Shown: one piece after another, positions 1-64,000 of the stretch
How positions within the stretch are numbered: position 1 is the stretch's first letter
Layout: each line of letters begins with the position of its first letter
Source: Pantoea eucalypti
Lineage (GTDB): Bacteria > Pseudomonadota > Gammaproteobacteria > Enterobacterales > Enterobacteriaceae
Length of the DNA: 64,000 nucleotides
Assembly: GCF_009646115.1 (NCBI RefSeq)
Contig: NZ_CP045720.1
Span: forward strand, 2,914,001-2,978,000
Direction: 5' to 3'
The notes under the pieces: generated by a model
What the model saw: only the letters and a program-made list of their open reading frames with translations
Told to the model about the DNA's origin: nothing
The model's database searches: none
Made by a program: the position numbers and the translations under genes

Positions 1-938
1 GTATGTTCCGGGTTCAGCCCCAGTTTGCGGAACAGCACGCGGTCTTTATCCTCTTCCGGATTCGGTGTGGTCAGCAGTTTGCAGCCGTAGAAAATCGAGT
101 TCGCCCCGGCCATAAAGCACATCGCCTGGGTCTGCTCGCTCATCTGCTCGCGGCCCGCGGAGAGACGCACATGCGAGGTCGGCATCATGATCCGCGCCAC
201 CGCGATGGTGCGGATAAAATCGAACGGTTCGACGTCATCATTATCCGCCAGCGGTGTACCTTTCACTTTCACCAGCATGTTGATCGGCACGCTCTCCGGC
301 GGTGTCGGCAGGTTGGCTAACTGCACCAGCAAACCGGCACGGTCGTTCACAGTTTCGCCCAGGCCAACGATGCCGCCCGAACAGACTTTGATCCCGGCGT
401 CACGCACTTTACCCAGCGTATCCAGACGTTCCTGATAGCTGCGGGTGGTGATAATGGATCCATAGAATTCCGGCGAGGTGTCGAGGTTATGGTTGTAGTA
501 ATCGAGGCCCGCGCCCGCCAGGCGCTGCGCCTGGTCGTCGCTGAGCGTGCCCAGCGTCATACAGGTTTCCATCCCCATCGCCTTCACGCCTTCGACCATC
601 TTTTCCAGGTAAGGCATATCGCGCTCGTGCGGGTTTTTCCACGCGGCTCCCATGCAGAAACGGGTTGAACCCGCGGCTTTGGCCTGACGCGCGGAGGTCA
701 GCACCTCTTCCACTTCCATCAGACGCTCCGACTCCAGGCCGGTCTTGTAGCGCGCGCTCTGAGGGCAGTATTTGCAATCTTCCGGACAGGCACCGGTTTT
801 AATCGACAGCAGGGTACTGACCTGCACCTGGCGCGGGTCGAAGTGCTGACGATGCACCTGTTGCGCCTGAAACATCAGTTCGAGAAAAGGTTGATCAAAC
901 AGCGCTTGCGCCTGTGCAATTGTCCAGCGTTGAGCCAT
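1..938 (-). CDS. bioB: biotin synthase BioB (C-terminal end outside window)
   Basis: Radical-SAM enzyme that inserts sulfur into dethiobiotin, the last step of biotin synthesis. The complementary strand reads from the ATG at 938 (MAQRWTIAQ) without a stop to the window edge, 312 codons of a protein usually about 345 residues. The radical-SAM cysteine motif CPEDCKYC is present, followed by the strongly conserved segments [21 protein letters not shown] and [10 protein letters not shown]. It is transcribed away from bioA across the shared BirA operator; bioF, bioC and bioD would be expected further on, outside the window. Identification is by close resemblance to E. coli BioB along the whole visible part. 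Confidence 0.97.
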
Positions 939-986
939 TACTTACTCCAGAAAAGGGTGTCATCCCGACGAAAAGCAGGGGTATAC

Positions 987-1019
987 TTGTAAACTATATT
1001 TTTTTATTTTGGTTTACAA
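987..1019. promoter_or_regulatory. BirA operator between bioB and bioA
   Basis: An inverted repeat, TTGTAAAC (987-994) and GGTTTACAA (1011-1019), separated by 16 T-rich bases, lies in the 86-bp gap between the divergent bioB and bioA starts. The arms match the known BirA (biotin repressor) operator of E. coli, which also sits directly in front of the bioA start. Binding of biotinyl-AMP-loaded BirA here would repress both directions. The function is inferred from the match and position. Confidence 0.9.
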
Positions 1020-1024
1020 CTCCG

Positions 1025-2329
1025 ATGACTACCCCTGTTTTTTCCTCAGATGATGCCCGTTTTGACCGCCAGCATATCTGGCATCCCTACACCTCAATGC
1101 AGGATCCACTGCCCTGCTATCCGGTTGTTACCGCGCAGGGTTTTCAGCTGCAACTGGCCGATGGCCGTGAGCTGGTAGATGGGATGTCATCATGGTGGGC
1201 GGCGATCCACGGCTATAACCATCCCCGCCTGAACCGGGCGCTGACGGAGCAGGTCACACAGATGTCGCACGTGATGTTTGGCGGCATTACCCACCCGGCG
1301 GCGGTGGCGCTCTGCCGTCAGCTGGTGGCGATAACGCCTGAGCCGCTGGAGTGCGTTTTCCTGGCCGATTCCGGCTCGGTGGCGGTGGAAGTGTCGATGA
1401 AGATGGCGCTGCAGTACTGGCTGGGTCGGGGCGAAACCCGCCAGCAGTTCCTGACGCTGAAACGCGGCTATCACGGCGATACCTTTGCCGCGATGTCGGT
1501 GTGCGATCCTGAGAACTCAATGCACAGCCTGTGGCGCGGCTATCTGCCGGAGCATCACTTTGCGGCGGCTCCCGCCTGCGGCTTTGATGATGAGTGGGAC
1601 GAGCGCGATTTCGATGATTTCGCCCGTCTGATTGAACAGCATCACCGGCAGCTGGCGGCGGTGATTCTGGAGCCAATAGTACAGGGTGCGGGCGGCATGC
1701 GTTTCTACCATCCACGCTATCTGCAGCAGGTGCGGGAAGCCTGCGATCGCTATGGCGTGCTGCTGATCGCCGATGAGATCGCAACCGGCTTTGGCCGCAC
1801 CGGCAAACTCTTCGCCTGTGAACACGCGGACATCACGCCGGATATACTCTGCGTCGGTAAAGCGCTGACCGGCGGCATGATGACGCTGGCGGCGACGCTG
1901 ACCACCCGTGACGTGGCCGACACCATCAGTCGCAGCGCGGCAGGCTGTTTCATGCATGGCCCGACCTTTATGGGCAACCCGCTGGCCTGCGCGGTCGCGG
2001 CAGAAAGCCTGACCATGCTGGCGGAAGGAGACTGGCAGCATAAGGTGGCCGCCATCGAACAGCAGCTGCGCGCTGAGTTGCTGCCGCTACGCAACTCACC
2101 GCAGGTGGCTGATGTGCGCGTGCTGGGCGCAATTGGCGTGGTGGAAACGCATCTGGCGGTCAACATGGCGGCGCTGCAGCAGTTCTTTGTTGAACAGGGC
2201 GTCTGGATCCGGCCATTTGGTCGTCTGATCTACCTGATGCCGCCCTACATCATCACGCCACAGGCACTGAGTCAGCTGGTGCAGGCGATAGGCGGCGCGC
2301 TGGAACATTCGCAACATTTTGCTGCCTGA
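1025..2329 (+). CDS. bioA: adenosylmethionine-8-amino-7-oxononanoate aminotransferase BioA
   Basis: PLP enzyme that converts 7-keto-8-aminopelargonate to 7,8-diaminopelargonate using S-adenosylmethionine as amino donor. 434 residues from the ATG at 1025, close to the 429 of E. coli. The open frame extends upstream to 914 but crosses the BirA operator and bioB, so the ATG six bases after the operator is chosen, as in E. coli. Conserved features are HIWHPYTSM near the start, SSWWAAIHGYNHP, the cofactor aspartate in LLIADEIATGFGR and the Schiff-base lysine (about K279) in GKALTGG. No obvious Shine-Dalgarno sequence precedes the start. Confidence 0.96.
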   Translation: MTTPVFSSDDARFDRQHIWHPYTSMQDPLPCYPVVTAQGFQLQLADGRELVDGMSSWWAAIHGYNHPRLNRALTEQVTQMSHVMFGGITHPAAVALCRQLVAITPEPLECVFLADSGSVAVEVSMKMALQYWLGRGETRQQFLTLKRGYHGDTFAAMSVCDPENSMHSLWRGYLPEHHFAAAPACGFDDEWDERDFDDFARLIEQHHRQLAAVILEPIVQGAGGMRFYHPRYLQQVREACDRYGVLLIADEIATGFGRTGKLFACEHADITPDILCVGKALTGGMMTLAATLTTRDVADTISRSAAGCFMHGPTFMGNPLACAVAAESLTMLAEGDWQHKVAAIEQQLRAELLPLRNSPQVADVRVLGAIGVVETHLAVNMAALQQFFVEQGVWIRPFGRLIYLMPPYIITPQALSQLVQAIGGALEHSQHFAA

Positions 2330-2404
2330 AGCGGGCTGACCGCTGGCACTGGTGGCGCTTTTGGTTATGATGAAAGGCTATTCATCGACAATTGAGGAGA
2401 TGTG

Positions 2405-2881
2405 ATGCGCGTTTTTAGTCAGGATTTTAATGACGGCGAGAAGATGCCTGAAAAGCATGTTTTCAACGGCATGGGTTATCAGGGCGAGAATATCTCTCCC
2501 CATCTTGCCTGGGAAGCGGCGCCGGAAGGCACCAAAAGTTTCGTGGTGACCTGCTACGATCCTGATGCGCCGACCGGTTCAGGCTGGTGGCATTGGGTGG
2601 TGGCGAATATTCCGGCCAGCACCACGTCACTGCCACAGGGTGCCGGTTCTGGCAAAGCGTCACTGCCAGCAGGCGCAATTCAGACCCGTACCGATTTCGG
2701 TCAGGCGGGCTACGGTGGCGCGGCGCCGCCGCAGGGTGAAACCCATCGCTACATTTTCACCGTACATGCGCTGGATGTGGAGACGATTGAGGTGGATGAA
2801 GGCGCCAGCGGCGCAATGGTCGGCTTTAATGTGCATTTCCACGCACTGGCGAGCGCCTCGCTGACCGTGAATTATCAGTAA
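2405..2881 (+). CDS. ybhB: PEBP/Raf kinase inhibitor-like protein YbhB
   Basis: 158-residue cytoplasmic protein of the phosphatidylethanolamine-binding (PEBP, YbhB/YbcL) family; the bacterial function is not settled. The family signature is clear: YDPDAPTGSGWWHWV near residues 51-65, a central GAAPPQGETHRYIF and the C-terminal GFNVHFHALASAS. The second in-frame start (ATG 2405) is chosen over a GTG at 2402 because GAGGAG at 2394-2399 is better spaced from it and E. coli YbhB has the same length. It follows bioA in the same direction and is closed by a terminator beyond an intergenic repeat. Confidence 0.93.
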   Translation: MRVFSQDFNDGEKMPEKHVFNGMGYQGENISPHLAWEAAPEGTKSFVVTCYDPDAPTGSGWWHWVVANIPASTTSLPQGAGSGKASLPAGAIQTRTDFGQAGYGGAAPPQGETHRYIFTVHALDVETIEVDEGASGAMVGFNVHFHALASASLTVNYQ

Positions 2882-2938
2882 TTCAGTAAGACTGACCACT
2901 GACAAGCCTAAAGCTGAATGATCTGGCAGCAACGCGTT

Positions 2939-3134
2939 AGCTTAAATTGCAGGGAACAGGGTCAGAGGAGGAAAGCGTCCCGTGCCAGGGACAAAAACGC
3001 CGGGAGCGTTTTTGAACAACGCAACGCGTTGGCCCGGCAACGGGCGCACCTCAGGGATGAGGTGCGTAATTGCGCGGGTCGAGCATGCCATGGATGGCGG
3101 CTTTTGCGTCTTTCCGATCTGACCCTGTTCCCTG
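2939..3134 (+). repeat. dispersed palindromic intergenic element, copy 1 (long form)
   Basis: Core 2950-3134. The left end CAGGGAACAGGGTCAGA is repeated perfectly and inverted at the right end (TCTGACCCTGTTCCCTG), and the complementarity continues imperfectly inward (GGAAAGcGTC against GGAAAGaCGC). Homology with the other copies starts slightly further left, around 2939. Inside are a hairpin with A/T flanks (AAAAACGC-cggga-GCGTTTTT, 2993-3013) and a second hairpin (GCACCTCA-ggga-TGAGGTGC). Related copies lie at 25566-25674, 47992-48182 and 58496-58600. There is no convincing coding frame. It lies between convergent ybhB and pgl. Confidence 0.88.
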
Positions 3135-3164
3135 TGTCTGCAGGATCTCACAGCTGGCAGCCAC

Positions 3165-3192
3165 GCCTCTCCCGCCCGGGAGAGGCATTTTT
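3165..3192 (+). terminator. rho-independent terminator downstream of ybhB
   Basis: A nine-base-pair stem GCCTCTCCC / GGGAGAGGC with loop GCCC is followed by ATTTTT. It reads on the plus strand, about 280 bases after the ybhB stop and just beyond repeat copy 1, so the repeat is probably part of the ybhB 3' UTR. Confidence 0.8.
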
Positions 3193-3201
3193 CGTGGTGC
3201 G

Positions 3202-4203
3202 TTACGCCTGCAACTGATGAATCACGACCCACATCGGGCCCTGCCCTACTGCATAACGTCCCAGCGGCTGTAACAGCCCTTTTGGTTCGCTAATCGCATA
3301 GACTTCGATGTGATGCGATTTCTGTCCCGCTGCCACCAGATAGCGTCCGCTGTGATCGATATTGAATCCGCGCGGCTGTGTTTCTGTCGGCTGGAACCCT
3401 TCCAGGGTCAGCTCGTCACCCAGCTCGCTGACGCTGAACACCGCCAGAGTGCTGCTGGTGCGATCGCAGGCGTAGAGGAAACGGCCATCCGGCGTCAGGT
3501 GAATATCCGCAGCCCAGCGCGTACCGTTGAAATCCGGTGGCATCATATCCAGCGTCTGCACGCTTTCTGCTTCACCTTCACCCGTATTTAATGCCCAGAC
3601 CTCAACCGTGCTGTCGAGCTCATTTACGCAATAAGCGAACTGACCGCCCGGATGGAACTGCATGTGACGCGGGCCTGCACCTTCTACTGTCGTGACCTGC
3701 GCCTGCTTACGCGGCGTCAGCTGACCGTCAGCGCCCAGCGAGAACAGACAGATACGATCCTGCTTCAGTGCCGGTACATACAGGGTCTTATTGTCAGTGT
3801 CGATATTGGCCGAATGGCAGCCATCCAGACCGTTGATCACCTGCAGCGGAGCCTGCGGAATGCCGTCATCGCCAATCGGGCTGACGCTGACGCAGGCATC
3901 ATTGTAGGAGCAGCAGAACAGGAACCGGCCCTCACGATCGGTGGAAATGTGGGTCGGACTGCCGGGCAACGGTGCCTGACCCGCTTCGGTCAGCGTGCCA
4001 TCAGCGGCAATCTTAAACGCCAGCACGCGAAAATTGGGACGCACGCCGACATAGAGAAAATCGCGTTTCGGACTCACCACCATCGGCTGAACCTGGCCGG
4101 CGACATCGGTCACCTGAAGCAACGTCAGCGCACCCTCATCATTCATCTGCCAGACGTGAATCTGCTGGCTCTCGGGACTGGCGGTGTAAACAACCTGTTT
4201 CAT
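3202..4203 (-). CDS. pgl: 6-phosphogluconolactonase Pgl (YbhE type)
   Basis: Hydrolyses 6-phosphogluconolactone to 6-phosphogluconate, the second step of the oxidative pentose phosphate pathway, in the cytoplasm. 333 residues, as expected for the seven-bladed beta-propeller lactonase family (not the DevB/glucosamine-isomerase type). Typical blade segments are seen: [13 protein letters not shown] near residue 40, [11 protein letters not shown] near 175 and [19 protein letters not shown] near 225. AAAAGGAG is well placed before the ATG at 4203. Gene order pgl-ybhA-modC matches E. coli. Confidence 0.95.
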
Positions 4204-4358
4204 GCATTCTCCTTTTTTGCTGCCTTGTCATGATCTTTGAATCACTGTAGCGCGTTTTATTGCCCTACGCTGGAATCATTTGTGCCCTGTTTTTTGTCTC
4301 CGGGCCGTGGTCAGGTGTAGACTTCAGCCCCTGCAAACCTGGAAAAACGTGAGGATTA

Positions 4359-5177
4359 ATGAGCTACCGTGTAATTGCCCTCGACCTCGACGGCACGCTG
4401 CTGACCCCAGCCAAGACGATTCTGCCGCAGTCAATCGATGTGTTAAACCAGGCCCGACAGGCGGGCGTTCATGTCGCTATCGTCACCGGACGCCATCACT
4501 GCGCTATTCATCCTTTTTATCAGGCGTTACAGCTGGATACCCCCGCAATCTGCTGTAATGGTACCTACCTGTATGATTACCAGGCGAAAAAGGTGCTGGC
4601 GTCCGATCCTATGGACCCGCAACTGGCGTTACGGGTCATTGAGATGCTGGATCAGCAGCGTATTCACGGGTTGCTCTACGTGGATGATGCAATGCTCTAT
4701 CAGACGCCGACCGGTCACGTGATGCGCACCCTGAAGTGGGCCGAATCACTGCCTGCTCATCAGCGTCCGCTGTTCATTCAGGTGCCAGACTTAGCACAGG
4801 CGGCGCGTGACGCCGGTTCAATCTGGAAGTTTGCCCTGTCGCACGACAATCATGAGGAACTGCAGCAGTTCGCCACCCGTGCTGAAGCGGAGCTGGGTCT
4901 GGCCTGCGAATGGTCATGGCACGATCAGGTGGATATCGCCAAAGGCGGCAATAGCAAAGGCAAACGGCTGGCGCAGTGGGTTGAATCACTGGGGCTGGAC
5001 ATGTCTGATGTGATCGCATTCGGGGATAACTACAACGATCTCAGCATGCTGGAAACGGCCGGGCTGGGTGTGGCGATGGGCAATGCCGACGACGCGATCA
5101 AAGCGCGGGCGAAGCGGGTGATCGGCACCAACCTTGAAACCGGTATTGCCGATACCCTCCGTCAGTACGTGTTGTAA
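4359..5177 (+). CDS. ybhA: HAD-superfamily pyridoxal phosphatase YbhA
   Basis: Cof-type HAD phosphatase of 272 residues; E. coli YbhA dephosphorylates pyridoxal phosphate and some other phosphate esters. HAD motif I is DLDGTLLTP at residues 9-17 with the nucleophilic first Asp, motif II is the TGR of IVTGRHH, and motif III/IV is GNSKGKRL then GDNYNDLSML. GAGGATTA precedes the ATG. Its TAA ends at 5177, directly abutting the stop of convergent modC at 5178, so the two genes share no intergenic space and no separate terminator is visible. Confidence 0.92.
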   Translation: MSYRVIALDLDGTLLTPAKTILPQSIDVLNQARQAGVHVAIVTGRHHCAIHPFYQALQLDTPAICCNGTYLYDYQAKKVLASDPMDPQLALRVIEMLDQQRIHGLLYVDDAMLYQTPTGHVMRTLKWAESLPAHQRPLFIQVPDLAQAARDAGSIWKFALSHDNHEELQQFATRAEAELGLACEWSWHDQVDIAKGGNSKGKRLAQWVESLGLDMSDVIAFGDNYNDLSMLETAGLGVAMGNADDAIKARAKRVIGTNLETGIADTLRQYVL

Positions 5178-6236
5178 TCAGGGCGTCACGGAGACGCTTT
5201 TGATCTGGGCATAGAGCCACTGATCCGGCCGGATGCCCAGTTCATCACGCGCCCACGGCGTAATGCGCGCCCAGAGCTCGCTGATACCAATACGCAGCTT
5301 CACTTCCACCTGATCGCCGACCTCCAGCAGTTCTACCACCTGCGCCGGTAAAATGTTGCGGATGGAGCTGTGTTGCGGCGGTTGCAGCGCCAGCGAGACA
5401 TCAGAAGAGGCGATGCGAATACGCAGTGGCGTTTTCACCGGCTGATTCACCCGGCTGACCCAGATATGCTGGTCGCCCAGCGACAGCGCGGTCATTGGAT
5501 AGTCGGGATGCTGCTCAAGCACCAGCACCCGCAGTACGCTGGTCAGTTCGCTTACTGGCAGCCACGGCCGCATCGCGCTGCTGCTCCAGACCCGCTCAAG
5601 CGGACCAAAGGCCTTGACCTTGCCCGCATCCAGCACCAGCACGTTATCCGCCAGATGCAGGATCTCATCCAGACTGTGAGAAACGTAAAGCATCGGAATA
5701 TCGACCTGTTTCGCCAGTTTTTGCAGATACGGCATCAGTTCACGTTTGCGCGGCAGATCCAGCGACGCCAGCGGCTCATCCAGCAGCAGCATGTCCGGTG
5801 CGGTCAACAGCGCACGGCCTATCGCGACCCGCTGCTTTTCCCCGCCAGACAGCGACAGCGGAAAGCGCGGCAGCAACGCCTCCAGACCCAGCAGCGACAC
5901 CAGGCTGTCGAACTGCGCTTTCATTGCCGGCGCCATACCGTATTGCAGGTTGCCACGAACCCGATAGTGCGGGAACAGCCGCGCATCCTGAAACACGTAA
6001 CCGATGCGTCGTTTTTCAGGCGGCAGCGCAATTTTCTGCTCCGCATCAAACAGCAGACGCTCGTTAAGCTGGATCCGCCCGCGCTGCGGCTGGGTCAGCC
6101 CGCTAATCGCGTTAATCAGGGACGTCTTACCGGCACCGGAAACACCAAAAATAGCGGTGATCCCTTTGGCCGGGATCTGCAGGTCAACCTCCAGCTGGTG
6201 ATCGCCCTGCTGCTGCATAAAGTTAAGTGATAGCAT
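5178..6236 (-). CDS. modC: molybdate ABC transporter ATP-binding protein ModC
   Basis: ATPase subunit of the high-affinity molybdate importer. 352 residues: Walker [10 protein letters not shown] near residue 33, ABC signature [15 protein letters not shown] near 129, Walker [13 protein letters not shown], and a C-terminal TOBE/MOP-like molybdate-binding segment (about residues 290-350). The start overlaps the modB stop by one base (TGATG), indicating translational coupling in modABC. Last gene of the operon, ending tail to tail with ybhA. Confidence 0.97.
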
Positions 6237-6925
6237 CAGCTTCCCATCCGCTTACGGCCTGCGCGAGCCAGCCATTCCGACGCCAGCAGTGACGCCAGCG
6301 CCAGCACGATAGCGATAACGCACAGGCGCGCCGCCGCGCCCTCTGCACCGGGAGTCTCTATCAGGGTAAACATCGCCAGCGGAAGCGTGCGCGTCTCGCC
6401 GGGAATATTGGAAACAAAGGTGATGGTGGCCCCGAATTCACCCAGCGAACGGGCAAACGCCAGCACCGTGCCGACAATAACGCCAGGCAGCGTCAGCGGC
6501 AGCGTGATAGTGAAAAAGACCCGCCAGCGCCCGGCACCCAGCGTGCGGGCCGCCTGCTCCAGCCGGATATCCACCGCCTCCAGCGCCAGCCGGATGGCAC
6601 GCACCATCAACGGAAAGGCGATGACGGCAGACGCCAGTGCGGCGCCACGCCAGCTGAAAGCAAAGCTGAAACCGAACCAGTCAAAAAGCTTTTCGCCAAT
6701 GATGCCGCGCCGGCCCAGGCTAATCAGCAGCAGATAACCCACCACCACCGGCGGCAGCACCAGCGGCAGGTGGATCAGGCTGTCGAGCAGCGCTTTGCCG
6801 GGAAAACGGCAGCGCACCAGAATCCAGGCCATCAGGATGCCAAACGGCAGACTGCCCAGCACGGCTATGCCAGAGACTTTAAGGCTAAGCAGTACCGCCT
6901 GCCATTCGGGATCGCTGAGTATCAT
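6236..6925 (-). CDS. modB: molybdate ABC transporter permease ModB
   Basis: Inner-membrane permease of the molybdate importer, 229 residues with about five hydrophobic segments. The cytoplasmic loop that docks with the ATPase (EAA-type loop, residues about 125-145: [17 protein letters not shown]) is recognisable, as is the [17 protein letters not shown] segment typical of ModB. It overlaps modA by four bases (ATGA) and modC by one. Confidence 0.97.
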
Positions 6926-7695
6926 TTCGTCGGTGTGAATCCGTAGTGTTTGAAGATAGCCGCGGCCTGCGGTCCTTTCAGATAATCATAAAACGCTTTA
7001 ACAGTCGCATTGTCGTGCTCGTTCACGATCGCCATCGGATATTCCACCGGTTTATGGCTCTTTGCCGGAAAACGCCCGACCACCTGCACGTTGTCGCTGG
7101 CAACAGCGTCCGAGCCATAGACAATGCCATAAGGTGTTTCGTTTCGCTCCACCAGCGCCAGTGCCGCACGCACATTATTGGCTGGCGCTAACACAGGCGC
7201 AACGCTTTCCCAGGCGCCCAGCTTTTGCAGCGCCTCTTTGGCGTAGATGCCGGCCGGAACATGGTCCGGATCGCCAACCGCCAGACGTTCACCGTGCAGC
7301 AGTGTTTTCCAGTCGGTCTTTGCGTCCAGCGTCACCGCTTTAGCTGGCGCACTGCGTGGTGCAATCAGCACCAGATCGTTGCCCAGCAGCGTGTAGCGAG
7401 TGCGGGTGATCACGCTTTTTTTCGCCACCGCATCATCCATCCACTGCTGATCGGCAGAGATAAACAGGTCGGCAGGGGCACCCTGCTCCAGCTGGCGCGC
7501 CAGCGTTGACGATGAGGCGAATGAAGAGACCACCGTCACCCCTTTTTCCTGCTTGTATTGACTGGCAATATCCTGCATCGCGTTGGTCAGTGACGCTGCG
7601 GCAAACACGGTAATGTTATCGGCGGCCACAGCCTGCCCGGCCAGCGAAACAGTGATCAGCGCCGCTGCGCCCCAGCGAGTGTAATTCAATGACAT
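6922..7695 (-). CDS. modA: periplasmic molybdate-binding protein ModA
   Basis: Binds molybdate or tungstate in the periplasm and delivers it to ModBC. 257 residues with an N-terminal signal peptide ending near residue 24 (AGQAVAADN). Ligand-binding segments AAASLTNAM (about residue 32), SSFASSSTLARQLEQGAPADLF and ERNETPYGIVYGSDA are present. First gene of modABC; a ModE-type operator lies immediately upstream. Confidence 0.97.
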   Translation of the reverse strand: MSLNYTRWGAAALITVSLAGQAVAADNITVFAAASLTNAMQDIASQYKQEKGVTVVSSFASSSTLARQLEQGAPADLFISADQQWMDDAVAKKSVITRTRYTLLGNDLVLIAPRSAPAKAVTLDAKTDWKTLLHGERLAVGDPDHVPAGIYAKEALQKLGAWESVAPVLAPANNVRAALALVERNETPYGIVYGSDAVASDNVQVVGRFPAKSHKPVEYPMAIVNEHDNATVKAFYDYLKGPQAAAIFKHYGFTPTK

Positions 7696-7712
7696 GATGT
7701 TCTCCGGCTATA

Positions 7713-7736
7713 CGTTGTGTAGTGGATAATATAACG
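7713..7736 (-). promoter_or_regulatory. ModE-type operator upstream of modA
   Basis: Read on the modA strand, an imperfect palindrome begins CGTTATATT and ends ACAACG, about 18 bases before the modA start. This matches the ModE box known from E. coli modA (CGTTATAT arms). ModE loaded with molybdate would repress modABC when molybdate is plentiful. The modE gene is 400 bp away. Confidence 0.75.
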
Positions 7737-7807
7737 CAATGACCGGGAGGTTCAGTAAATTATCGGCAGGAGGAACAAAAGGTTAAATCAGAGAGGAATA
7801 ATAACGA

Positions 7808-7834
7808 CCACGCCCGCGACGATGGCGGGCGTGG
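7808..7834 (-). terminator. candidate terminator after acrZ
   Basis: Ten-base-pair GC-rich stem CCACGCCCGC / GCGGGCGTGG with a 7-base loop, followed on the minus strand by TCGTTATTATT. It starts seven bases after the acrZ stop. The T-tract is interrupted, so efficiency is uncertain. Confidence 0.6.
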
Positions 7835-7840
7835 CAGCAA

Positions 7841-7996
7841 TTAATTGTGCGAACGGGCTGAGGATTTTTCGCGATGACCAATTTTAGAAATGACGTTAAA
7901 CACTTCACCCAGGCCATAAATCATACCCAGCATCAGCGCCATCACCACAGGCACCATCAGGACGGCGAAGGCGAGGCTTTTCAGTAATTCCAGCAT
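7841..7996 (-). CDS. acrZ: AcrZ, small AcrB-associated membrane protein
   Basis: 51-residue single-pass inner-membrane protein that, in E. coli, binds AcrB of the AcrAB-TolC efflux pump and shifts its drug specificity. The frame is open from 8083, but the ATG at 7996 ([10 protein letters not shown]) aligns with the E. coli start; the upstream extension has no counterpart and overlaps the promoter region of modE. One helix (about residues 8-29) with VMVPVV-like and [11 protein letters not shown] segments is conserved. It is encoded divergently from modE, as in E. coli. Confidence 0.93.
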
Positions 7997-8132
7997 GGAG
8001 AGTCTCACTCTGCTAACAAAAAAGTGATTGTAACGGGTCAGGAAAATTTTGCGCAGCCCTTTTCGTGCTTTTACTTTGGTCACAAAACGCCGCTATCATC
8101 GGCCTTCGCCTTAACCCTTTGCCGGAGCTGTC

Positions 8133-8915
8133 ATGGAAGCCGAACTGTCCCTTCATATCCGTTTACAACAGAAACTGTTTGCCGATCCCCGGCGTATTGA
8201 GCTGCTGAAACGCGTGCAACAGACCGGATCGATCAGTCAGGGGGCGAAGCTGGCGGGCATCAGCTACAAAAGTGCCTGGGATGCGATCAATGAGATGAAC
8301 CAGATGGCGGATGAAACGCTGGTGGCGCGGGCAACGGGCGGTAAAGGCGGCGGCGGTGCCACGCTGACCCGCTACGGTGAACGCCTGATACAGCTGTTTC
8401 AGCTGATGGAAAAGATTCAGCAGAAAGCGTTCGATGCCCTGCAGCAGGATACGCTGCCGCTCGACAGTCTGCTGGCGGCCATCGCCCGCTTCTCTCTGCA
8501 GACCAGCGCCCGCAATCAACTGTTTGGCACCGTGATCAGCAACGATGCGCAGCAGGTGGTTCAGCATCTTATGATTCAGCTTGCTGATGGCGTCACACAG
8601 CTCAATGTGGCGCTGACCCAGCGCAGCGCCGATCGTCTGCAACTGGCGGCAGGTAAAGAGGTGCTGGTACTGATTAAAGCCCCGTGGATCCGTATCAGCC
8701 GTGACGCCGCGGAAGAAGATAATCAGCTTCCAGCCACCGTCAGTGCCATCGAGCCCGGTGAGCAGATGAGCGAAGTGCTGATGCAGCTCGCCAGCGGCGA
8801 AACCCTGTGCGCCACCCTGAGTCACGATCAGCTGCAGCAGTTGAAGCTTCAGCCAGGCGACGCTGTGATTGCCAGCTTTAACGCGGAAAATGCCATTGTC
8901 GCTACCCTGCTCTAG
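8133..8915 (+). CDS. modE: molybdenum-dependent transcriptional regulator ModE
   Basis: Dimeric molybdate-sensing regulator, 260 residues. The N-terminal winged helix-turn-helix (about residues 20-110) includes GSISQGAKLAGISYKSAWD, and the MATR...GGKGGGG-type wing is seen as ARATGGKGGGGATL. The C-terminal half holds two MOP domains (about 125-190 and 195-260; SARNQLFGTV and LCATLSHDQL). Expected to repress modABC and to activate some molybdoenzyme genes. modF follows 69 bases later in the same direction. Confidence 0.96.
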   Translation: MEAELSLHIRLQQKLFADPRRIELLKRVQQTGSISQGAKLAGISYKSAWDAINEMNQMADETLVARATGGKGGGGATLTRYGERLIQLFQLMEKIQQKAFDALQQDTLPLDSLLAAIARFSLQTSARNQLFGTVISNDAQQVVQHLMIQLADGVTQLNVALTQRSADRLQLAAGKEVLVLIKAPWIRISRDAAEEDNQLPATVSAIEPGEQMSEVLMQLASGETLCATLSHDQLQQLKLQPGDAVIASFNAENAIVATLL

Positions 8916-8984
8916 CCGTTGATTTGACTTCATTACGGGCAATGGTTACAACTCAGTGACACGATGCAGAAAATGGAACAGATC

Positions 8985-10457
8985 ATGGCTTCATTGCAGA
9001 TTTTGCAAGGCACGTTTCATCTTAGCGATACACGGACACTGAACCTGAATCAGGTGGAACTGCAGCGCGGCGAAAGCTGGGCTTTTGTCGGTGCCAACGG
9101 CAGCGGTAAATCCTCTCTGGCGCGCGCGCTTTCCGGTGAACTGCCACCGCTGGCCGGTTCCGTCAGCAGCGATTTCAGACGGCCGGTCCGGCTGTCGCTG
9201 GAGCAGTTACAGACCCTGGTGGCGCAGGAGTGGCAGCGCAACAACACCGATATGCTCAGCGAAGGCGAAGAAGATACCGGACTGACCGTGGCAGAGGTGA
9301 TTCAGGCGGAGGTGCAGCAGCCCGATCGCTGCAAACAGCTTGCCCGGCAGTTTGGCATTGAACCGCTGCTGTCCCGTCGCTTCAAATATCTCTCCACCGG
9401 CGAAACCCGTAAAACCCTGCTCTGCCAGGCGCTGATGAGCGAGCCCGATCTGCTGATTCTGGATGAGCCATTTGACGGACTGGATGTGGCGTCACGCGCC
9501 AGCCTGACCGACACGCTGCGCAGCCTGCAGCATCCTGCGTTTACCCTGGTGCTGGTGCTCAATCGCTTTGACGACATTCCCGATTTCATTCAGCAGGTTG
9601 GCGTACTGGCAGAATGTACCCTCACCCACAGCGGGCCGCGCCAGGCCATTTTAACGGAAGCACTGGTGGCACAGCTGGCGCACAGTGAACAGCTGATGGG
9701 AATGGCGTTACCCGAGGCGGATGCGCCGGATCAGTTACCCTCACTGACAGATGATGCCCCGCGCGTTATTCTGCGCAACGGCACCGTCTCCTACAACGAT
9801 CAACCGGTGATTCAGGGGCTGAACTGGCAGGTCAACGCCGGCGAGCACTGGCAGATCATCGGACCAAACGGTGCCGGAAAATCGACCCTGCTCAGCCTGG
9901 TGACCGGCGATCACCCGCAGGGCTACAGTAATGATTTAACCCTGTTTGGGCGCCGTCGCGGCAGCGGCGAAACCATCTGGGAGATCAAACAGCATATTGG
10001 CTATGTCAGCAGCAGCCTGCATCTTGATTACCGCGTCAGCACCAATGTGCGAACGGTCATTCTGTCGGGCTTCTTCGACTCTATCGGTCTCTATCAGGCG
10101 GCATCTGACCGGCAAAAAGCGCTGACACAGCAATGGCTTACGCTGCTGGGAATGGATAATCGGCTGGGCGATGCGCCGTTCCACTCACTCTCCTGGGGGC
10201 AGCAGCGACTGGTGCTGATTGCCCGCGCGCTGGTTAAGCATCCGACGCTGCTGATTCTGGATGAGCCACTGCAGGGACTGGACCCGATTAACCGCCAGCT
10301 GGTGCGGCGCTTTGTGGATGTGCTGATTGGCGAAGGGCGGACTCAGCTGCTGTTCGTTTCGCATCACGCTGAAGATGCGCCCGCCTGCATCACGCATCGC
10401 CTGAGCTTTGTTCCCGATAATGGCGGCTACGTTTTTCAGCAGGAAACGGTGCGCTAA
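8985..10457 (+). CDS. modF: ModF, duplicated ABC ATPase linked to molybdate regulation
   Basis: 490-residue protein with two fused ABC ATPase domains and no membrane segments, the same length as E. coli ModF. Domain 1 has Walker A GANGSGKSS near residue 36, signature LSTGETRKTL and Walker B LLILDEPFDGLD; domain 2 has Walker A GPNGAGKST near 287, signature-like LSWGQQRLV and LLILDEPLQGLD. The ATG at 8985 (MASLQILQG) is preferred over the ATG at 8964, which adds seven unconserved residues. It is probably co-transcribed with modE. Exact biochemical role is unknown. Confidence 0.95.
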   Translation: MASLQILQGTFHLSDTRTLNLNQVELQRGESWAFVGANGSGKSSLARALSGELPPLAGSVSSDFRRPVRLSLEQLQTLVAQEWQRNNTDMLSEGEEDTGLTVAEVIQAEVQQPDRCKQLARQFGIEPLLSRRFKYLSTGETRKTLLCQALMSEPDLLILDEPFDGLDVASRASLTDTLRSLQHPAFTLVLVLNRFDDIPDFIQQVGVLAECTLTHSGPRQAILTEALVAQLAHSEQLMGMALPEADAPDQLPSLTDDAPRVILRNGTVSYNDQPVIQGLNWQVNAGEHWQIIGPNGAGKSTLLSLVTGDHPQGYSNDLTLFGRRRGSGETIWEIKQHIGYVSSSLHLDYRVSTNVRTVILSGFFDSIGLYQAASDRQKALTQQWLTLLGMDNRLGDAPFHSLSWGQQRLVLIARALVKHPTLLILDEPLQGLDPINRQLVRRFVDVLIGEGRTQLLFVSHHAEDAPACITHRLSFVPDNGGYVFQQETVR

Positions 10458-10478
10458 AGCATTCACATCACGTCTTTC

Positions 10479-10500
10479 AACGCCGCTACCGCGGCGTTTT
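10479..10500 (+). terminator. rho-independent terminator after modF
   Basis: Stem CGCCGC / GCGGCG extended by AA/TT pairs, loop TACC, then TTTT. It lies 22 bases after the modF stop and before the gal regulatory region. Confidence 0.8.
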
Positions 10501-10511
10501 AAAGCATATTG

Positions 10512-10527
10512 GTGTAAGCGCTACCAT
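10512..10527. promoter_or_regulatory. GalR/GalS-type operator, upstream copy
   Basis: GTGTAAGCGCTACCAT fits the GalR/GalS operator pattern GTGNAANCGNTNNCA. It lies 78 bp upstream (same phase in the motif) of a second operator at 10590. Two spaced operators are the arrangement that allows repression looping at E. coli gal. Inferred from motif and position only. Confidence 0.7.
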
Positions 10528-10589
10528 TCAGCACCGTCTTTAACCCCGCATAACCGCACACAATGCCTCGAAATAAGAATATTCAGCTT

Positions 10590-10605
10590 GTGTAAACGAT
10601 ACCAT
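10590..10605. promoter_or_regulatory. GalR/GalS-type operator, promoter-proximal copy
   Basis: GTGTAAACGATACCAT is nearly identical to the external operator of the E. coli gal operon. It is 90 bp upstream of the galT start and probably overlaps or flanks the gal promoter. Its retention shows the promoter region survived although galE is missing. Confidence 0.78.
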
Positions 10606-10694
10606 TTATCCAGACTTGATCACGCTTTCGGGCGCGCTGATGTGCTACTTTTTACCGATGCCTCTTTGGCTTTTGACGCTTACCAGGATCTCAC

Positions 10695-11741
10695 ATGGAC
10701 AAATTCAACCCGGTCGATCACCCGCATCGACGTTACAATCCACTGATTGATCAATGGATTTTAGTTTCACCTCATCGGGCCAAACGTCCGTGGCAAGGCG
10801 CGCAGGAAACCCCGGCGGTCAATACTTTACCGGCGCACGATCCGGACTGCTTCCTGTGTGCCGGAAATACCCGCATTACCGGCGATAAAAACCCGGACTA
10901 TGCGGGCACGTACGTCTTTACCAACGACTTTGCCGCACTGATGACCGACACGCCTGACGCGCCCGAGAGCGACGATATCCTGATGCGCTGTGAAAGCGCA
11001 CGCGGCACCAGTCGGGTCATCTGCTTCTCGCCCGATCACAGTAAAACGCTGCCGGAGATGTCACTGAGCGCGCTGGAGGAAGTGGTGCGAACCTGGCAGG
11101 CGCAGACCGCCGATCTGGGTCAGCACTACCCGTGGGTGCAGGTGTTTGAGAACAAAGGCGCGGCGATGGGCTGCTCCAACCCGCATCCGCACGGTCAGAT
11201 CTGGGCCAACAGCTTCCTGCCAAATGAAGCGCAGCGTGAAGATGATCATCAGCGCGACTATTTCGCTAAACATGGCTCGCCGATGCTGGTCGATTATCTG
11301 GCCCGTGAGCAGCAGGATGGCAGCCGCACCGTGGTGGAAACCGAACACTGGCTGGCTGTGGTGCCGTGGTGGGCGGCCTGGCCGTTTGAAACGCTGCTGC
11401 TGCCGAAAGCGCACGTTAAACAGCTGACGGACCTCAGCGAAGCCCAGAGCGCCGACCTGGCAAAAGCCATTAAGCTGCTGACCAGCCGCTACGACAATCT
11501 GTTCCAGTGCTCCTTCCCCTACTCAATGGGCTGGCACGGCGCGCCGTTTAATGGCGAAGCCAACGATCACTGGCAGCTGCACGCTCACTTCTATCCACCG
11601 TTGCTGCGTTCAGCAACGGTGCGTAAATTTATGGTTGGCTATGAAATGCTGGCCGAAACCCAACGCGATTTAACGGCGGAACAGGCGGCGGAACGTCTGC
11701 GTTCTGTCAGCGACGTTCACTTCCGTGAGGCACAACAATGA
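10695..11741 (+). CDS. galT: galactose-1-phosphate uridylyltransferase GalT
   Basis: Leloir-pathway enzyme that exchanges UMP between UDP-glucose and galactose-1-phosphate. 348 residues, the usual length. The catalytic HPH motif sits in NPHPHGQIW with the nucleophile at His166; metal-site residues are in DCFLCAGN (about 51-58). It is the first gene of the operon here, where E. coli has galE first. The stop overlaps the galK start by four bases (ATGA). Confidence 0.97.
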
Positions 11742-12886
11742 GCTTAAAAACCATCACGCAGCAGCTTTTTTCTGACGCATTTGGCTACGCTGCCACCCAT
11801 ACCATTCAGGCACCGGGCCGCGTTAATCTGATTGGCGAGCACACGGACTATAACGACGGCTTCGTGCTGCCGTGCGCTATCGATTATCAGACGGTCATCG
11901 CCTGTGCCCGCCGTGACGATCGCCAGATTCGCGTGGTCGCTGCCGATTATGAGAATGCGCAGGACACGTTTTCGCTGGATGAAGAGATTGTCAGCGTGCA
12001 GGAACCGATGTGGGCCAACTATGTGCGTGGCGTGGTGAAACATCTGCAGAAGCGTCATGCCGATTTCGACGGCATCGACATGGTGATTAGCGGCAATGTG
12101 CCACAGGGTGCGGGCCTCAGCTCATCGGCCTCGCTGGAAGTGGCGGTCGGCACCGTGGTACAGCAGCTCTATAACCTGCCGCTGGATGGCGCAGCCATCG
12201 CCGTTAATGGTCAGGAAGCGGAGAACCAGTTCGTTGGCTGTAACTGCGGCATCATGGACCAGTTGATCTCCGCACTGGGCCAGAAAGATCACGCTATGCT
12301 GCTCGACTGCCGCACCCTGGGCACCCGTCCGGTGTCGATGCCGGAAGATATCGCGGTGGTGATCATCAACTCCAACTTCCGTCGTACGCTGGTCGGCAGC
12401 GAATACAACACCCGCCGCGAGCAGTGTGAAGCGGGCGCGCGTTTCTTCAATAAGAAAGCGCTGCGTGACGTTGAACTGGCCGGGTTTGAAGCGGCACAGT
12501 CGCAGCTCGATCCACAGGTCGCCAAACGCGTGCGTCACGTTCTGACCGAGAACGCCCGTACCCTGGAAGCCGCCGATGCGCTGACGCAGGGCGACCTGAC
12601 CCGTATGGGCCAGCTGATGGCCGAATCTCACGCCTCAATGCGTGACGATTTCGAAATCACCGTGCCGCCGATCGATACGCTGGTTGAGATCGTGAAAGCG
12701 CAGATTGGTGAGCGCGGCGGCGTCCGTATGACCGGCGGCGGCTTTGGTGGCTGCATCGTGGCACTGATGCCACTGGACCTCGTCGATCAGGTTAAAGCCG
12801 CCGTGGCAGAACAGTATGAAGCCGCGACCGGCATCAAAGAGACCTTCTACGTCTGTAAAGCCTCTGAAGGAGCCGGCCAATGCTGA
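11738..12886 (+). CDS. galK: galactokinase GalK
   Basis: Phosphorylates alpha-D-galactose to galactose-1-phosphate. 382 residues, GHMP kinase family: substrate motif [15 protein letters not shown] at residues 28-41, ATP-binding [11 protein letters not shown] near 121-131 and the C-terminal glycine-rich [10 protein letters not shown]. It overlaps galT (4 bases) and galM (7 bases), so the three genes are tightly coupled. Confidence 0.97.
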
Positions 12887-13914
12887 ATGACGTCAACTCC
12901 CATGCGCCCGACGGTCAGCCGTGGCGCATAACCGTGCTGCGCAATGCCAACGGCATGCTGGCAACTTTTATGGACTGGGGGGCGACCTGGCTCTCTGCCC
13001 GCGTACCGATGCAGGATGGCACGGTGCGTGAAGCGCTGCTCGGCTGCGCCACGCCCTCTGACTATCTGCACCAGGATGCCTATCTGGGCGCCACCGTGGG
13101 CCGCTACGCTAACCGCATCGCTGGCGCAAAACTCAATAAACTTAACCGTCAGCTGGTGCCTAACCAGGGCGTACATCAGCTGCATGGCGGACCGGAAGGC
13201 TTTGATAAACGCCGCTGGCAAATCGTCAGTCAGTCTGACAGCGAAGTGCATTACCGCATCGATTCACCGGATGGCGATCAGGGCTATCCGGGCAATCTGA
13301 TTGCTGACGTGCGCTATCAGCTGGATGATCAGAACTGCCTGAGCATCAGTTATGAAGCGCGTTGCGATCAGTCCTGCCCGGTCAATCTGACCAACCATGC
13401 TTACTTTAATCTTGATGCGCATCATGGCGATGTCCGCCAGCATCGCTTACAACTGCACGCCGACCAGTATTTACCGGTCGACAGCGAAGGCATTCCGAAT
13501 GCGCCGCTAAAAGCGGTCGCCGATACCAGCTTTGATTTCCGCAACGCTAAAGTCGTGGCGCAGGATTTCCTGGCAGATGACGACCAGCGTGCAGTAAAGG
13601 GCTATGACCACGCGTTTCTGCTGAACAGCGCCGGCGACGAGAGTCAGCCTGCGGCAGAACTCTGGTCAGAAGATGGAAAATTACAGCTCAGCGTGACTAC
13701 CTCGGCCCCGGCGTTGCAGTTCTACTCCGGCAACTATCTGGCGGGCACCCGTGCCCGTGAGCAGGCGAGCTATAATGCCTTTCAGGGCATTGCGCTGGAG
13801 AGTGAATTTTTACCGGATTCGCCTAATCACGCTGAGTGGCCTCAGCCTGATTGCTGGCTGCAGCCGGGAGATCGCTGGGAATCGGTGACGCGTTATCGCT
13901 TCACGCCACGCTGA
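12880..13914 (+). CDS. galM: galactose mutarotase GalM
   Basis: Aldose 1-epimerase that interconverts beta- and alpha-D-galactose ahead of galactokinase. 344 residues. The catalytic histidine lies in [10 protein letters not shown] (about residue 174) and the catalytic glutamate in [14 protein letters not shown] (about residue 307). The ATG overlaps the end of galK by seven bases. Last gene of the operon. Confidence 0.95.
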
Positions 13915-14065
13915 GCCTCCGGCTGAAAAACGCGCAGTGCGTCACACACAGGCTTACGCGCTGCCCGCTTTTCCGTTATGGTATGGCGCAATCAGCTCGT
14001 GTATCAGGCGGGCAGCAGCAGGTTTCCAATCTCACAGAAACATCACAGTATTAAGGAGTTAAGCT

Positions 14066-14818
14066 ATGGCTGTAACTAAGCTGGTTCTGGTGCGACACGG
14101 CGAAAGCCAGTGGAACAACGAAAACCGCTTTACCGGTTGGTATGATGTTGACCTTTCTGAGAAAGGTCGTGGCGAAGCCAAATCAGCAGGTCAGCTGCTG
14201 AAGAAAGAGGGCTTTGTTTTTGATTTTGCTTACACCTCCGTACTGAAGCGTGCCATTCATACGCTGTGGAATGTGCTGGATGAGCTGGATCAGGCCTGGC
14301 TGCCGGTTGAGAAAACCTGGCGTCTGAACGAGCGTCACTATGGTGCGCTGCAGGGTCTGGATAAAGCTGAAACTGCCGCCAAATATGGCGACGAGCAGGT
14401 TAAGCAGTGGCGTCGCGGCTTTGCCGTCACCCCGCCAGAGCTGGATCGTTCAGATGAGCGCTTCCCGGGCCATGACCCGCGTTACGCGAAACTGACCCCA
14501 GAGCAGCTGCCAACCACCGAAAGCCTGGCGCTGACCATCGACCGCGTTATCCCTTACTGGAACGACACCATTCTGCCGCGCATCAAAAGCGGTGAGAAAG
14601 TGATCATTGCCGCACACGGCAACTCACTGCGTGCACTGGTAAAATATCTGGATAACCTGAGCGAAGATGAAATCCTCGAACTGAACATCCCTACCGGCGT
14701 ACCGCTGGTGTATGAGTTCGATGAAAACTTCAAACCGCTGAAACGCTACTACCTGGGCGACCAGGACGAGATTGCCGCGAAAGCTGCAGCCGTTGCGAAT
14801 CAGGGTAAAGCGAAGTAA
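14066..14818 (+). CDS. gpmA: 2,3-bisphosphoglycerate-dependent phosphoglycerate mutase GpmA
   Basis: Glycolytic and gluconeogenic interconversion of 3- and 2-phosphoglycerate. 250 residues; the phosphohistidine is H11 in [10 protein letters not shown], and the second catalytic histidine lies in [20 protein letters not shown] is spaced well before the ATG. The gene has its own 150-bp upstream region and a strong terminator downstream. E. coli also has gpmA between galM and aroG. Confidence 0.97.
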
Positions 14819-14833
14819 TTCCTCGCTGAAAGG

Positions 14834-14867
14834 CAAAAAGGCCAGACGAAAGTCTGGCCTTTTTTTA
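14834..14867. terminator. bidirectional terminator between gpmA and aroG
   Basis: Stem AGGCCAGAC / GTCTGGCCT with GAAA loop, flanked by A-run on the left and a seven-T run on the right. It lies 20 bases after gpmA and 27 bases beyond the convergent aroG stop, and can serve both. Confidence 0.92.
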
Positions 14868-14893
14868 TTGATGACAACGTCTGGCCAGGCAAA

Positions 14894-15946
14894 TCAGCCG
14901 CGGCGCTGTTTAACCGCTGCCGCCAGCTGACGCAGCACCTTGTCAGTATCTTCCCAGCCAATGCAGGCGTCGGTAACACTTTTGCCATAGACCAGCGGCT
15001 CGCCGCTCTCCAGGCTCTGGTTACCTTCCACCAGATGACTCTCAATCATCACACCGACAATCGCCTGCTCACCGTTAATCAGCTGCTGTGCAACATCGTC
15101 TGCCACGACCATCTGACGCTGGAACTGTTTGCTGCTGTTGGCATGGCTGAAATCGATCATCACCTGCTGTGGCAGACCCGCTTTTGCCAGACCCTCTTTG
15201 ACCTCAGCCACATGCGGCGCGCTGTAGTTTGGCTCTTTTCCGCCGCGCAGAATGATATGGCAATCACCGTTGCCGCTGGTTTCAACAATCGCGGAGTGAC
15301 CATACTTCGTCACTGACAGGAAACAGTGTGGCGAACCTGCCGCGTTAATCGCATCGATCGCGACCTTAATGGTGCCATCGGTGCCGTTTTTGAAACCCAC
15401 CGGACAGGAAAGACCCGATGCCAGCTCACGGTGAACCTGAGATTCTGTGGTACGCGCACCAATCGCGCCCCAGCTCATCAGGTCAGCCACGTATTGCGGG
15501 GTAATCATATCCAGAAACTCGCCCGCCGCCGGTAAACCGCTGTCGTTAATGTCCAGCAGCAGCTTACGCGCCAGACGCAGACCGTCGTTGAGCTGATAGC
15601 TATTGTCCATATACGGATCGTTGATCAGCCCTTTCCAGCCCACCGTGGTGCGCGGCTTTTCAAAATAGACCCGCATCACCACTTCCAGCTCGCCTTTCAG
15701 CTCATCACGCAGCGCCAGCAGGCGATCGGCATACTCTTTCGCCGCGTCTGTGTCATGAATGGAGCAGGGACCAATCACCACCAGCAGGCGGTCATCCTTG
15801 CCCTGCAGGATCTGATGAATCGCCTGACGGGCCTGTGAAACGGTCTGTGCAGCACGATCGGTCGCCGGGAATTTTTCGAGCAGCGCAACCGGAGGTAACA
15901 GCTCTTTAATCTCTTTGATGCGTAAGTCATCGTTCTGGTAATTCAT
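14894..15946 (-). CDS. aroG: 3-deoxy-7-phosphoheptulonate synthase AroG (class I, Phe-type)
   Basis: DAHP synthase: condenses phosphoenolpyruvate with erythrose-4-phosphate in the first step of aromatic amino acid synthesis. 350 residues, as in E. coli AroG. Conserved segments are VVIGPCSIHD (about residue 58), RVYFEKPRTTVGWKG (about 92), GARTTESQVHRELASG and the DFSHANSSKQ metal site. The position between gpmA and ybgS indicates the phenylalanine-regulated isozyme rather than AroF or AroH. No clear TyrR box was recognised upstream. Confidence 0.95.
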   Translation of the reverse strand: MNYQNDDLRIKEIKELLPPVALLEKFPATDRAAQTVSQARQAIHQILQGKDDRLLVVIGPCSIHDTDAAKEYADRLLALRDELKGELEVVMRVYFEKPRTTVGWKGLINDPYMDNSYQLNDGLRLARKLLLDINDSGLPAAGEFLDMITPQYVADLMSWGAIGARTTESQVHRELASGLSCPVGFKNGTDGTIKVAIDAINAAGSPHCFLSVTKYGHSAIVETSGNGDCHIILRGGKEPNYSAPHVAEVKEGLAKAGLPQQVMIDFSHANSSKQFQRQMVVADDVAQQLINGEQAIVGVMIESHLVEGNQSLESGEPLVYGKSVTDACIGWEDTDKVLRQLAAAVKQRRG

Positions 15947-16236
15947 ACTGATTCCATATTATTTCTGGCCCGGCGCCCGCCGGACACAACCTGCCCAATG
16001 TAGCCCGAAGCGCCAGGGGTGTAAATTCCCGCTGCGGGTTAAATGTGCGGGTCATATTTGCATTAATCAGGTTAGCGACTAAACTTTTTAATAGTAAGCA
16101 CTGAGGAATATCCCGCTTACCAAATTTAATCACCCTGTTTAAGCCAACCGGCGAATTTTATTTCGTCAGGGATTTTATTACCCGAAATTGCACCTCTGGG
16201 CTTAAAGCAACTTCATTTATTAACGGGAGCATAATG

Positions 16237-16602
16237 ATGAAAAAGTTTGCCTTAGTTTTTTTGACAGCAGCAATGACACTGAGCAGCGGTGCGGTACTGG
16301 CTGCGGACAGCAGCAGCAATAACGGTACAGCTAACCAGGCAGCCAGTGCAGGTGCAGCAGCGGGCGGAGCGAACGAAAATCTGCCGCCAAATAAAGTCGA
16401 TAACAACAAAATTAATAACACTGGCAATGACACCAATCCTGCAACCTCTGGCAGCACCACCAGCAATGGAAATATGTCTGCTAACGAAATGGACCAGAAC
16501 GCCCAGTGTAAAGATGGCAAATGTCCGAACATTAATAAAAAAGTTCAGACTAAAGTGGGCGGCGGTGACGTAGATACCAAAACCGACGGCACCACCCAGT
16601 AA
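16237..16602 (+). CDS. ybgS: YbgS-like periplasmic protein
   Basis: 121-residue secreted protein with a signal peptide of about 22 residues (MKKFALVFLTAAM ... AVLAADS). The mature part is low in complexity, rich in Asn, Gly, Ala and Thr, with a conserved C-terminal CKDGKCPNINKKVQT and DVDTKTDGTTQ that match E. coli YbgS. Function unknown. Two adjacent start codons exist (16234 and 16237); the second has better spacing from GGGAG at 16225-16229. The two cysteines near the C-terminus could form a disulfide. Confidence 0.88.
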   Translation: MKKFALVFLTAAMTLSSGAVLAADSSSNNGTANQAASAGAAAGGANENLPPNKVDNNKINNTGNDTNPATSGSTTSNGNMSANEMDQNAQCKDGKCPNINKKVQTKVGGGDVDTKTDGTTQ

Positions 16603-16700
16603 TGCTGTTTAACCCGGCGCGCTTCGGCTCTCCGGGTTTTTCTCCCCTCTGCCCCACTCTTCCGCTATGCTAATCCTGTGAAATTTACAGGGAATCCTTC

Positions 16701-17282
16701 ATGGCTGTTTTGCTTCTGATAGACGATCATCCGCTGGTTGAAGTGGCACTTGAAGCCGCCCTGAGCCAGTCACCTATTCCGGTTCAGCTCCTCTCTGCCA
16801 GCAGTGAAAAAGCCGCCCGTCCCCTGCTTCAGCAGTCACTGGACATTATCGTGCTGGATATCGGCCTGCCGGATAGCGATGGGCTGGAGTTCCTGCGTCG
16901 CCTGAAGATCCATCGACCCGATTGCCCGGTCCTCATCTACTCCGCGCAGCAGACCCGCCACTATGTGCGTCGCGCTCAGGCGCTGGGTGCCGCCGGTTAT
17001 GTGGTGAAAAGCCAGCGTATGGCGCAGTTGCTCAGCGCTATCCTTGCCGTGCTCGGCGGACAGACGGCTTTCCCGGAGATGGATGATGAGCCTGAACTCC
17101 CGCTGACCCAGAAAGAGCGTCAGATTCTGGCCCTACTGGCCAGCGGGCTGTCTAATCTGCAAATTGCTGCCCAGTTGCACATCAGCAATAAAACGGTCAG
17201 CACCCATAAGAAAAATATTCTGGAAAAAACCGGCGCCCGCTCGGTGGTAGAACTGGCCGATCTGTGGAAGGCACAGCAGTGA
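16701..17282 (+). CDS. NarL/FixJ-family response regulator (EvgA-like)
   Basis: 193-residue DNA-binding response regulator. REC domain, residues 1-120: acidic pair D8-D9, phosphoacceptor D53 in IVLDIGLPDSDG, and the conserved lysine K103 in GYVVKSQ. LuxR-type helix-turn-helix, about 128-190: LTQKERQILALLASGLSNLQIA and KTVSTHKKNILEKTG. The stop overlaps the start of the hybrid kinase gene (GTGA), so the two form one system. This pair is absent from the corresponding E. coli locus. Target genes are not evident; no specific name is assigned. Confidence 0.9.
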   Translation: MAVLLLIDDHPLVEVALEAALSQSPIPVQLLSASSEKAARPLLQQSLDIIVLDIGLPDSDGLEFLRRLKIHRPDCPVLIYSAQQTRHYVRRAQALGAAGYVVKSQRMAQLLSAILAVLGGQTAFPEMDDEPELPLTQKERQILALLASGLSNLQIAAQLHISNKTVSTHKKNILEKTGARSVVELADLWKAQQ

Positions 17283-20200
17283 GAGTTTTTCTGCTGATGC
17301 TGCTGTTGCTGTGCGGCTCCGCGCTGGCTGAGGTGCGTCCGGTGAGCAGCGTCAATCTGCCGATGATGCTGCCGGTGACGCACGCGGAAACCATGCAGGG
17401 CAAAATTCTGCGCGTTGGCCTGCTGGAAGAGAACCACGCGCCCTGGACAATGCGCATCGGCAATGACCTCTATGGCATCAATGCCGACTATCTTTCCGCG
17501 CTGCGGCAACTGACCGGCGCGCAGTTCACCCTCAACCTTTACAGCGATCAGCCGCACCTCATACAGGCACTGAGCAGCGGCCAGATTGATTTCGCGCTGG
17601 GCATGTGGGTCACGCCCCTGCCAGCCGGCACCCTGAGCAGCGATAACTGGTACAGCAGCCCGCTGCGGGTCTACCGCAATCAGCAAAACCAGCGTGCCGT
17701 GATGTTTAACAGCCAGAATGCCCAACTGGCGATCAGCGACAGCACGCTGGCCCAACTGCCGCCCGCGCTGGCGGCCCGCCACAGCTTCAGACGCTACAGC
17801 AGCGATCTGCAGGCGCTCTACACCCTGCTCAATCAGCAGAATGACTATGTGGTGGCAGATGAGACCAGCGCCGGTTTTTTGTTAAGCCAGCTTCAGCAGG
17901 GCCAGATTTACCAGATCGCCTCTCACATTGATGCAGGACAGCTAAACCTGCGCGCGGTGGCACGTGATCCCCAGCTTATCAGCTGGATTAATCAGAGCCT
18001 GCGTCAGTTGCCAGCGGAACTGATGAACACGCTACAGGCGCGCTGGAGCAGTAACCTGCCGCGCTATCAGGATACACAGACCCTGATGCTCAGCCCCGCT
18101 GAACGCGCCTGGATCGCCGATCATCCGCGCGTTACTTACACCGCCGAACCGGACAACTATCCCTGGAGCTACCGCGATGCCAGCGGCACCGCCAGAGGTT
18201 ATGGCGTGGACTTGCTGAAAGCGATAGCACAGAGCACAGGATTGCAGTTTGAGCCGGTATGGGTCAGCAATCCCCGTCAGGCACGCACCCTGATTGAGCA
18301 AAAGCAGGCGATGCTGCAGCTGTTGCAGCCGCTGAACGGCGATGCGATGCAGAGTACGTCGCTGCCGGTGTGGCGGGCGCTGTGGGGCATCTACAGCATC
18401 CAGTCTGACACGCTGGCGCACTGGCGCGACCTGCGCGGCAAACGGATTGGTGTATTGCAGGATGACCTGGCGCTGCGTCTGTTGCCTGCGGATCTGCAGC
18501 CCCTGCAGTTTGCCGACCGTAATAGCCTTTATGACGCGCTGGCAAAAGGGCAGATCGATGTGCTGGTCGATAATGTGCTTTCCGCCCGCTGGCGTATTGC
18601 CAGCCGCGATGATGCGCGCATCCACCTGGCCTTTGCCGCCAGCGACATCGCCTGGCCCATCGCGCTGGGCGTCACACCCGACCAGGCGGTGCTGCGCACG
18701 TTGCTGGATCGTGCTCTGCAGCAGATTCCGGCCGATACCCAGAGCCAGATGCGCGACAGCTGGTCTACCCCGCCGCAGCCCGGCAGCGTGATGGCAATGG
18801 GTTCGCTGCCAATGATGGTGCTGGCGGTGGCCGGTGCGGCCATTGTGCTGCTGTTGCTGCTGCTGGCACGCCGTTACTGGCAACAGCGCCGCGAGCGTCA
18901 GCAGCGTGAACAGGCAGAGCATGCCAATGCGATGAAAAGCCAGTTTCTGGCAACCGTCAGTCATGAGCTGCGCACGCCGATGCAGGCTATCCTGGGGCTG
19001 CTTGAGCTGGAAAAACAGCAGCACAGCAGCCAGAACCTGACGCTGCTTCACAGCAGCGCTCAATCGTTGCTGACGCTGCTGAATGACCTGCAGGACCATG
19101 CCCGCATTGAGAGCAACAGTTTTACCCTGGCACCCCGTCCACTGGCGCTGGCGCAATGGCTCAGCCAGCAGCAGCACTTTTATCACCCGTTAATGCGCGG
19201 TGACGGGCCGCGTCTGATTGTCGAGGCGCTGACGCCGCTGCCTGACACGGTGCTCATCGATGCCGATCGCCTGCAGCAGGTGATCAACAACCTTATGACC
19301 AATGCGCTGAAATTTACGCGTCACGGCACGATTCGCCTGACCCTGGCTGCCCAGGATCAACAGCTGATTCTCACAGTGAGCGACAGCGGCAGCGGTATCC
19401 CATCGGAGGAACAGCAGAAGTTGTTTGATCCCTGGTATCAGGCGCCGTCCGGAAAATCAGTTTCGGTGCAGGGCAGCGGCCTGGGGCTGTTTATCTGCCG
19501 CGAAATAGTGCTGCGGATGGGCGGCGATATCCGGCTCGCCTCAGAACCGGGGCTCGGCACTCAGGTCACTGTGACGCTGCCGCTTGAGATCTGCACGCCA
19601 GCAAACCACGTGGATGAATCCGCCCTGCCCGGTTTTCCGCAGCTGCGGGTGGCGATTGTGGATGACCACCCGACTAACCTGCTGGTGATGCAGCAGCAGC
19701 TGGCACGCTTTGCCATTCAGGCTGACATCTTTGAGCAGGGACGTGCGCTGCTGCAGGCCGATGCGCAGCAACCTTATGACCTGCTGTTTATCGACCAGAT
19801 GATGCCGCGTCCCGACGGCACGCTGCTGCTGCGGATACTGCGTCGGCGTGACCGCCAGCGGAGACGGCAGGCGATGCGGGTACTCTGCTCGGCTGATGCG
19901 CAGCTGCTGTCGCGCTCGCTTGAGGAGCGGGAGCGGGTATTGATCAAACCGGTGCAGTTAGGCGATCTCAGCGCGTTGCTGGCAGAGTGGCAGCAAGCGT
20001 GGCAGGACGATCCGCTGGCGTCACTGGATGACAATCTGTGGCAACTGGCACAGCAGAATGAAAAATTCCTCAACCGTCTGAGCCAGACGCTGCACAGCAC
20101 GGTCACGCAGGATCTGGCTGCGATGCAGGCGGCGCATGATCGTGCGGACTGGACGCCGTTCGCTGAGGCGGCACACAGGATGAAAGGAAGCTTTTTACTG

Positions 20201-20353
20201 GTAGGGCTGGAGCATGGCGCGCAGCTCAGCCAGCAATTGACGGAGCAGGTAAAACAGCATCAGGACCCGTCTGAGACGTGGCAATTACTGATATTATTAG
20301 CAAACAGGTTACTGAAAAAACTGGAAACTTATGGCACATACCCACACTCATAG
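17279..20353 (+). CDS. hybrid sensor histidine kinase, BvgS/EvgS-like
   Basis: 1024 residues from the GTG at 17279, which has GGAAGG seven bases upstream; an earlier in-frame GTG at 17264 lacks this. Order: signal peptide (1-17, leucine-rich), two periplasmic solute-binding-protein-family-3 domains (about 40-245 and 280-495), one membrane helix (about 511-531), HisKA with phosphohistidine about H562 in SHELRTPMQ, HATPase ([23 protein letters not shown]), REC with D839 in LLFIDQMMP, and a C-terminal Hpt with H966 in AAHRMKGSF. This is the full phosphorelay plan of EvgS/BvgS. The periplasmic ligand is unknown. It overlaps zitB by 23 bases. Confidence 0.92.
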
Positions 20354-21320
20354 CGGGCAGGATAGTAATCGCACGCGTCTGGCGGCCGCCTTCGGGGTGA
20401 CCGTCGTCTTCATGGTTGCTGAAGTCATTGGCGGCTGGCTCTCTGGTTCACTGGCGCTGCTGGCGGACGCCGGGCATATGCTGACCGATGCCGCCGCACT
20501 GCTGATGGCCTTGCTGGCGGTCCATTTCTCACGCCGTAAACCCAATGCACGTCACACCTTTGGCCTGCTGCGTCTGACCACGGTAGCCGCATTTGTTAAC
20601 GCCATTGCACTGCTCGGCATTACTGCACTGATCGTCTGGGAAGCAGTGCGCCGCTTTGCCGACCCGCAACCGGTGACCGGCGGACTGATGCTGGGAATCG
20701 CGATCGGCGGCCTGCTGGCCAATCTGCTCTCGTTCTGGCTGCTGCATCATGGCAGCGGAGAGAAGAACCTCAACGTGCGGGCCGCGGCGCTGCATGTGAT
20801 GGGTGACCTGCTCGGTTCAGTGGGCGCGATTGTGGCGGCAGTAATTATAATGCTGACCGGCTGGACGCCCATCGACCCGATACTGTCGTTGCTGGTGTCA
20901 CTGCTGGTGCTACGCAGCGCCTGGTCGCTGCTGCGTGAGAGTCTGCAGGAGTTACTGGAAGGGGCTCCGCATTCACTGGATGTGAATAAGCTGACACGGG
21001 ATCTCACCCTGAACATCGCCGAGGTGCGCAATGTTCACCATGTGCATCTGTGGCAGGTGGGCGAAAAGCCGATGCTGACGCTGCATGCGCAGGTGATCCC
21101 GCCTTACGATCATGATGCGCTGCTGCATCGCATTCACGACTATCTGCGCGAGAACTATCAGATCGCGCACGCGACGGTGCAGATGGAGTACCAGCCCTGC
21201 GCTGGTGCCGAGTGTGAACTCGGCTCAGGCAGTGCGGCTGCCACCGGCCATGACCACAGTCATTCTCACGACCACGATCATGGCCCTGCTCATGTTAAAG
21301 GCGACAAGCACACTCACTGA
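20331..21320 (+). CDS. zitB: CDF-family zinc exporter ZitB
   Basis: Cation diffusion facilitator that exports zinc across the inner membrane by proton antiport. 329 residues with six predicted helices; metal-site motifs [11 protein letters not shown] (helix 2) and HVMGDLLGS (helix 5) carry the H/D ligands, and the C-terminal tail is His/Asp-rich ([13 protein letters not shown]). Start ATG 20331 (MAHTHTHSG) lies inside the end of the kinase gene, a 23-base overlap that suggests translational coupling. The stop overlaps the end of convergent pnuC by seven bases. Confidence 0.95.
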
Positions 21321-22036
21321 GCTGACAGCGCGCGGGAACCCTGTTGCCGCGCGCTGCGGATCCACATACGTGATCCGTTCAACGCAATCAGCGTCAGAAT
21401 CACATACTCCAGCGACATCGCATAGACACCCTGGCGGGCGAAGATCATCACGCTAATCACGTTGATGATGACCCACAGCAGCCAGTTCTCCACATATTTG
21501 CGCGTCATCAGCACCATCGCGGCAATAGACAGCACCATCATGCAGGAATCCCAGAACGGGAAGGCATCCGGCTGCAGCGCAGGCATCGCCACCGACAGGC
21601 CCAGACCGTTCATCAGCGTTACCGCCGCACGGGTTAACAGCGCAAACACCGGATCGATATAGAGGGTCATCAGCGCAATCGCAATCACACACCCTGCTGT
21701 CCAGGCCAGCGCTTTAGGCAGCGGCAGCCAGCGGATTTTCAGCGCCGCCTGGTGATCTTCGGTCTGTCGGCTCCATGCGTACCAGCCATAGAGATTGGCG
21801 GCAAAGAAGAAGAGCTGCAGCAGCAGGCTGGCATAGAGCTGGATCTGAAAGAAGATCACCGCAAACAGCGTGACGTTAATCAGGCCAAACGGATAGTTAA
21901 TAATTTTTTCCAGGCTGGCAAACCAGATACAGAGTAAGCCCGCCAGCGTGCCAATGGCCTCAATCCATGAGAGATCGTAGCCTCCGGCACCCAGAGGAAT
22001 ATGAACCAGAATATTATGTGTGCTGAAGAAGTCCAT
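21314..22036 (-). CDS. pnuC: nicotinamide riboside transporter PnuC
   Basis: Inner-membrane facilitator for nicotinamide riboside uptake. 240 residues, about seven hydrophobic helices; WYAWSRQ and WVIINVISV segments are typical. The ATG at 22036 ([13 protein letters not shown]) aligns with the E. coli start; the frame also has a GTG three codons earlier. Located 23 bases after nadA, so it is co-transcribed and under the same NadR-like control. Its last codons overlap convergent zitB. Confidence 0.95.
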
Positions 22037-22059
22037 GCAGAGCACCTGTCCGGGAACGC

Positions 22060-23121
22060 TTAAGCGTTGCCCTTCACATTGAGTTTAAGTTCCGCCGCAA
22101 AGGATAGCATGCGATTAAGCGGCAGTAACGCCGCCTCTCGCAGCGTCTCATCCACCTGAATCTCATGTTCCACCCCACCCGACTCCAGCGCCTCTGCGAT
22201 GGCTTTAAGGCCGTTCATTGCCATCCAGGGACAGTGCGCACAGCTGCGGCAGGTTGCCCCTTCACCCGCGGTCGGCGCTTCCAGCAGCTCTTTATCCGGC
22301 ACCGCCTGCTGCATTTTGTAGAAGATGCCGCGGTCGGTCGCCACAATCATCTGCGGATGCGGCAGGGATTTCGCCGCCTGAATCAGCTGGCTGGTCGAGC
22401 CGACCGCGTCCGCCAGTTCGACAATCGCCTGCGGTGACTCAGGATGCACCAGCACCGCCGCATCGGGATAGAGCGCTTTCATGCGCTGCAGCGCCTGGGT
22501 TTTGAACTCGTCATGCACAATGCAGGCACCCTGCCAGCACAACACATCTGCACCCGACATCCGGGTAACATAGCGACCAAGGTGACGATCCGGTGCCCAG
22601 ATGATCTTTTCGCCGAGACTGTCGAGATGCTCAATCAGCTCTACCGCAATGCTGGAAGTGACCACCCAGTCGGCGCGGGCTTTGACGGCCGCCGAGGTAT
22701 TGGCATAGACCACCACGGTGCGATCGGGATGCGCATCACAGAAGGCGTTAAACTCTTCAATGGGACAGCCGAGATCCAGTGAACACTCCGCCTGCAGGGT
22801 CGGCATCAGCACGGTTTTTTCGGGGCTGAGGATTTTGGCGGTTTCACCCATAAAGCGCACGCCCGCCACCAGCAGCGTGGTCGCCGAATGATTGCTGCCG
22901 AAACGCGCCATCTCCAGCGAGTCGGAGACGCAGCCGCCTGTCTCTTCCGCCAGCGCCTGAATTTCCGGATCGGTGTAATAGTGCGCCACCATCACCGCGT
23001 TTCGCGCTTTCAGCAGCGCTTTGATTTTCTCACGGTAAAACGTCTTCTCATCGTCACTCAGGCGGGCGGGTTTCGGCGGAAAAGGATAAACGGCGCTTTC
23101 AGGATCGAACATTACACTCAT
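22060..23121 (-). CDS. nadA: quinolinate synthase NadA
   Basis: [4Fe-4S] enzyme that makes quinolinate from iminoaspartate and dihydroxyacetone phosphate in NAD synthesis. 353 residues. The three iron-sulfur cysteines are visible in [10 protein letters not shown] (about C113), [10 protein letters not shown] (about C200) and the [10 protein letters not shown] segment (about 291-300). [10 protein letters not shown] and [13 protein letters not shown] are also conserved. First gene of nadA-pnuC. Confidence 0.97.
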
Positions 23122-23193
23122 GACACAGCTCTCGTTTTGTCTAATTAACGAAAATCACCTTAGGAGGCAAATTTTGGCGATGAACCCGCCGTC

Positions 23194-23213
23194 GTGTTTT
23201 ATATGCTAAACAC
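23194..23213. promoter_or_regulatory. candidate NadR box upstream of nadA
   Basis: A palindrome GTGTTT (23194-23199) / AAACAC (23208-23213) with 8 bases between, embedded in CGTGTTTTATATGCTAAACACG-like context, lies 73 bp before the nadA start. It matches the TGTTTA-N6-TAAACA pattern of NadR operators in all but one position. NadR is known to repress nadA-pnuC in enterobacteria when NAD is abundant. Confidence 0.7.
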
Positions 23214-23247
23214 GATAGCGGAAAAGCCACACTGTGTCGTGAGATTT

Positions 23248-23790
23248 TTACTCTGCCTGCATTACAGCACCGACCCTGCCCGGCTGCGTTTCATCTGCCA
23301 GCACCAGCGTTTTCTGCGGCGCTTCCAGTGCCAGCAGGAAAGCTTTGGTCTCCAGGCCGCCCGCAAAGCCGGTCAGCTTGCCGTTGGCACCGATCACGCG
23401 ATGGCACGGTGCGACAATGGAAAGTGGATTACGGCCGTTGGCCGCGCCGACCGCGCGCACCGCCTGTGGATGGCCGATCTCCCGTGCAATCTGGCTGTAG
23501 CTGCGCGTCTCACCAAACGGTATCGCCACCAGCGCCTGCCAGACTTTTTTCTGAAAGTCGGTGCCGGCCATGTCGAACGGCAACGCAAAACAGCGTCGCG
23601 CACCGGTAAAGTACTCGCTGAGCTGACGCGCGGTTTCGATCAGAATGGGATGATCGTCATTGCGCGTTTGAGGTAAAAACCGGGTGCGTTTTGGATCGTC
23701 GTTTTCCCACAAAATCCCCGCCAGGCCGATATCGCTGGCGACCAGCTTCAGCTCGCCCACCGGGGTAACTATCTGTTTGAAGTAGTACAT
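23248..23790 (-). CDS. ogt: methylated-DNA--protein-cysteine methyltransferase (Ogt type)
   Basis: Suicide repair protein that transfers the methyl group of O6-methylguanine or O4-methylthymine to its own cysteine. 180 residues: variable N-terminal domain, then the DNA-binding and active-site domain with RSYSQIAREIG, RAVGAANGRNP and the acceptor Cys129 in VAPCHRVIG. Transcribed divergently from the AdaA-AlkA fusion gene next to it; the two are split by a perfect 16-bp inverted repeat. E. coli has neither gene at this place. Whether it is orthologous to ogt or to the C-terminal half of Ada is not certain. Confidence 0.9.
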   Translation of the reverse strand: MYYFKQIVTPVGELKLVASDIGLAGILWENDDPKRTRFLPQTRNDDHPILIETARQLSEYFTGARRCFALPFDMAGTDFQKKVWQALVAIPFGETRSYSQIAREIGHPQAVRAVGAANGRNPLSIVAPCHRVIGANGKLTGFAGGLETKAFLLALEAPQKTLVLADETQPGRVGAVMQAE

Positions 23791-23843
23791 GGTGATTCTC
23801 CCGTCACGGTTCCGTCGTCCAGTATCGCACTTTTCATCAGCCT

Positions 23844-23900
23844 GACTGGCTGTTTTCGGTCATGGTTATAAACTGTTGTGCTGTCCGAAAACAGCCAGTC
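23844..23900. promoter_or_regulatory. 16-bp perfect inverted repeat in the ogt / ada-alkA divergent promoter region
   Basis: GACTGGCTGTTTTCGG at 23844-23859 and its exact complement CCGAAAACAGCCAGTC at 23885-23900, separated by 25 bases that include TATAAA. It lies 54 bp from the ogt start and 49 bp from the ada-alkA start. The length and symmetry suggest a regulator-binding site acting on both genes, possibly for the AraC-type domain of the fusion protein. Function is inference. Confidence 0.65.
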
Positions 23901-23948
23901 TGCCGGGATTCCCCCCTGTAGGCTGCGCTTATTTACCGGAGAAATGCC

Positions 23949-25424
23949 ATGCTCGATCCCGACATTGCCTATCAGGCGCTGACCTCACGTGATACCCGCT
24001 TCGACGGCGTTTTCTTTGTGGGCGTGACCTCAACCGGTATCTATTGCCGCCCAATTTGCCCGGTAAAAGCGCCGATGCAGAAAAACTGTCTTTTCTTCAG
24101 CAGCGCCGAGGCGGCGGAGAAAGCGCGTTTTCGCCCCTGCCTGCGCTGCCGGCCTGAGCTGGCTCCCGGCAATGCGCCTGTCGATCAGCCGCATCGCGTC
24201 GCGGAGCAGCTGATTCAGCGCATTGAGGAAGGCATGCTGGAGGAGCGCGAAGGTCTGGAGGCGATTGCCGCTGAGTTCAGTCTCAGCCTGCGTCAGCTGC
24301 GCCGTATCGTGCAACATGAACTCGGTGTCTCACCACTGGAGCTGAAGCAGACACGGCGAATGCTGTTGGCCAAGCAGTTGCTGACAGAAACGCAACTGCC
24401 GGTCACGGAGGTCGCCTACGCCAGTGGCTTCAGCAGTCTGCGCCGTTTTAATGATGTTTTCCAGGCTCGCTACCGCATGACGCCAAGCGCGCTGCGCCGC
24501 GAGGATACAGGCGCGAAGCGTGCGCAGCCCGGCGACCGCGTGACGCTGCGGCTGGCCTATCGCCCGCCCTACGACTGGGCGGCGATGCTCTGGTTTTTGC
24601 AGACACACCTGATGAAGGAAGTTGAGGCAGTGGAAGATGGCTGCTGGCGACGCACCGTGGCGCTGGGACGTTTTCGGGGCTGGGTCAGTGTGTCCCATCT
24701 GCCGCAGAAGAACGCGCTGCAGGTGACGCTCTCAACCTCACTGACGCCGGTTCTGCCGCTGCTGCTGCGCCGCCTGCGCGATCTGTTTGACCTGGACGCG
24801 CAGCCGCAGCGTATCGCCGCCTGTCTGGCTCAGGACCCGCTGCTGGCACCCAGCCTGATTGCACATCCTGGTCTGCGTGTGCCGGGCGCCTTCGACGCTT
24901 TTGAACTTGGCGTGCGCGCTATTATCGGCCAGCAGGTGACCGTCAAAGCCGCCACCACAGTCAGCAGCCGTTTTGCCGCCGCCTTTGGCGAGCCCTGTGA
25001 AACGCCCTTTGCCGACCTGACCCGTTACACCGCGCTTCCTGAACGCATCGCAGCGCTGACGGTGGATGACGTTGCGCCGATGGGCATCGTCAGCGCCGCC
25101 CGCTCCCGCGCCATCATCGCCTTTGCCACCGCCTGCGCCAGCGGCGATCTGCGTCTCAGTGCCGCGCAGCCGCCTGATGAGGTGATAAAAAAGCTGGTCA
25201 GCCTGCCGGGCATTGGTCCCTGGACCGCGCACTATATCGCGATGCGCGCCCTGCGCTGGCCGGATGCCTTTCCCAAAGAGGATATCGCCATCCGTAATAA
25301 CCTGGGCGGCATGTCATCTAAAGAAGCAGAAGCGCGCTCGCAATCCTGGCGTCCCTGGCGCAGCTATGCGGTGATGCATATCTGGGAGAGCCTGGCAGTG
25401 GCGAAGGTGAAGAAAAAGCCGTGA
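23949..25424 (+). CDS. AdaA-AlkA fusion: methyl-sensing regulator with 3-methyladenine DNA glycosylase II
   Basis: 491 residues in three parts. Residues 1-75: Ada zinc-binding methyl-acceptor domain with cysteines C33, C37, C64 and C67 (IYCRPICPVK, FRPCLRCRPE). About 80-180: AraC-type helix-turn-helix pair (AAEFSLSLRQLRRI, VAYASGFSSLRRFNDVF). About 200-491: AlkA, with the helix-hairpin-helix LPGIGPWTAHYIAM and the catalytic aspartate at about 445 in FPKEDIAIR. The protein therefore senses methyl-phosphotriesters, binds DNA and excises alkylated bases. Expected to regulate itself and ogt. E. coli has these functions on separate proteins (Ada, AlkA). Confidence 0.9.
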   Translation: MLDPDIAYQALTSRDTRFDGVFFVGVTSTGIYCRPICPVKAPMQKNCLFFSSAEAAEKARFRPCLRCRPELAPGNAPVDQPHRVAEQLIQRIEEGMLEEREGLEAIAAEFSLSLRQLRRIVQHELGVSPLELKQTRRMLLAKQLLTETQLPVTEVAYASGFSSLRRFNDVFQARYRMTPSALRREDTGAKRAQPGDRVTLRLAYRPPYDWAAMLWFLQTHLMKEVEAVEDGCWRRTVALGRFRGWVSVSHLPQKNALQVTLSTSLTPVLPLLLRRLRDLFDLDAQPQRIAACLAQDPLLAPSLIAHPGLRVPGAFDAFELGVRAIIGQQVTVKAATTVSSRFAAAFGEPCETPFADLTRYTALPERIAALTVDDVAPMGIVSAARSRAIIAFATACASGDLRLSAAQPPDEVIKKLVSLPGIGPWTAHYIAMRALRWPDAFPKEDIAIRNNLGGMSSKEAEARSQSWRPWRSYAVMHIWESLAVAKVKKKP

Positions 25425-25565
25425 GGATGGATACAGAGATGCAGGTTATCACCCAGACTTGCACAAGCAGTATCGCAGAAATAATAAAAGCGCCATAAAA
25501 AGCTTCCAATCTGCTGGCAAACCATCATCCGGCTGAATCTGACCGTAATAAATGAGTTTAAAGCG

Positions 25566-25674
25566 CAGGGAACCCGGTCAGAGGAGGAAAGCGTCCCGCT
25601 CCAGGGACGGAGCGGGCCGAGCGTGTCATGGATGACGGATTTTGCGTCTTTCCGATCTGACCGTGTTCTCTGCG
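25566..25674 (+). repeat. dispersed palindromic intergenic element, copy 2 (short form)
   Basis: Left end CAGGGAACCCGGTCAGAGG, right end inverted (TCTGACCGTGTTCTCTGCG), with the conserved inner part GGAAAGCGTCCCG and GTGTCATGGATGACGG. About 80 bases found in the middle of copies 1 and 3 are missing. It lies between the ada-alkA gene and the tRNA-Lys operon, which converge. Confidence 0.85.
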
Positions 25675-25771
25675 CAGGCTGGATCTCATAGCGATACAGG
25701 CCAGGCTTGATCACTATCTTAAATGCCAGATGCATTGTGCTTTTGAATAATAAATAGATACAGCAGAAACG

Positions 25772-25800
25772 AAAAAAGCGCCCAAAGGGCGCTTCTTTCT
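25772..25800 (-). terminator. terminator of the distal rtT-like unit
   Basis: Stem AAGCGCCC / GGGCGCTT with TTT loop followed by TTTTTCG on the minus strand. It is the last of four near-identical terminators (others near 25945-25972, 26122-26150 and 26300-26330) met by transcripts leaving the tRNA-Lys operon. Confidence 0.85.
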
Positions 25801-26297
25801 TAATTGGTGGGTCGTGCAGGATTTCGGCCCTTCCAGGGCCTCGCCCTCCGGGTGATGCTGACGCATCAGCCTGAATCACCGGGCGATTCAGTCGAACCTG
25901 CTGCAGGTTCTCACCCTGCACGGTAACGCCCGTGCCCCGGAAACGAAAAAAGCGCCCAAAAGGCGCTTCTTTCTTAATTGGTGGGTCGTGCAGGATTGCC
26001 TCGGCCCTTCCCAGGGCCTCGCCCTCCGGGTGATGCTGACGCAACAGCCTGAATCGCCGGGCGATTCAGTCGAACCTGCTGCAGGTTCTCACCCTGCACG
26101 GTAACGCCCGTGCCCCGGAAACGAAAAAAGCGCCCAAAAGGCGCTTCTTTCTTAATTGGTGGGTCGTGCAGGATTGCCTCGGCCCTTCCCAGGGCCTCGC
26201 CCTCCGGGTGATGCTGACGCAACAGCCTGAATCGCCGGGCGATTCAGTCGAACCTGCTGCAGGTTCTCACCCTGCACGGTAAAGTCCGTGCCCCGGA

Positions 26298-26330
26298 AAC
26301 GAAAAAAGCGCCCAAAAGGCGCTTCTTTCT
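26298..26330 (-). terminator. first terminator after the tRNA-Lys operon
   Basis: Stem AGCGCC / GGCGCT with TTTT loop, then TTTTTTCG on the minus strand, about seven bases after the CCA end of the last tRNA. It is repeated in each downstream 178-bp unit. Confidence 0.85.
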
Positions 26331-26334
26331 TAAT

Positions 26335-26410
26335 TGGTGGGTCGTGCAGGATTCGAACCTGCGACCAATTGATTAAAAGTCAACTGCTCTACCAACTGAG
26401 CTAACGACCC
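26335..26410 (-). tRNA. tRNA-Lys (anticodon TTT), third in operon
   Basis: 76-nt gene on the complementary strand, beginning GGGTCGTTAGCTCAG, with anticodon TTT in GACTTTTAATC, T-arm GGTTCGAATCC and encoded CCA. It appears identical to E. coli tRNA-Lys. Its 3'-terminal 19 bases are repeated three times downstream. Confidence 0.98.
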
Positions 26411-26456
26411 GCTGGGGGCTTACAACCGTTCAGCGCACCAGGCGGCTGAGATAAGA

Positions 26457-26532
26457 TGGTGGGTCGTGCAGGATTCGAACCTGCGACCAATTGATTAAAA
26501 GTCAACTGCTCTACCAACTGAGCTAACGACCC
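26457..26532 (-). tRNA. tRNA-Lys (anticodon TTT), second in operon
   Basis: 76-nt gene identical to its two neighbours, with anticodon TTT and encoded CCA. Separated from the next copy by a 46-base spacer. Confidence 0.98.
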
Positions 26533-26603
26533 ATCTTAGGTTGTGAAGCAATGCTGAAGTGTTCTTCTTGAAACTGCGCGGTAAAAAGCGCGTCTGAAGG
26601 AGA

Positions 26604-26679
26604 TGGTGGGTCGTGCAGGATTCGAACCTGCGACCAATTGATTAAAAGTCAACTGCTCTACCAACTGAGCTAACGACCC
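26604..26679 (-). tRNA. tRNA-Lys (anticodon TTT), first in operon
   Basis: 76-nt gene identical to the two downstream copies, with anticodon TTT and encoded CCA. First tRNA after the putative promoter at 26730-26757. In E. coli the same place (after cpoB) holds a mixed Lys/Val tRNA cluster; only Lys genes remain here. Confidence 0.98.
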
Positions 26680-26729
26680 ATCTTCAGGCTTACCAGACAC
26701 TTTTCAATGTGTCCCGGCAACGGCGGCAT

Positions 26730-26757
26730 ATATTACTGATTTAGCGGGGTAGCGCAA
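26730..26757 (-). promoter_or_regulatory. candidate promoter of the tRNA-Lys operon
   Basis: On the minus strand, TTGCGC (-35) and TAATAT (-10) are 16 bases apart and are followed by a GC-rich stretch GCCGCCG, as in stringently controlled stable-RNA promoters. The first tRNA starts about 50 bases downstream. Confidence 0.5.
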
Positions 26758-26802
26758 CTCTTATTTCTGCTAAACGCTTCAGTTGCTTACCTTTCATACG
26801 GC

Positions 26803-26830
26803 AAGACCAGAAATCACACGATATCTGGTC
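26803..26830 (-). terminator. candidate terminator after cpoB
   Basis: Seven-base-pair stem GACCAGA / TCTGGTC with a 12-base loop, followed by TTGCCG, 13 bases after the cpoB stop. The T-tract is poor, so this may instead be a 3'-end-stabilising hairpin. Confidence 0.4.
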
Positions 26831-26843
26831 TGAACCGGACAAA

Positions 26844-27638
26844 TTACAGACCGCTCAGACGTTTCTGAGCTTGTTTAGCAGATTCAGTGTCTGGATAAAG
26901 TTTGATCACCTGCTGGAAGACCGCTTTGGCTTTCGCCGTGTCTTTTTTCTCCTGCATGATCACACCCACTTTCAACAACGCTTCTGCAGCTTTCGGCGAC
27001 TTCGGATAGTTTTTCACTACCGTGGCGTAATAATACGCCGCGTCGTCCTTTTTGCCTTTGTTGTAGTTCAGCTGACCCAGCCAGTAATTCGCATTCGGCT
27101 GATAGGTCGAATCAGGGTAACGTTTTACCCACGCCTGAAGCGCGCTGATCGCCTGGTCATACTGTTTCTTCTCCAGAATCAGCGCCACAGCCGCATTGTA
27201 ATCGCTGTTCGCATCGCCGGTCTGCGCAGGTGCGCTCTCCGTTGATGCTGCCGCGCCTGCGGTTGCTGCTGCGCCTGTATCTGCTGCGGCATCGCTGCCG
27301 GCTGCCTGTTGCCCGCCGTTGCTGCTGGCGCTGCTCAGCGTGTCAATCTGCTGGTAAAGCTGCTTCTGCCGCTCAACCACCTGATTCAACTGATACGTGT
27401 TTTGCTGGATTTGCCCACGCAGCGCATCAATATCACGCTGGTTATCGCTCATCTGCTGCTGCAATTGCTGCATCAGCTGTGCCTGGGCATTAGAGATTCG
27501 TTCAAGAGTGGTGACACGGTCTTCGACCGAGCCGGAGCCAACGCTACTGATTGACGCTTGGGCATTAGCGGCCCAGGGGGCCGCTACGCCAATCAGTAAC
27601 GACAGACTCAACAGATGACGTCTGAAGTTACTAACCAT
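26844..27638 (-). CDS. cpoB: cell division coordinator CpoB (YbgF)
   Basis: Periplasmic protein that couples the Tol-Pal system to septal peptidoglycan synthesis by PBP1B. 264 residues: signal peptide (about 1-26, ANAQAS), a coiled coil (about 40-105: VTTLERISNAQAQLMQQLQQQ onward) that trimerises, an Ala/Gly/Thr-rich linker, and a C-terminal TPR domain (about 140-264: DYNAAVALIL, YWLGQLNYNKGKKDDA). Starts nine bases after pal. Last gene of the tol-pal operon. Confidence 0.96.
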   Translation of the reverse strand: MVSNFRRHLLSLSLLIGVAAPWAANAQASISSVGSGSVEDRVTTLERISNAQAQLMQQLQQQMSDNQRDIDALRGQIQQNTYQLNQVVERQKQLYQQIDTLSSASSNGGQQAAGSDAAADTGAAATAGAAASTESAPAQTGDANSDYNAAVALILEKKQYDQAISALQAWVKRYPDSTYQPNANYWLGQLNYNKGKKDDAAYYYATVVKNYPKSPKAAEALLKVGVIMQEKKDTAKAKAVFQQVIKLYPDTESAKQAQKRLSGL

Positions 27639-27647
27639 GTGATTCTC

Positions 27648-28175
27648 TTAGTAGACCAGAACGGCACGACGGTTTTTAGAATACGCTGCTTCGTCATGAC
27701 CCAGAACGGCTGGCTTCTCTTTACCGTAAGAAACGATAGACATCTGATCAGCCGACACGCCTTTACCCTGCAGGTACATCTTAACGGCGTTAGCACGACG
27801 TTCGCCCAGGGCGATGTTGTATTCCGGCGTACCGCGCTCATCCGCATGACCTTCGATGGTCACTTTGTATGATGGGTTGCTGCGCAGGAAAGTTGCGTGC
27901 TGATCCAGCATCTGTGCGTAATCAGACTGAACGTCATATTTGTCCAGACCGAAGTACACGATGTTGTTCTGCTGCAGCTGCTGCATCTGCAGACGAGCCT
28001 GCTCGTCAGAAGACATGTTGCCGCCGTTGCCGTTCATGCCAGAATTTGCACCGTAAGCGCCATCAGCACCCATGCCAGTCTGGTCATTGTTGTTGTTTTT
28101 GTGTGAGCTACAAGCCGCTACTGCCAGAACCGGCAGAGCCAGCATCAAACCCTTCAGCACTTTGTTCAGTTGCAT
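27648..28175 (-). CDS. pal: peptidoglycan-associated lipoprotein Pal
   Basis: Outer-membrane lipoprotein that links the envelope to peptidoglycan and interacts with TolB and TolA. 175 residues. The lipobox LAVAAC places the lipidated cysteine at C22; a flexible Asn/Gly-rich linker follows, then an OmpA-like domain (about 65-175) with YFGLDKYDV, the diaminopimelate-binding [21 protein letters not shown] and the C-terminal NRRAVLVY. Confidence 0.97.
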
Positions 28176-28226
28176 TTCAAAAATCCCATTATTGTTTATT
28201 GTTTGCGATGTCTGAAGTGTCAGACA

Positions 28227-29522
28227 TTACAGATACGGCGACCAGGCAGGAAATTTTACCTGTCCATCAGTTGCCGGAAGACGCGCTTTGAAACGGCCGT
28301 CGGTTGAAACCAACTGCAACACGGAACCCATACCCTGAGTAGAGCTGTAGATTACCATTGTGCCATTTGGTGCCAGGCTCGGCGTTTCATCCAGGAACGT
28401 GTCCGTTAACGTTTGAACGGCTCCCGTTTCCAGATCCTGTTTGGCGACGTGTTGAGCACCACCGTTGGTGCTAATCATCACCATAGATTTACCATCTGTT
28501 GCCACATCCGCATCCTGGTTCTGACCGCCTTCCCAGGTAATACGCTGTGGCGTGCCGCCATTAATACCGACTTTATAGATCTGAGGGGCACCCGCCTGAT
28601 CGGAGGTATAAGCCAGAGTCTGGCTGTCCGGGAACCAGGTCGGTTCAGTACTGTTATAACGACCATCCGTCACCTGACGCGTCTGACCTGACGCCAGATC
28701 CATCACATAGAGGTTCAGGCTACCGGTTTTAGAGAGTGCGAAAGCGAGCTTAGAACCATCTGGCGAGAATGCCGGAGCACCGTTGTGACGCGGATATGAG
28801 GCAACCTGACGGATGGCACCGTTAGAGAGCGTCTGGACCACCAGCGCGGACTTGCCGCTTTCAAAGGTCACGTAGGCCACTTTGCTGCCATCCGGAGACC
28901 AGGCTGGCGACATCAGTGGCTGTGGTGAACGATGTACGACGAACTGGTTATAGCCATCGTAGTCAGCGACGCGCAGTTCATAAGGGAACTGACCACCGTT
29001 GGTCTGCACGACATAGGCGATGCGGGTGCGGAAAGCGCCCTTAATGCCTGTCAGCTTCTGGAACGTTTCGTCACTGGCAGTGTGAGCGGCATAGCGCAGC
29101 CACTGCTTTGTCACTTTATATGAGTTCTGTGCCAGCACTGTACCCGGCGCACCGCCGGTGTCAACCAGCTGGTAAGAAACCTGATAGCTGCCATCCGGGT
29201 TAGACGCGACCTGACCGACGACAACGGCGTCGATGCCGAGTGCGCTCCAGGCGGCAGGCTGCACTTCCTGCGCACTGGTTGGCTGCTGTGGCAGACGTGA
29301 GCGATCCAGTGGATTGAATTTGCCACTGTTGCGCAGGTCAGCCGCCACGATGCCGCCGACATCTTCCGGCGCTGCACCAGAACCGGCCCATTTAAACGGC
29401 ACCACGCCAATCGGGCGCGCGGTATTCACACCCTGGGTGATCTCAATTCGAACTTCTGCATGCAGCATGGCTGCCCACAGCAGGATAAAAAAGCCTAACG
29501 TAACGCGAAGAGCTTGCTTCAT
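28227..29522 (-). CDS. tolB: Tol-Pal system periplasmic protein TolB
   Basis: Periplasmic six-bladed beta-propeller that binds Pal and, through its N-terminal strand, TolA. 431 residues with a signal peptide of about 22 ([15 protein letters not shown]). N-terminal domain to about 165, then repeated [11 protein letters not shown] / [10 protein letters not shown] / [10 protein letters not shown] propeller blades from about 200 onward. 51 bases separate it from pal. Confidence 0.97.
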
Positions 29523-29637
29523 TTTATCTCCCTTATCTGAACCTCAGTCCACGATAATTGGCACTGTTCCTGGAAACCACGAGTACAACATAAGTACGGC
29601 AAGCTAAACATAGATCAACTTGCCGACCGTGACTGCA

Positions 29638-30972
29638 TTATTGCGGTTTAAAACGCATCGGCGCGTTTTTAAACACTTCGTAGACCGCCTGAGAAGGCGG
29701 CTTCGGAATACGTGCCTGTTTGGCAGCAGCAATCGCGGCCTGGCAGAGCGCGGGATCACCACCCTCTGACTTAACATCAATCAACAAGCCATCAGGCGCA
29801 AGTTTAATCCGCAAATCACAGGTTTTTCCGCGATACAGATCGGCATCGTAGAATCGGCTCTGAATCGCACTCACCACCTGACCCATGTAGGAGTTGATCT
29901 CAGCGCCCGATGCCCCCGCTTTCTTCTGGTTGCCCTGCCCCGCTGCGCCACCTGAGGTGCCGCTTTTCGGTGCATTTTTACCGGAAGTGAGTCCACCCAG
30001 CAAATCATCAACATCGCTGTCATTGGCCGCATCGGCGGCAGCTTTCGCTTTGGCATCTGCTTTGGCTTTCGCGGCAGCATCGGCTTTCGCTTTGGCGGCC
30101 GCATCGGCTTTCGCCTTAGCAGCCGCTTCCGCCTTCTCTTTAGCGGCCTCTTTCGCCGCCTCAGCTTTCTCTTTGGCAGCTTCTTTGGCGGCTTCGGCTT
30201 TTTCTTTAGCGGCTTCAGCGGCTTTCTCTTTTGCTGCCTCAGCAGCTTTTTCTTTCGCTTCTGCGGCTTTCTCTTTCGCTTCTTCGGCGGCTTTAGCTTT
30301 GGCATCCGCAGCCGCCTTCACTTTGGCCTCAGCCGCCGCTTTTGCATCCGCTTCAGACTTTGCCTTCGCTTCCGCAACGGCTTTCTCTTTTGCCGCAGCG
30401 GCAGCAGCGGCTTTCGCCTGCTGATCAGCCTGCTTCTTTGCTTCAGCCGCGGCCTGCTTTGCCTGCTCGGCGGTCGCTTTGGCCTGGGCATCCGCCTGGG
30501 CTTTCGCATCGGCTTTGGCTTTAGCTGCTGCCGCTTCGGCCGTTTTCTGCTGTTCCTGAGCCTGTTTAGCGGCGTCTTCTGCCGCTTTCTGCTGCTCAGC
30601 CTGCTGTTTAGCCTCTTCTTTCGCGGTTTCCTGCGCGGCTAAACGCTCTTTTTCCAGCGCTTTCAGACGCTGTTGTTCAGCAGCCTGTTTCTGTTGCAGC
30701 TCTTCCGCCTGCTGCTGCGCCTGCTTTTTACGCTGCTGCTCAGCCCGCTGGCTGTCGCTTTGCTGGTTCTGCTGACGATTGTATTGACTCACGACGGCAC
30801 CGGGATCGACCATCACAGCATCAATATCGCTGCCTCCGCCACCCGCACTGCTGGGGTCAACGTGCTCATTAAACGAGCTCCAAATCAGCAGCGCGATCAA
30901 CACGATATGCAGAATCACCGAAATGATTATCGCGCGCTTTAACTTCTCGTTTTGCTCGGTTGCCTTCGACAC
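29638..30972 (-). CDS. tolA: cell envelope integrity protein TolA
   Basis: Energised link of the Tol-Pal machine. 444 residues. Domain I (1-45): cytoplasmic start MSKATEQNEKLKRA and one membrane helix (about 14-34). Domain II (about 60-320): long alanine/lysine/glutamate helix, with repeated AKEKAEAAKEAA and AAKAKADA blocks. Domain III (about 345-444): globular, with KTCDLRIKLAPDGLLIDVKSEGGDP and PKPPSQAVYEVFKNAP. It is some 20 residues longer than the E. coli protein, the difference lying in the repeats of domain II. Antisense of the repeats also yields a long open frame, which is not a gene. Confidence 0.97.
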   Translation of the reverse strand: MSKATEQNEKLKRAIIISVILHIVLIALLIWSSFNEHVDPSSAGGGGSDIDAVMVDPGAVVSQYNRQQNQQSDSQRAEQQRKKQAQQQAEELQQKQAAEQQRLKALEKERLAAQETAKEEAKQQAEQQKAAEDAAKQAQEQQKTAEAAAAKAKADAKAQADAQAKATAEQAKQAAAEAKKQADQQAKAAAAAAAKEKAVAEAKAKSEADAKAAAEAKVKAAADAKAKAAEEAKEKAAEAKEKAAEAAKEKAAEAAKEKAEAAKEAAKEKAEAAKEAAKEKAEAAAKAKADAAAKAKADAAAKAKADAKAKAAADAANDSDVDDLLGGLTSGKNAPKSGTSGGAAGQGNQKKAGASGAEINSYMGQVVSAIQSRFYDADLYRGKTCDLRIKLAPDGLLIDVKSEGGDPALCQAAIAAAKQARIPKPPSQAVYEVFKNAPMRFKPQ

Positions 30973-30999
30973 ACTCGGTTCCCAAAAAACGGTTCGATT

Positions 31000-31428
31000 T
31001 TAAATCGGCTGCGTCATCAAACCGACAGATTTAACACCCGCCTGGTGCAGCAGGTTGAGCGCTTTAATGATTTCATCGTAAGGCACTTCTTTCGCGCCCC
31101 CAATCAAAAACACCGTCTTAGGATTTGCTTCCAGTCGACGCTGCGCTTCGCTGATCACCTGCTCGGGGGGGAGCTGATCCATTCGATCGTGATCCACGAC
31201 CAGGCTGTACTGCCCCACGCCCGCCACTTCAACAATTACCGGCGGATTATCATCGCTGGAAACGGTTTTAGAGTCGGTCGCATCAGGCAGATCCACTTCC
31301 ACGCTCTGGGTAATAATGGGTGCCGTTGCCATGAAGATCAGCAGCAGCACCAACAGGACGTCCAGTAGCGGAACGATGTTGATTTCCGACTTCAGGTCGC
31401 GGCGTTTGCGACCACGTACTCTGGCCAT
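31000..31428 (-). CDS. tolR: Tol-Pal system protein TolR
   Basis: Inner-membrane partner of TolQ in the proton-driven Tol motor, ExbD family. 142 residues: one helix (about 18-38, NIVPLLDVLLVLLLIFMATAP) with the proton-pathway aspartate D23 and a periplasmic domain ending KSVGLMTQPI. Two adjacent ATGs occur (31431 and 31428); the second matches the E. coli start and is better spaced from AGAGG. Confidence 0.97.
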   Translation of the reverse strand: MARVRGRKRRDLKSEINIVPLLDVLLVLLLIFMATAPIITQSVEVDLPDATDSKTVSSDDNPPVIVEVAGVGQYSLVVDHDRMDQLPPEQVISEAQRRLEANPKTVFLIGGAKEVPYDEIIKALNLLHQAGVKSVGLMTQPI

Positions 31429-31441
31429 CATTAACCTCTAT

Positions 31442-32529
<1,088 letters not shown>

Positions 32530-32707
32530 TCTACATCCCGGCCTCGTTTTAAACGTTGCTACTATACGCAAGAGAATTGGGGTTGGGAATGGCTCGTCAG
32601 AGCCAGGCGAAAATAATTATCGCTCGGTAACAAATGGAACGATTTCAGGAAGATTAATTGACCAGACGCTGACAAATATTCACTGACAGCGCTGGTGAGG
32701 CGGGGTG

Positions 32708-33001
32708 TTACAGGTAAAAACGGTAAAGCGCGATAAATAACACCAGCATGGCGGGTAACGGGCTAAACAGCGCCTGCCATCGGGTTTGCTGTGGCCGGAA
32801 GCCTGTACCGTGAATCACACCACTGCAGACCGCCCAGATCAGCACCAGACCCTGCAGCGCGGGCAGCTGTCCCGCGTGGTTAGCAAAGCGGGTCGGGTCC
32901 CACATCACGCCGCCAGCCGCCAGCAGCGCCAGCAGCAGTGAAAGGGCCCGTAACGGGCCCTTATCCATCAGATCATACAGCATCCGAATTGGCGTACGCA
33001 T
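32708..33001 (-). CDS. ybgE: cyd operon protein YbgE
   Basis: 97-residue inner-membrane protein with about three hydrophobic segments, encoded last in the cytochrome bd operon. MDKGPLRALSL and VIHGTGFRPQ match E. coli YbgE. Its ATG overlaps the cydX stop by one base (TGATG). Function unknown; probably accessory to CydAB. Confidence 0.92.
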   Translation of the reverse strand: MRTPIRMLYDLMDKGPLRALSLLLALLAAGGVMWDPTRFANHAGQLPALQGLVLIWAVCSGVIHGTGFRPQQTRWQALFSPLPAMLVLFIALYRFYL

Positions 33002-33105
33002 CAGTGAGGCTCATCCTGCGCTTCAACGTGTTCAATCGCCAGCGCGGTCACGATACCAAAGGCACAGGCCAGCAACGTGCCGAGAATCCAGGCAAAATAC
33101 CACAT
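33001..33105 (-). CDS. cydX: cytochrome bd-I oxidase subunit CydX
   Basis: 34-residue single-pass protein reading MWYFAWILGTLLACAFG and ending EHVEAQDEPH. It matches E. coli CydX (37 residues), a small subunit that stabilises the haem site of cytochrome bd-I. AAGGAG is seven bases before the ATG. It starts 15 bases after cydB and its stop overlaps the ybgE start. Confidence 0.95.
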   Translation of the reverse strand: MWYFAWILGTLLACAFGIVTALAIEHVEAQDEPH

Positions 33106-33120
33106 GCGACTTCTCCTTAA

Positions 33121-34260
33121 TTAATAGAGTGAGTGACTGTTGCTTTCAATATGCTCTTTGGTAATACGACCAAACATCTTCCAGTAACACCAGGTGGTGT
33201 AAATCAGAATGATTGGAACAAAGATAGCGGCGGCAACGGTCATCGTTTGCAGCGTCAGCAGGCTGGACGTTGCATCCCACATCGTCAGGCTGGTACCCGG
33301 CACGGTGCTGGATGGCATGATGAACGGGAACATCGCAATGCCGGCGGTCATGATGACGCAGGCCAGCGTCAGTGAAGAGAACAGGAATGCCCAGGCGCCC
33401 TTCTCAACCCTCGAGCAAAGTATGGTCAGCAGCGGCAACACCACGCCCAGCAGCGGGAACAGCCACAGCACAGGATGGTTCTGGAAGTTGACCATCCAGG
33501 CACCTACCTCACGCACTACCGTTTTACCCAGTGGGTTAGAGGCAGCAAAGTGATCCATCGTGCTGGTCACCACATAGCCATCAATACCATATTTCACCCA
33601 GACACCGGCCAGGATGAAGCAGACCATCATCACCAGGGCGGCAAGTTGTGCTGCGGTGCGTGAACGCAGATGCAGTTCGCCCGTGGTGCGCATCTGCAGA
33701 TAGGTTGCGCCCTGTGCCAGAATCATCGCTACGCTGACCACACCAGCCAGCAGGCCAAACGGATTCAGCAGCTGGAAGAAGTTGCCGGTGTAGAACAGAC
33801 GCAGATACTCATCGGCATGGAACGGCACGCCCTGTAACAGGTTGCCAAACGCCACGCCAATGACCAGCGGCGGCACGAAGCTGCCGATGAAGATGCCCCA
33901 GTCCCAGGCACCGCGCCAGCGGTTGTCTTCAATCTTCGAGCGGTAATCGAAGCCAACCGGACGGAAGAACAGCGAGGCGAGCACCAGAATCATGGCCACG
34001 TAGAAGCCAGAAAAGGCCGCCGCATAGACCATCGGCCAGGCGGCAAACAGTGCGCCACCGGCAGTGATAAGCCAGACCTGGTTGCCGTCCCAGTGCGGGG
34101 CGATACTGTTAATCATAATGCGACGCTCAGTATCGGTGCGACCCAGAATGCGCGTCAGCATGCCGACGCCCATATCAAAACCATCTGCGACAGCAAAGCC
34201 GATTAGCAGCACGCCAATCAACAGCCACCAGACAAAGCGCAGAACTTCATAATCAAACAT
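33121..34260 (-). CDS. cydB: cytochrome bd-I ubiquinol oxidase subunit II CydB
   Basis: Membrane subunit of the high-affinity quinol oxidase used at low oxygen. 379 residues, nine predicted helices, starting MFDYEVLRFVWWLLIG, with GFDMGVG and HWDGNQVWLITAGGALFAAWP conserved in the first third. Lies 11 bases after cydA. Confidence 0.97.
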   Translation of the reverse strand: MFDYEVLRFVWWLLIGVLLIGFAVADGFDMGVGMLTRILGRTDTERRIMINSIAPHWDGNQVWLITAGGALFAAWPMVYAAAFSGFYVAMILVLASLFFRPVGFDYRSKIEDNRWRGAWDWGIFIGSFVPPLVIGVAFGNLLQGVPFHADEYLRLFYTGNFFQLLNPFGLLAGVVSVAMILAQGATYLQMRTTGELHLRSRTAAQLAALVMMVCFILAGVWVKYGIDGYVVTSTMDHFAASNPLGKTVVREVGAWMVNFQNHPVLWLFPLLGVVLPLLTILCSRVEKGAWAFLFSSLTLACVIMTAGIAMFPFIMPSSTVPGTSLTMWDATSSLLTLQTMTVAAAIFVPIILIYTTWCYWKMFGRITKEHIESNSHSLY

Positions 34261-34271
34261 GGTCGCTCTCC

Positions 34272-35843
34272 TTATCCCCGAACCGGCTGCGTGGTTGCCG
34301 TGATCTGCTCATGATGATAACGCCCGGTTTTCAGGCTGCTCGGCCCAAGGCGGGCGAATTTGAACATCAGGTACATCTCAGCCACCAGGAACAGCGTGTA
34401 GAGTCCGCAAATCAGGATCATCGAGAACAACAGATCGCCTACAGTCAGAGAAGAGTTCGCCACCGCAGTCGGCAGAACTTCACCGATAGCCCAGGGCTGA
34501 CGACCATATTCCGCGACGAACCAGCCGGATTCGATTGCGATCCACGGCAGCGGGATACCAAACAGCGCCGCTTTCAGTAACCAGCGATTTTTACCGATGC
34601 GGTTACGCAACACGCTCCAGAACGCCAGCGCGATAATGCCCAGCAGCAGAACACCACACAGCACCATGATACGGAAGGCGAAATAAAGCGGGGCAACACG
34701 CGGGATAGAGTCCTGCGTCGCCTGTTTGATCTGCGCTTCTGTCGCATCCGCCACGTTATCGGTATAGCGTTTCAGCAGCAGACCGTAACCGAGATCCTGT
34801 TTGTGACTGTTGAACGCGTCCCGTACCGCCTGATCCTGACTGCCACCGCGCAGTTCGTTCAGCAAGGCGTAGGCTTTCATGCCGTTGCGGATGCGTACTT
34901 CATGCTGTGCCATTAACTCTTTCAGGCCCGTCACCGGCGTATCCGTGGATCGGGTGGCAATCAGGCCCAGCAGCCAGGGAATCTGAATGGCGTACCGGTT
35001 CTCCTGAGTGGCCTGATCGGGCAAGCCAAACAGGGTAAAGGACGCCGGCGCCGGCTGGGTTTCCCACTCCGCTTCAATCGCGGCCAGCTTGGTTTTCTGC
35101 ACATCACCCATTTCATAACCAGACTCATCACCCAGCACGATCACTGACAGCACCGCCGCCATGCCAAAGCTGGCCGCGATAGCGAACGAGCGTTTAGCAA
35201 AGGCGAAGTCGCGGCCTTTCAGCATGTACCAGGCACTGATGCCCATGATAAACATCGCGCCTGTGGTGTAACCGGCCGCGACGGTGTGAACGAATTTCAC
35301 CTGTGCCACCGGGTTCAGCACCAGCTCTGAGAAGCTGACCATCTCCATGCGCATGGTTTCAAAGTTGAACTCTGAAGCGATAGGGTTCTGCATCCAGCCG
35401 TTGGCGACCAGAATCCACAACGCAGACATATTCGAGCCCAGGGCGACCAGCCAGGTCACCGCCATGTGCTGCACTTTACCCAGCCGATCCCAGCCAAAAA
35501 AGAACAGCCCGACAAAGGTCGATTCCAGGAAGAACGCCATCAGACCTTCAATGGCGAGCGGCGCGCCGAAGATATCGCCGACGTAGTGAGAGTAATATGA
35601 CCAGTTTGTCCCGAACTGAAATTCCATGGTCAGTCCGGTAGCGACGCCCAGCGCAAAGTTAATACCAAATAACTTGCCCCAGAACTTCGTCATATCTTTA
35701 TAAATTTGTTTACCGCTCAGGACATAGACCGTTTCCATGATCGCCAGCAGAAACGCCATACCCAGCGTTAAAGGGACGAACAGAAAATGGTACATCGCCG
35801 TTAAGGCAAACTGTAACCGCGACAGCTCGACGATATCTAACAT
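34272..35843 (-). CDS. cydA: cytochrome bd-I ubiquinol oxidase subunit I CydA
   Basis: Haem-carrying, quinol-oxidising subunit. 523 residues. The b595 ligand H19 lies in [12 protein letters not shown], the b558 ligand histidine (about 186) in FVHTVAAGY, and the methionine ligand in the [13 protein letters not shown] segment (about 393). The long Q-loop (about 255-390) with [10 protein letters not shown] identifies the L-subfamily. First gene of cydABX-ybgE. Confidence 0.98.
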
Positions 35844-36372
35844 AAGGACTCCTTGCTCCTCGCTTTGTCTCCGTCACGCGCGCGATCAGATCGAACGTAA
35901 TCGGAGTCAGGAACGACTGTTTATTGATTCCAGTTTTTTATTACCAGCAGAACAGGTCTGTGAGCTGCCCGAAAAGGCGAGTAACGAATGAAGCAGCTCT
36001 GAAAAATGTCAATCAGCGCTTTATTAACGGCTGCTTTAACAGGAGAAAAGTGGGTGTCATCCCGGGTTGAGCAGACGTATGAAAATTTGTGTAAAAGGCT
36101 GGATTGATGCAGCGCAATTTACGCCCTTAGCGTTGCGCTTTGCCAGAGATATAGTTGGATATAAAACGTGATTTATTGATCTGGATTAACGTAATAAGTT
36201 TCCAGATAGAGCTGGGTCAGTTTCCTGTTAAAAAATTGTCATTAATGAAATAAGACGTGAAGAAATAGTTTACCTTTGCCACTTTTTCTTAACGTGATAA
36301 ACGGTGAGCAGGTTATTTAACAGCGTATTCTTCGCTTTCACTGCCAGCATTATGCCCGTTGATAACGGACAT
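35844..36372 (-). promoter_or_regulatory. cydA upstream region with FNR-like site
   Basis: About 530 bases without a gene between the sucD terminator and cydA. TTGATCTGGATTAA at 36176-36189 matches the FNR half-sites TTGAT-N4-ATCAA at nine of ten positions. The surroundings are AT-rich, as expected for the ArcA- and FNR-controlled cyd promoter region known in E. coli. E. coli has mngRAB between suc and cyd; nothing of these genes is seen here. Confidence 0.5.
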
Positions 36373-36397
36373 AAAAAAAGCCACCCGAAGGTGGCTT
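36373..36397 (-). terminator. terminator of the sdh-suc operon
   Basis: Stem AGCCACC / GGTGGCT with TTCG loop followed by a seven-T run on the minus strand, 20 to 44 bases after the sucD stop. Confidence 0.92.
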
Positions 36398-36416
36398 AGT
36401 TTCAGATGACGCTGAC

Positions 36417-37292
36417 TTATTTGGCCGGTAATACGGCTTTAACTGCATCACCGATATCAGCCAGGCTGCGAACGGTTTTCACGCCTGCCGCTTCCAGCGC
36501 AGCAAATTTCTCATCTGCTGTGCCTTTACCACCGGCAATGATGGCGCCTGCATGGCCCATACGCTTGCCTTTTGGCGCGGTTACGCCAGCAATATAGCCC
36601 ACAACCGGTTTGGTCACGTGCTCTTTAATGAAGGCTGCGGCTTCTTCTTCAGCGCTACCGCCGATTTCACCGATCATCACGATAACTTCAGTCTGTGGAT
36701 CATCCTGGAACATTTTCAGAATGTCGATGAAGTTAGAGCCTGGGATCGGGTCACCGCCGATGCCGACGCAGGTTGACTGGCCGTAGCCGATGTCAGTGGT
36801 CTGCTTAACCGCTTCATAGGTCAGCGTACCTGAACGCGATACGATACCAACGCGGCCCGGCTGGTGAATGTGGCCCGGCATGATGCCGATCTTACATTCG
36901 CCAGGGGTGATAACACCCGGGCAGTTTGGACCGATCATCCGCACGCCTGCTTCATCCAGCTTCACTTTCACGGTCAGCATATCCAGGGTCGGAATACCTT
37001 CGGTGATGGTGATGATCAGTTTGATGCCCGCTTCGATCGCTTCCAGGATGCCATCTTTACAGAATGGTGCGGGGACATAGATCACGGTGGCAGTTGCGCC
37101 CGTCGCTTCTACGGCTTCGCGCACGGTATTGAACACCGGCAGGCCGAGGTGAGTCGTGCCGCCTTTGCCTGGCGTCACGCCGCCAACCAGTTGGGTGCCG
37201 TAAGCCAGCGCCTGCTCAGAATGGAAAGTCCCCTGGCCACCGGTGAAACCCTGGCAAATGACTTTGGTGTTTTTGTCGATCAGAATGGACAT
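36417..37292 (-). CDS. sucD: succinyl-CoA synthetase alpha subunit SucD
   Basis: Catalyses substrate-level phosphorylation in the TCA cycle with SucC. 291 residues. CoA-binding Rossmann part with [13 protein letters not shown] near the start and [17 protein letters not shown]; the phosphohistidine is in [14 protein letters not shown] (about 247). The start overlaps the sucC stop by one base. Confidence 0.97.
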
Positions 37293-38458
37293 TATTTACC
37301 CTCCGCGGCAGCAACAACACGCTGTGCGGCGTCTGTCAGGCTGGTTGCTGCAATGATGTTCAGACCGCTGTCCGCCAGTTTCTGGGCGCCCAGCTCGGCA
37401 TTGTTACCTTCCAGACGTACCACTACTGGCACGTTCACACCCACTTCAGCCACTGCGCCGATGATGCCGTCGGCAATCAGGTCACAGCGTACGATACCGC
37501 CGAAGATGTTAACGAAAACGGCTTTAACCGCATCGTCAGACAGGATGATTTTGAAGGCTTCGGTTACGCGCTCTTTGGTCGCGCCGCCGCCGACATCAAG
37601 GAAGTTGGCTGGCTGACCGCCATGGTGCTTAACGATGTCCATGGTACCCATCGCCAGACCTGCGCCGTTAACCATACAACCGATGTTGCCTTCCAGCGCA
37701 ACATAGTTCAGTTCCCACTGTGTCGCATGTGCTTCACGTGGATCTTCCTGGCTTGGGTCGCGCATTTCACGCAGTTCTGGCTGACGGAACAGGGCATTGC
37801 CATCGGCACCCAGTTTACCGTCCAGGCAGATCAGGTCGCCCTGCTTGGTAATCACCAGCGGGTTGATCTCAACCATCGCCAGATCGCGCTCCAGGAACAG
37901 TGTCGCCAGACCCATGAAGATCTTGGTGAACTGACCAACCAGCTTGCCAGTCAGGCCAAGTTTGAATGCCAGCTCACGGCCCTGGTAAGGCTGCGGACCG
38001 GTCAGCGGATCCAGCGCCATTTTATGGATCAGGTGCGGGGTCTCTTCCGCCACTTTTTCAATTTCCACGCCGCCTTCAGTCGACGCCATGAAAATGACGC
38101 GACGCGTTGCGCGATCGACCACAGCGCCCAGATAGAGCTCCTGGTCGATATCGGTCGCTGCTTCAACCAGAATCTGGTTTACCGGCTGGCCGTTTGCATC
38201 AGTTTGATAGGTCACCAGGCGTTTGCCCAGCCAGTTTTCAGCAAAGGCGCGAATCTCTTCTTTGCTGTTAACTACTTTCACACCGCCCGCTTTACCGCGG
38301 CCACCGGCATGAACCTGACATTTAACTACCCACGGGCCTGCGCCAATTTTAGAGGCAGCTTCTTCCGCTTCACGTGGTGTAGTACAGGCGTAACCCGTTG
38401 GTGCAGGCATGCCATACCGTGCAAACAGTTGTTTCGCCTGGTATTCGTGTAAGTTCAT
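37292..38458 (-). CDS. sucC: succinyl-CoA synthetase beta subunit SucC
   Basis: ADP-forming succinyl-CoA synthetase beta chain, 388 residues. N-terminal ATP-grasp ([35 protein letters not shown]) and C-terminal flavodoxin-like ligase domain ([17 protein letters not shown]). Begins 67 bases after sucB. Confidence 0.97.
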
Positions 38459-38525
38459 GATGTTCTATCCATTCAGGTCTGAAAAGAGTATTGAGGTTGG
38501 GCGCGCCAGGCGCGCCCGGTGAAAA

Positions 38526-39749
38526 TCAGACATCCAGCAGCAGGCGCGCCGGATCTTCCAGCATCTCTTTCACTGCAACCAGATAACCAACTGATTCACG
38601 GCCATCGATCAGACGGTGGTCGTAGGAGAGCGCCAGATACATCATTGGCAGCACTACAACCTGACCATTGACCGCCATCGGGCGATCCTTGATGGCGTGC
38701 ATGCCCAGGATGGCGCTCTGCGGTGGGTTGATGATCGGGGTAGACATCAGTGAACCAAAGACGCCGCCGTTGGTAATGGTGAAGTTACCGCCGGTCAGAT
38801 CTTCCACTGTCAGCTTGCCGTCACGGCCTTTCACTGCCAGCTCTTTGATTTTCTTCTCGATGTCCGCCATGCTCAGCGCATCAACGTCACGCAGGACTGG
38901 CGTAACCAGACCACGTGGTGTAGAGACCGCAATGCTGACGTCGAAGTAGTTGTGGTAAACCACATCTTCTCCATCGATAGAAGCGTTCACTTCCGGATAG
39001 CGTTTCAGCGCTTCAACAACCGCTTTGATGTAGAAGGACATAAAGCCCAGACGCACACCGTGACGCTTCTCGAACGCCTCACCATACTGCTTGCGCAGAT
39101 CCATGATGGGCTTCATGTTGATTTCGTTGAAGGTGGTCAGCATCGCGGTGCTGTTCTTCGCTTCCAGCAGACGCTCAGCAACGCGCTTACGCAGACGCGT
39201 CATCGGCACGCGTTTTTCGCTGCGGTTAGCCACTGGCTGCTGCGCGGTAGCCGCATCAGCAGCAGGTGCTGCCGCTTTAGCAGCCTGCGGCTTGTTGGCC
39301 AGGTGTTTTTCAACATCTTCACGGGTCAGACGTCCGCCAACACCGCTGCCTTTAATCTGAGAGGCGTCGAGATTGTGCTCTGCAATCAGGCGGCGGATAG
39401 CCGGGCTGAGCGCATCGTTGCTCTCTTCTTCCAGTGACGCAGTCTGACGCTGAGCCGGGGTAGACTCTTTGCTTTCAGACTTCGCGCTGCTCTCTTTACC
39501 GGCGCTATTGCCCTCTTTCAGACGACCCAGGATCTGGCGGGAGGTAACAGTGGCACCCTCATCTTCCAGAACGGCTTCCAGGATACCGTCAGCAGAGGCT
39601 GGTACTTCCAGCACCACTTTATCGGTTTCGATTTCGACCAGCACTTCATCGCGAGTGACTGCATCGCCTGGTTTTTTGTGCCAGGTTGCCACTGAGGCAT
39701 CGGCAACCGATTCAGGCAGGTCGGGAACGAGAATATCTACGCTACTCAT
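38526..39749 (-). CDS. sucB: dihydrolipoyllysine succinyltransferase SucB (2-oxoglutarate dehydrogenase E2)
   Basis: Core of the 2-oxoglutarate dehydrogenase complex, 407 residues. Lipoyl domain 1-78 with modified K44 in [11 protein letters not shown]; flexible Ser/Glu-rich linker; peripheral-subunit-binding domain (about 110-150: [22 protein letters not shown]); Ala-rich linker; acyltransferase domain with the catalytic [11 protein letters not shown] near 375. 15 bases after sucA. Confidence 0.97.
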
Positions 39750-39764
39750 TATCTTTCCTTTTAA

Positions 39765-42572
39765 TTAATTAACGTTCAGCGCGTCATTAACCAGGTCTTG
39801 CTGCTGTTGTTGGTGTACGGACATGTAACCCACGGCCGGTGAGGCGGAGGCCGGGCGGCCTGCATAACGTAAAGTGGCACCAAATGGCACAACTTCACGG
39901 AAATGATGCTGGCTGCAGTACCAGGCGCCCTGATTCAGTGGCTCTTCCTGACACCAGACAAAATCCTGTACGTGAGAATACGCTTTCAATGCTTCCTGAA
40001 CCGCTTGATGCGGGAACGGATAAAGCTGTTCGATGCGCACGATAGCCACATCGGTCTGCTCATTTTTACGACGCTGCTCAAGCAGGTCGTAATACACTTT
40101 ACCGGAGCACAGTACGACGCGTTTAACGCCCTGCGGATCCAGATCATCGACTTCACCAATCGCAGGCTGGAAGCTGCCATTCGCCAGTTCATCCAGCGTG
40201 GAAATAGCCAGCGGATGGCGCAGCAGAGATTTTGGTGACATCACAATCAGTGGACGACGCATACCGCGCAGCGCCTGACGACGCAGCATATGGTAAACCT
40301 GTGCGGGTGTAGACGGCACGCAAACCTGCATGTTCTGCTCAGCGCAAAGTTGCAGATAACGCTCCAGACGCGCAGAGGAGTGCTCCGGGCCCTGACCTTC
40401 ATAACCGTGCGGCAGCAGCATCACCAGGCCACACATACGGCCCCATTTCTGCTCACCGGAACTGATGAACTGGTCAATAACAACCTGTGCACCGTTGGCG
40501 AAGTCACCAAACTGCGCTTCCCAGATGGTCAGGATGCGCGGCTCTGCGGTGGCGTAGCCATATTCAAAGGCCAGTACCGCCTCTTCTGACAGCACGGAGT
40601 CCCACACTTTGAACTGACCCTGACCACTGTGCACATGATGCAGAGGGGTATAGGTTGAGCCGTTCGCCTGGTTATGAACCACCGCATGACGGTGGAAGAA
40701 AGTACCGCGACCGGTATCTTCGCCCGACAGGCGAACCGGAATACCTTCATCAACCAGCGTGGCGTAGGCAAGGTTTTCCGCGCCGCCCCAGTCGAAGGCC
40801 TTTTCGCCTTCAGCCATCAGACGACGGTCGTTATAAATCTTGGCAACACGCGACTGCACTTCCACCTCTTCAGGCACCTGGCTGATACGCAGCGCCAGTT
40901 CCTTCAGACGTTTCATGTCGACCTGCGCCGGATAAGGCTCATCCCACTCATGATTCAGGTAAGGTGACCAGGTAAAGGAGTGGAGACTCATTGGACGCCA
41001 TTCCGGCACCACGCACTCGCCCGCATCCAGCGCGTCACGGTAGAGATTGACCATTTCGGTCGCATCTTCCTGCGTGGCAACGGCTTCACCTTCCAGACGG
41101 TCGGCGTAGATTTTGCGCGGCGTCGGGTGTTTTTTGATTTTCTGATACATCAGCGGCTGGGTCGCACTTGGCTCATCCGCCTCGTTGTGACCATGACGGC
41201 GATAGCAGACCAGATCGATAAACACATCACGCTTAAAGGTGTTGCGGTAATCGAGCGCCAGACGGGTTACAAACGCGACCGCTTCCGGATCGTCAGCATT
41301 GACATGGAAAATCGGTGCCAGCACCATTTTGCCGATGTCGGTGCAGTAAGGGGTTGAGCGCGCATCTTTCGGGTTGGACGTTGTAAAGCCAACCTGGTTG
41401 TTGATAACGATGCGAACCGTACCACCCACTTCATAACCGCGCGCCTGTGACATGTTCAGGGTTTCCTGAACCACGCCCTGACCAATCACGGCCGCATCAC
41501 CATGAATGGTGATCGGTAAAACTTTATTGCTGGCTGGCTCATCCAGACGATCCAGACGGGCACGCACAGAACCCATAACCACCGGGCTGACGATCTCCAG
41601 GTGTGACGGGTTAAACGCCAGCGCCAGGTGAACCAGGCCGCCTTCGGTTTCCACGTCAGAGGAGAAGCCCATGTGGTACTTCACGTCACCGGTGCCCAGA
41701 TGTTCTTTATGCTTACCGGCGAACTCGTCGAACAGATCCTGCGGCTTTTTGCCCAGCACGTTGATCAGCACGTTGAGACGACCACGGTGCGCCATACCCA
41801 GTACCACTTCACGGGTACCGCTCTTGCCAGCGTGACGAATCATTTCGCGCAGCATCGGAACCAGCGCATCGCCGCCTTCCAGCGAGAAGCGTTTGGCACC
41901 CGGGAATTTCGCCCCAAGGTATTTTTCCAGCCCTTCTGCCGCAGTCAGCTCTTTCAGGAAACCTTTTTTCTCTTCGTTGCTGAACGCTGCACGGCCCGCA
42001 ACCGACTCAAGACGCTGCTGGATCCAGCGTTTTTCATCGGTGTTGTTGATGTGCATATATTCTGCACCAATCGAGCCGCAGTAAGTCTGCGTCAGCGCCT
42101 GGAAGAGATCGGCCAGCTTCATGGTGTCTTTGCCAATGGCAAATGAACCTACGTTAAAGCTTTCCTGAAAATCGGCCTCGGTCAGGTCGTGAAAAGCGGG
42201 ATCGAGATCGGCGACACGGTCCTGTTTCCACAGGCCGAGCGGATCAAGATTGGCATGCTGATGACCGCGGAAACGAAACGCGTTAATTAGCTGCAGCACT
42301 TTCACTTGCTTGGAGTTGGTTTCCGGATCGGAGACAGATGAGGTGTAACGAGATGCATCTTTCGCCAGGCGACGGAAGTACTCACGTGTGGTGGAGTGAA
42401 ACTGCTCAGGTTTCATTCCGGTGCCCGGTAACTGCTGGAACATCGAGCGCCACACTGCATCGACAGAGTCAGGATCGGTCAGGAAATCCTCATAGAGCTG
42501 CTCTATGTAAGACTGATTCGCGCCGGCCAGCCAGGAAGAGTCCAGCCAGGGCTTCATCGCGCTGTTCTGCAT
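39765..42572 (-). CDS. sucA: 2-oxoglutarate dehydrogenase E1 component SucA
   Basis: Thiamine-diphosphate-dependent decarboxylase of the 2-oxoglutarate dehydrogenase complex. 935 residues. The N-terminal E2-binding segment MQNSAMKPWLDSSWLAGANQSYIEQLYEDFL, GMAHRGRLNVLINVLGK (about 255-275), the ThDP-binding HGDAAVIGQGVVQETLNMS and the C-terminal GYEGQGPEHSSARLERYLQL are all present. It follows sdhB by about 200 bases in the same direction. Confidence 0.97.
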   Translation of the reverse strand: MQNSAMKPWLDSSWLAGANQSYIEQLYEDFLTDPDSVDAVWRSMFQQLPGTGMKPEQFHSTTREYFRRLAKDASRYTSSVSDPETNSKQVKVLQLINAFRFRGHQHANLDPLGLWKQDRVADLDPAFHDLTEADFQESFNVGSFAIGKDTMKLADLFQALTQTYCGSIGAEYMHINNTDEKRWIQQRLESVAGRAAFSNEEKKGFLKELTAAEGLEKYLGAKFPGAKRFSLEGGDALVPMLREMIRHAGKSGTREVVLGMAHRGRLNVLINVLGKKPQDLFDEFAGKHKEHLGTGDVKYHMGFSSDVETEGGLVHLALAFNPSHLEIVSPVVMGSVRARLDRLDEPASNKVLPITIHGDAAVIGQGVVQETLNMSQARGYEVGGTVRIVINNQVGFTTSNPKDARSTPYCTDIGKMVLAPIFHVNADDPEAVAFVTRLALDYRNTFKRDVFIDLVCYRRHGHNEADEPSATQPLMYQKIKKHPTPRKIYADRLEGEAVATQEDATEMVNLYRDALDAGECVVPEWRPMSLHSFTWSPYLNHEWDEPYPAQVDMKRLKELALRISQVPEEVEVQSRVAKIYNDRRLMAEGEKAFDWGGAENLAYATLVDEGIPVRLSGEDTGRGTFFHRHAVVHNQANGSTYTPLHHVHSGQGQFKVWDSVLSEEAVLAFEYGYATAEPRILTIWEAQFGDFANGAQVVIDQFISSGEQKWGRMCGLVMLLPHGYEGQGPEHSSARLERYLQLCAEQNMQVCVPSTPAQVYHMLRRQALRGMRRPLIVMSPKSLLRHPLAISTLDELANGSFQPAIGEVDDLDPQGVKRVVLCSGKVYYDLLEQRRKNEQTDVAIVRIEQLYPFPHQAVQEALKAYSHVQDFVWCQEEPLNQGAWYCSQHHFREVVPFGATLRYAGRPASASPAVGYMSVHQQQQQDLVNDALNVN

Positions 42573-42741
42573 TGTGATCCCTTAAGCATTGCTATGCTTT
42601 TTTGAGGTTTCATTTGTTGCCGCTTTCGCGGTTTGCCGTAGTGAGTTCAGCGATACGAGCACTTTGCGCAGCGCGCGTGGCCCGTAAGGGAACCTTTGTA
42701 AACGTGGTAGTCACCGCGCTTACAGAGGCTTCCGTAAAACA

Positions 42742-42762
42742 CCGGGAACCTGAGGTTCCCGG
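42742..42762 (-). other. perfect hairpin between sdhB and sucA
   Basis: CCGGGAACC-TCA-GGTTCCCGG on the transcript strand, a nine-base-pair stem with a three-base loop, 11 bases after the sdhB stop, followed by TGTTTTACGG. It could be a partial terminator or an mRNA-stabilising hairpin that sets the sdh to suc ratio. Confidence 0.6.
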
Positions 42763-42772
42763 CGGAGATAAC

Positions 42773-43489
42773 TTATGCGCCGCGCTGCAGCAGCATCGAC
42801 TTGATATGGCCGATGGCGCGCGTCGGGTTAAGCCCTTTCGGACAGACACTCACACAGTTCATGATGCTGTGGCAGCGGAATACGCTGAAAGCATCATTCA
42901 GATTGTCGAGACGCGCTTCGGTTTCCGTGTCGCGGCTGTCAATCAGGAAGCGGTATGCTGCCAGCAGGCCAGCAGGACCGATGAACTTCTCAGGGTTCCA
43001 CCAGAAAGATGGGCATGAGGTTGAGCAGCAGGCACAGAGAATACATTCATACAAACCATCCAGGTGTTCGCGCTCATCCGGTGACTGCAGATGCTCACGT
43101 GCTGGCGGGTTCTCGCCATCATTCAGCAGGAAAGGCTTAATTTTCTCATACTGTGCATAAAACTGGCTCATGTCTACGACAAGGTCACGCACTACCGGTA
43201 AACCTGGCAGCGGACGGATAACAATTTTCTGTTTGCCGTTGCCCAATGCCGAGACGGGCGTAATACAGGCCAGTCCGTTTTTACCGTTCATGTTGAGGCC
43301 ATCAGAGCCGCAGACGCCTTCGCGGCAGGAGCGACGAAACGCCAGCGTTGGATCTTTCTCTTTCAGGCGAATCAGCGCATCCAGTAGCATCATGTCGCGA
43401 CCGTCTTCCGACTCCAGGGTGTAATCCTGCATGCGCGGCTTGTCATCGACGTCCGGATTGTAGCGATAAATTGAAAACTCAAGTCTCAT
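42773..43489 (-). CDS. sdhB: succinate dehydrogenase iron-sulfur subunit SdhB
   Basis: Electron-transfer subunit with [2Fe-2S], [4Fe-4S] and [3Fe-4S] centres. 238 residues. Cluster cysteines are in SCREGVCGSDG...LAC (about 55-75), CILCACCSTSCPSFWW (about 149-160) and CHSIMNCVSVCPKGLNP (about 206-222). Last of sdhCDAB. Confidence 0.98.
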   Translation of the reverse strand: MRLEFSIYRYNPDVDDKPRMQDYTLESEDGRDMMLLDALIRLKEKDPTLAFRRSCREGVCGSDGLNMNGKNGLACITPVSALGNGKQKIVIRPLPGLPVVRDLVVDMSQFYAQYEKIKPFLLNDGENPPAREHLQSPDEREHLDGLYECILCACCSTSCPSFWWNPEKFIGPAGLLAAYRFLIDSRDTETEARLDNLNDAFSVFRCHSIMNCVSVCPKGLNPTRAIGHIKSMLLQRGA

Positions 43490-43503
43490 GATCGTCTCCG
43501 AAA

Positions 43504-45270
43504 TTAGTAGGTACGCACTTTCGGCGGGAACGCCGCGCGCAGTTTCGGCTGCATGTTCACCTCACGGCGCGTCATGCTTTCGGTTTCCGGGACATAAAGA
43601 CTGTGGCACAGCCAGTTTTCATCATCACGATCCGGGAAGTCGAAGCGACTGTGTGCACCGCGGCTCTCGGTGCGATAGTTAGCCGCTACCGCCGTGGCAA
43701 AAGCCGTCTCCATCAGGTTATCCAGCTCCAGGCACTCAATACGCTGCGTATTGAAATCTGGTGAGCGGTCATCCAGACGCGCTGACTTCAGACGCTCGCG
43801 AATCTCTTTCAGCTCTTCCAGACCCTGCGCCATTGCGTCACCTTCGCGGAATACAGAGAAGTTGTTCTGCATGCAGCGTTGCAGCGCTTTACGAATCTCA
43901 ACCGGATCTTCGCCGGTGGTGTTGTTTTCCCAGCGATTGAAGCGCGCCATCGCCACGGCGATCTCATCTTCAGAAGCATCGCGCAGGTCGCCCTGCTCTT
44001 TGATACTCTCCAGCAGATGCAGACCGGCTGCACGGCCAAAGACCACCAGGTCGAGCAGTGAGTTACCGCCCAGACGGTTGGCACCATGGACGGATACGCA
44101 GGCAATTTCACCGACAGCGAACAGGCCTGGAATCACCACATCTTCGCCCTGCTCATTCACGCGCAGTGCCTGACCGGTCACTTTGGTCGGAATACCGCCC
44201 ATCATGTAGTGGCAGGTTGGAATAACCGGAATCGGCTCTTTAATCGGGTCAGCATGGGCAAAGGTACGAGACAGCTCAAGGATGCCTGGCAGACGTGACT
44301 CAAGCACCTCTTTACCGAGGTGATCCAGTTTCAGCTTCAGATGCGGACCCCACGGGCCATCACAGCCGCGACCTTCACGAATTTCAATCATCATTGAGCG
44401 CGCAACCACGTCGCGGCCCGCCAGATCTTTGGCATTTGGCGCATAACGCTCCATGAAGCGTTCGCCATGTTTGTTAAGCAGATAGCCGCCTTCACCACGA
44501 CAGCCCTCTGTGACCAGCACGCCCGCACCGGCGATACCGGTTGGGTGGAACTGCCACATCTCCATATCCTGCACCGGCACGCCCGCACGCAGTGCCATAC
44601 CGACGCCGTCACCGGTGTTGATATGCGCATTGGTGGTGGACTGGTAAATACGGCCTGCACCGCCGGTTGCCAGAATGGTCGCTTTCGCTTTGAAATAAAC
44701 GGTTTCGCCGGTTTCGATGCAGATTGCGGTACATCCGACGACTGCGCCATCGGCATTTTTCACCAGATCCAGTGCATACCACTCAGAGAAGATGGTGGTT
44801 TTGTTTTTCAGGTTCTGCTGATAAAGCGTGTGCAGCAACGCATGACCAGTACGGTCAGCTGCGGCCGCGGTACGTGCCGCCTGCTCGCCACCGAAATTCT
44901 TCGACTGACCACCAAACGGACGCTGATAAACACGACCATCTTCCAGACGCGAGAAAGGCAGGCCCATGTGCTCCAGTTCCAGAATCGCTTCCGGGCCGGT
45001 TTTGCACATATATTCAATCGCGTCCTGGTCACCGATATAGTCGGACCCTTTGACGGTGTCGTACATATGCCATTCCCAGTTATCTTCATGGGTATTACCC
45101 AGCGCAACGGTAATACCGCCCTGCGCAGATACTGTGTGGGAACGGGTCGGGAAAACTTTAGATAACAGAGCGCAGGTCTGGCCGCCCTGGGAGATTTGCA
45201 GTGCGGCCCGCATTCCTGCGCCACCTGCGCCGATTACCACGGCATCGAACTCTCTGATTGGCAAACTCAT
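43504..45270 (-). CDS. sdhA: succinate dehydrogenase flavoprotein subunit SdhA
   Basis: Oxidises succinate to fumarate with covalently bound FAD. 588 residues. The dinucleotide motif [14 protein letters not shown] (11-24), FAD-linking H45 in [11 protein letters not shown] and the catalytic [16 protein letters not shown] region with Arg (about 286) are visible. Starts directly at the sdhD stop with no gap. Confidence 0.98.
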
Positions 45271-45618
45271 TTACACACCCCACACCACAACAAAGCCATA
45301 AATCGCATACCACAACAGCGCCACGACAATCACAAACTGCAACAGCAAGCGAACCGGCAGCGATTTGACGTAGTCTGTTAACACCTGCCACATCCCGATC
45401 CAGCCGTGGACCAGAATGGAGAACAGCGTCAGCAGCGTGAACACTTTGGTGAATGCGGACGCGAAGAAGCCACGCCACAGGTCATAGGTCAGCGTGTCTG
45501 TCATCACAACAAAACCGAGGATGTAGACGATGTAGAGCGTAATGAGGATTGCCGTTGCCCGCAGCAGCAGCCAGTCCTGAATGCCGTTGCGACCCAACGC
45601 GGATGCATTGCTTACCAT
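45271..45618 (-). CDS. sdhD: succinate dehydrogenase membrane anchor subunit SdhD
   Basis: 115 residues, three membrane helices. [23 protein letters not shown] contains the haem b ligand histidine (about 71) and WQVLTDYVK is part of the quinone site. Overlaps sdhC by seven bases. Confidence 0.96.
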
Positions 45619-46001
45619 ACGAGGACTCCCGCCAGAATTGCCAGCACGACAGTGATCACAAAAGTCATATGAGCGGAACGCTTACCTGATTCCAGCGTTT
45701 CGGCCAGATAACCAAAATCCATCAACATATGACGAATCCCGCTCACCGCGTGATAGGCCAGCGCCGTTAAAATGCCCCACATGATGAACTTCGCGAAGAA
45801 GCCGTCCATGATGGATGCAGCGTGCTGGAAACCTTCAGGAGAAGAGAGAGAGAGACCGAGTAGCCACAGCAGGATGCCAATAGCAACCAATGTGATTACG
45901 CCGGAGACGCGGTGAAGAATGGACGTTATTGCAGTAACGGGAAACCGGATCGTCGAGAGATCCAAGTTGACAGGTCTTTGTTTTTTCACGGTTTTGCCCA
46001 C
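45612..46001 (-). CDS. sdhC: succinate dehydrogenase cytochrome b556 subunit SdhC
   Basis: 129 residues, three helices; [16 protein letters not shown] carries the quinone-site residues and the conserved [15 protein letters not shown] segment the haem ligand histidine (about 84). The frame is open to 46052, but GTG 46001 ([15 protein letters not shown]) gives exactly the E. coli length; a second GTG four codons on is also possible. First gene of sdhCDAB-sucABCD. Confidence 0.95.
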
Positions 46002-46634
46002 ACAGCTCTTTTTTATTTTGCTTCCTCCGGACCTGAGGCGGAGTCTAATCACAACGCGTGGCAGACTTTAACCGTCACCAATAAAGCAACATCCAGTGTT
46101 AATTGACGCGGTAGTAAACGCTGGGTGGCTCCTGGTGTCAGGGTGTTCCGGAGACCTGCCTGGAGTATAGGAGGATCACATTCTGATTACAATTCCCCTA
46201 CAAACTCTTTGGTATATTTTAGGTAGAACAGTGATCATACTCACGATTTTCACAATTGATACAATTTTAATTATCTGATTTGACAATAGTTCAACAATTC
46301 AGTTACAAACTAAGCCTATAAATTCCTATGATGCACAAAAGTTATGGGGATACACTTTCCCCTAAGCGCAAGTTATGTAACATTGCGATAATGAGCTTTA
46401 AAAAGCATCAGGTTATTGGTTACCAAGAAGTTATGTCCTGACCGGATCTTTAACAACCGCGATATGCAGCATGTCCATGGCTCACCGGTTCCCGCTGGGA
46501 ACGCGCCGCTCACTCTGTACCCTGCACCCGCTTTATCCCCGCAGAGTGATACTGTGTAGTTTTGCCAACCGCAACATGAACGCGTTTCAGGTGTCTAAAG
46601 ATCCTTACCTACATAAGGCGCTATGGAGACGAAA
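46002..46634. promoter_or_regulatory. sdhC-gltA divergent regulatory region
   Basis: About 630 bases without a gene, AT-rich between 46180 and 46440. AGTGA-N6-TCACG at 46230-46245 is a fair CRP site (eight of ten core bases). In E. coli this region carries the CRP- and ArcA-controlled sdh and gltA promoters and long leaders; the same is expected here. Exact promoters were not assigned. Confidence 0.6.
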
Positions 46635-47918
46635 ATGACAGATAAAAAATTAACGCTAACCCTGCAAGATGGAACATCTATTGAACTGGACGTGCTGAAA
46701 GGTACGCTGGGCCAGGATGTGGTTGATGTCCGCGCTCTGGGTTCAAGTGGCCTGTTCACCTTCGATCCCGGTTTTACGTCTACTGCGTCCTGCGAATCTG
46801 CCATCACCTTTATTGATGGTGATGAAGGTATCCTGCTGCACCGTGGTTTCCCTATTTCTGAGCTGGCGACCCACTCTAACTACCTGGAAGTCTGCTACAT
46901 TCTGCTGAATGGCGAAGCACCGAACCAGAAACAGTTTGATGAGTTCCGCACCACTGTTACCCGCCACACCATGATTCATGAGCAGATTACCCGCCTGTTC
47001 CACGGCTTCCGTCGTGACTCACATCCGATGGCGGTAATGTGCGGTGTTACGGGTGCTCTGGCTGCGTTTTACCACGATTCGCTGGATGTAAACATTGAGC
47101 GCCACCGCGAAATCGCGGCATTCCGTCTGCTTTCCAAAATGCCGACCATGGCAGCAATGTGTTACAAATATTCTATCGGCCAGCCATTTGTTTATCCTCG
47201 CAACGACCTCTCCTATGCCGGTAACTTCCTGCACATGATGTTTGCTACCCCATGCGAAGAGTACAAAGTGAATCCGGTCCTGGAACGCGCGATGGACCGC
47301 ATTTTGATCCTGCATGCTGACCATGAGCAGAACGCCTCTACGTCGACCGTACGTACCGCCGGTTCAAGCGGCGCGAACCCGTTTGCCTGTATCGCCGCCG
47401 GGATCGCCTCTCTGTGGGGGCCGGCGCACGGCGGTGCCAACGAAGCGACCCTGCGTATGCTGGAAGAGATCAGCACCGTCGAGCACATCCCGGAATTTGT
47501 TAAGCGCGCCAAAGACAAAAATGACTCATTCCGTCTGATGGGCTTTGGTCACCGCGTGTATAAAAACTACGATCCACGCGCAACCGTGATGCGAGATACC
47601 TGCCATGAAGTGCTGAATGAGCTGGGTATGAAGGATGACCTGCTGGAAGTGGCGATGGAGCTGGAACACATTGCGCTGAACGACCCGTACTTTATCGAGC
47701 GTAAACTCTATCCAAACGTGGACTTCTACTCCGGTATCATTCTGAAAGCGATGGGTATTCCATCCTCCATGTTTACGGTGATCTTCGCGATGGCCCGTAC
47801 TGTTGGCTGGATTGCACACTGGAAAGAGATGCACGACGAAGGCATGAAGATTGCCCGTCCGCGTCAGCTCTACACCGGTTATACCGAGCGCGAATTCAGT
47901 TCACAGCTGAAGAAGTAA
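46635..47918 (+). CDS. gltA: citrate synthase GltA (type II)
   Basis: Condenses acetyl-CoA and oxaloacetate at the entry of the TCA cycle. 427 residues, identical in length to the E. coli hexameric enzyme. ATG 46635 follows GGAG by six bases and aligns with the E. coli start; an earlier in-frame ATG at 46623 is unlikely. Active-site segments are [28 protein letters not shown] (His about 265), [14 protein letters not shown] (His about 306) and NVDFYSG (Asp about 363). Confidence 0.97.
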
Positions 47919-47928
47919 GATTCGGAGG

Positions 47929-47944
47929 GCGGAGATTTCTCCGC
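47929..47944 (+). terminator. weak hairpin after gltA
   Basis: GCGGAGA-TT-TCTCCGC, ten bases after the gltA stop, followed by TTGATGTTGCTT. The T-tract is poor; the long repeat element further on contains a better terminator-like hairpin. Confidence 0.4.
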
Positions 47945-47991
47945 TTGATGTTGCTTAAAAACCGGGGGCGGTTGGCTGTGATACCGCGCCT

Positions 47992-48182
47992 GCGCAGAGA
48001 ACATGGTCAGATCGGAAAGACGCAAAAGCCGTCATCCATGACACGCTCGGCCCGCGCGATTACGCACCTCATCCGAGAGGTGCGCCCGTTTCCGGGCCAA
48101 CGCTTTGCGTTGTTCAAAAACGCTCCCGGCGTTTTTGTCCATGGCGCGGGACGCTTTCCTCCTCTGACCGTGTTCCCTGCGC
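47992..48182 (-). repeat. dispersed palindromic intergenic element, copy 3 (long form, inverted)
   Basis: Same family as copy 1, in opposite orientation. Ends GCGCAGAGAACATGGTCAGATCGG-like (left) and TCTGACCGTGTTCCCTGCGC (right). It contains the hairpin AAAAACGC-tcccg-GCGTTTTT (48116-48136) and the GCACCTC/GAGGTGC hairpin. It lies between convergent gltA and nei and occupies most of the 347-base gap there. Confidence 0.87.
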
Positions 48183-48265
48183 GTTAAGCTATTTTATTGC
48201 TATAAGATTCACACGGGCCTGGCTCTGTCAGCCGTAAGAGCATTTTACCCTTTTGACTTTACTGT

Positions 48266-49054
48266 CTATCTCTGACACCCCGGACACCAGTAAAACGGCC
48301 GTGATGACAGCGTGCCCTTCTCAATCGCCGTGCCACAGCGCCGGCATTCTTTGCCCTGCCGATGAAACACCTCAAACTGAAACGCCGCTTCCTCATGATA
48401 TTTCTTCATGGTCCCTCGCATCCGATAGGCATGACGCGGCACTGACAGCAGCGCCTCGCTGAAAGCAGTCAGCTGATCGTCACTGAGATCCTGCGCCCGA
48501 TGATTTGGCAGCAACTGCGCCAGCCAGAGAATCTCGGCACGCAGATAGTTTCCCAGCCCGGCCAGAAAAGCCTGATCCAGCAGCAGACCACTGAACTGAC
48601 GCCGCCGAAAACGGGGTGACAGCAGCCGCTCTCGCACCTCTTCAACCGTCAGCGCGCTGTTCAGCACATCCGGTCCGATGCGGGTCAGAAACGGATGTGC
48701 CGCCAGCGTATCAGCGTTAAGCAGTTCAATATCTGACGCGCTGTAAAGCAGAATCGCTTTACCCTTTGTAGCAAGCCGCACCCGCAACTGACGCGTGGTA
48801 TTGAGTTCGGTATCGGGTTTCACAATACGCCAGACACCATAAAGCTGATTATGACTGTAGAGCGTCAGACCATTGCTGAAATGAGTCAGCAGCGCTTTAC
48901 CCCGCGTCTCAATCGCCTGCACCTGCTCACCAATCAGTGAAGGTTCATAGGTCTTGAGCTGAGGAAACGCAAACCACGCTTCCGTTAAGGGCTGACCCAC
49001 AATGGCGGCTTCAAGCTTATCCGCCACGCGGCGAATTTCCGGTCCTTCTGGCAT
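48266..49054 (-). CDS. nei: endonuclease VIII Nei
   Basis: Base-excision glycosylase/AP lyase for oxidised pyrimidines. 262 residues, Fpg/Nei family: catalytic N-terminus MPEGPEIRR (P2, E3 after Met removal), K53 in RGKALLTHF, a helix-two-turn-helix ([11 protein letters not shown]) and a C-terminal zinc finger [11 protein letters not shown]...WCPGCQR. Eleven bases after pcp, so it is probably read through from the 5-oxoproline operon. Confidence 0.96.
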
Positions 49055-49065
49055 CGTTCTTCCTC

Positions 49066-49713
49066 TTAATGGGTGGCGCCGCCAGCCTGTTTAATATCTT
49101 CGCCGGTCTCCAGCGTCACCTTCACCGCAATCTCCAGCGCCTGAATAATGGTCGCGACCGCCATGCTCGGCGCACCAGGATGTTGCGCTGCCTGTTCAGG
49201 CAGGTAAGGAATATGAATAAAGCCACCCCGCGCCGGACTCCCCTGCTGCTCAAGCCAGTGCAGCAGACCATACATCACCCGATTGCAGGTAAAGGTCCCG
49301 GCGGTCTGTGAGACCGACGCGGGGATCCCCGCGTCGCGCACTGCCGCCACAATCGCTTTGATGGGCAGACGGGAAAAATAGGCTGCCGGGCCGCCTGCCA
49401 CAATCGGTTCGTCTACAGGCCGCTGGCCGGCGTTGTCCGGGATGCGGGCGTCATCGACATTGATACCGATACGTTCCACGGTAATGTCGCTGCGACCGCC
49501 CGCCTGCCCGACTGACACTACCGCGTCCGGTTTAACCTCTTCCAGTGCCTGATTCAGCACATTAAGTACCTCACTGAATACCACCGGCAGCTGTCGGATG
49601 ACGATCGTCGCTCCGCCAATCTTTTTGCCTTCCAGCGCGCGCACCGCTTCCCAGGAGGGATTAATCGTTTCACCGCCAAAGGGTTCAAAAGCGGTCATCA
49701 GGACAGTTTTCAT
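49066..49713 (-). CDS. pcp: pyroglutamyl-peptidase I Pcp
   Basis: Cysteine peptidase that removes N-terminal 5-oxoproline from peptides. 215 residues, C15 family: [17 protein letters not shown] at the start, the catalytic Glu in VERIGIN (about 80), the catalytic Cys in [13 protein letters not shown] (about 143) and the His in [11 protein letters not shown] (about 167). It sits six bases after the DUF979 gene, in one operon with pxpBCA, fitting a supply of 5-oxoproline from peptides. Confidence 0.95.
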
Positions 49714-49719
49714 GCAGCC

Positions 49720-50736
49720 TCACAGAAACATCAGGAAATAGAGCAGGAAAATGTTAACGATTAACAGTAGCACACCGGTTGGAATCTGAGCCTTAATGAC
49801 CGCGTTACGATCGGGCAGCTCCAGCAGCGCCGCCGGAACAATATTGAAGTTGGCCGCCATCGGCGTCATCAGCGTGCCGCAGTAACCGGAGAACATACCA
49901 ATCGCCGCCATTACCGCCGGATTTCCGCCGTGCTGCAGCACCAGAATCGGAATGCCAACGCCTGCAGTAATAATCGGAAATGCCGCAAACGCGTTACCCA
50001 TGACCATGGTTAACAGGGCCATCCCGACGGCATAGACGGTGACGGCGATAAAGCGGTTATCCACCGCCAGCCAGGTTTCAGTCAGATGCGAAATAGCACT
50101 GCCTACGCCCGCGGCGGTAAACAGCAGTCCCAGGGTGGCGAGAATCTGTGGCAGGATAAACGCCCAGCCAATTGAATCCAGCAGGCGACGGGTCTCCTGC
50201 ATCGACTGTACCGGTTTTTCATGGGTCAGTTTTAACGCCACCAGCCAGCCAATCACACAGCCGGCCATCATTGAAAACAATGTCACCAGCGTGGCGTGAT
50301 TACCGGGACCGAACACCGCATCCTGCAACCCCGGAATATTGTTGAACGCCAGCACACCGACAACGGTCACAACCGGAATCGCCAGTGCAGGCAGAAACAG
50401 CTTATTCCGCAGACGCTGTGCGCTTGCCTGTTTCTCTTCATTAGTGCGCTGATGATAACGACCCAGCCGGACACCCCCTAAACCCGCAATCAGCGCCATG
50501 ATCACCACAATGACACCGATGGTGATGTGCAGCATTCGGGTGCCCGCCGCGTCCGAGCCCATCAGGCTGCTCATCAGCGCCGTCGTCCAGTCACCGACCA
50601 GAAAAACCAGGCCATATAAGGCCCAGAAGAGCCCGGTGGTAAAGCGACGCGGATTAGCGCGGTCACGCCATGAGAGGATAGCCACCACCAGCAGGATAAT
50701 GCCCGCCAGCCACATCAGATATTGTTGCTGAAACAT
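49720..50736 (-). CDS. DUF979 membrane protein, candidate 5-oxoproline transporter subunit
   Basis: 338-residue protein with about nine or ten hydrophobic helices and few charged loops (MFQQQYLMWLAGIILLVVAIL at the start; AFAAFPIITAGVGIPILV and GYCGTLMTPMAANFNIVPAALL in the second half). I recognise it as a DUF979 protein, always paired with DUF969. Its ATG overlaps the DUF969 stop by one base (TAATG). The neighbours pcp and pxpABC suggest transport of 5-oxoproline or pyroglutamyl peptides; this is inference from context. Confidence 0.8.
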   Translation of the reverse strand: MFQQQYLMWLAGIILLVVAILSWRDRANPRRFTTGLFWALYGLVFLVGDWTTALMSSLMGSDAAGTRMLHITIGVIVVIMALIAGLGGVRLGRYHQRTNEEKQASAQRLRNKLFLPALAIPVVTVVGVLAFNNIPGLQDAVFGPGNHATLVTLFSMMAGCVIGWLVALKLTHEKPVQSMQETRRLLDSIGWAFILPQILATLGLLFTAAGVGSAISHLTETWLAVDNRFIAVTVYAVGMALLTMVMGNAFAAFPIITAGVGIPILVLQHGGNPAVMAAIGMFSGYCGTLMTPMAANFNIVPAALLELPDRNAVIKAQIPTGVLLLIVNIFLLYFLMFL

Positions 50737-51464
50737 TACTGGCCTCCTTTGGCTTTCAGCGCCTGGCTGTTGAGCTGCTGCAGCTCACGTGCCAGCTGAC
50801 GATCCAGACGAACCAGACGCGCTGAATGGATCAGGAACGCAGCAACGGCAGTTGGAATGCCCCATAAGGCGATGTGCAGCGGCTCAGTCTGAATCCCGGC
50901 CGACGCCTGCATAAAGTTGTGCATAAAGATAATCGCGCCAAATGCCACGAAGATATCTTCACCAAAGAACAGGCCGACGTTATCGGTCGCCGCTGACATG
51001 GCGCGCAGCTTATGGCGCAGTTCAGGCGAGATCTCGCCATAGCGATTTTCTGTGGCGCCCTCCGCCATCGGTGCCAGTAACGGACGCACCATCTGCGGAT
51101 GTCCGCCAAGACTGGTTAACCCCAGTGCCGCAGTAATTTCACGCACAAACAGGTAGACGATCAGCAGCCGTCCGGCGGTGGCGGTTTTAATCTGAGCAAT
51201 CCACGCCTGCGCCCTTTCTTTTAGCCCGTGACGTTCCAGCAGGCCAATGACCGCCAGTGGCAGCAGCAGAATCAGCGGCAGGTTCCGGGTGTTAAGAAAC
51301 CCTGCGCCGAGTTTTTCCAGAATGTCCGCCAGCGGCATCATCGCAGCCAGACCGGTGACAAATCCGGCGACAATCACCACCAGCACCGGATTAAAACGTA
51401 ATACGAAGCCGACGATGATCGCGGCAATGCCCAGTAGTGGCCAGAGATTCACTGCAGTTTCCAT
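50736..51464 (-). CDS. DUF969 membrane protein, candidate 5-oxoproline transporter subunit
   Basis: 242-residue membrane protein with about six hydrophobic segments (METAVNLWPLLGIAAIIVGFVLRF; RNLPLILLLPLAVIGLLERHG; TSLGGHPQMVRPLLAPM). Start ATG 51464 is chosen because the longer frame (from 51494) would begin inside the intrinsic terminator at 51481-51503. Tightly coupled to the DUF979 gene. Probably half of a two-component permease; substrate not shown. Confidence 0.8.
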   Translation of the reverse strand: METAVNLWPLLGIAAIIVGFVLRFNPVLVVIVAGFVTGLAAMMPLADILEKLGAGFLNTRNLPLILLLPLAVIGLLERHGLKERAQAWIAQIKTATAGRLLIVYLFVREITAALGLTSLGGHPQMVRPLLAPMAEGATENRYGEISPELRHKLRAMSAATDNVGLFFGEDIFVAFGAIIFMHNFMQASAGIQTEPLHIALWGIPTAVAAFLIHSARLVRLDRQLARELQQLNSQALKAKGGQ

Positions 51465-51480
51465 GGATTTTCCCCGAGTT

Positions 51481-51503
51481 AAAAAACCCGGCATAAGCCG
51501 GGC
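51481..51503 (-). terminator. intrinsic terminator between pxpA and the DUF969 gene
   Basis: Stem CCCGGC / GCCGGG with a four-base loop and a run of six T on the minus strand, 14 bases after the pxpA stop and 17 bases before the DUF969 start. It should reduce expression of the transporter, pcp and nei relative to pxpBCA, unless a promoter lies in the short gap. Confidence 0.8.
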
Positions 51504-51516
51504 TAAGTGTGATTAT

Positions 51517-52254
51517 TCAGGCGCTGGTGACACGAATCTGCTGGTCGGCAAACGCATCACGTAACCGCTGTGCAAACTGCAGGGCATGCTCGCCGTCGCC
51601 ATGTAAGCAGACAGTCTGCGCGTTCACCGCCACCCATTCTCCGGTGATACTTTTCACTTTGCCCTGCCGTACCATTGTCAGTGTCTGATCGATAGCCTGC
51701 TGTTCATTCTCAATCAGCGCGCCCGGCTGGTTGCGCGGCACCAGCGCACCGCTGCTGAGATAGCCACGGTCAGCAAACACCTCTTCCCGCGTGTGTAAAC
51801 CGTAATGCGCCGCAGCACGGATCGATTCGCTATTCGCCAGCCCGACCACAATCAGCTGGCTGTCCACCGCCCTGATGGCGCGGGCAATGGCATCAGCCAG
51901 CACCGGGTCAGATGCAGCCTGGTTATAGAGCATGCCGTGTGGCTTAACATGCACCAGGCGCGCGCCCTCACTTTCTGCCAGACTTTTCAGCGCGCCAATC
52001 TGATAGATCATCTGGGCATAGACCGTTTCCGGCGGCAACTGCATGGCGCTGCGGCCAAAGTTCTCGCGATCGGGAAAGGCGGGATGCGCCCCGATGGCGA
52101 CGCCGGATGCCTTTGCCCAGCGCACCGACTGCAGCATGGTCTGTGCATCACCGGCGTGAAAGCCACAGGCGATGTTGGCAGAGCTCACCAGTTGCAGCAG
52201 CGCTTCATCGCTGGCGCAGCCCTCACCCAGGTCGGCGTTTAAATCAATTTTCAT
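51517..52254 (-). CDS. pxpA: 5-oxoprolinase subunit PxpA (YbgL, LamB/YcsF family)
   Basis: Subunit of the ATP-dependent 5-oxoprolinase that hydrolyses 5-oxoproline to glutamate. 245 residues. The family signature [32 protein letters not shown] (about 28-42), [14 protein letters not shown] and [10 protein letters not shown] are clear. It overlaps pxpC by 11 bases. Confidence 0.95.
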
Positions 52255-53173
52255 TGAGTCCCCATTTCATCTGGTCCAGAGCGCGTTGCTGATGCTGACG
52301 GGCCAGCATCGCTTCCGGCAGGGTGCAGTGAATAAAGTGAATCGGCTCACCCAGACGGATTTGCGCCAGGTGATAAAGATCGGCTTCGATAACAGAAGCG
52401 ATGCGCGGATAACCACCGGTAGTCTGGGCATCCGCCATCAATACGATGGGCTGTCCGTTCGGCGGCACCTGAATCACACCTGGCATCACGCCGTGTGACA
52501 GCAGCTCGCGCGGGCGCTCACGTTTAAGCTCACGTCCTTCCAGCCGGTATCCCATCCGGTTACTTTGCGGGCTGAGTTTCCATGCGGTGCGCCAGAACGC
52601 CTGCTGCGCTTCGGGACTGAATTCGTGATACTCCGGACCAGGCAAGGCGCGAATGCGGTTGCCCCACAGCAGTTGTCGTACCCCGACTTTGCGGTCGAAC
52701 TGACGCGTCGGTTTCCCCAGCGGGACCTGATCGCCATCCTGCAAGGCGCGCCCATGAAATCCGCCAAATTTTGCTTTCAGGTCGGTACTGGCAGAGCCAA
52801 GCACCGCGGGGATGTCAAAACCACCCTGCACCGCCAGATAGCTGCGCATACCACGCTGCGGCATCGCCAGCGACAGGACCTGTCCGCGTTTCACTGGCGT
52901 GCGCCAGCCCGTCCAGACCGGCTGGCCGTCCAGCTCCGCATGACAGCCTGCACCCGTCAGCGCAAACCAGCCGTCGCGGGTAAACTTTGCTTTGAACTGG
53001 CCGAGCACCATCTCCAGCACCGCGCTGTCGGGCGCATTGCCTACCAGTACGTTGGCGGTGAACATGGCGGGATAATCCAGCACACCGCCGGGGCTGATAC
53101 CGAACTGACGCCAGCCGTATCGACCCGCATCCTGAATAGTGGCCGCCAGCCCGGCCCGCAGAATGTTTAACAT
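52244..53173 (-). CDS. pxpC: 5-oxoprolinase subunit PxpC (YbgK, KipA-like)
   Basis: 309 residues, AHS2/KipA family, cyclophilin-like fold: [27 protein letters not shown] near the start, [13 protein letters not shown] (about 77-90) and [29 protein letters not shown] near 230-258. Works with PxpA and PxpB. Overlaps pxpB by seven bases. Confidence 0.94.
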
Positions 53174-53823
53174 ACGCCCTCCTGTTGCGGCACAAAGCGC
53201 ACTCTGTCACCCGGACGGAGCAGCGTGGGCGGTTGCTGCAGCGGATCAAACAGCGCGGTGCGTGTCTGGCCGATCAACTGCCAGCCGCCGGGCGACGCCA
53301 GAGGGTAGACGCCGGTCTGGCTGCCACCGATACCCACGGATCCCGCGGGCACGGCCACCCTGGGCTCACTACGACGCGGAATGTGCAGGCGCGGATCCAG
53401 TCCGCCCAGATAGGGGAAACCCGGCTGAAAGCCAATAAAAAACACGACGTATTCGCTGCTGCTGTGCAGCTCAACCACCTGATGAGGCGTCAGCGCGGCA
53501 TGTTCAGCCACCGCCGTCAGGTCGGGACCGGCCTCACCGCCGTAGATCACCGGGATCTCTACCAGACGCGACTCAGGTAATTGCGCTTCACTCTCTTCCC
53601 ACCATCGCTGAAGTCGCTCAATCGCATCCAGCGCACTCTGCTGGGGATCACGCAAAATCAAGGTGATGTTGTTCATGCCGGGAATGACCTCCAGCACGCT
53701 CGCAGAGGACTGCAATCGCTGGTTAAGTCCCCAGATACGTTGCTGACTCTCCAGTGAGACCGGGGGTTCCAGCTCCAGCACGACAGCGCGTTCACCCAAT
53801 AAATAACACCGTGCTCGTTGCAA
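53167..53823 (-). CDS. pxpB: 5-oxoprolinase subunit PxpB (YbgJ, KipI-like)
   Basis: 218 residues, AHS1/KipI family: [20 protein letters not shown] (about 115), [25 protein letters not shown] (about 144-168) and [25 protein letters not shown] (about 175-200). First gene of the pxpBCA-DUF969-DUF979-pcp-nei series; the 160-base gap before it should hold the operon promoter. Confidence 0.94.
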
Positions 53824-53947
53824 CAGCTACCTCCCGCTCAGTTGAGATCGCGACCGGCTGACCGTGCCGGATGCCCGAATCAGCCGATGGCTTATCTACA
53901 TAAAGCAAATAGTTATGCGAAAGTGACAGGGAAGTGTCAATAGATTT

Positions 53948-53973
53948 AGGTCCTGCGCATGCGCACAGGACCT
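53948..53973 (-). terminator. hairpin after ybgI
   Basis: AGGTCCTG / CAGGACCT with a ten-base loop that is itself partly palindromic (GCGCATGCGC), 11 bases after the ybgI stop. It is followed on the minus strand by AAATCTATT rather than a T-run, so it is only a candidate terminator. Confidence 0.45.
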
Positions 53974-53983
53974 GGGAAGGGGA

Positions 53984-54727
53984 TCAGGCAGGATTGGGAA
54001 TATCAATGAAAGTCACATCAAGCTCGTGGTGCTGCGCCAGCCACTCGCCCAGCGCTTTTACGCCGCCGCGCTCGGTAGCGTGATGGCCTGCAGCAAAGAA
54101 GTGCAGCCCCTGCTCACGTGCGCTGTGAATGGTCTGTTCAGAGACTTCTCCAGTGATATAAGCATCGACGCCTGCGGCAGCGGCCTGGTCGATAAAGCCC
54201 TGGCCACCCCCGCTGCACCAGGCGATACGACGAATCAGCGCGGGCGCGTTGTCGCCGCAATGCAGCGGTTCACGTCCCAGTCGGTCACCGATTCGACGTG
54301 CCAGCTGCTCACCGGAGATCGGCTCAGCCAGCTCACCCCAGAACACCAGCGGCATCACTTCACCCTTTATTTCAATATCCAGCAAGTTTGCCAGCTGGGC
54401 GTTGTTGCCCAGTTCAGGATGCGCGTCGAGCGGCAGGTGCCAGCCATAGAGATTAATATCATTAGCCAGCAGAGTGCGCAGACGACGACGCTTCATACCT
54501 TTAATCGCGGCCGGTTCACTTTTCCAGAAATAGCCATGATGGACAATAATCGCATCGGCCTGACGTGCCACCGCCTCGTCCAGCAGTGCCTGACAGGCCG
54601 TCACGCCGGTGATAATCGTTTTGACCTCGCTGCGTCCCTCAACCTGTAAACCGTTGGGGGCGTAGTCACTGAAGCTGTGGCTGTCGAGGTGCTGATTGAT
54701 CAGCGTCTCTAATTCGTAATGTTTCAT
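53984..54727 (-). CDS. ybgI: YbgI, Nif3/DUF34 family dinuclear metal-binding protein
   Basis: 247-residue cytoplasmic protein of the Nif3/DUF34 family, with a dinuclear metal site in a toroidal hexamer; linked to GTP cyclohydrolase I type 2-like annotation and to repair of damaged cells, but reaction unproven. The metal-ligand segments are IIVHHGYFWKSE (about 61-72), YGWHLPLDAHPELGNN (about 95-110) and FAAGHHATERGG near 215. 18 bases after phrB. Confidence 0.92.
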   Translation of the reverse strand: MKHYELETLINQHLDSHSFSDYAPNGLQVEGRSEVKTIITGVTACQALLDEAVARQADAIIVHHGYFWKSEPAAIKGMKRRRLRTLLANDINLYGWHLPLDAHPELGNNAQLANLLDIEIKGEVMPLVFWGELAEPISGEQLARRIGDRLGREPLHCGDNAPALIRRIAWCSGGGQGFIDQAAAAGVDAYITGEVSEQTIHSAREQGLHFFAAGHHATERGGVKALGEWLAQHHELDVTFIDIPNPA

Positions 54728-54745
54728 TCAGGCTCCTTCGAGGCC

Positions 54746-56170
54746 TCAGGCAGCGCTTTTGGCGCGCTCAAAGGCATCTAATGTCTTTTTACGGGCGGCC
54801 TTATGATCCACGATCGGTGCCGGATAATCGAGTTTCTTGTGATGCTTCTCCGCCCAGACGTGGGGCTGGTGAATGTCGCTGTCAGGGACGTCGGCCAGTT
54901 CCGGCAGATAGTGGCGGATAAAATCCCCCTTCTCGTCGAAGCGCTCGCCCTGTGTCGTCGGATTAAAGATGCGAAAATAGGGAGCCGCGTCAGTGCCCGT
55001 CGATGCTGCCCACTGCCAGCCGCCGTTGTTCGCGGCCAGATCGCCATCGATCAGTTGCTGCATAAAATAGCGTTCGCCTTCACGCCAGTCGATCAGCAGA
55101 TCTTTGACCAGAAAACTGGCTGTGATCATTCTTAAGCGATTGTGCATCCAGCCCAGCGCCTTCATCTGACGCATCGCCGCATCGACAATCGGGTAACCCG
55201 TTCTACCCGCTTTCCAGGCGTCAAAGTGTGCGTCGTTACGCTGCCATTCAACGTTACGCGTCCAGTCGATAAACGGCTGATGCCGACAAAGCGCCGGGTA
55301 GGCAACCAGCAGATGGCGGTAGAACTCACGCCAGATCAGCTCGTTCAGCCAGGTAAATGCGCGGCTGTTGTCCAGTGCATCGGGATGCTCATGCAACACA
55401 CGATGCAGGCATTGGCGGGGTGACAGCACGCCGGTCGCCAGATAAACCGACAGACGGCTGGTGGCATCCAGCGCCGGCAGGTCACGCTTCGCAGGGTAAT
55501 CGATTACCGGTTTAGTGGCGAAATGACGTAAACGCTTCAGCGCAGCTGCTTCGCCTGCCGGGAACAGATCTTCATCAAAAGCCTTGGTCGGATAGTCAAA
55601 AGCAGGAATCGGGGTGACTTTCAGCGGCGAACCTTCACGCGGTTTCGGCGCTGGCACGCACTCCGGCAGACTCTGTTGCAAACGGCGGACAAACGCTTTG
55701 CTAAACGGCGTAAAAACCTTATACATCGAGCGGTCGCCGCTCTGCACGCTGCCGGGCGGCAGCAACAGGCTGTCATCAAAACCCTGACAAATGACGCCCG
55801 CATCATCAAGACGCTTTTCAGCCCGGGCATCGCGCTGGCGCTCGTTGACCTCATACTGATAGTTGTAGAAAAGCTGATCGACCTTTTGCTTTTCGCAGAA
55901 TTCCGCCAGCGCATCAATACTGTCGCTGAAGGCATGACAGGCCTGATAGTGAAGTGGAATGCCCCGCTCAGCCAGGGCGCTCTGGACTTCCAGCAGACTG
56001 GCGTGAATAAACGCCGCCTGTTTTGGGGACATGTCATGCTGCTGCCACTGTTCTGGCGTGGAGAGGTAGAGCGCAATCACTTTTGCATCGCTGTCGCGGC
56101 AGGCGGCGTGCAGCGCCAGGTTGTCGTTGATGCGTAAATCGTTACGCAACCAGACCAGATGGGTGGTCAT
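54746..56170 (-). CDS. phrB: deoxyribodipyrimidine photolyase PhrB
   Basis: Light-driven repair of cyclobutane pyrimidine dimers. 474 residues: N-terminal antenna-binding alpha/beta domain (TTHLVWLRNDLRINDN), C-terminal FAD domain with WLNELIWREFYRH, GRTGYPIVDAAMRQ and WQWAASTGTDAAPYFRIFNP. Class I CPD photolyase; length is like E. coli (472). 12 bases after the ybgA-like gene. Confidence 0.95.
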   Translation of the reverse strand: MTTHLVWLRNDLRINDNLALHAACRDSDAKVIALYLSTPEQWQQHDMSPKQAAFIHASLLEVQSALAERGIPLHYQACHAFSDSIDALAEFCEKQKVDQLFYNYQYEVNERQRDARAEKRLDDAGVICQGFDDSLLLPPGSVQSGDRSMYKVFTPFSKAFVRRLQQSLPECVPAPKPREGSPLKVTPIPAFDYPTKAFDEDLFPAGEAAALKRLRHFATKPVIDYPAKRDLPALDATSRLSVYLATGVLSPRQCLHRVLHEHPDALDNSRAFTWLNELIWREFYRHLLVAYPALCRHQPFIDWTRNVEWQRNDAHFDAWKAGRTGYPIVDAAMRQMKALGWMHNRLRMITASFLVKDLLIDWREGERYFMQQLIDGDLAANNGGWQWAASTGTDAAPYFRIFNPTTQGERFDEKGDFIRHYLPELADVPDSDIHQPHVWAEKHHKKLDYPAPIVDHKAARKKTLDAFERAKSAA

Positions 56171-56182
56171 ACTCCTCCTGAA

Positions 56183-57139
56183 TTATTGTCCGTAGCGTAA
56201 GCACAAGGCTTCGGGATAGGGATCAAAATAGCGTTGCTGGGCCAGCCACGGATGCGGGTATTCGGCCATGTAGTGCTTAAGAATGGTGATCGGCACCAGC
56301 AAGGGTTGTGTGCCCTGACGATAGCGGTCAATCAGGGTTGCCAGCTCCTGGCGCTGCGGTGAGCTCAGATGGGTGCGGAAGTAGCCCTGCACATGCATCA
56401 GTACATTGGTGTGATTGCGACGTGAGGCGGGGCGTGACATCAGTTCCATCATACGATTGCGGTACTCGAAGGCAAAGGCGTCGAGCGACTCCCACTGGCT
56501 CATTGAGGCGACAAACGGTCCCAGTTCGCGATACTTCTCCTGCGAATGTGCCAGCATCATCAGTTTGTAGCGGCTGTGAAAGGCGATTAAAGCCTGACGG
56601 GTCAGGCCATTTTCCCACATCTGATTGAACTCGTGCAGCGCGCAGATACGACCAATAAAGTTCTCACGCAGAGCGGGATCGTGCAGACGACCATCTTCCT
56701 CCAGCGGCAGCCAGGGCATTTCGCGCTGCAGGAATTCAGCAAAAATACCCGTGCCCACTTTGCGGTTGTTATTGTTGTCAGGCTCATAGACCCGCACACG
56801 CTCCATGCCGCAGCTGGGGGACTTGGCGCACAGAATATAGCCGCAGAGATGATGCAGCGATTTTACCCGCTCGGCAGACCAGTCACGCATCTGTGTGGTG
56901 ACCTCTTCTCCACCATCTTTGCTGAAGCAGAGATGCAGCTCATCGTCGCCCTGCTTTACCAGGCGTAATGCCGGGCGCGGCGTTGGCAAACCGATCGCCA
57001 TTTCCGGACAGATCGGTTCAAAACGCACAAACGGGGTAAGATCGTCGGTCGCAAAAGTAAGACGCTTGTGCCCACCATCAAATCTGACGCGGTCGCCGAG
57101 CAGGCATGCACTGATTCCAACGGGGATTTTTTTGCTCAT
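56183..57139 (-). CDS. ybgA: DUF523-DUF1722 fusion protein (YbgA-like)
   Basis: 318 residues in two domains. Residues 1-150 are DUF523 (IPVGISACLLGDRVRFDGGHKR; YILCAKSPSCGMERVRVY with conserved cysteines). Residues about 190-305 are DUF1722 (HSRYKLMMLAHSQEKYRELG; NVLMHVQGYFRTHLSSPQRQELATLIDRYRQG; LVPITILKHYM). E. coli YbgA has only the second domain but is likewise encoded before phr. Function unknown; a role with photolyase or DNA repair is a guess from position. Confidence 0.88.
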   Translation of the reverse strand: MSKKIPVGISACLLGDRVRFDGGHKRLTFATDDLTPFVRFEPICPEMAIGLPTPRPALRLVKQGDDELHLCFSKDGGEEVTTQMRDWSAERVKSLHHLCGYILCAKSPSCGMERVRVYEPDNNNNRKVGTGIFAEFLQREMPWLPLEEDGRLHDPALRENFIGRICALHEFNQMWENGLTRQALIAFHSRYKLMMLAHSQEKYRELGPFVASMSQWESLDAFAFEYRNRMMELMSRPASRRNHTNVLMHVQGYFRTHLSSPQRQELATLIDRYRQGTQPLLVPITILKHYMAEYPHPWLAQQRYFDPYPEALCLRYGQ

Positions 57140-57245
57140 ACTTGTACAACCTCAGAAATCTTGTAGAGGTTTAAGTGTAGCGCAAAATGGTCAGGAATAA
57201 AGGAGGAAAACGCGGTTCAGATCTGCTTATACTCAGAAAAAACGC

Positions 57246-57273
57246 AAAAAAAAGCCCGGTCAATTGACCAGGC
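57246..57273 (-). terminator. terminator after ybfA
   Basis: Stem GCCTGGTC / GACCGGGC with AATT loop, then an eight-T run on the minus strand, 21 bases after the ybfA stop. Confidence 0.85.
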
Positions 57274-57293
57274 CTGTTTTGTGGCAGTACGAC

Positions 57294-57494
57294 TTACCAG
57301 AACGCGCCGCCACCGGCTTCAGACTGCGCCAGCCAGACCGGCTTTGCGCTGGTCTTGCACCAGACACGGTGCAGGTAACTGTAGAAACGTGCCCGGTCCT
57401 GTCGAAACAGCATGACAGGAAGCGCCAGCACGCCGAGAAAAACCACCAGCGTACGACGCGCGATAATTTTGTAACGTGGATAAGCCTGATACAT
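57294..57494 (-). CDS. ybfA: YbfA-like small membrane protein
   Basis: 66 residues from the ATG at 57494, which follows a strong GGAGGAG; the frame is open a little further. One hydrophobic helix (about 15-32, [16 protein letters not shown]) followed by [25 protein letters not shown], which matches E. coli YbfA closely. Function unknown. In E. coli ybfA lies next to kdpFABC; here it is next to kdpE alone. Confidence 0.9.
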
Positions 57495-57750
57495 GGTTCT
57501 CCTCCCGGTAAGCAAAAGTGTTTGAATGTGATCTGTGTCTGACTTTACGCCAGGTTGTGTAATTTTACTACTCGTCTGACCACTTATTTGCCGCTATTTA
57601 CACGGTTTAAGAATCAGCCTGTAATTAAGTTACAGATAAGTTATCGTCTGGTTACATGAGGGTTTAAACGCCCGGAAGGTGAAGCTCACGGACGGCAGCC
57701 TGTAATATTGATAAAATGGTAGTTCGGCCCCTATCCAAGGCAGGTATTGC

Positions 57751-58425
57751 GTGACCACGGTTTTGATCGTTGAAGATGAAAAAGAGATCCGTCGCTTTGT
57801 CCGGCTGGCGCTGGAAAATGAAGATCTTAAGGTGTTTGATGCCGATACGCTGCAGCGCGGACTGATTGAAGCGGCAACCCGTAAGCCCGATTTAGTGATC
57901 CTCGATCTTGGCCTGCCAGATGGGGATGGCACCGATTTTATCCGTGACCTGCGCCAGTGGAGCGCCATCCCGGTAATTGTATTGTCAGCGCGCAGCGATG
58001 AGCAGGATAAAATCGCCGCACTGGATGCAGGCGCGGATGACTATCTGACCAAACCTTTTGGTATTGGCGAACTGCTGGCGCGCGTCCGGGTTGCGCTGCG
58101 TCGTCATAGTGGCCAGCAACCTGATGCCAGAGTTCACTTTGCCGACGTCAGTGTCGATTTCGCCGCACGGCGGGTGCAGCGCGGCGGCAATGAGATTCAC
58201 CTCACTCCAATAGAATTTCGTCTGTTGAGTATTCTGCTGAATAACGCCGGAAAGGTGCTGACACAGCGACAGCTGCTGAGCCAGGTGTGGGGACCCAATG
58301 CCGTGGAGCACAGCCACTATTTGCGCATCTATATGGGCCATCTGCGCCAGAAGCTGGAAGCGAATCCGACACAACCTGCCCATCTGCTGACCGAAACCGG
58401 GATCGGCTACCGTTTTATGCCATAA
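57751..58425 (+). CDS. kdpE: orphan KdpE-like response regulator
   Basis: 224 residues, OmpR family. REC domain with phosphoacceptor D52 in LVILDLGLPDGDG and the switch lysine in DDYLTKPFG; winged helix about 125-224 with HLTPIEFRLLSILLNNAGKVLTQRQLL and HYLRIYMGHLRQKLE. It is very close to E. coli KdpE, which controls the KdpFABC potassium ATPase together with kinase KdpD. Start is GTG 57751. Neither kdpD nor kdpFABC is adjacent: 256 bases separate it from divergent ybfA. It appears intact, so it may be phosphorylated by another kinase or by a KdpD encoded elsewhere. Confidence 0.9.
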   Translation: MTTVLIVEDEKEIRRFVRLALENEDLKVFDADTLQRGLIEAATRKPDLVILDLGLPDGDGTDFIRDLRQWSAIPVIVLSARSDEQDKIAALDAGADDYLTKPFGIGELLARVRVALRRHSGQQPDARVHFADVSVDFAARRVQRGGNEIHLTPIEFRLLSILLNNAGKVLTQRQLLSQVWGPNAVEHSHYLRIYMGHLRQKLEANPTQPAHLLTETGIGYRFMP

Positions 58426-58450
58426 AAAAAGGCGCCAGAGGCGCCTTAAG
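58426..58450 (-). terminator. terminator at the end of kdpE, reading from pgm
   Basis: GGCGCC-tct-GGCGCC stem followed by a seven-T run on the minus strand; on the plus strand the same hairpin is followed only by TTAAG. It therefore mainly stops minus-strand transcripts coming from seqA-pgm, after they have passed repeat copy 4. Confidence 0.8.
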
Positions 58451-58495
58451 CTGTTAACAACGTTTAAGCTGGTTCGCTGTGAAACCGAGCCTGCT

Positions 58496-58600
58496 CAGGA
58501 AACAGGGTCAGATCGGAAAGACGCAAAAGCCGTCATCCATGACACGCTCGGCCCGCGCCGTCCTGCCGCGGGACGCTTTCCTCTTCTGACCCCGTTCCCG
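58496..58600 (-). repeat. dispersed palindromic intergenic element, copy 4 (short form, inverted)
   Basis: Left end CAGGAAACAGGGTCAGATCGG, then AAGACGCAAAAGCCGTCATCC and ACACGCTCGGCCCGCG, right end TCTGACCCCGTTCCCG. The middle section with the A/T-flanked hairpin is missing, as in copy 2. It is placed between two opposed terminators in the kdpE/pgm convergent gap. Confidence 0.85.
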
Positions 58601-58660
58601 CCGCATTGAGTAAGTCCGTTGCTGCCAGATTTACCCGGATGTGAGGTTGTCTTCAGTCTG

Positions 58661-58681
58661 AGGCGCGCGATGCGCCTTTTT
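58661..58681 (+). terminator. terminator reading from kdpE
   Basis: Stem GGCGC / GCGCC with a five-base loop and five T on the plus strand, just before the convergent pgm stop. Transcripts from kdpE must cross repeat copy 4 to reach it. Confidence 0.7.
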
Positions 58682-58695
58682 ATCATCCTGACTTA

Positions 58696-60336
58696 TCAGG
58701 CGTTTTTCAGCACTTCGCTGACAATCTCTACGGCTTCTTTCTCAATCTGCTCGCGATGTTCTGCGCCCAGGAAGCTTTCACAGTAGATTTTGTAGGCATC
58801 TTCGGTGCCTGAAGGACGGGCAGCAAACCAGCCATTCTCCGTCATCACTTTCAGACCGCCGATTGAGGCACCGTTACCTGGAGCCGCCGTCAGACGCGCG
58901 GTGATAGGATCACCCGCCAGCGTATCCGCGCTCACCATCTCTGGTGACAGCTTCGACAGTGCAGCTTTCTGCGCTGAAGTGGCGGATGCCTGCAGACGGT
59001 TGTAGCTTGGTGCGCCAAAACGCGCAGCCAGTTCATCATAATGCTGCTGCGGATTTTTACCGGTTACCGCTGTAATTTCAGCCGCCAGCAGACACATGAT
59101 GATGCCATCTTTGTCCGTTGACCACGGCGTGCCGTCGAAACGCAGGAATGAAGCGCCCGCGCTCTCTTCACCGCCGAAACCGAAGCTGCCGTCATACAGA
59201 CCATCAACAAACCATTTGAAACCAACCGGCACTTCCACCAGCTTGCGACCAATGTCGTTGACCACACGGTCAATCATGGCGCTGGACACCAGGGTTTTAC
59301 CCACGGCAACATCCTGGCCCCACTGTGGACGATGCTGGAACAGATAGTTGATCGCAACCGCCAGATAGTGGTTTGGATTCATCAGACCCGCCGGGGTCAC
59401 GATGCCGTGACGGTCATAATCGGGATCGTTGCCGAACGCCAGATCGAACTTGTCGCGGTAAGCCAGCAGGCCTGCCATTGCGCTTTCGGACGAACAGTCC
59501 ATGCGCACAACGCCATCTTTATCCAGATGCATAAAGCGGAAGGTCTGATCGACCGCATCGTTTACCAGCGTCAGATCCAGCTTGTAATGCTCAGCAATAC
59601 GCTGCCAGTAAGCAATACCTGAACCGCCCAGTGGATCAACACCCAGCTTCAGGCCAGCTTTCTGAATTGCCGGGAAATCGATAATCTCTGCCAGACCTTC
59701 AACGTAAGGCTGGATCAGATCTTTCTCGACCACGTGACCGCTCGCCATAGCCTGTTCAAGTGGCAGACGTTTCACCTCTTTCAGCCCATCTTTGATCAGC
59801 TGATTAGCGCGATCTTCCACCACTTTAGTGACGTTGGTATCCGCCGGTCCACCGTTAGGTGGATTGTACTTAATGCCGCCATCTTCCGGTGGGTTGTGCG
59901 AAGGTGTGATGACGATACCATCTGCCAGCGGGCCACCCGCTTTATTGTGCTCAAGAATGGCGTTGGAAATCGCAGGGGTTGGCGTATAGCCATTATCCTG
60001 CTGAACAATCACATCAACGCCGTTCGCCGCCAGGACTTCCAGAACAGACAGAATCGCCGGTTCTGACAGCGCATGAGTATCTTTACCGACGTAGCAAGGT
60101 CCGGTGATGCCGTTCTTTTTGCGCTCTTCGGCAATTGCCTGAGCGATGGCCAGAATGTGCATCTCGTTGAAGCTCTGGCGCCCTGCACTGCCGCGATGGC
60201 CAGAGGTGCCAAATTTCACCGCATGTTCCGGGTTCGCCACATCGGGCTGCAGGACATAATATTGTGACGTTAATTGTGCAACGTTAATCAAATCGCTCTG
60301 CTGGGCGGGTTGCCCGGCACGTGGGTGATTGGCCAT
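58696..60336 (-). CDS. pgm: alpha-D-glucose phosphoglucomutase Pgm
   Basis: Interconverts glucose-1-phosphate and glucose-6-phosphate for glycogen, LPS and capsule precursors and galactose breakdown. 546 residues. Phosphoserine S146 in [12 protein letters not shown], metal-binding DPDYDRHG (about 305), sugar-binding GEESAGASF (about 390) and phosphate-binding RPSGTED near 510. Encoded 27 bases after seqA. Confidence 0.97.
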
Positions 60337-60363
60337 TGGCGCTGCTCCCTGACGCTTAAGTTT

Positions 60364-60909
60364 TTAAATGGTGCCGCAAACTTTCTCGGTCAGTTCCGCA
60401 GGGAACTGCATCGAGAGCATGATGTGTTCAACCATGCTGCATTTACGACCAGTATTGGTGTTGGTGATCACCCAGTACGGCGTGCCGGGCACATGCTTCG
60501 GCTTAGTATGGGTGCCATTCTGCAACAGCGTATGCTCATCGCCTGCAAAATAGACGCGGGTACGCCCCTGCAGCGATGCAGTAGCCTCAGCAAAGGCTGC
60601 GGTATCAAGACGATAGAGCGTTGACAAAATAAGCATAAAGCGATTCACCGCCCGCTTCTGCTCCGCATATTCATCGGAAAGCAGCAGCTCACGCACCGCG
60701 CGAACACGATCCTGCGGGCGGGAACCCACAGAGGCCTGGGACTCTTTCGCTGCCTCTTTTGACGCTGGCTGAGCAGGCGAAGCAGGTGCAGTCTGACCGG
60801 CCGTGAATTTCAGCATACGACGCAGAATGTCGGATGCGCTTTCACCAATGTGTTGCGTATGGCTGGCAATATAACGGTAGAGCTCTTCGTCAACTTCAAT
60901 CGTTTTCAT
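60364..60909 (-). CDS. seqA: replication initiation negative modulator SeqA
   Basis: Binds hemimethylated GATC sites to sequester oriC. 181 residues: N-terminal oligomerisation part MKTIEVDEELYRYIASHTQHIGESASDILRRML (1-35), linker rich in Ala/Ser, and C-terminal DNA-binding domain (about 70-181) with TRVYFAGDEHTLLQNGTHTKPKHVPGTPYWV. First gene of seqA-pgm. Confidence 0.97.
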   Translation of the reverse strand: MKTIEVDEELYRYIASHTQHIGESASDILRRMLKFTAGQTAPASPAQPASKEAAKESQASVGSRPQDRVRAVRELLLSDEYAEQKRAVNRFMLILSTLYRLDTAAFAEATASLQGRTRVYFAGDEHTLLQNGTHTKPKHVPGTPYWVITNTNTGRKCSMVEHIMLSMQFPAELTEKVCGTI

Positions 60910-61159
60910 CTTATTCCGTACGGTTCTTTCTCATGACAGAACCACCTGTTTCCTGAAAAGCACTGAGTATAGTCAGGCAATTCAAAAGGTGTGTGGGTTC
61001 TAACATCAGGATTATAAAGTTAAATTCAGGCGGGTTGTTAGCAATCAAACGGTTTACGGGCAAAAGTCAGAATATGTCCTAATGCCACCGGAACCGGCGC
61101 ACCTGAAAAGGTGAAACCATGATAACCTAAGCTCAGGTCTCAAACTTAAGAACTTTGCT

Positions 61160-61924
61160 ATGATTTTGAACGCCCGTCTGCAAACTGAACAATCCCCTCC
61201 TGATTCCCTGCCCATCCTCCTTATCCATGGTCTGTTTGGCAGCCTGGATAACCTTGGTGTGCTGGCGCGCGGGCTGAAAGATGCCGGTCCCCTGCTGCAG
61301 GTTGATGTCCGTAACCACGGTCTTTCGCCACGATCCGACGAGATGAACTACGCTGTAATGGCGCAGGATATGGTCGACACGCTGGATGCACAGGGCATCG
61401 AACGCGTCGCGGTTATCGGTCACTCGATGGGCGGTAAAATCGCGATGACCATGAGCGCGCTGGTGCCGGATCGCATTGAGCGACTGGTGATGATCGATAT
61501 CGCACCGGTGGACTACCAGACCCGCCGCCACGATGAGATTTTTGCCGGTATTCGTGCCGTCACTGATGCGGGCGTTTCATCCCGCAGCGAGGCAGCCCGC
61601 ATTATGCGCACGCTGATTGATGAAGAAGGGGTTATCCAGTTTCTGCTGAAGTCATTTCAGGAGGGTGAGTGGCGCTTCAATGTGCCGGTACTGTGGGATA
61701 ACTACACCACGATTTCTGGCTGGCAGCCGGTTCCTGCCTGGGATCATCCCGCGTTGTTTATTCGTGGCGGCGACTCAAGCTATCTGGATAACCGCTACCG
61801 CGACGTGTTACTTCAACAGTTTCCGGCGGCTCAGGCACATGTCATTGGCGGCGCCGGGCACTGGGTTCATGCAGAGAAACCTGATGCCGTTTTGCGCAGC
61901 ATTCGTCGTTTTTTTGCGCTTTAA
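61160..61924 (+). CDS. ybfF: alpha/beta-hydrolase esterase YbfF
   Basis: Cytoplasmic acyl-CoA/ester hydrolase, 254 residues. Oxyanion segment LLIHGLFGSLDN (about 20-31), nucleophile serine in VIGHSMGGKIAM (about 93), Asp in LFIRGGDSS and His in GAGHWVHAEKPD (about 235). Divergent from seqA across 250 bases. Confidence 0.94.
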   Translation: MILNARLQTEQSPPDSLPILLIHGLFGSLDNLGVLARGLKDAGPLLQVDVRNHGLSPRSDEMNYAVMAQDMVDTLDAQGIERVAVIGHSMGGKIAMTMSALVPDRIERLVMIDIAPVDYQTRRHDEIFAGIRAVTDAGVSSRSEAARIMRTLIDEEGVIQFLLKSFQEGEWRFNVPVLWDNYTTISGWQPVPAWDHPALFIRGGDSSYLDNRYRDVLLQQFPAAQAHVIGGAGHWVHAEKPDAVLRSIRRFFAL

Positions 61925-62092
61925 AAGCAAATAGATGGCGGTAAAAGTTTAGGATTGGCGTCGGGAGTACGCGTGAAGTATGATGGCGCGCTAAAATTTT
62001 GCCGCTGGTCAGTTTTGCTGCGGCAATGGCCAATAATTTATAATCTGCGCGGTGAGTGTCTGGCGCCCGCCCCCATTCAGTTTTACTAAGCC

Positions 62093-62368
62093 ATGGCAAA
62101 AGAACAGACTGACCGCACGACGCTCGATCTCTTTGCTGATGAGCGCCGCCCCGGTCGACCCAAAACCAGTCCGCTTTCGCGTGATGAACAGCTGCGCATC
62201 AACAAGCGCAACCAGCTTAAACGTGACAAAGGACGCGGACTTCGTCGTGTCGAACTGAAAATGAACAGTGAAGCCGTCGATGCACTTAATACGCTGGCAG
62301 AACAGCGTAATCTCAGCCGCAGCGAACTGATTGAACAGATGCTGCTGGCGCAGCTCAAACTGGATTGA
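62093..62368 (+). CDS. ybfE: YbfE, LexA-regulated family protein with ribbon-helix-helix-like C-terminus
   Basis: 91 residues, highly basic N-terminal half (DERRPGRPKTSPLSRDEQLRINKRNQLKRDKGRG) and a C-terminal segment LKMNSEAVDALNTLAEQRNLSRSELIEQML that looks like a ribbon-helix-helix DNA-binding fold. Matches E. coli YbfE, described as LexA-regulated. No clear CTGT-N8-ACAG LexA box was found upstream here. Function unknown. Confidence 0.88.
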   Translation: MAKEQTDRTTLDLFADERRPGRPKTSPLSRDEQLRINKRNQLKRDKGRGLRRVELKMNSEAVDALNTLAEQRNLSRSELIEQMLLAQLKLD

Positions 62369-62500
62369 TGCGGGCAAATCGCACGCAGGAGCAAATGTCG
62401 GGGCTTTAACCGTTCACCGGTTTTCTCTCGTCTGCTATTATTCGCTGAAATGTGCTGCGGCACACATCTCATCATCAGGATTTAAGAGGTTATTTTACTC

Positions 62501-63031
62501 ATGGCACTCGTAGGCATCTTCTTTGGCAGCGATACCGGTAATACCGAAAACATTGCAAAAATGATCCAGAAACAGCTGGGTTCAGACGTTGCAGAAGTGC
62601 ATGACATCGCGAAAAGCACAAAAGAAGATCTGGAAGCATTTGATATCCTGCTGCTGGGTATTCCAACCTGGTACTACGGTGAAGCACAGTGTGACTGGGA
62701 TGACTTCTTCCCGACGCTGGAAGAGATCGACTTTAATGGCAAGCTGGTGGCGTTGTTTGGCTGCGGCGATCAGGAAGATTACGCAGAGTACTTCTGTGAT
62801 GCGATGGGCACTATCCGCGACATTATTGAGCCACACGGTGCCGTGATTGTCGGACACTGGCCAACTGAGGGCTACCATTTCGAAGCCTCAAAAGGTCTGG
62901 CGGATGATACCCACTTCCTGGGTCTGGCTATCGACGAAGATCGTCAGCCTGAACTGACTAACCAGCGAGTTGATCAGTGGGTTAAGCAGATTTTTGATGA
63001 ACTGCAACTGAAAGAGATCATCGAAGCGTGA
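62501..63031 (+). CDS. fldA: flavodoxin 1 FldA
   Basis: FMN electron carrier that reduces enzymes such as biotin synthase, IspG/IspH and cobalamin-dependent methionine synthase. 176 residues. Phosphate loop GSDTGNTENIA (9-19), FMN-flanking loops IPTWYYGEAQCDWDDF (about 55-70) and GCGDQEDYAEYFCDA (about 87-101). AAGAGG precedes the ATG. Lies upstream of fur as in E. coli. Confidence 0.97.
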   Translation: MALVGIFFGSDTGNTENIAKMIQKQLGSDVAEVHDIAKSTKEDLEAFDILLLGIPTWYYGEAQCDWDDFFPTLEEIDFNGKLVALFGCGDQEDYAEYFCDAMGTIRDIIEPHGAVIVGHWPTEGYHFEASKGLADDTHFLGLAIDEDRQPELTNQRVDQWVKQIFDELQLKEIIEA

Positions 63032-63041
63032 TGGTGTCTGA

Positions 63042-63069
63042 CTCAATGTGAGCGCCAGCTCACATTGAG
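63042..63069 (+). other. perfect 12-bp inverted repeat after fldA
   Basis: CTCAATGTGAGC-gcca-GCTCACATTGAG, ten bases after the fldA stop and about 40 bp upstream of a candidate fur promoter. No T-run follows, so it is not a typical terminator. It may stabilise the fldA mRNA or be a LacI-family-like operator. Confidence 0.6.
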
Positions 63070-63106
63070 GTAATGGAAATTCCTATAGAAATAATAGCCA
63101 CATTTT

Positions 63107-63135
63107 TTTAACTTTCTCCGTTTAATCTGTAGAAT
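63107..63135 (+). promoter_or_regulatory. candidate upstream promoter of fur
   Basis: TTTAAC and TAGAAT are spaced 17 bases apart. A second candidate is the TATAAT at 63291-63296, with TTTTCA 17 bases upstream. Both lie in the 350-base fldA-fur gap, which otherwise contains only a small leader reading frame. Confidence 0.4.
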
Positions 63136-63305
63136 ACCCGCATCGATCTTCCGCTTATTTTCTCACGCGGCAAGACTAAGCGATGTACAAACAGACATCT
63201 GCCAGAATTCTCCCCGGCCCGGTGACGCCTCCCCAGCAGCCCATGATGATTCAGGCACGCCCTCTGGTTTTCATTTCATCGCTTCAGTTCTATAATGAGA
63301 CGCAA

Positions 63306-63383
63306 ATGAGAATGAGTGTAGATCGACATTCAAGGCGACAAGCCACAAAAGTGAATATTAGTAACAGGACAAAATCCGCATGA
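63306..63383 (+). CDS. candidate Uof-like leader peptide upstream of fur
   Basis: 25-codon frame reading MRMSVDRHSRRQ and ending NRTKSA, whose stop overlaps the fur start (ATGA). In E. coli, the 28-codon uof also overlaps the fur start and couples fur translation to RyhB control. The bases around the fur start (GTAACAGGACA...CCGCATGACTGA) are alike, but the uof frame of E. coli is interrupted here at 63352-63354, and this peptide uses another frame. An earlier in-frame ATG exists at 63183. Confidence 0.4.
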   Translation: MRMSVDRHSRRQATKVNISNRTKSA

Positions 63384-63823
63384 CTGACAACAACACCGCA
63401 TTAAAGAAGGCTGGCCTGAAAGTGACACTGCCCAGACTGAAAATTCTGGAAGTGCTTCAGGAACCTGAGTGCCATCACGTCAGTGCGGAAGATTTGTATA
63501 AACGCCTGATTGATATCGGCGAAGAGATTGGACTGGCTACCGTTTACCGTGTGCTTAACCAGTTCGATGACGCGGGTATTGTGACGCGCCACAATTTCGA
63601 AGGCGGCAAATCGGTCTTCGAACTGACGCAGCAGCATCATCACGATCACCTGATCTGCCTGGATTGCGGCAAGGTTATTGAGTTCAGCGACGAGTCTATC
63701 GAAACGCGTCAGCGTGAAATCGCAACCCGCCACGGCATCAAGCTCACTAACCACAGCCTCTATCTTTACGGACACTGCACACTGGGCGATTGCCGGGAAA
63801 ATGAAACCCTGCACGACCAGTAA
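63380..63823 (+). CDS. fur: ferric uptake regulator Fur
   Basis: Fe2+-dependent repressor of iron uptake. 147 residues: winged helix 1-82 (AGLKVTLPRLKILEVL, GLATVYRVLNQFDDAGIV), then dimer and metal domain with HHHDHLICLDCGKVIEF (about 87-103) and a second cysteine pair in GHCTLGDC (about 131-138). The C-terminus is short and less His-rich than in E. coli. Start overlaps the leader frame; a strong terminator follows. Confidence 0.97.
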   Translation: MTDNNTALKKAGLKVTLPRLKILEVLQEPECHHVSAEDLYKRLIDIGEEIGLATVYRVLNQFDDAGIVTRHNFEGGKSVFELTQQHHHDHLICLDCGKVIEFSDESIETRQREIATRHGIKLTNHSLYLYGHCTLGDCRENETLHDQ

Positions 63824-63836
63824 CGCGAGCTGAAAT

Positions 63837-63868
63837 AAAAAAACCGGTGAATTCACCGGTTTTTTTTC
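63837..63868. terminator. bidirectional terminator after fur
   Basis: Perfect palindrome AACCGGTGAATTCACCGGTT flanked by an A-run on the left and eight T on the right, 18 bases after the fur stop. It can stop fur transcripts and those of the convergent gene that ends at 63888. Confidence 0.92.
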
Positions 63869-63887
63869 GTCTGATGTCTGCTGTCAG

Positions 63888-64000
63888 TCAGGCGACCAGC
63901 GTCTCCTGCAGATAACGCCAGCGCGGAATAGAGCTACTGCAATCGAGAATGGCCAGCGAGATGCGGCTATTGTTATTGCCATTCATCATCTGCATTTCGC
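63888..64000 (-). CDS. C-terminal end of an unidentified CDS (cut by the window edge)
   Basis: The complementary strand is open for 36 codons from the window edge to a TGA at 63888, reading NGNNNSRISLAILDCSSS and ending RYLQETLVA. The composition is protein-like, the stop lies just beyond the shared terminator, and the region converges on fur. I do not recognise the family; it does not resemble ChiQ (YbfN), which follows fur in E. coli. Confidence 0.45.
   Translation of the reverse strand, partial: EMQMMNGNNNSRISLAILDCSSSIPRWRYLQETLVA

Follow-up and report, generated by a model that had tools for sequence, protein, structure and literature searches.

The window is a stretch of 64,000 nt from the Pantoea eucalypti genome and carries on its minus strand three tRNA-Lys genes followed by a tandem array of RtT units. 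In the list below, R1 denotes a model built from 28 units, all from within the order, and R2 a core-only model from which the tRNA flanks were left out.

26604-26679, 26457-26532 and 26335-26410, minus strand: three tRNA-Lys(TTT) genes (ARAGORN, Rfam tRNA).
26157-26334, minus strand: RtT unit 1, 178 nt, immediately 3' of the last tRNA-Lys (RF00391; R1 80.3 bits at 26157-26280).
25979-26156, minus strand: RtT unit 2, 178 nt (RF00391; R1 80.3 bits).
25805-25978, minus strand: RtT unit 3, 174 nt (RF00391; R1 70.9 bits).
26157-26175, 25979-25997 and 25805-25823, minus strand: tail copies in units 1, 2 and 3, the last 19 nt of tRNA-Lys including CCA (exact matches).
26259-26279, 26081-26101 and 25903-25923, minus strand: antisense arms in units 1, 2 and 3, complementary to the T-arm and acceptor 3' strand of tRNA-Lys (from the sequence).
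26248-26257, 26070-26079 and 25892-25901, minus strand: sense copy of the T-arm 5' half, GCAGGTTCGA, in units 1, 2 and 3 (from the sequence).
26176-26247, 25998-26069 and 25821-25891, minus strand: hairpin cores of units 1, 2 and 3 (R2 42.2, 42.2 and 30.1 bits).
26301-26322, 26123-26144 and 25945-25966, with a variant at 25771-25792, minus strand: terminator-like hairpin with a T run, GCGCCTTTTGGGCGCTTTTTTC, one in each unit plus the variant copy (from the sequence).

The first-pass annotation had described tandem units of 174, 178 and 178 bp behind the tRNA-Lys, each with the last 19 bases of the tRNA, and had likened them to the 178-bp rtT repeats of the E. coli tyrT operon. All of this was borne out. 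TRF reported an array at 25766-26353 with a period of 178, 3.3 copies and 97% matches, and the tail AATCCTGCACGACCCACCA is repeated exactly at the end of all three units. In the covariance search with RF00391 the units scored 53.3, 50.9 and 48.6 bits, all above the gathering score of 45, and in E. coli NZ_CP188155.1 the annotated RtT sRNA features are spaced 178 bp apart 3' of tRNA-Tyr. The window units are thus members of RtT. They share with the E. coli repeats the period and the tandem units with the 19-nt tail of the host, and differ in that the host is tRNA-Lys and not tRNA-Tyr, that each unit contains a terminator-like hairpin and that arm and core can be separated. We do not treat a tyrT host as defining for RtT; units above the cut-off occur with non-Tyr hosts across genomes. 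The predicted fold of unit 1 has an energy of −65.3 kcal/mol (z = −4.8 against 200 shuffles). A tandem GA motif in RtT is described in PMC7657543.

The annotation had also placed an intrinsic terminator in each unit. By eye this holds, as every window unit opens with a hairpin followed by a T run, the one at 26301-26322 standing between the last tRNA-Lys and unit 1. The terminator scan did not agree for three of the four copies: on the minus strand only the variant copy scored (25799-25771), and the other three scored on the plus strand only. If the hairpin works, its position ahead of each window unit would leave the RtT units to be transcribed by read-through only.

The units follow one layout. 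An antisense copy of the host T-arm and acceptor 3' strand is followed by the sense 5' half of the T-arm (GGTTCGA), the core, and finally the sense 3' half of the T-arm with the acceptor strand and CCA. The core between GGTTCGA and ATCC is mostly 60-85 nt long (~70 bp) and forms hairpins with varying stems and recurrent loops. The antisense arm pairs with the tail and covaries with it; in the window units 9 of 11 positions are complementary and one further position is a G-U pair. We rejected a degenerate tRNA copy as the origin of the unit, since the 5' part is antisense to the T-arm and does not correspond to the acceptor 5' strand. Across 163 non-redundant units the local antisense score was 27.0 for the own host compared to 17.2 for other isotypes. 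The own host scored higher in 153 of these units and exceeded all sampled others in 95. An 8-nt window test gave an observed value of 6.49 compared to a maximum of 5.61 in 300 permutations. Among the best antisense matches are 24 of 25 nt for a Pro host (L165) and, as the longest, 27 of 29 nt for a Ser host (L203, a truncated unit). In eight alignments the mismatches lay mainly in or beside the T-loop part.

In the whole P. eucalypti genome RF00391 matched 12 times, at five loci. The host operons are tRNA-Tyr x2, tRNA-Pro(TGG), Val-Val-Val-Lys, Lys x3 (the window) and Ser(GGA), and at every locus the unit tails equal the tail of their own host with 0 or 1 base different. The antisense arm and the four further unit-bearing operons were absent from the first-pass annotation. 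The tRNA-Tyr locus has RtT units of its own, with the host reading GGGAGAGGGATGAGAACCTTCG and the antisense arm GGGAGAAGGATTCGAACCTTCG. At the Pro locus there is a single unit; by eye, tail and terminator-like hairpin are directly repeated on either side of it. Adjoining this Pro unit, a region at 3997700-3998500 (L281) holds two cores in a different palindromic dispersed repeat (GGGAGCATACGCC...GGCGTATGCTCCC).

We then looked at the range of the units across genomes. At an E-value of 0.001 RF00391 matched in 39 of the 197 genomes searched across the order and in 68 of the 119 across the family, and E. coli was the only control genome with matches. R1 matched 81 of 295 order-wide and 49 of 143 class-wide genomes (P. 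eucalypti included); we take the class-wide set to be Gammaproteobacteria on the basis of the E. coli control match and the titles of the named relatives. Among 20 loci with R1 units (18 from the class set, 2 from the order set) the RF00391 cut-off was reached in only two. On a chosen subset of the matched places among the matches listed, R1 identified 316 distinct units, 128 of them in the class set, and all unit counts rest on this subset. A same-strand upstream tRNA was found within 1,500 nt for 291 units and within 100 nt for 197, and the nearest upstream tRNAs of the 291 units represent 18 isoacceptors and 68 different tails. We also considered and rejected carriage by phages, on the strength of a single class-set unit as query, which had no match in 50,697 phage records.

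The tail differed by at most two mismatches from the host tail in 214 of the 291 units (14 isoacceptors, 56 tails), compared to a mean of 33.9 and a maximum of 52 under permutation; R1 includes the arm pairing and hence favours self-complementary units, which is not the same as favouring a match to the neighbouring gene. For the class set alone the corresponding figures were 84 of 115 units, a permuted mean of 18.4 and a maximum of 27. Together with the five loci of P. eucalypti this upholds the annotators' suggestion that the repeat adopts the tail of its host. Their proposal of gene conversion of the tail alone did not stand as a full account: the antisense arm is host-specific too, and in genome G416 such arms adjoin nearly identical cores.

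Tails unlike the neighbouring tRNA, named in the annotation as the refuting case, were sought as well, and 77 of the 291 units have more than two mismatches. Most of these units (65) are the last in their array. In 38 of the 77 (31 last, 7 not) at least 7 of the 8 bases that pair with the antisense arm (tail positions 2-9) are kept; in 39 they are not. In last units the match to the host was 0.96-1.00 at tail positions 2-9 compared to 0.83-0.91 at positions 11-19, where non-last units showed 0.92-0.98; these comparisons cover the 252 of 291 units that had been pre-selected on positions 2-9. Three of the 77 are artefacts in which the hit starts inside tRNA-Lys and tRNA-Val was assigned as the host (L053 twice, L030). 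Arg-type tails were found 154-393 nt behind a Ser or Pro gene at L227 (two units) and L205, where ARAGORN may have missed a nearer gene. There are 25 hits without an upstream tRNA within 1,500 nt, among them contig edges, broken or missed tRNA genes and tRNA-internal copies. At L210 three units lie ~4-5 kb behind tRNA-Ser, and the hits at L077, L193 and L196 have neither an upstream tRNA within 1,500 nt nor an explanation.

The host need not be a tRNA. Four of the 25 hits (L148, L223, L190, L073) follow the tmRNA; their units have an antisense arm and tails of 15-19 nt that resemble the tmRNA tail, not always exactly. A pattern scan of the named genomes for a doubled tmRNA tail returned 70 stretches, of which R1 matched 18 at an E-value of 0.01. 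In 14 of these 18, including Kangiella taiwanensis and an uncultured Shewanella, the tmRNA predicted by ARAGORN ends at the first tail copy. The remaining 52 either have a different body or are unrelated. In betaproteobacterial tmRNA genes (L316, L334, L342, L346, L354, L358 and others) a tmRNA tail copy stands behind a different, recurrent body, which had weak partial matches in 2 of 150 phylum-wide genomes, and some Actinobacteria bins show yet another body with a tmRNA tail copy. Tail copying may therefore be wider than RtT.

The core can be followed independently of the arms. R2 matches all four E. coli RtT cores of NZ_CP188155.1. It has 44 matches in the P. eucalypti genome, and the five RtT loci are not among the 28 places listed. 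Within the window its matches are the RtT cores of the three units and a further two in Ysr224-like repeats, both of them outside the training set; a repeat without a core is given for comparison:

2992-3068, plus strand: core inside a Ysr224-like dispersed repeat, without a tRNA (R2 64.0 bits; filled copy L376).
48061-48137, minus strand: core inside another Ysr224-like repeat (R2 56.8 bits; filled copy L378).
25584-25721, no strand assigned: core-less Ysr224-like repeat beside the RtT array (RF02770 39.6 bits at 25588-25721, cut-off 70; motif at 25584-25597; empty copy L377).

In the filled repeats a core of the RtT kind sits in a hairpin loop. The Rfam matches to Ysr224 (RF02770) are weak and sub-threshold (39.6 and 44.2 bits compared to 70), and the repeats are not linked to tRNAs. 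The genome of P. eucalypti contains 26 copies with the exact 14-nt motif, 9 with a core (8 found by script and L372 by eye) and 17 without. A longer dispersed repeat in genome G523 has 39 copies, allowing up to 3 mismatches, and at least 7 of them are filled with a core at coordinates among the matches listed. Of 20 G523 copies that we read directly, 4 were filled and 16 empty. The filled copies read TCCTGA, 72 bp, AATCGAATAGGC and the empty ones TCCTGA, AATCGAATAGGC, which corresponds to a precise 72-bp insertion. A target-site duplication is absent at these sites (TCCTGA, core, AATCG versus TCCTGA, AATCG). Filled and empty sites with exact boundaries, as expected of a mobile, MITE-like insertion, are thus present between paralogous repeat copies, as distinct from orthologous sites of sister genomes. 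In the P. eucalypti repeats the right boundary of the core is less clean (CGGCGCGGG versus ATCGCGCGGG).

Cores were also seen in other surroundings. At L279, L284 and L289 they stand in direct head-to-tail tandem without a spacer. Inside tRNA-like genes they occur at the T-loop (L286, L095, L097, L103); the one at L286 396-473 occupies the T-loop of a tRNA-Ser-like gene and has a further copy beside it. At L198 342-414 a core occupies the D-loop of a broken tRNA-Ser.

Known bacterial MITEs, ERIC and YPAL for instance, are likewise short, hairpin-forming and dispersed and have filled and empty sites (review PMC2229807). The core differs in that it has no terminal inverted repeats of its own defined and no target duplication at the G523 sites, and in that the arms appear to come from the host gene. 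Non-autonomous elements of the IS200/IS605 (HUH) type insert precisely, in a fixed orientation and without target duplication, and form hairpins. The core may be analogous to them in its hairpins, its fixed orientation and its precise insertion without target duplication. The Y1 (HUH) transposase (PF01797) was present in six of the eight genomes searched, with no match in the P. eucalypti genome or in G455, and its absence from these two leaves it unsupported as the universal mover of the core.

We lean slightly towards the view that the RtT unit consists of inverted arms derived from the host and a mobile structured hairpin module of ~60-85 bp. This view rests directly on sense and antisense arms that are specific to the host, on the conservation of the fold, on filled and empty core copies in other repeats and on cores that follow different tRNAs of one genome yet are almost identical. 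We also count the tmRNA hosts and the covariation for it. Of the accounts that fit the arms in both orientations, the shared core and the precise filled sites, a module with host-copied arms is the simplest. The arms would be copied from the adjacent tRNA or tmRNA gene, and the module would interrupt the sense copy in its T-loop (TTCGA^ATCC). We infer that a module arriving behind a tRNA gains its arms when the 3' end of that tRNA is copied by fold-back (template switching), which would leave the real tRNA and its terminator intact. Arrays would expand afterwards by unequal crossing-over between tails, and the fold would be kept through selection on, or mobility of, the single strand. We take the module to be mainly selfish and the read-through RNA to be a by-product that some lineages may use. 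If the host gene does template the arms, a mobile piece would have an unusual means of settling harmlessly beside essential RNA genes. More tentatively, RtT could be one outcome of a class-wide mobile hairpin module, each copy of which gains a sense and an antisense copy of the 3' end of its host gene and is thereby tailored to that host. Such an element would not recognise its target but have its ends written from it.

Several observations count against the module with host-copied arms. The Y1 transposase is missing from P. eucalypti and G455, the comparison of filled and empty copies is between paralogues, the right boundary of the core in P. eucalypti is not clean, the Arg-linked units show a weak antisense arm match, and the holder of the longest antisense match, L203, is truncated. 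In the family set the nearest core relative was found at the same isotype in another genome in 22 of 28 cases, which suggests that these cores were mostly inherited vertically and which we also count against it. In the class set the nearest relative of 67 cores had the same isotype in another genome in 20 cases, another isotype in the same genome in 16 and another isotype in another genome in 31; genomes were assigned to loci by hand for all nearest-relative figures. We found no clean core-less palindrome that could serve as an intermediate among 287 distinct tRNA contexts of unit-bearing loci, which do not amount to a survey. An antisense copy of the own 3' end was present in 143 of these contexts, 119 of which have a tail copy at least 45 nt away and one a shortened core. 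The other 23 have no scored tail copy; by eye they reflect the 260-nt limit or the next gene, decayed tails and truncated units. At L096 and L203 the core is missing wholly or partly.

The strongest alternative sees RtT as a structured RNA under selection within the tRNA transcript, acting as a regulator. The tail would be kept identical to the tRNA through recombination or gene conversion in the array, and the antisense arm would follow by compensatory mutation, the closing helix being required. In the PGAP annotation the E. coli RtT is an sRNA that is processed out of the tyrT transcript, and the structure itself is strong. In the alignment of 28 units, 6 of 8 pairs of the closing helix have changed on both sides, and the whole structure has 70 double-changed cells, whereas shuffles gave 22.0 and slid partners 14-23. 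Within the closing helix G-U mismatches occur more often than A-C mismatches (43 of 410 versus 48 of 830, Fisher p 0.004 in a test that ignores relatedness). This asymmetry also fits a selected RNA, although we rejected an inference of RNA-level selection from it, the effect being modest and the statistics blind to relatedness. The part of the tail that belongs to the helix is kept in 31 of the 65 last units with decayed tails. Across 39 Tyr loci (order and family sets) the mean pairwise identity was 0.975 for the tRNA, 0.310 for the spacer (shuffled 0.192), 0.766 for the unit and 0.248 for the 45 nt after it. Something keeps the unit, be it selection, repeated recombination or both. We counted the contrast of 0.766 to 0.310 as constraint in favour of the module, yet a selected RNA function would also fit it.

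Other results are harder to reconcile with a selected RNA. The antisense arms reach beyond the helix into the T-loop and further, as in the 24 of 25 nt of L165, and the core is also present in other repeats. The window units and, by eye, the tmRNA-linked units stand after terminator-like hairpins. Of 5,426 E. coli genomes, 4,695 matched the query used, at 1 to 14 places each (median 3), and 731 had no match to it. In the best cross-host pair within one genome, the Gln and Val units of G416, the core identity is 0.945, both tails correspond to their respective hosts (0 and 1 mismatch) and so do the arms, which we read as recent spread between hosts; by eye one core hairpin differs by a compensated base pair. 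Host-specific arms beside nearly identical cores imply rather rapid change for a process of slow compensation. The next pairs, Ser/Arg in G455 (0.907) and Ser/Arg in G410 (0.897), are less clean, with 11 and 4 mismatches in the tails and Arg hosts 210-216 nt away. As two of the three pairs are less clean, the case for a module with host-copied arms is slightly weakened and that for a selected RNA slightly strengthened. On balance we regard the selected RNA as somewhat unlikely.

A poorer fit is the idea that RtT units are tiny site-specific integration products, formed by a tyrosine recombinase from circles carrying a tRNA 3' end, with the inverted T-arm as the binding site of the recombinase. 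The duplicated tails at tRNA and tmRNA genes and the tandem arrays do resemble integration at tRNA 3' ends, as does a direct repeat of 58 nt that joins tail and terminator-like hairpin, with a like repeat seen by eye at the Pro locus. Integrative elements are normally specific to one site. Here one type of core serves many different tails and is inserted in non-tRNA repeats too, and we consider such an origin improbable. It is highly improbable that the units are, as the first-pass annotation had put it, CCA-bearing mimics yielding putative decoy RNAs for tRNA 3' processing or tRNA-binding factors: the close tails of the 214 units would suit decoys, but the tails of last units agree less well with the host near the acceptor end and CCA, and in the lysine locus terminator-like hairpins stand ahead of the units.

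The tyrT repeats of E. coli, 178 bp in length, were discovered decades ago and to our knowledge still lack an accepted origin or function. Separating host-copied arms from a mobile-looking core may help to explain this old puzzle, and our results extend RtT-like units to the tmRNA and to 14 tRNA isoacceptors across the class. As far as our searches show, it is new that both tail and antisense arm follow the host, that the units spread to the tmRNA and across the class, and that the core is akin to insertions in other repeats. Neither the tail match nor the antisense arms of RtT are the subject of any title or abstract beginning among the matches listed from the open-licence literature. The link between the core and insertions in other repeats may be partly known already; Sharp is said to have described ~70-bp insertions within ERIC sequences in 1997.

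A few further characteristics of the cores and of the window were recorded. Class-set cores (e.g. L148 1501-1628) have hairpin loops reading CAGGA(N)G and ACAGGGAUGU, which we take to resemble the CsrA/CsrB motif and which are reminiscent of CsrB-type CsrA-binding RNAs. GGA occurred in 33% of the hairpin loops in the class set compared to 18% in shuffled sequences; unlike in CsrB-type RNAs, it was not enriched in the order and family cores (13% compared to 13% shuffled). The cores may perhaps act as a CsrA sponge. At L289 1103-1196 RF02902 (AaHKsRNA22) matched weakly over RtT-like units (35.2 bits, cut-off 39.8) and may be a further RtT-like member. In the window a CpoB/ybgF RNA thermometer (RF02782, 125 bits) at 27609-27747 adjoins the lysine tRNA operon, and short tandem repeats at 30053-30522 have periods of 18-48, all multiples of 3, and probably form a coding repeat.
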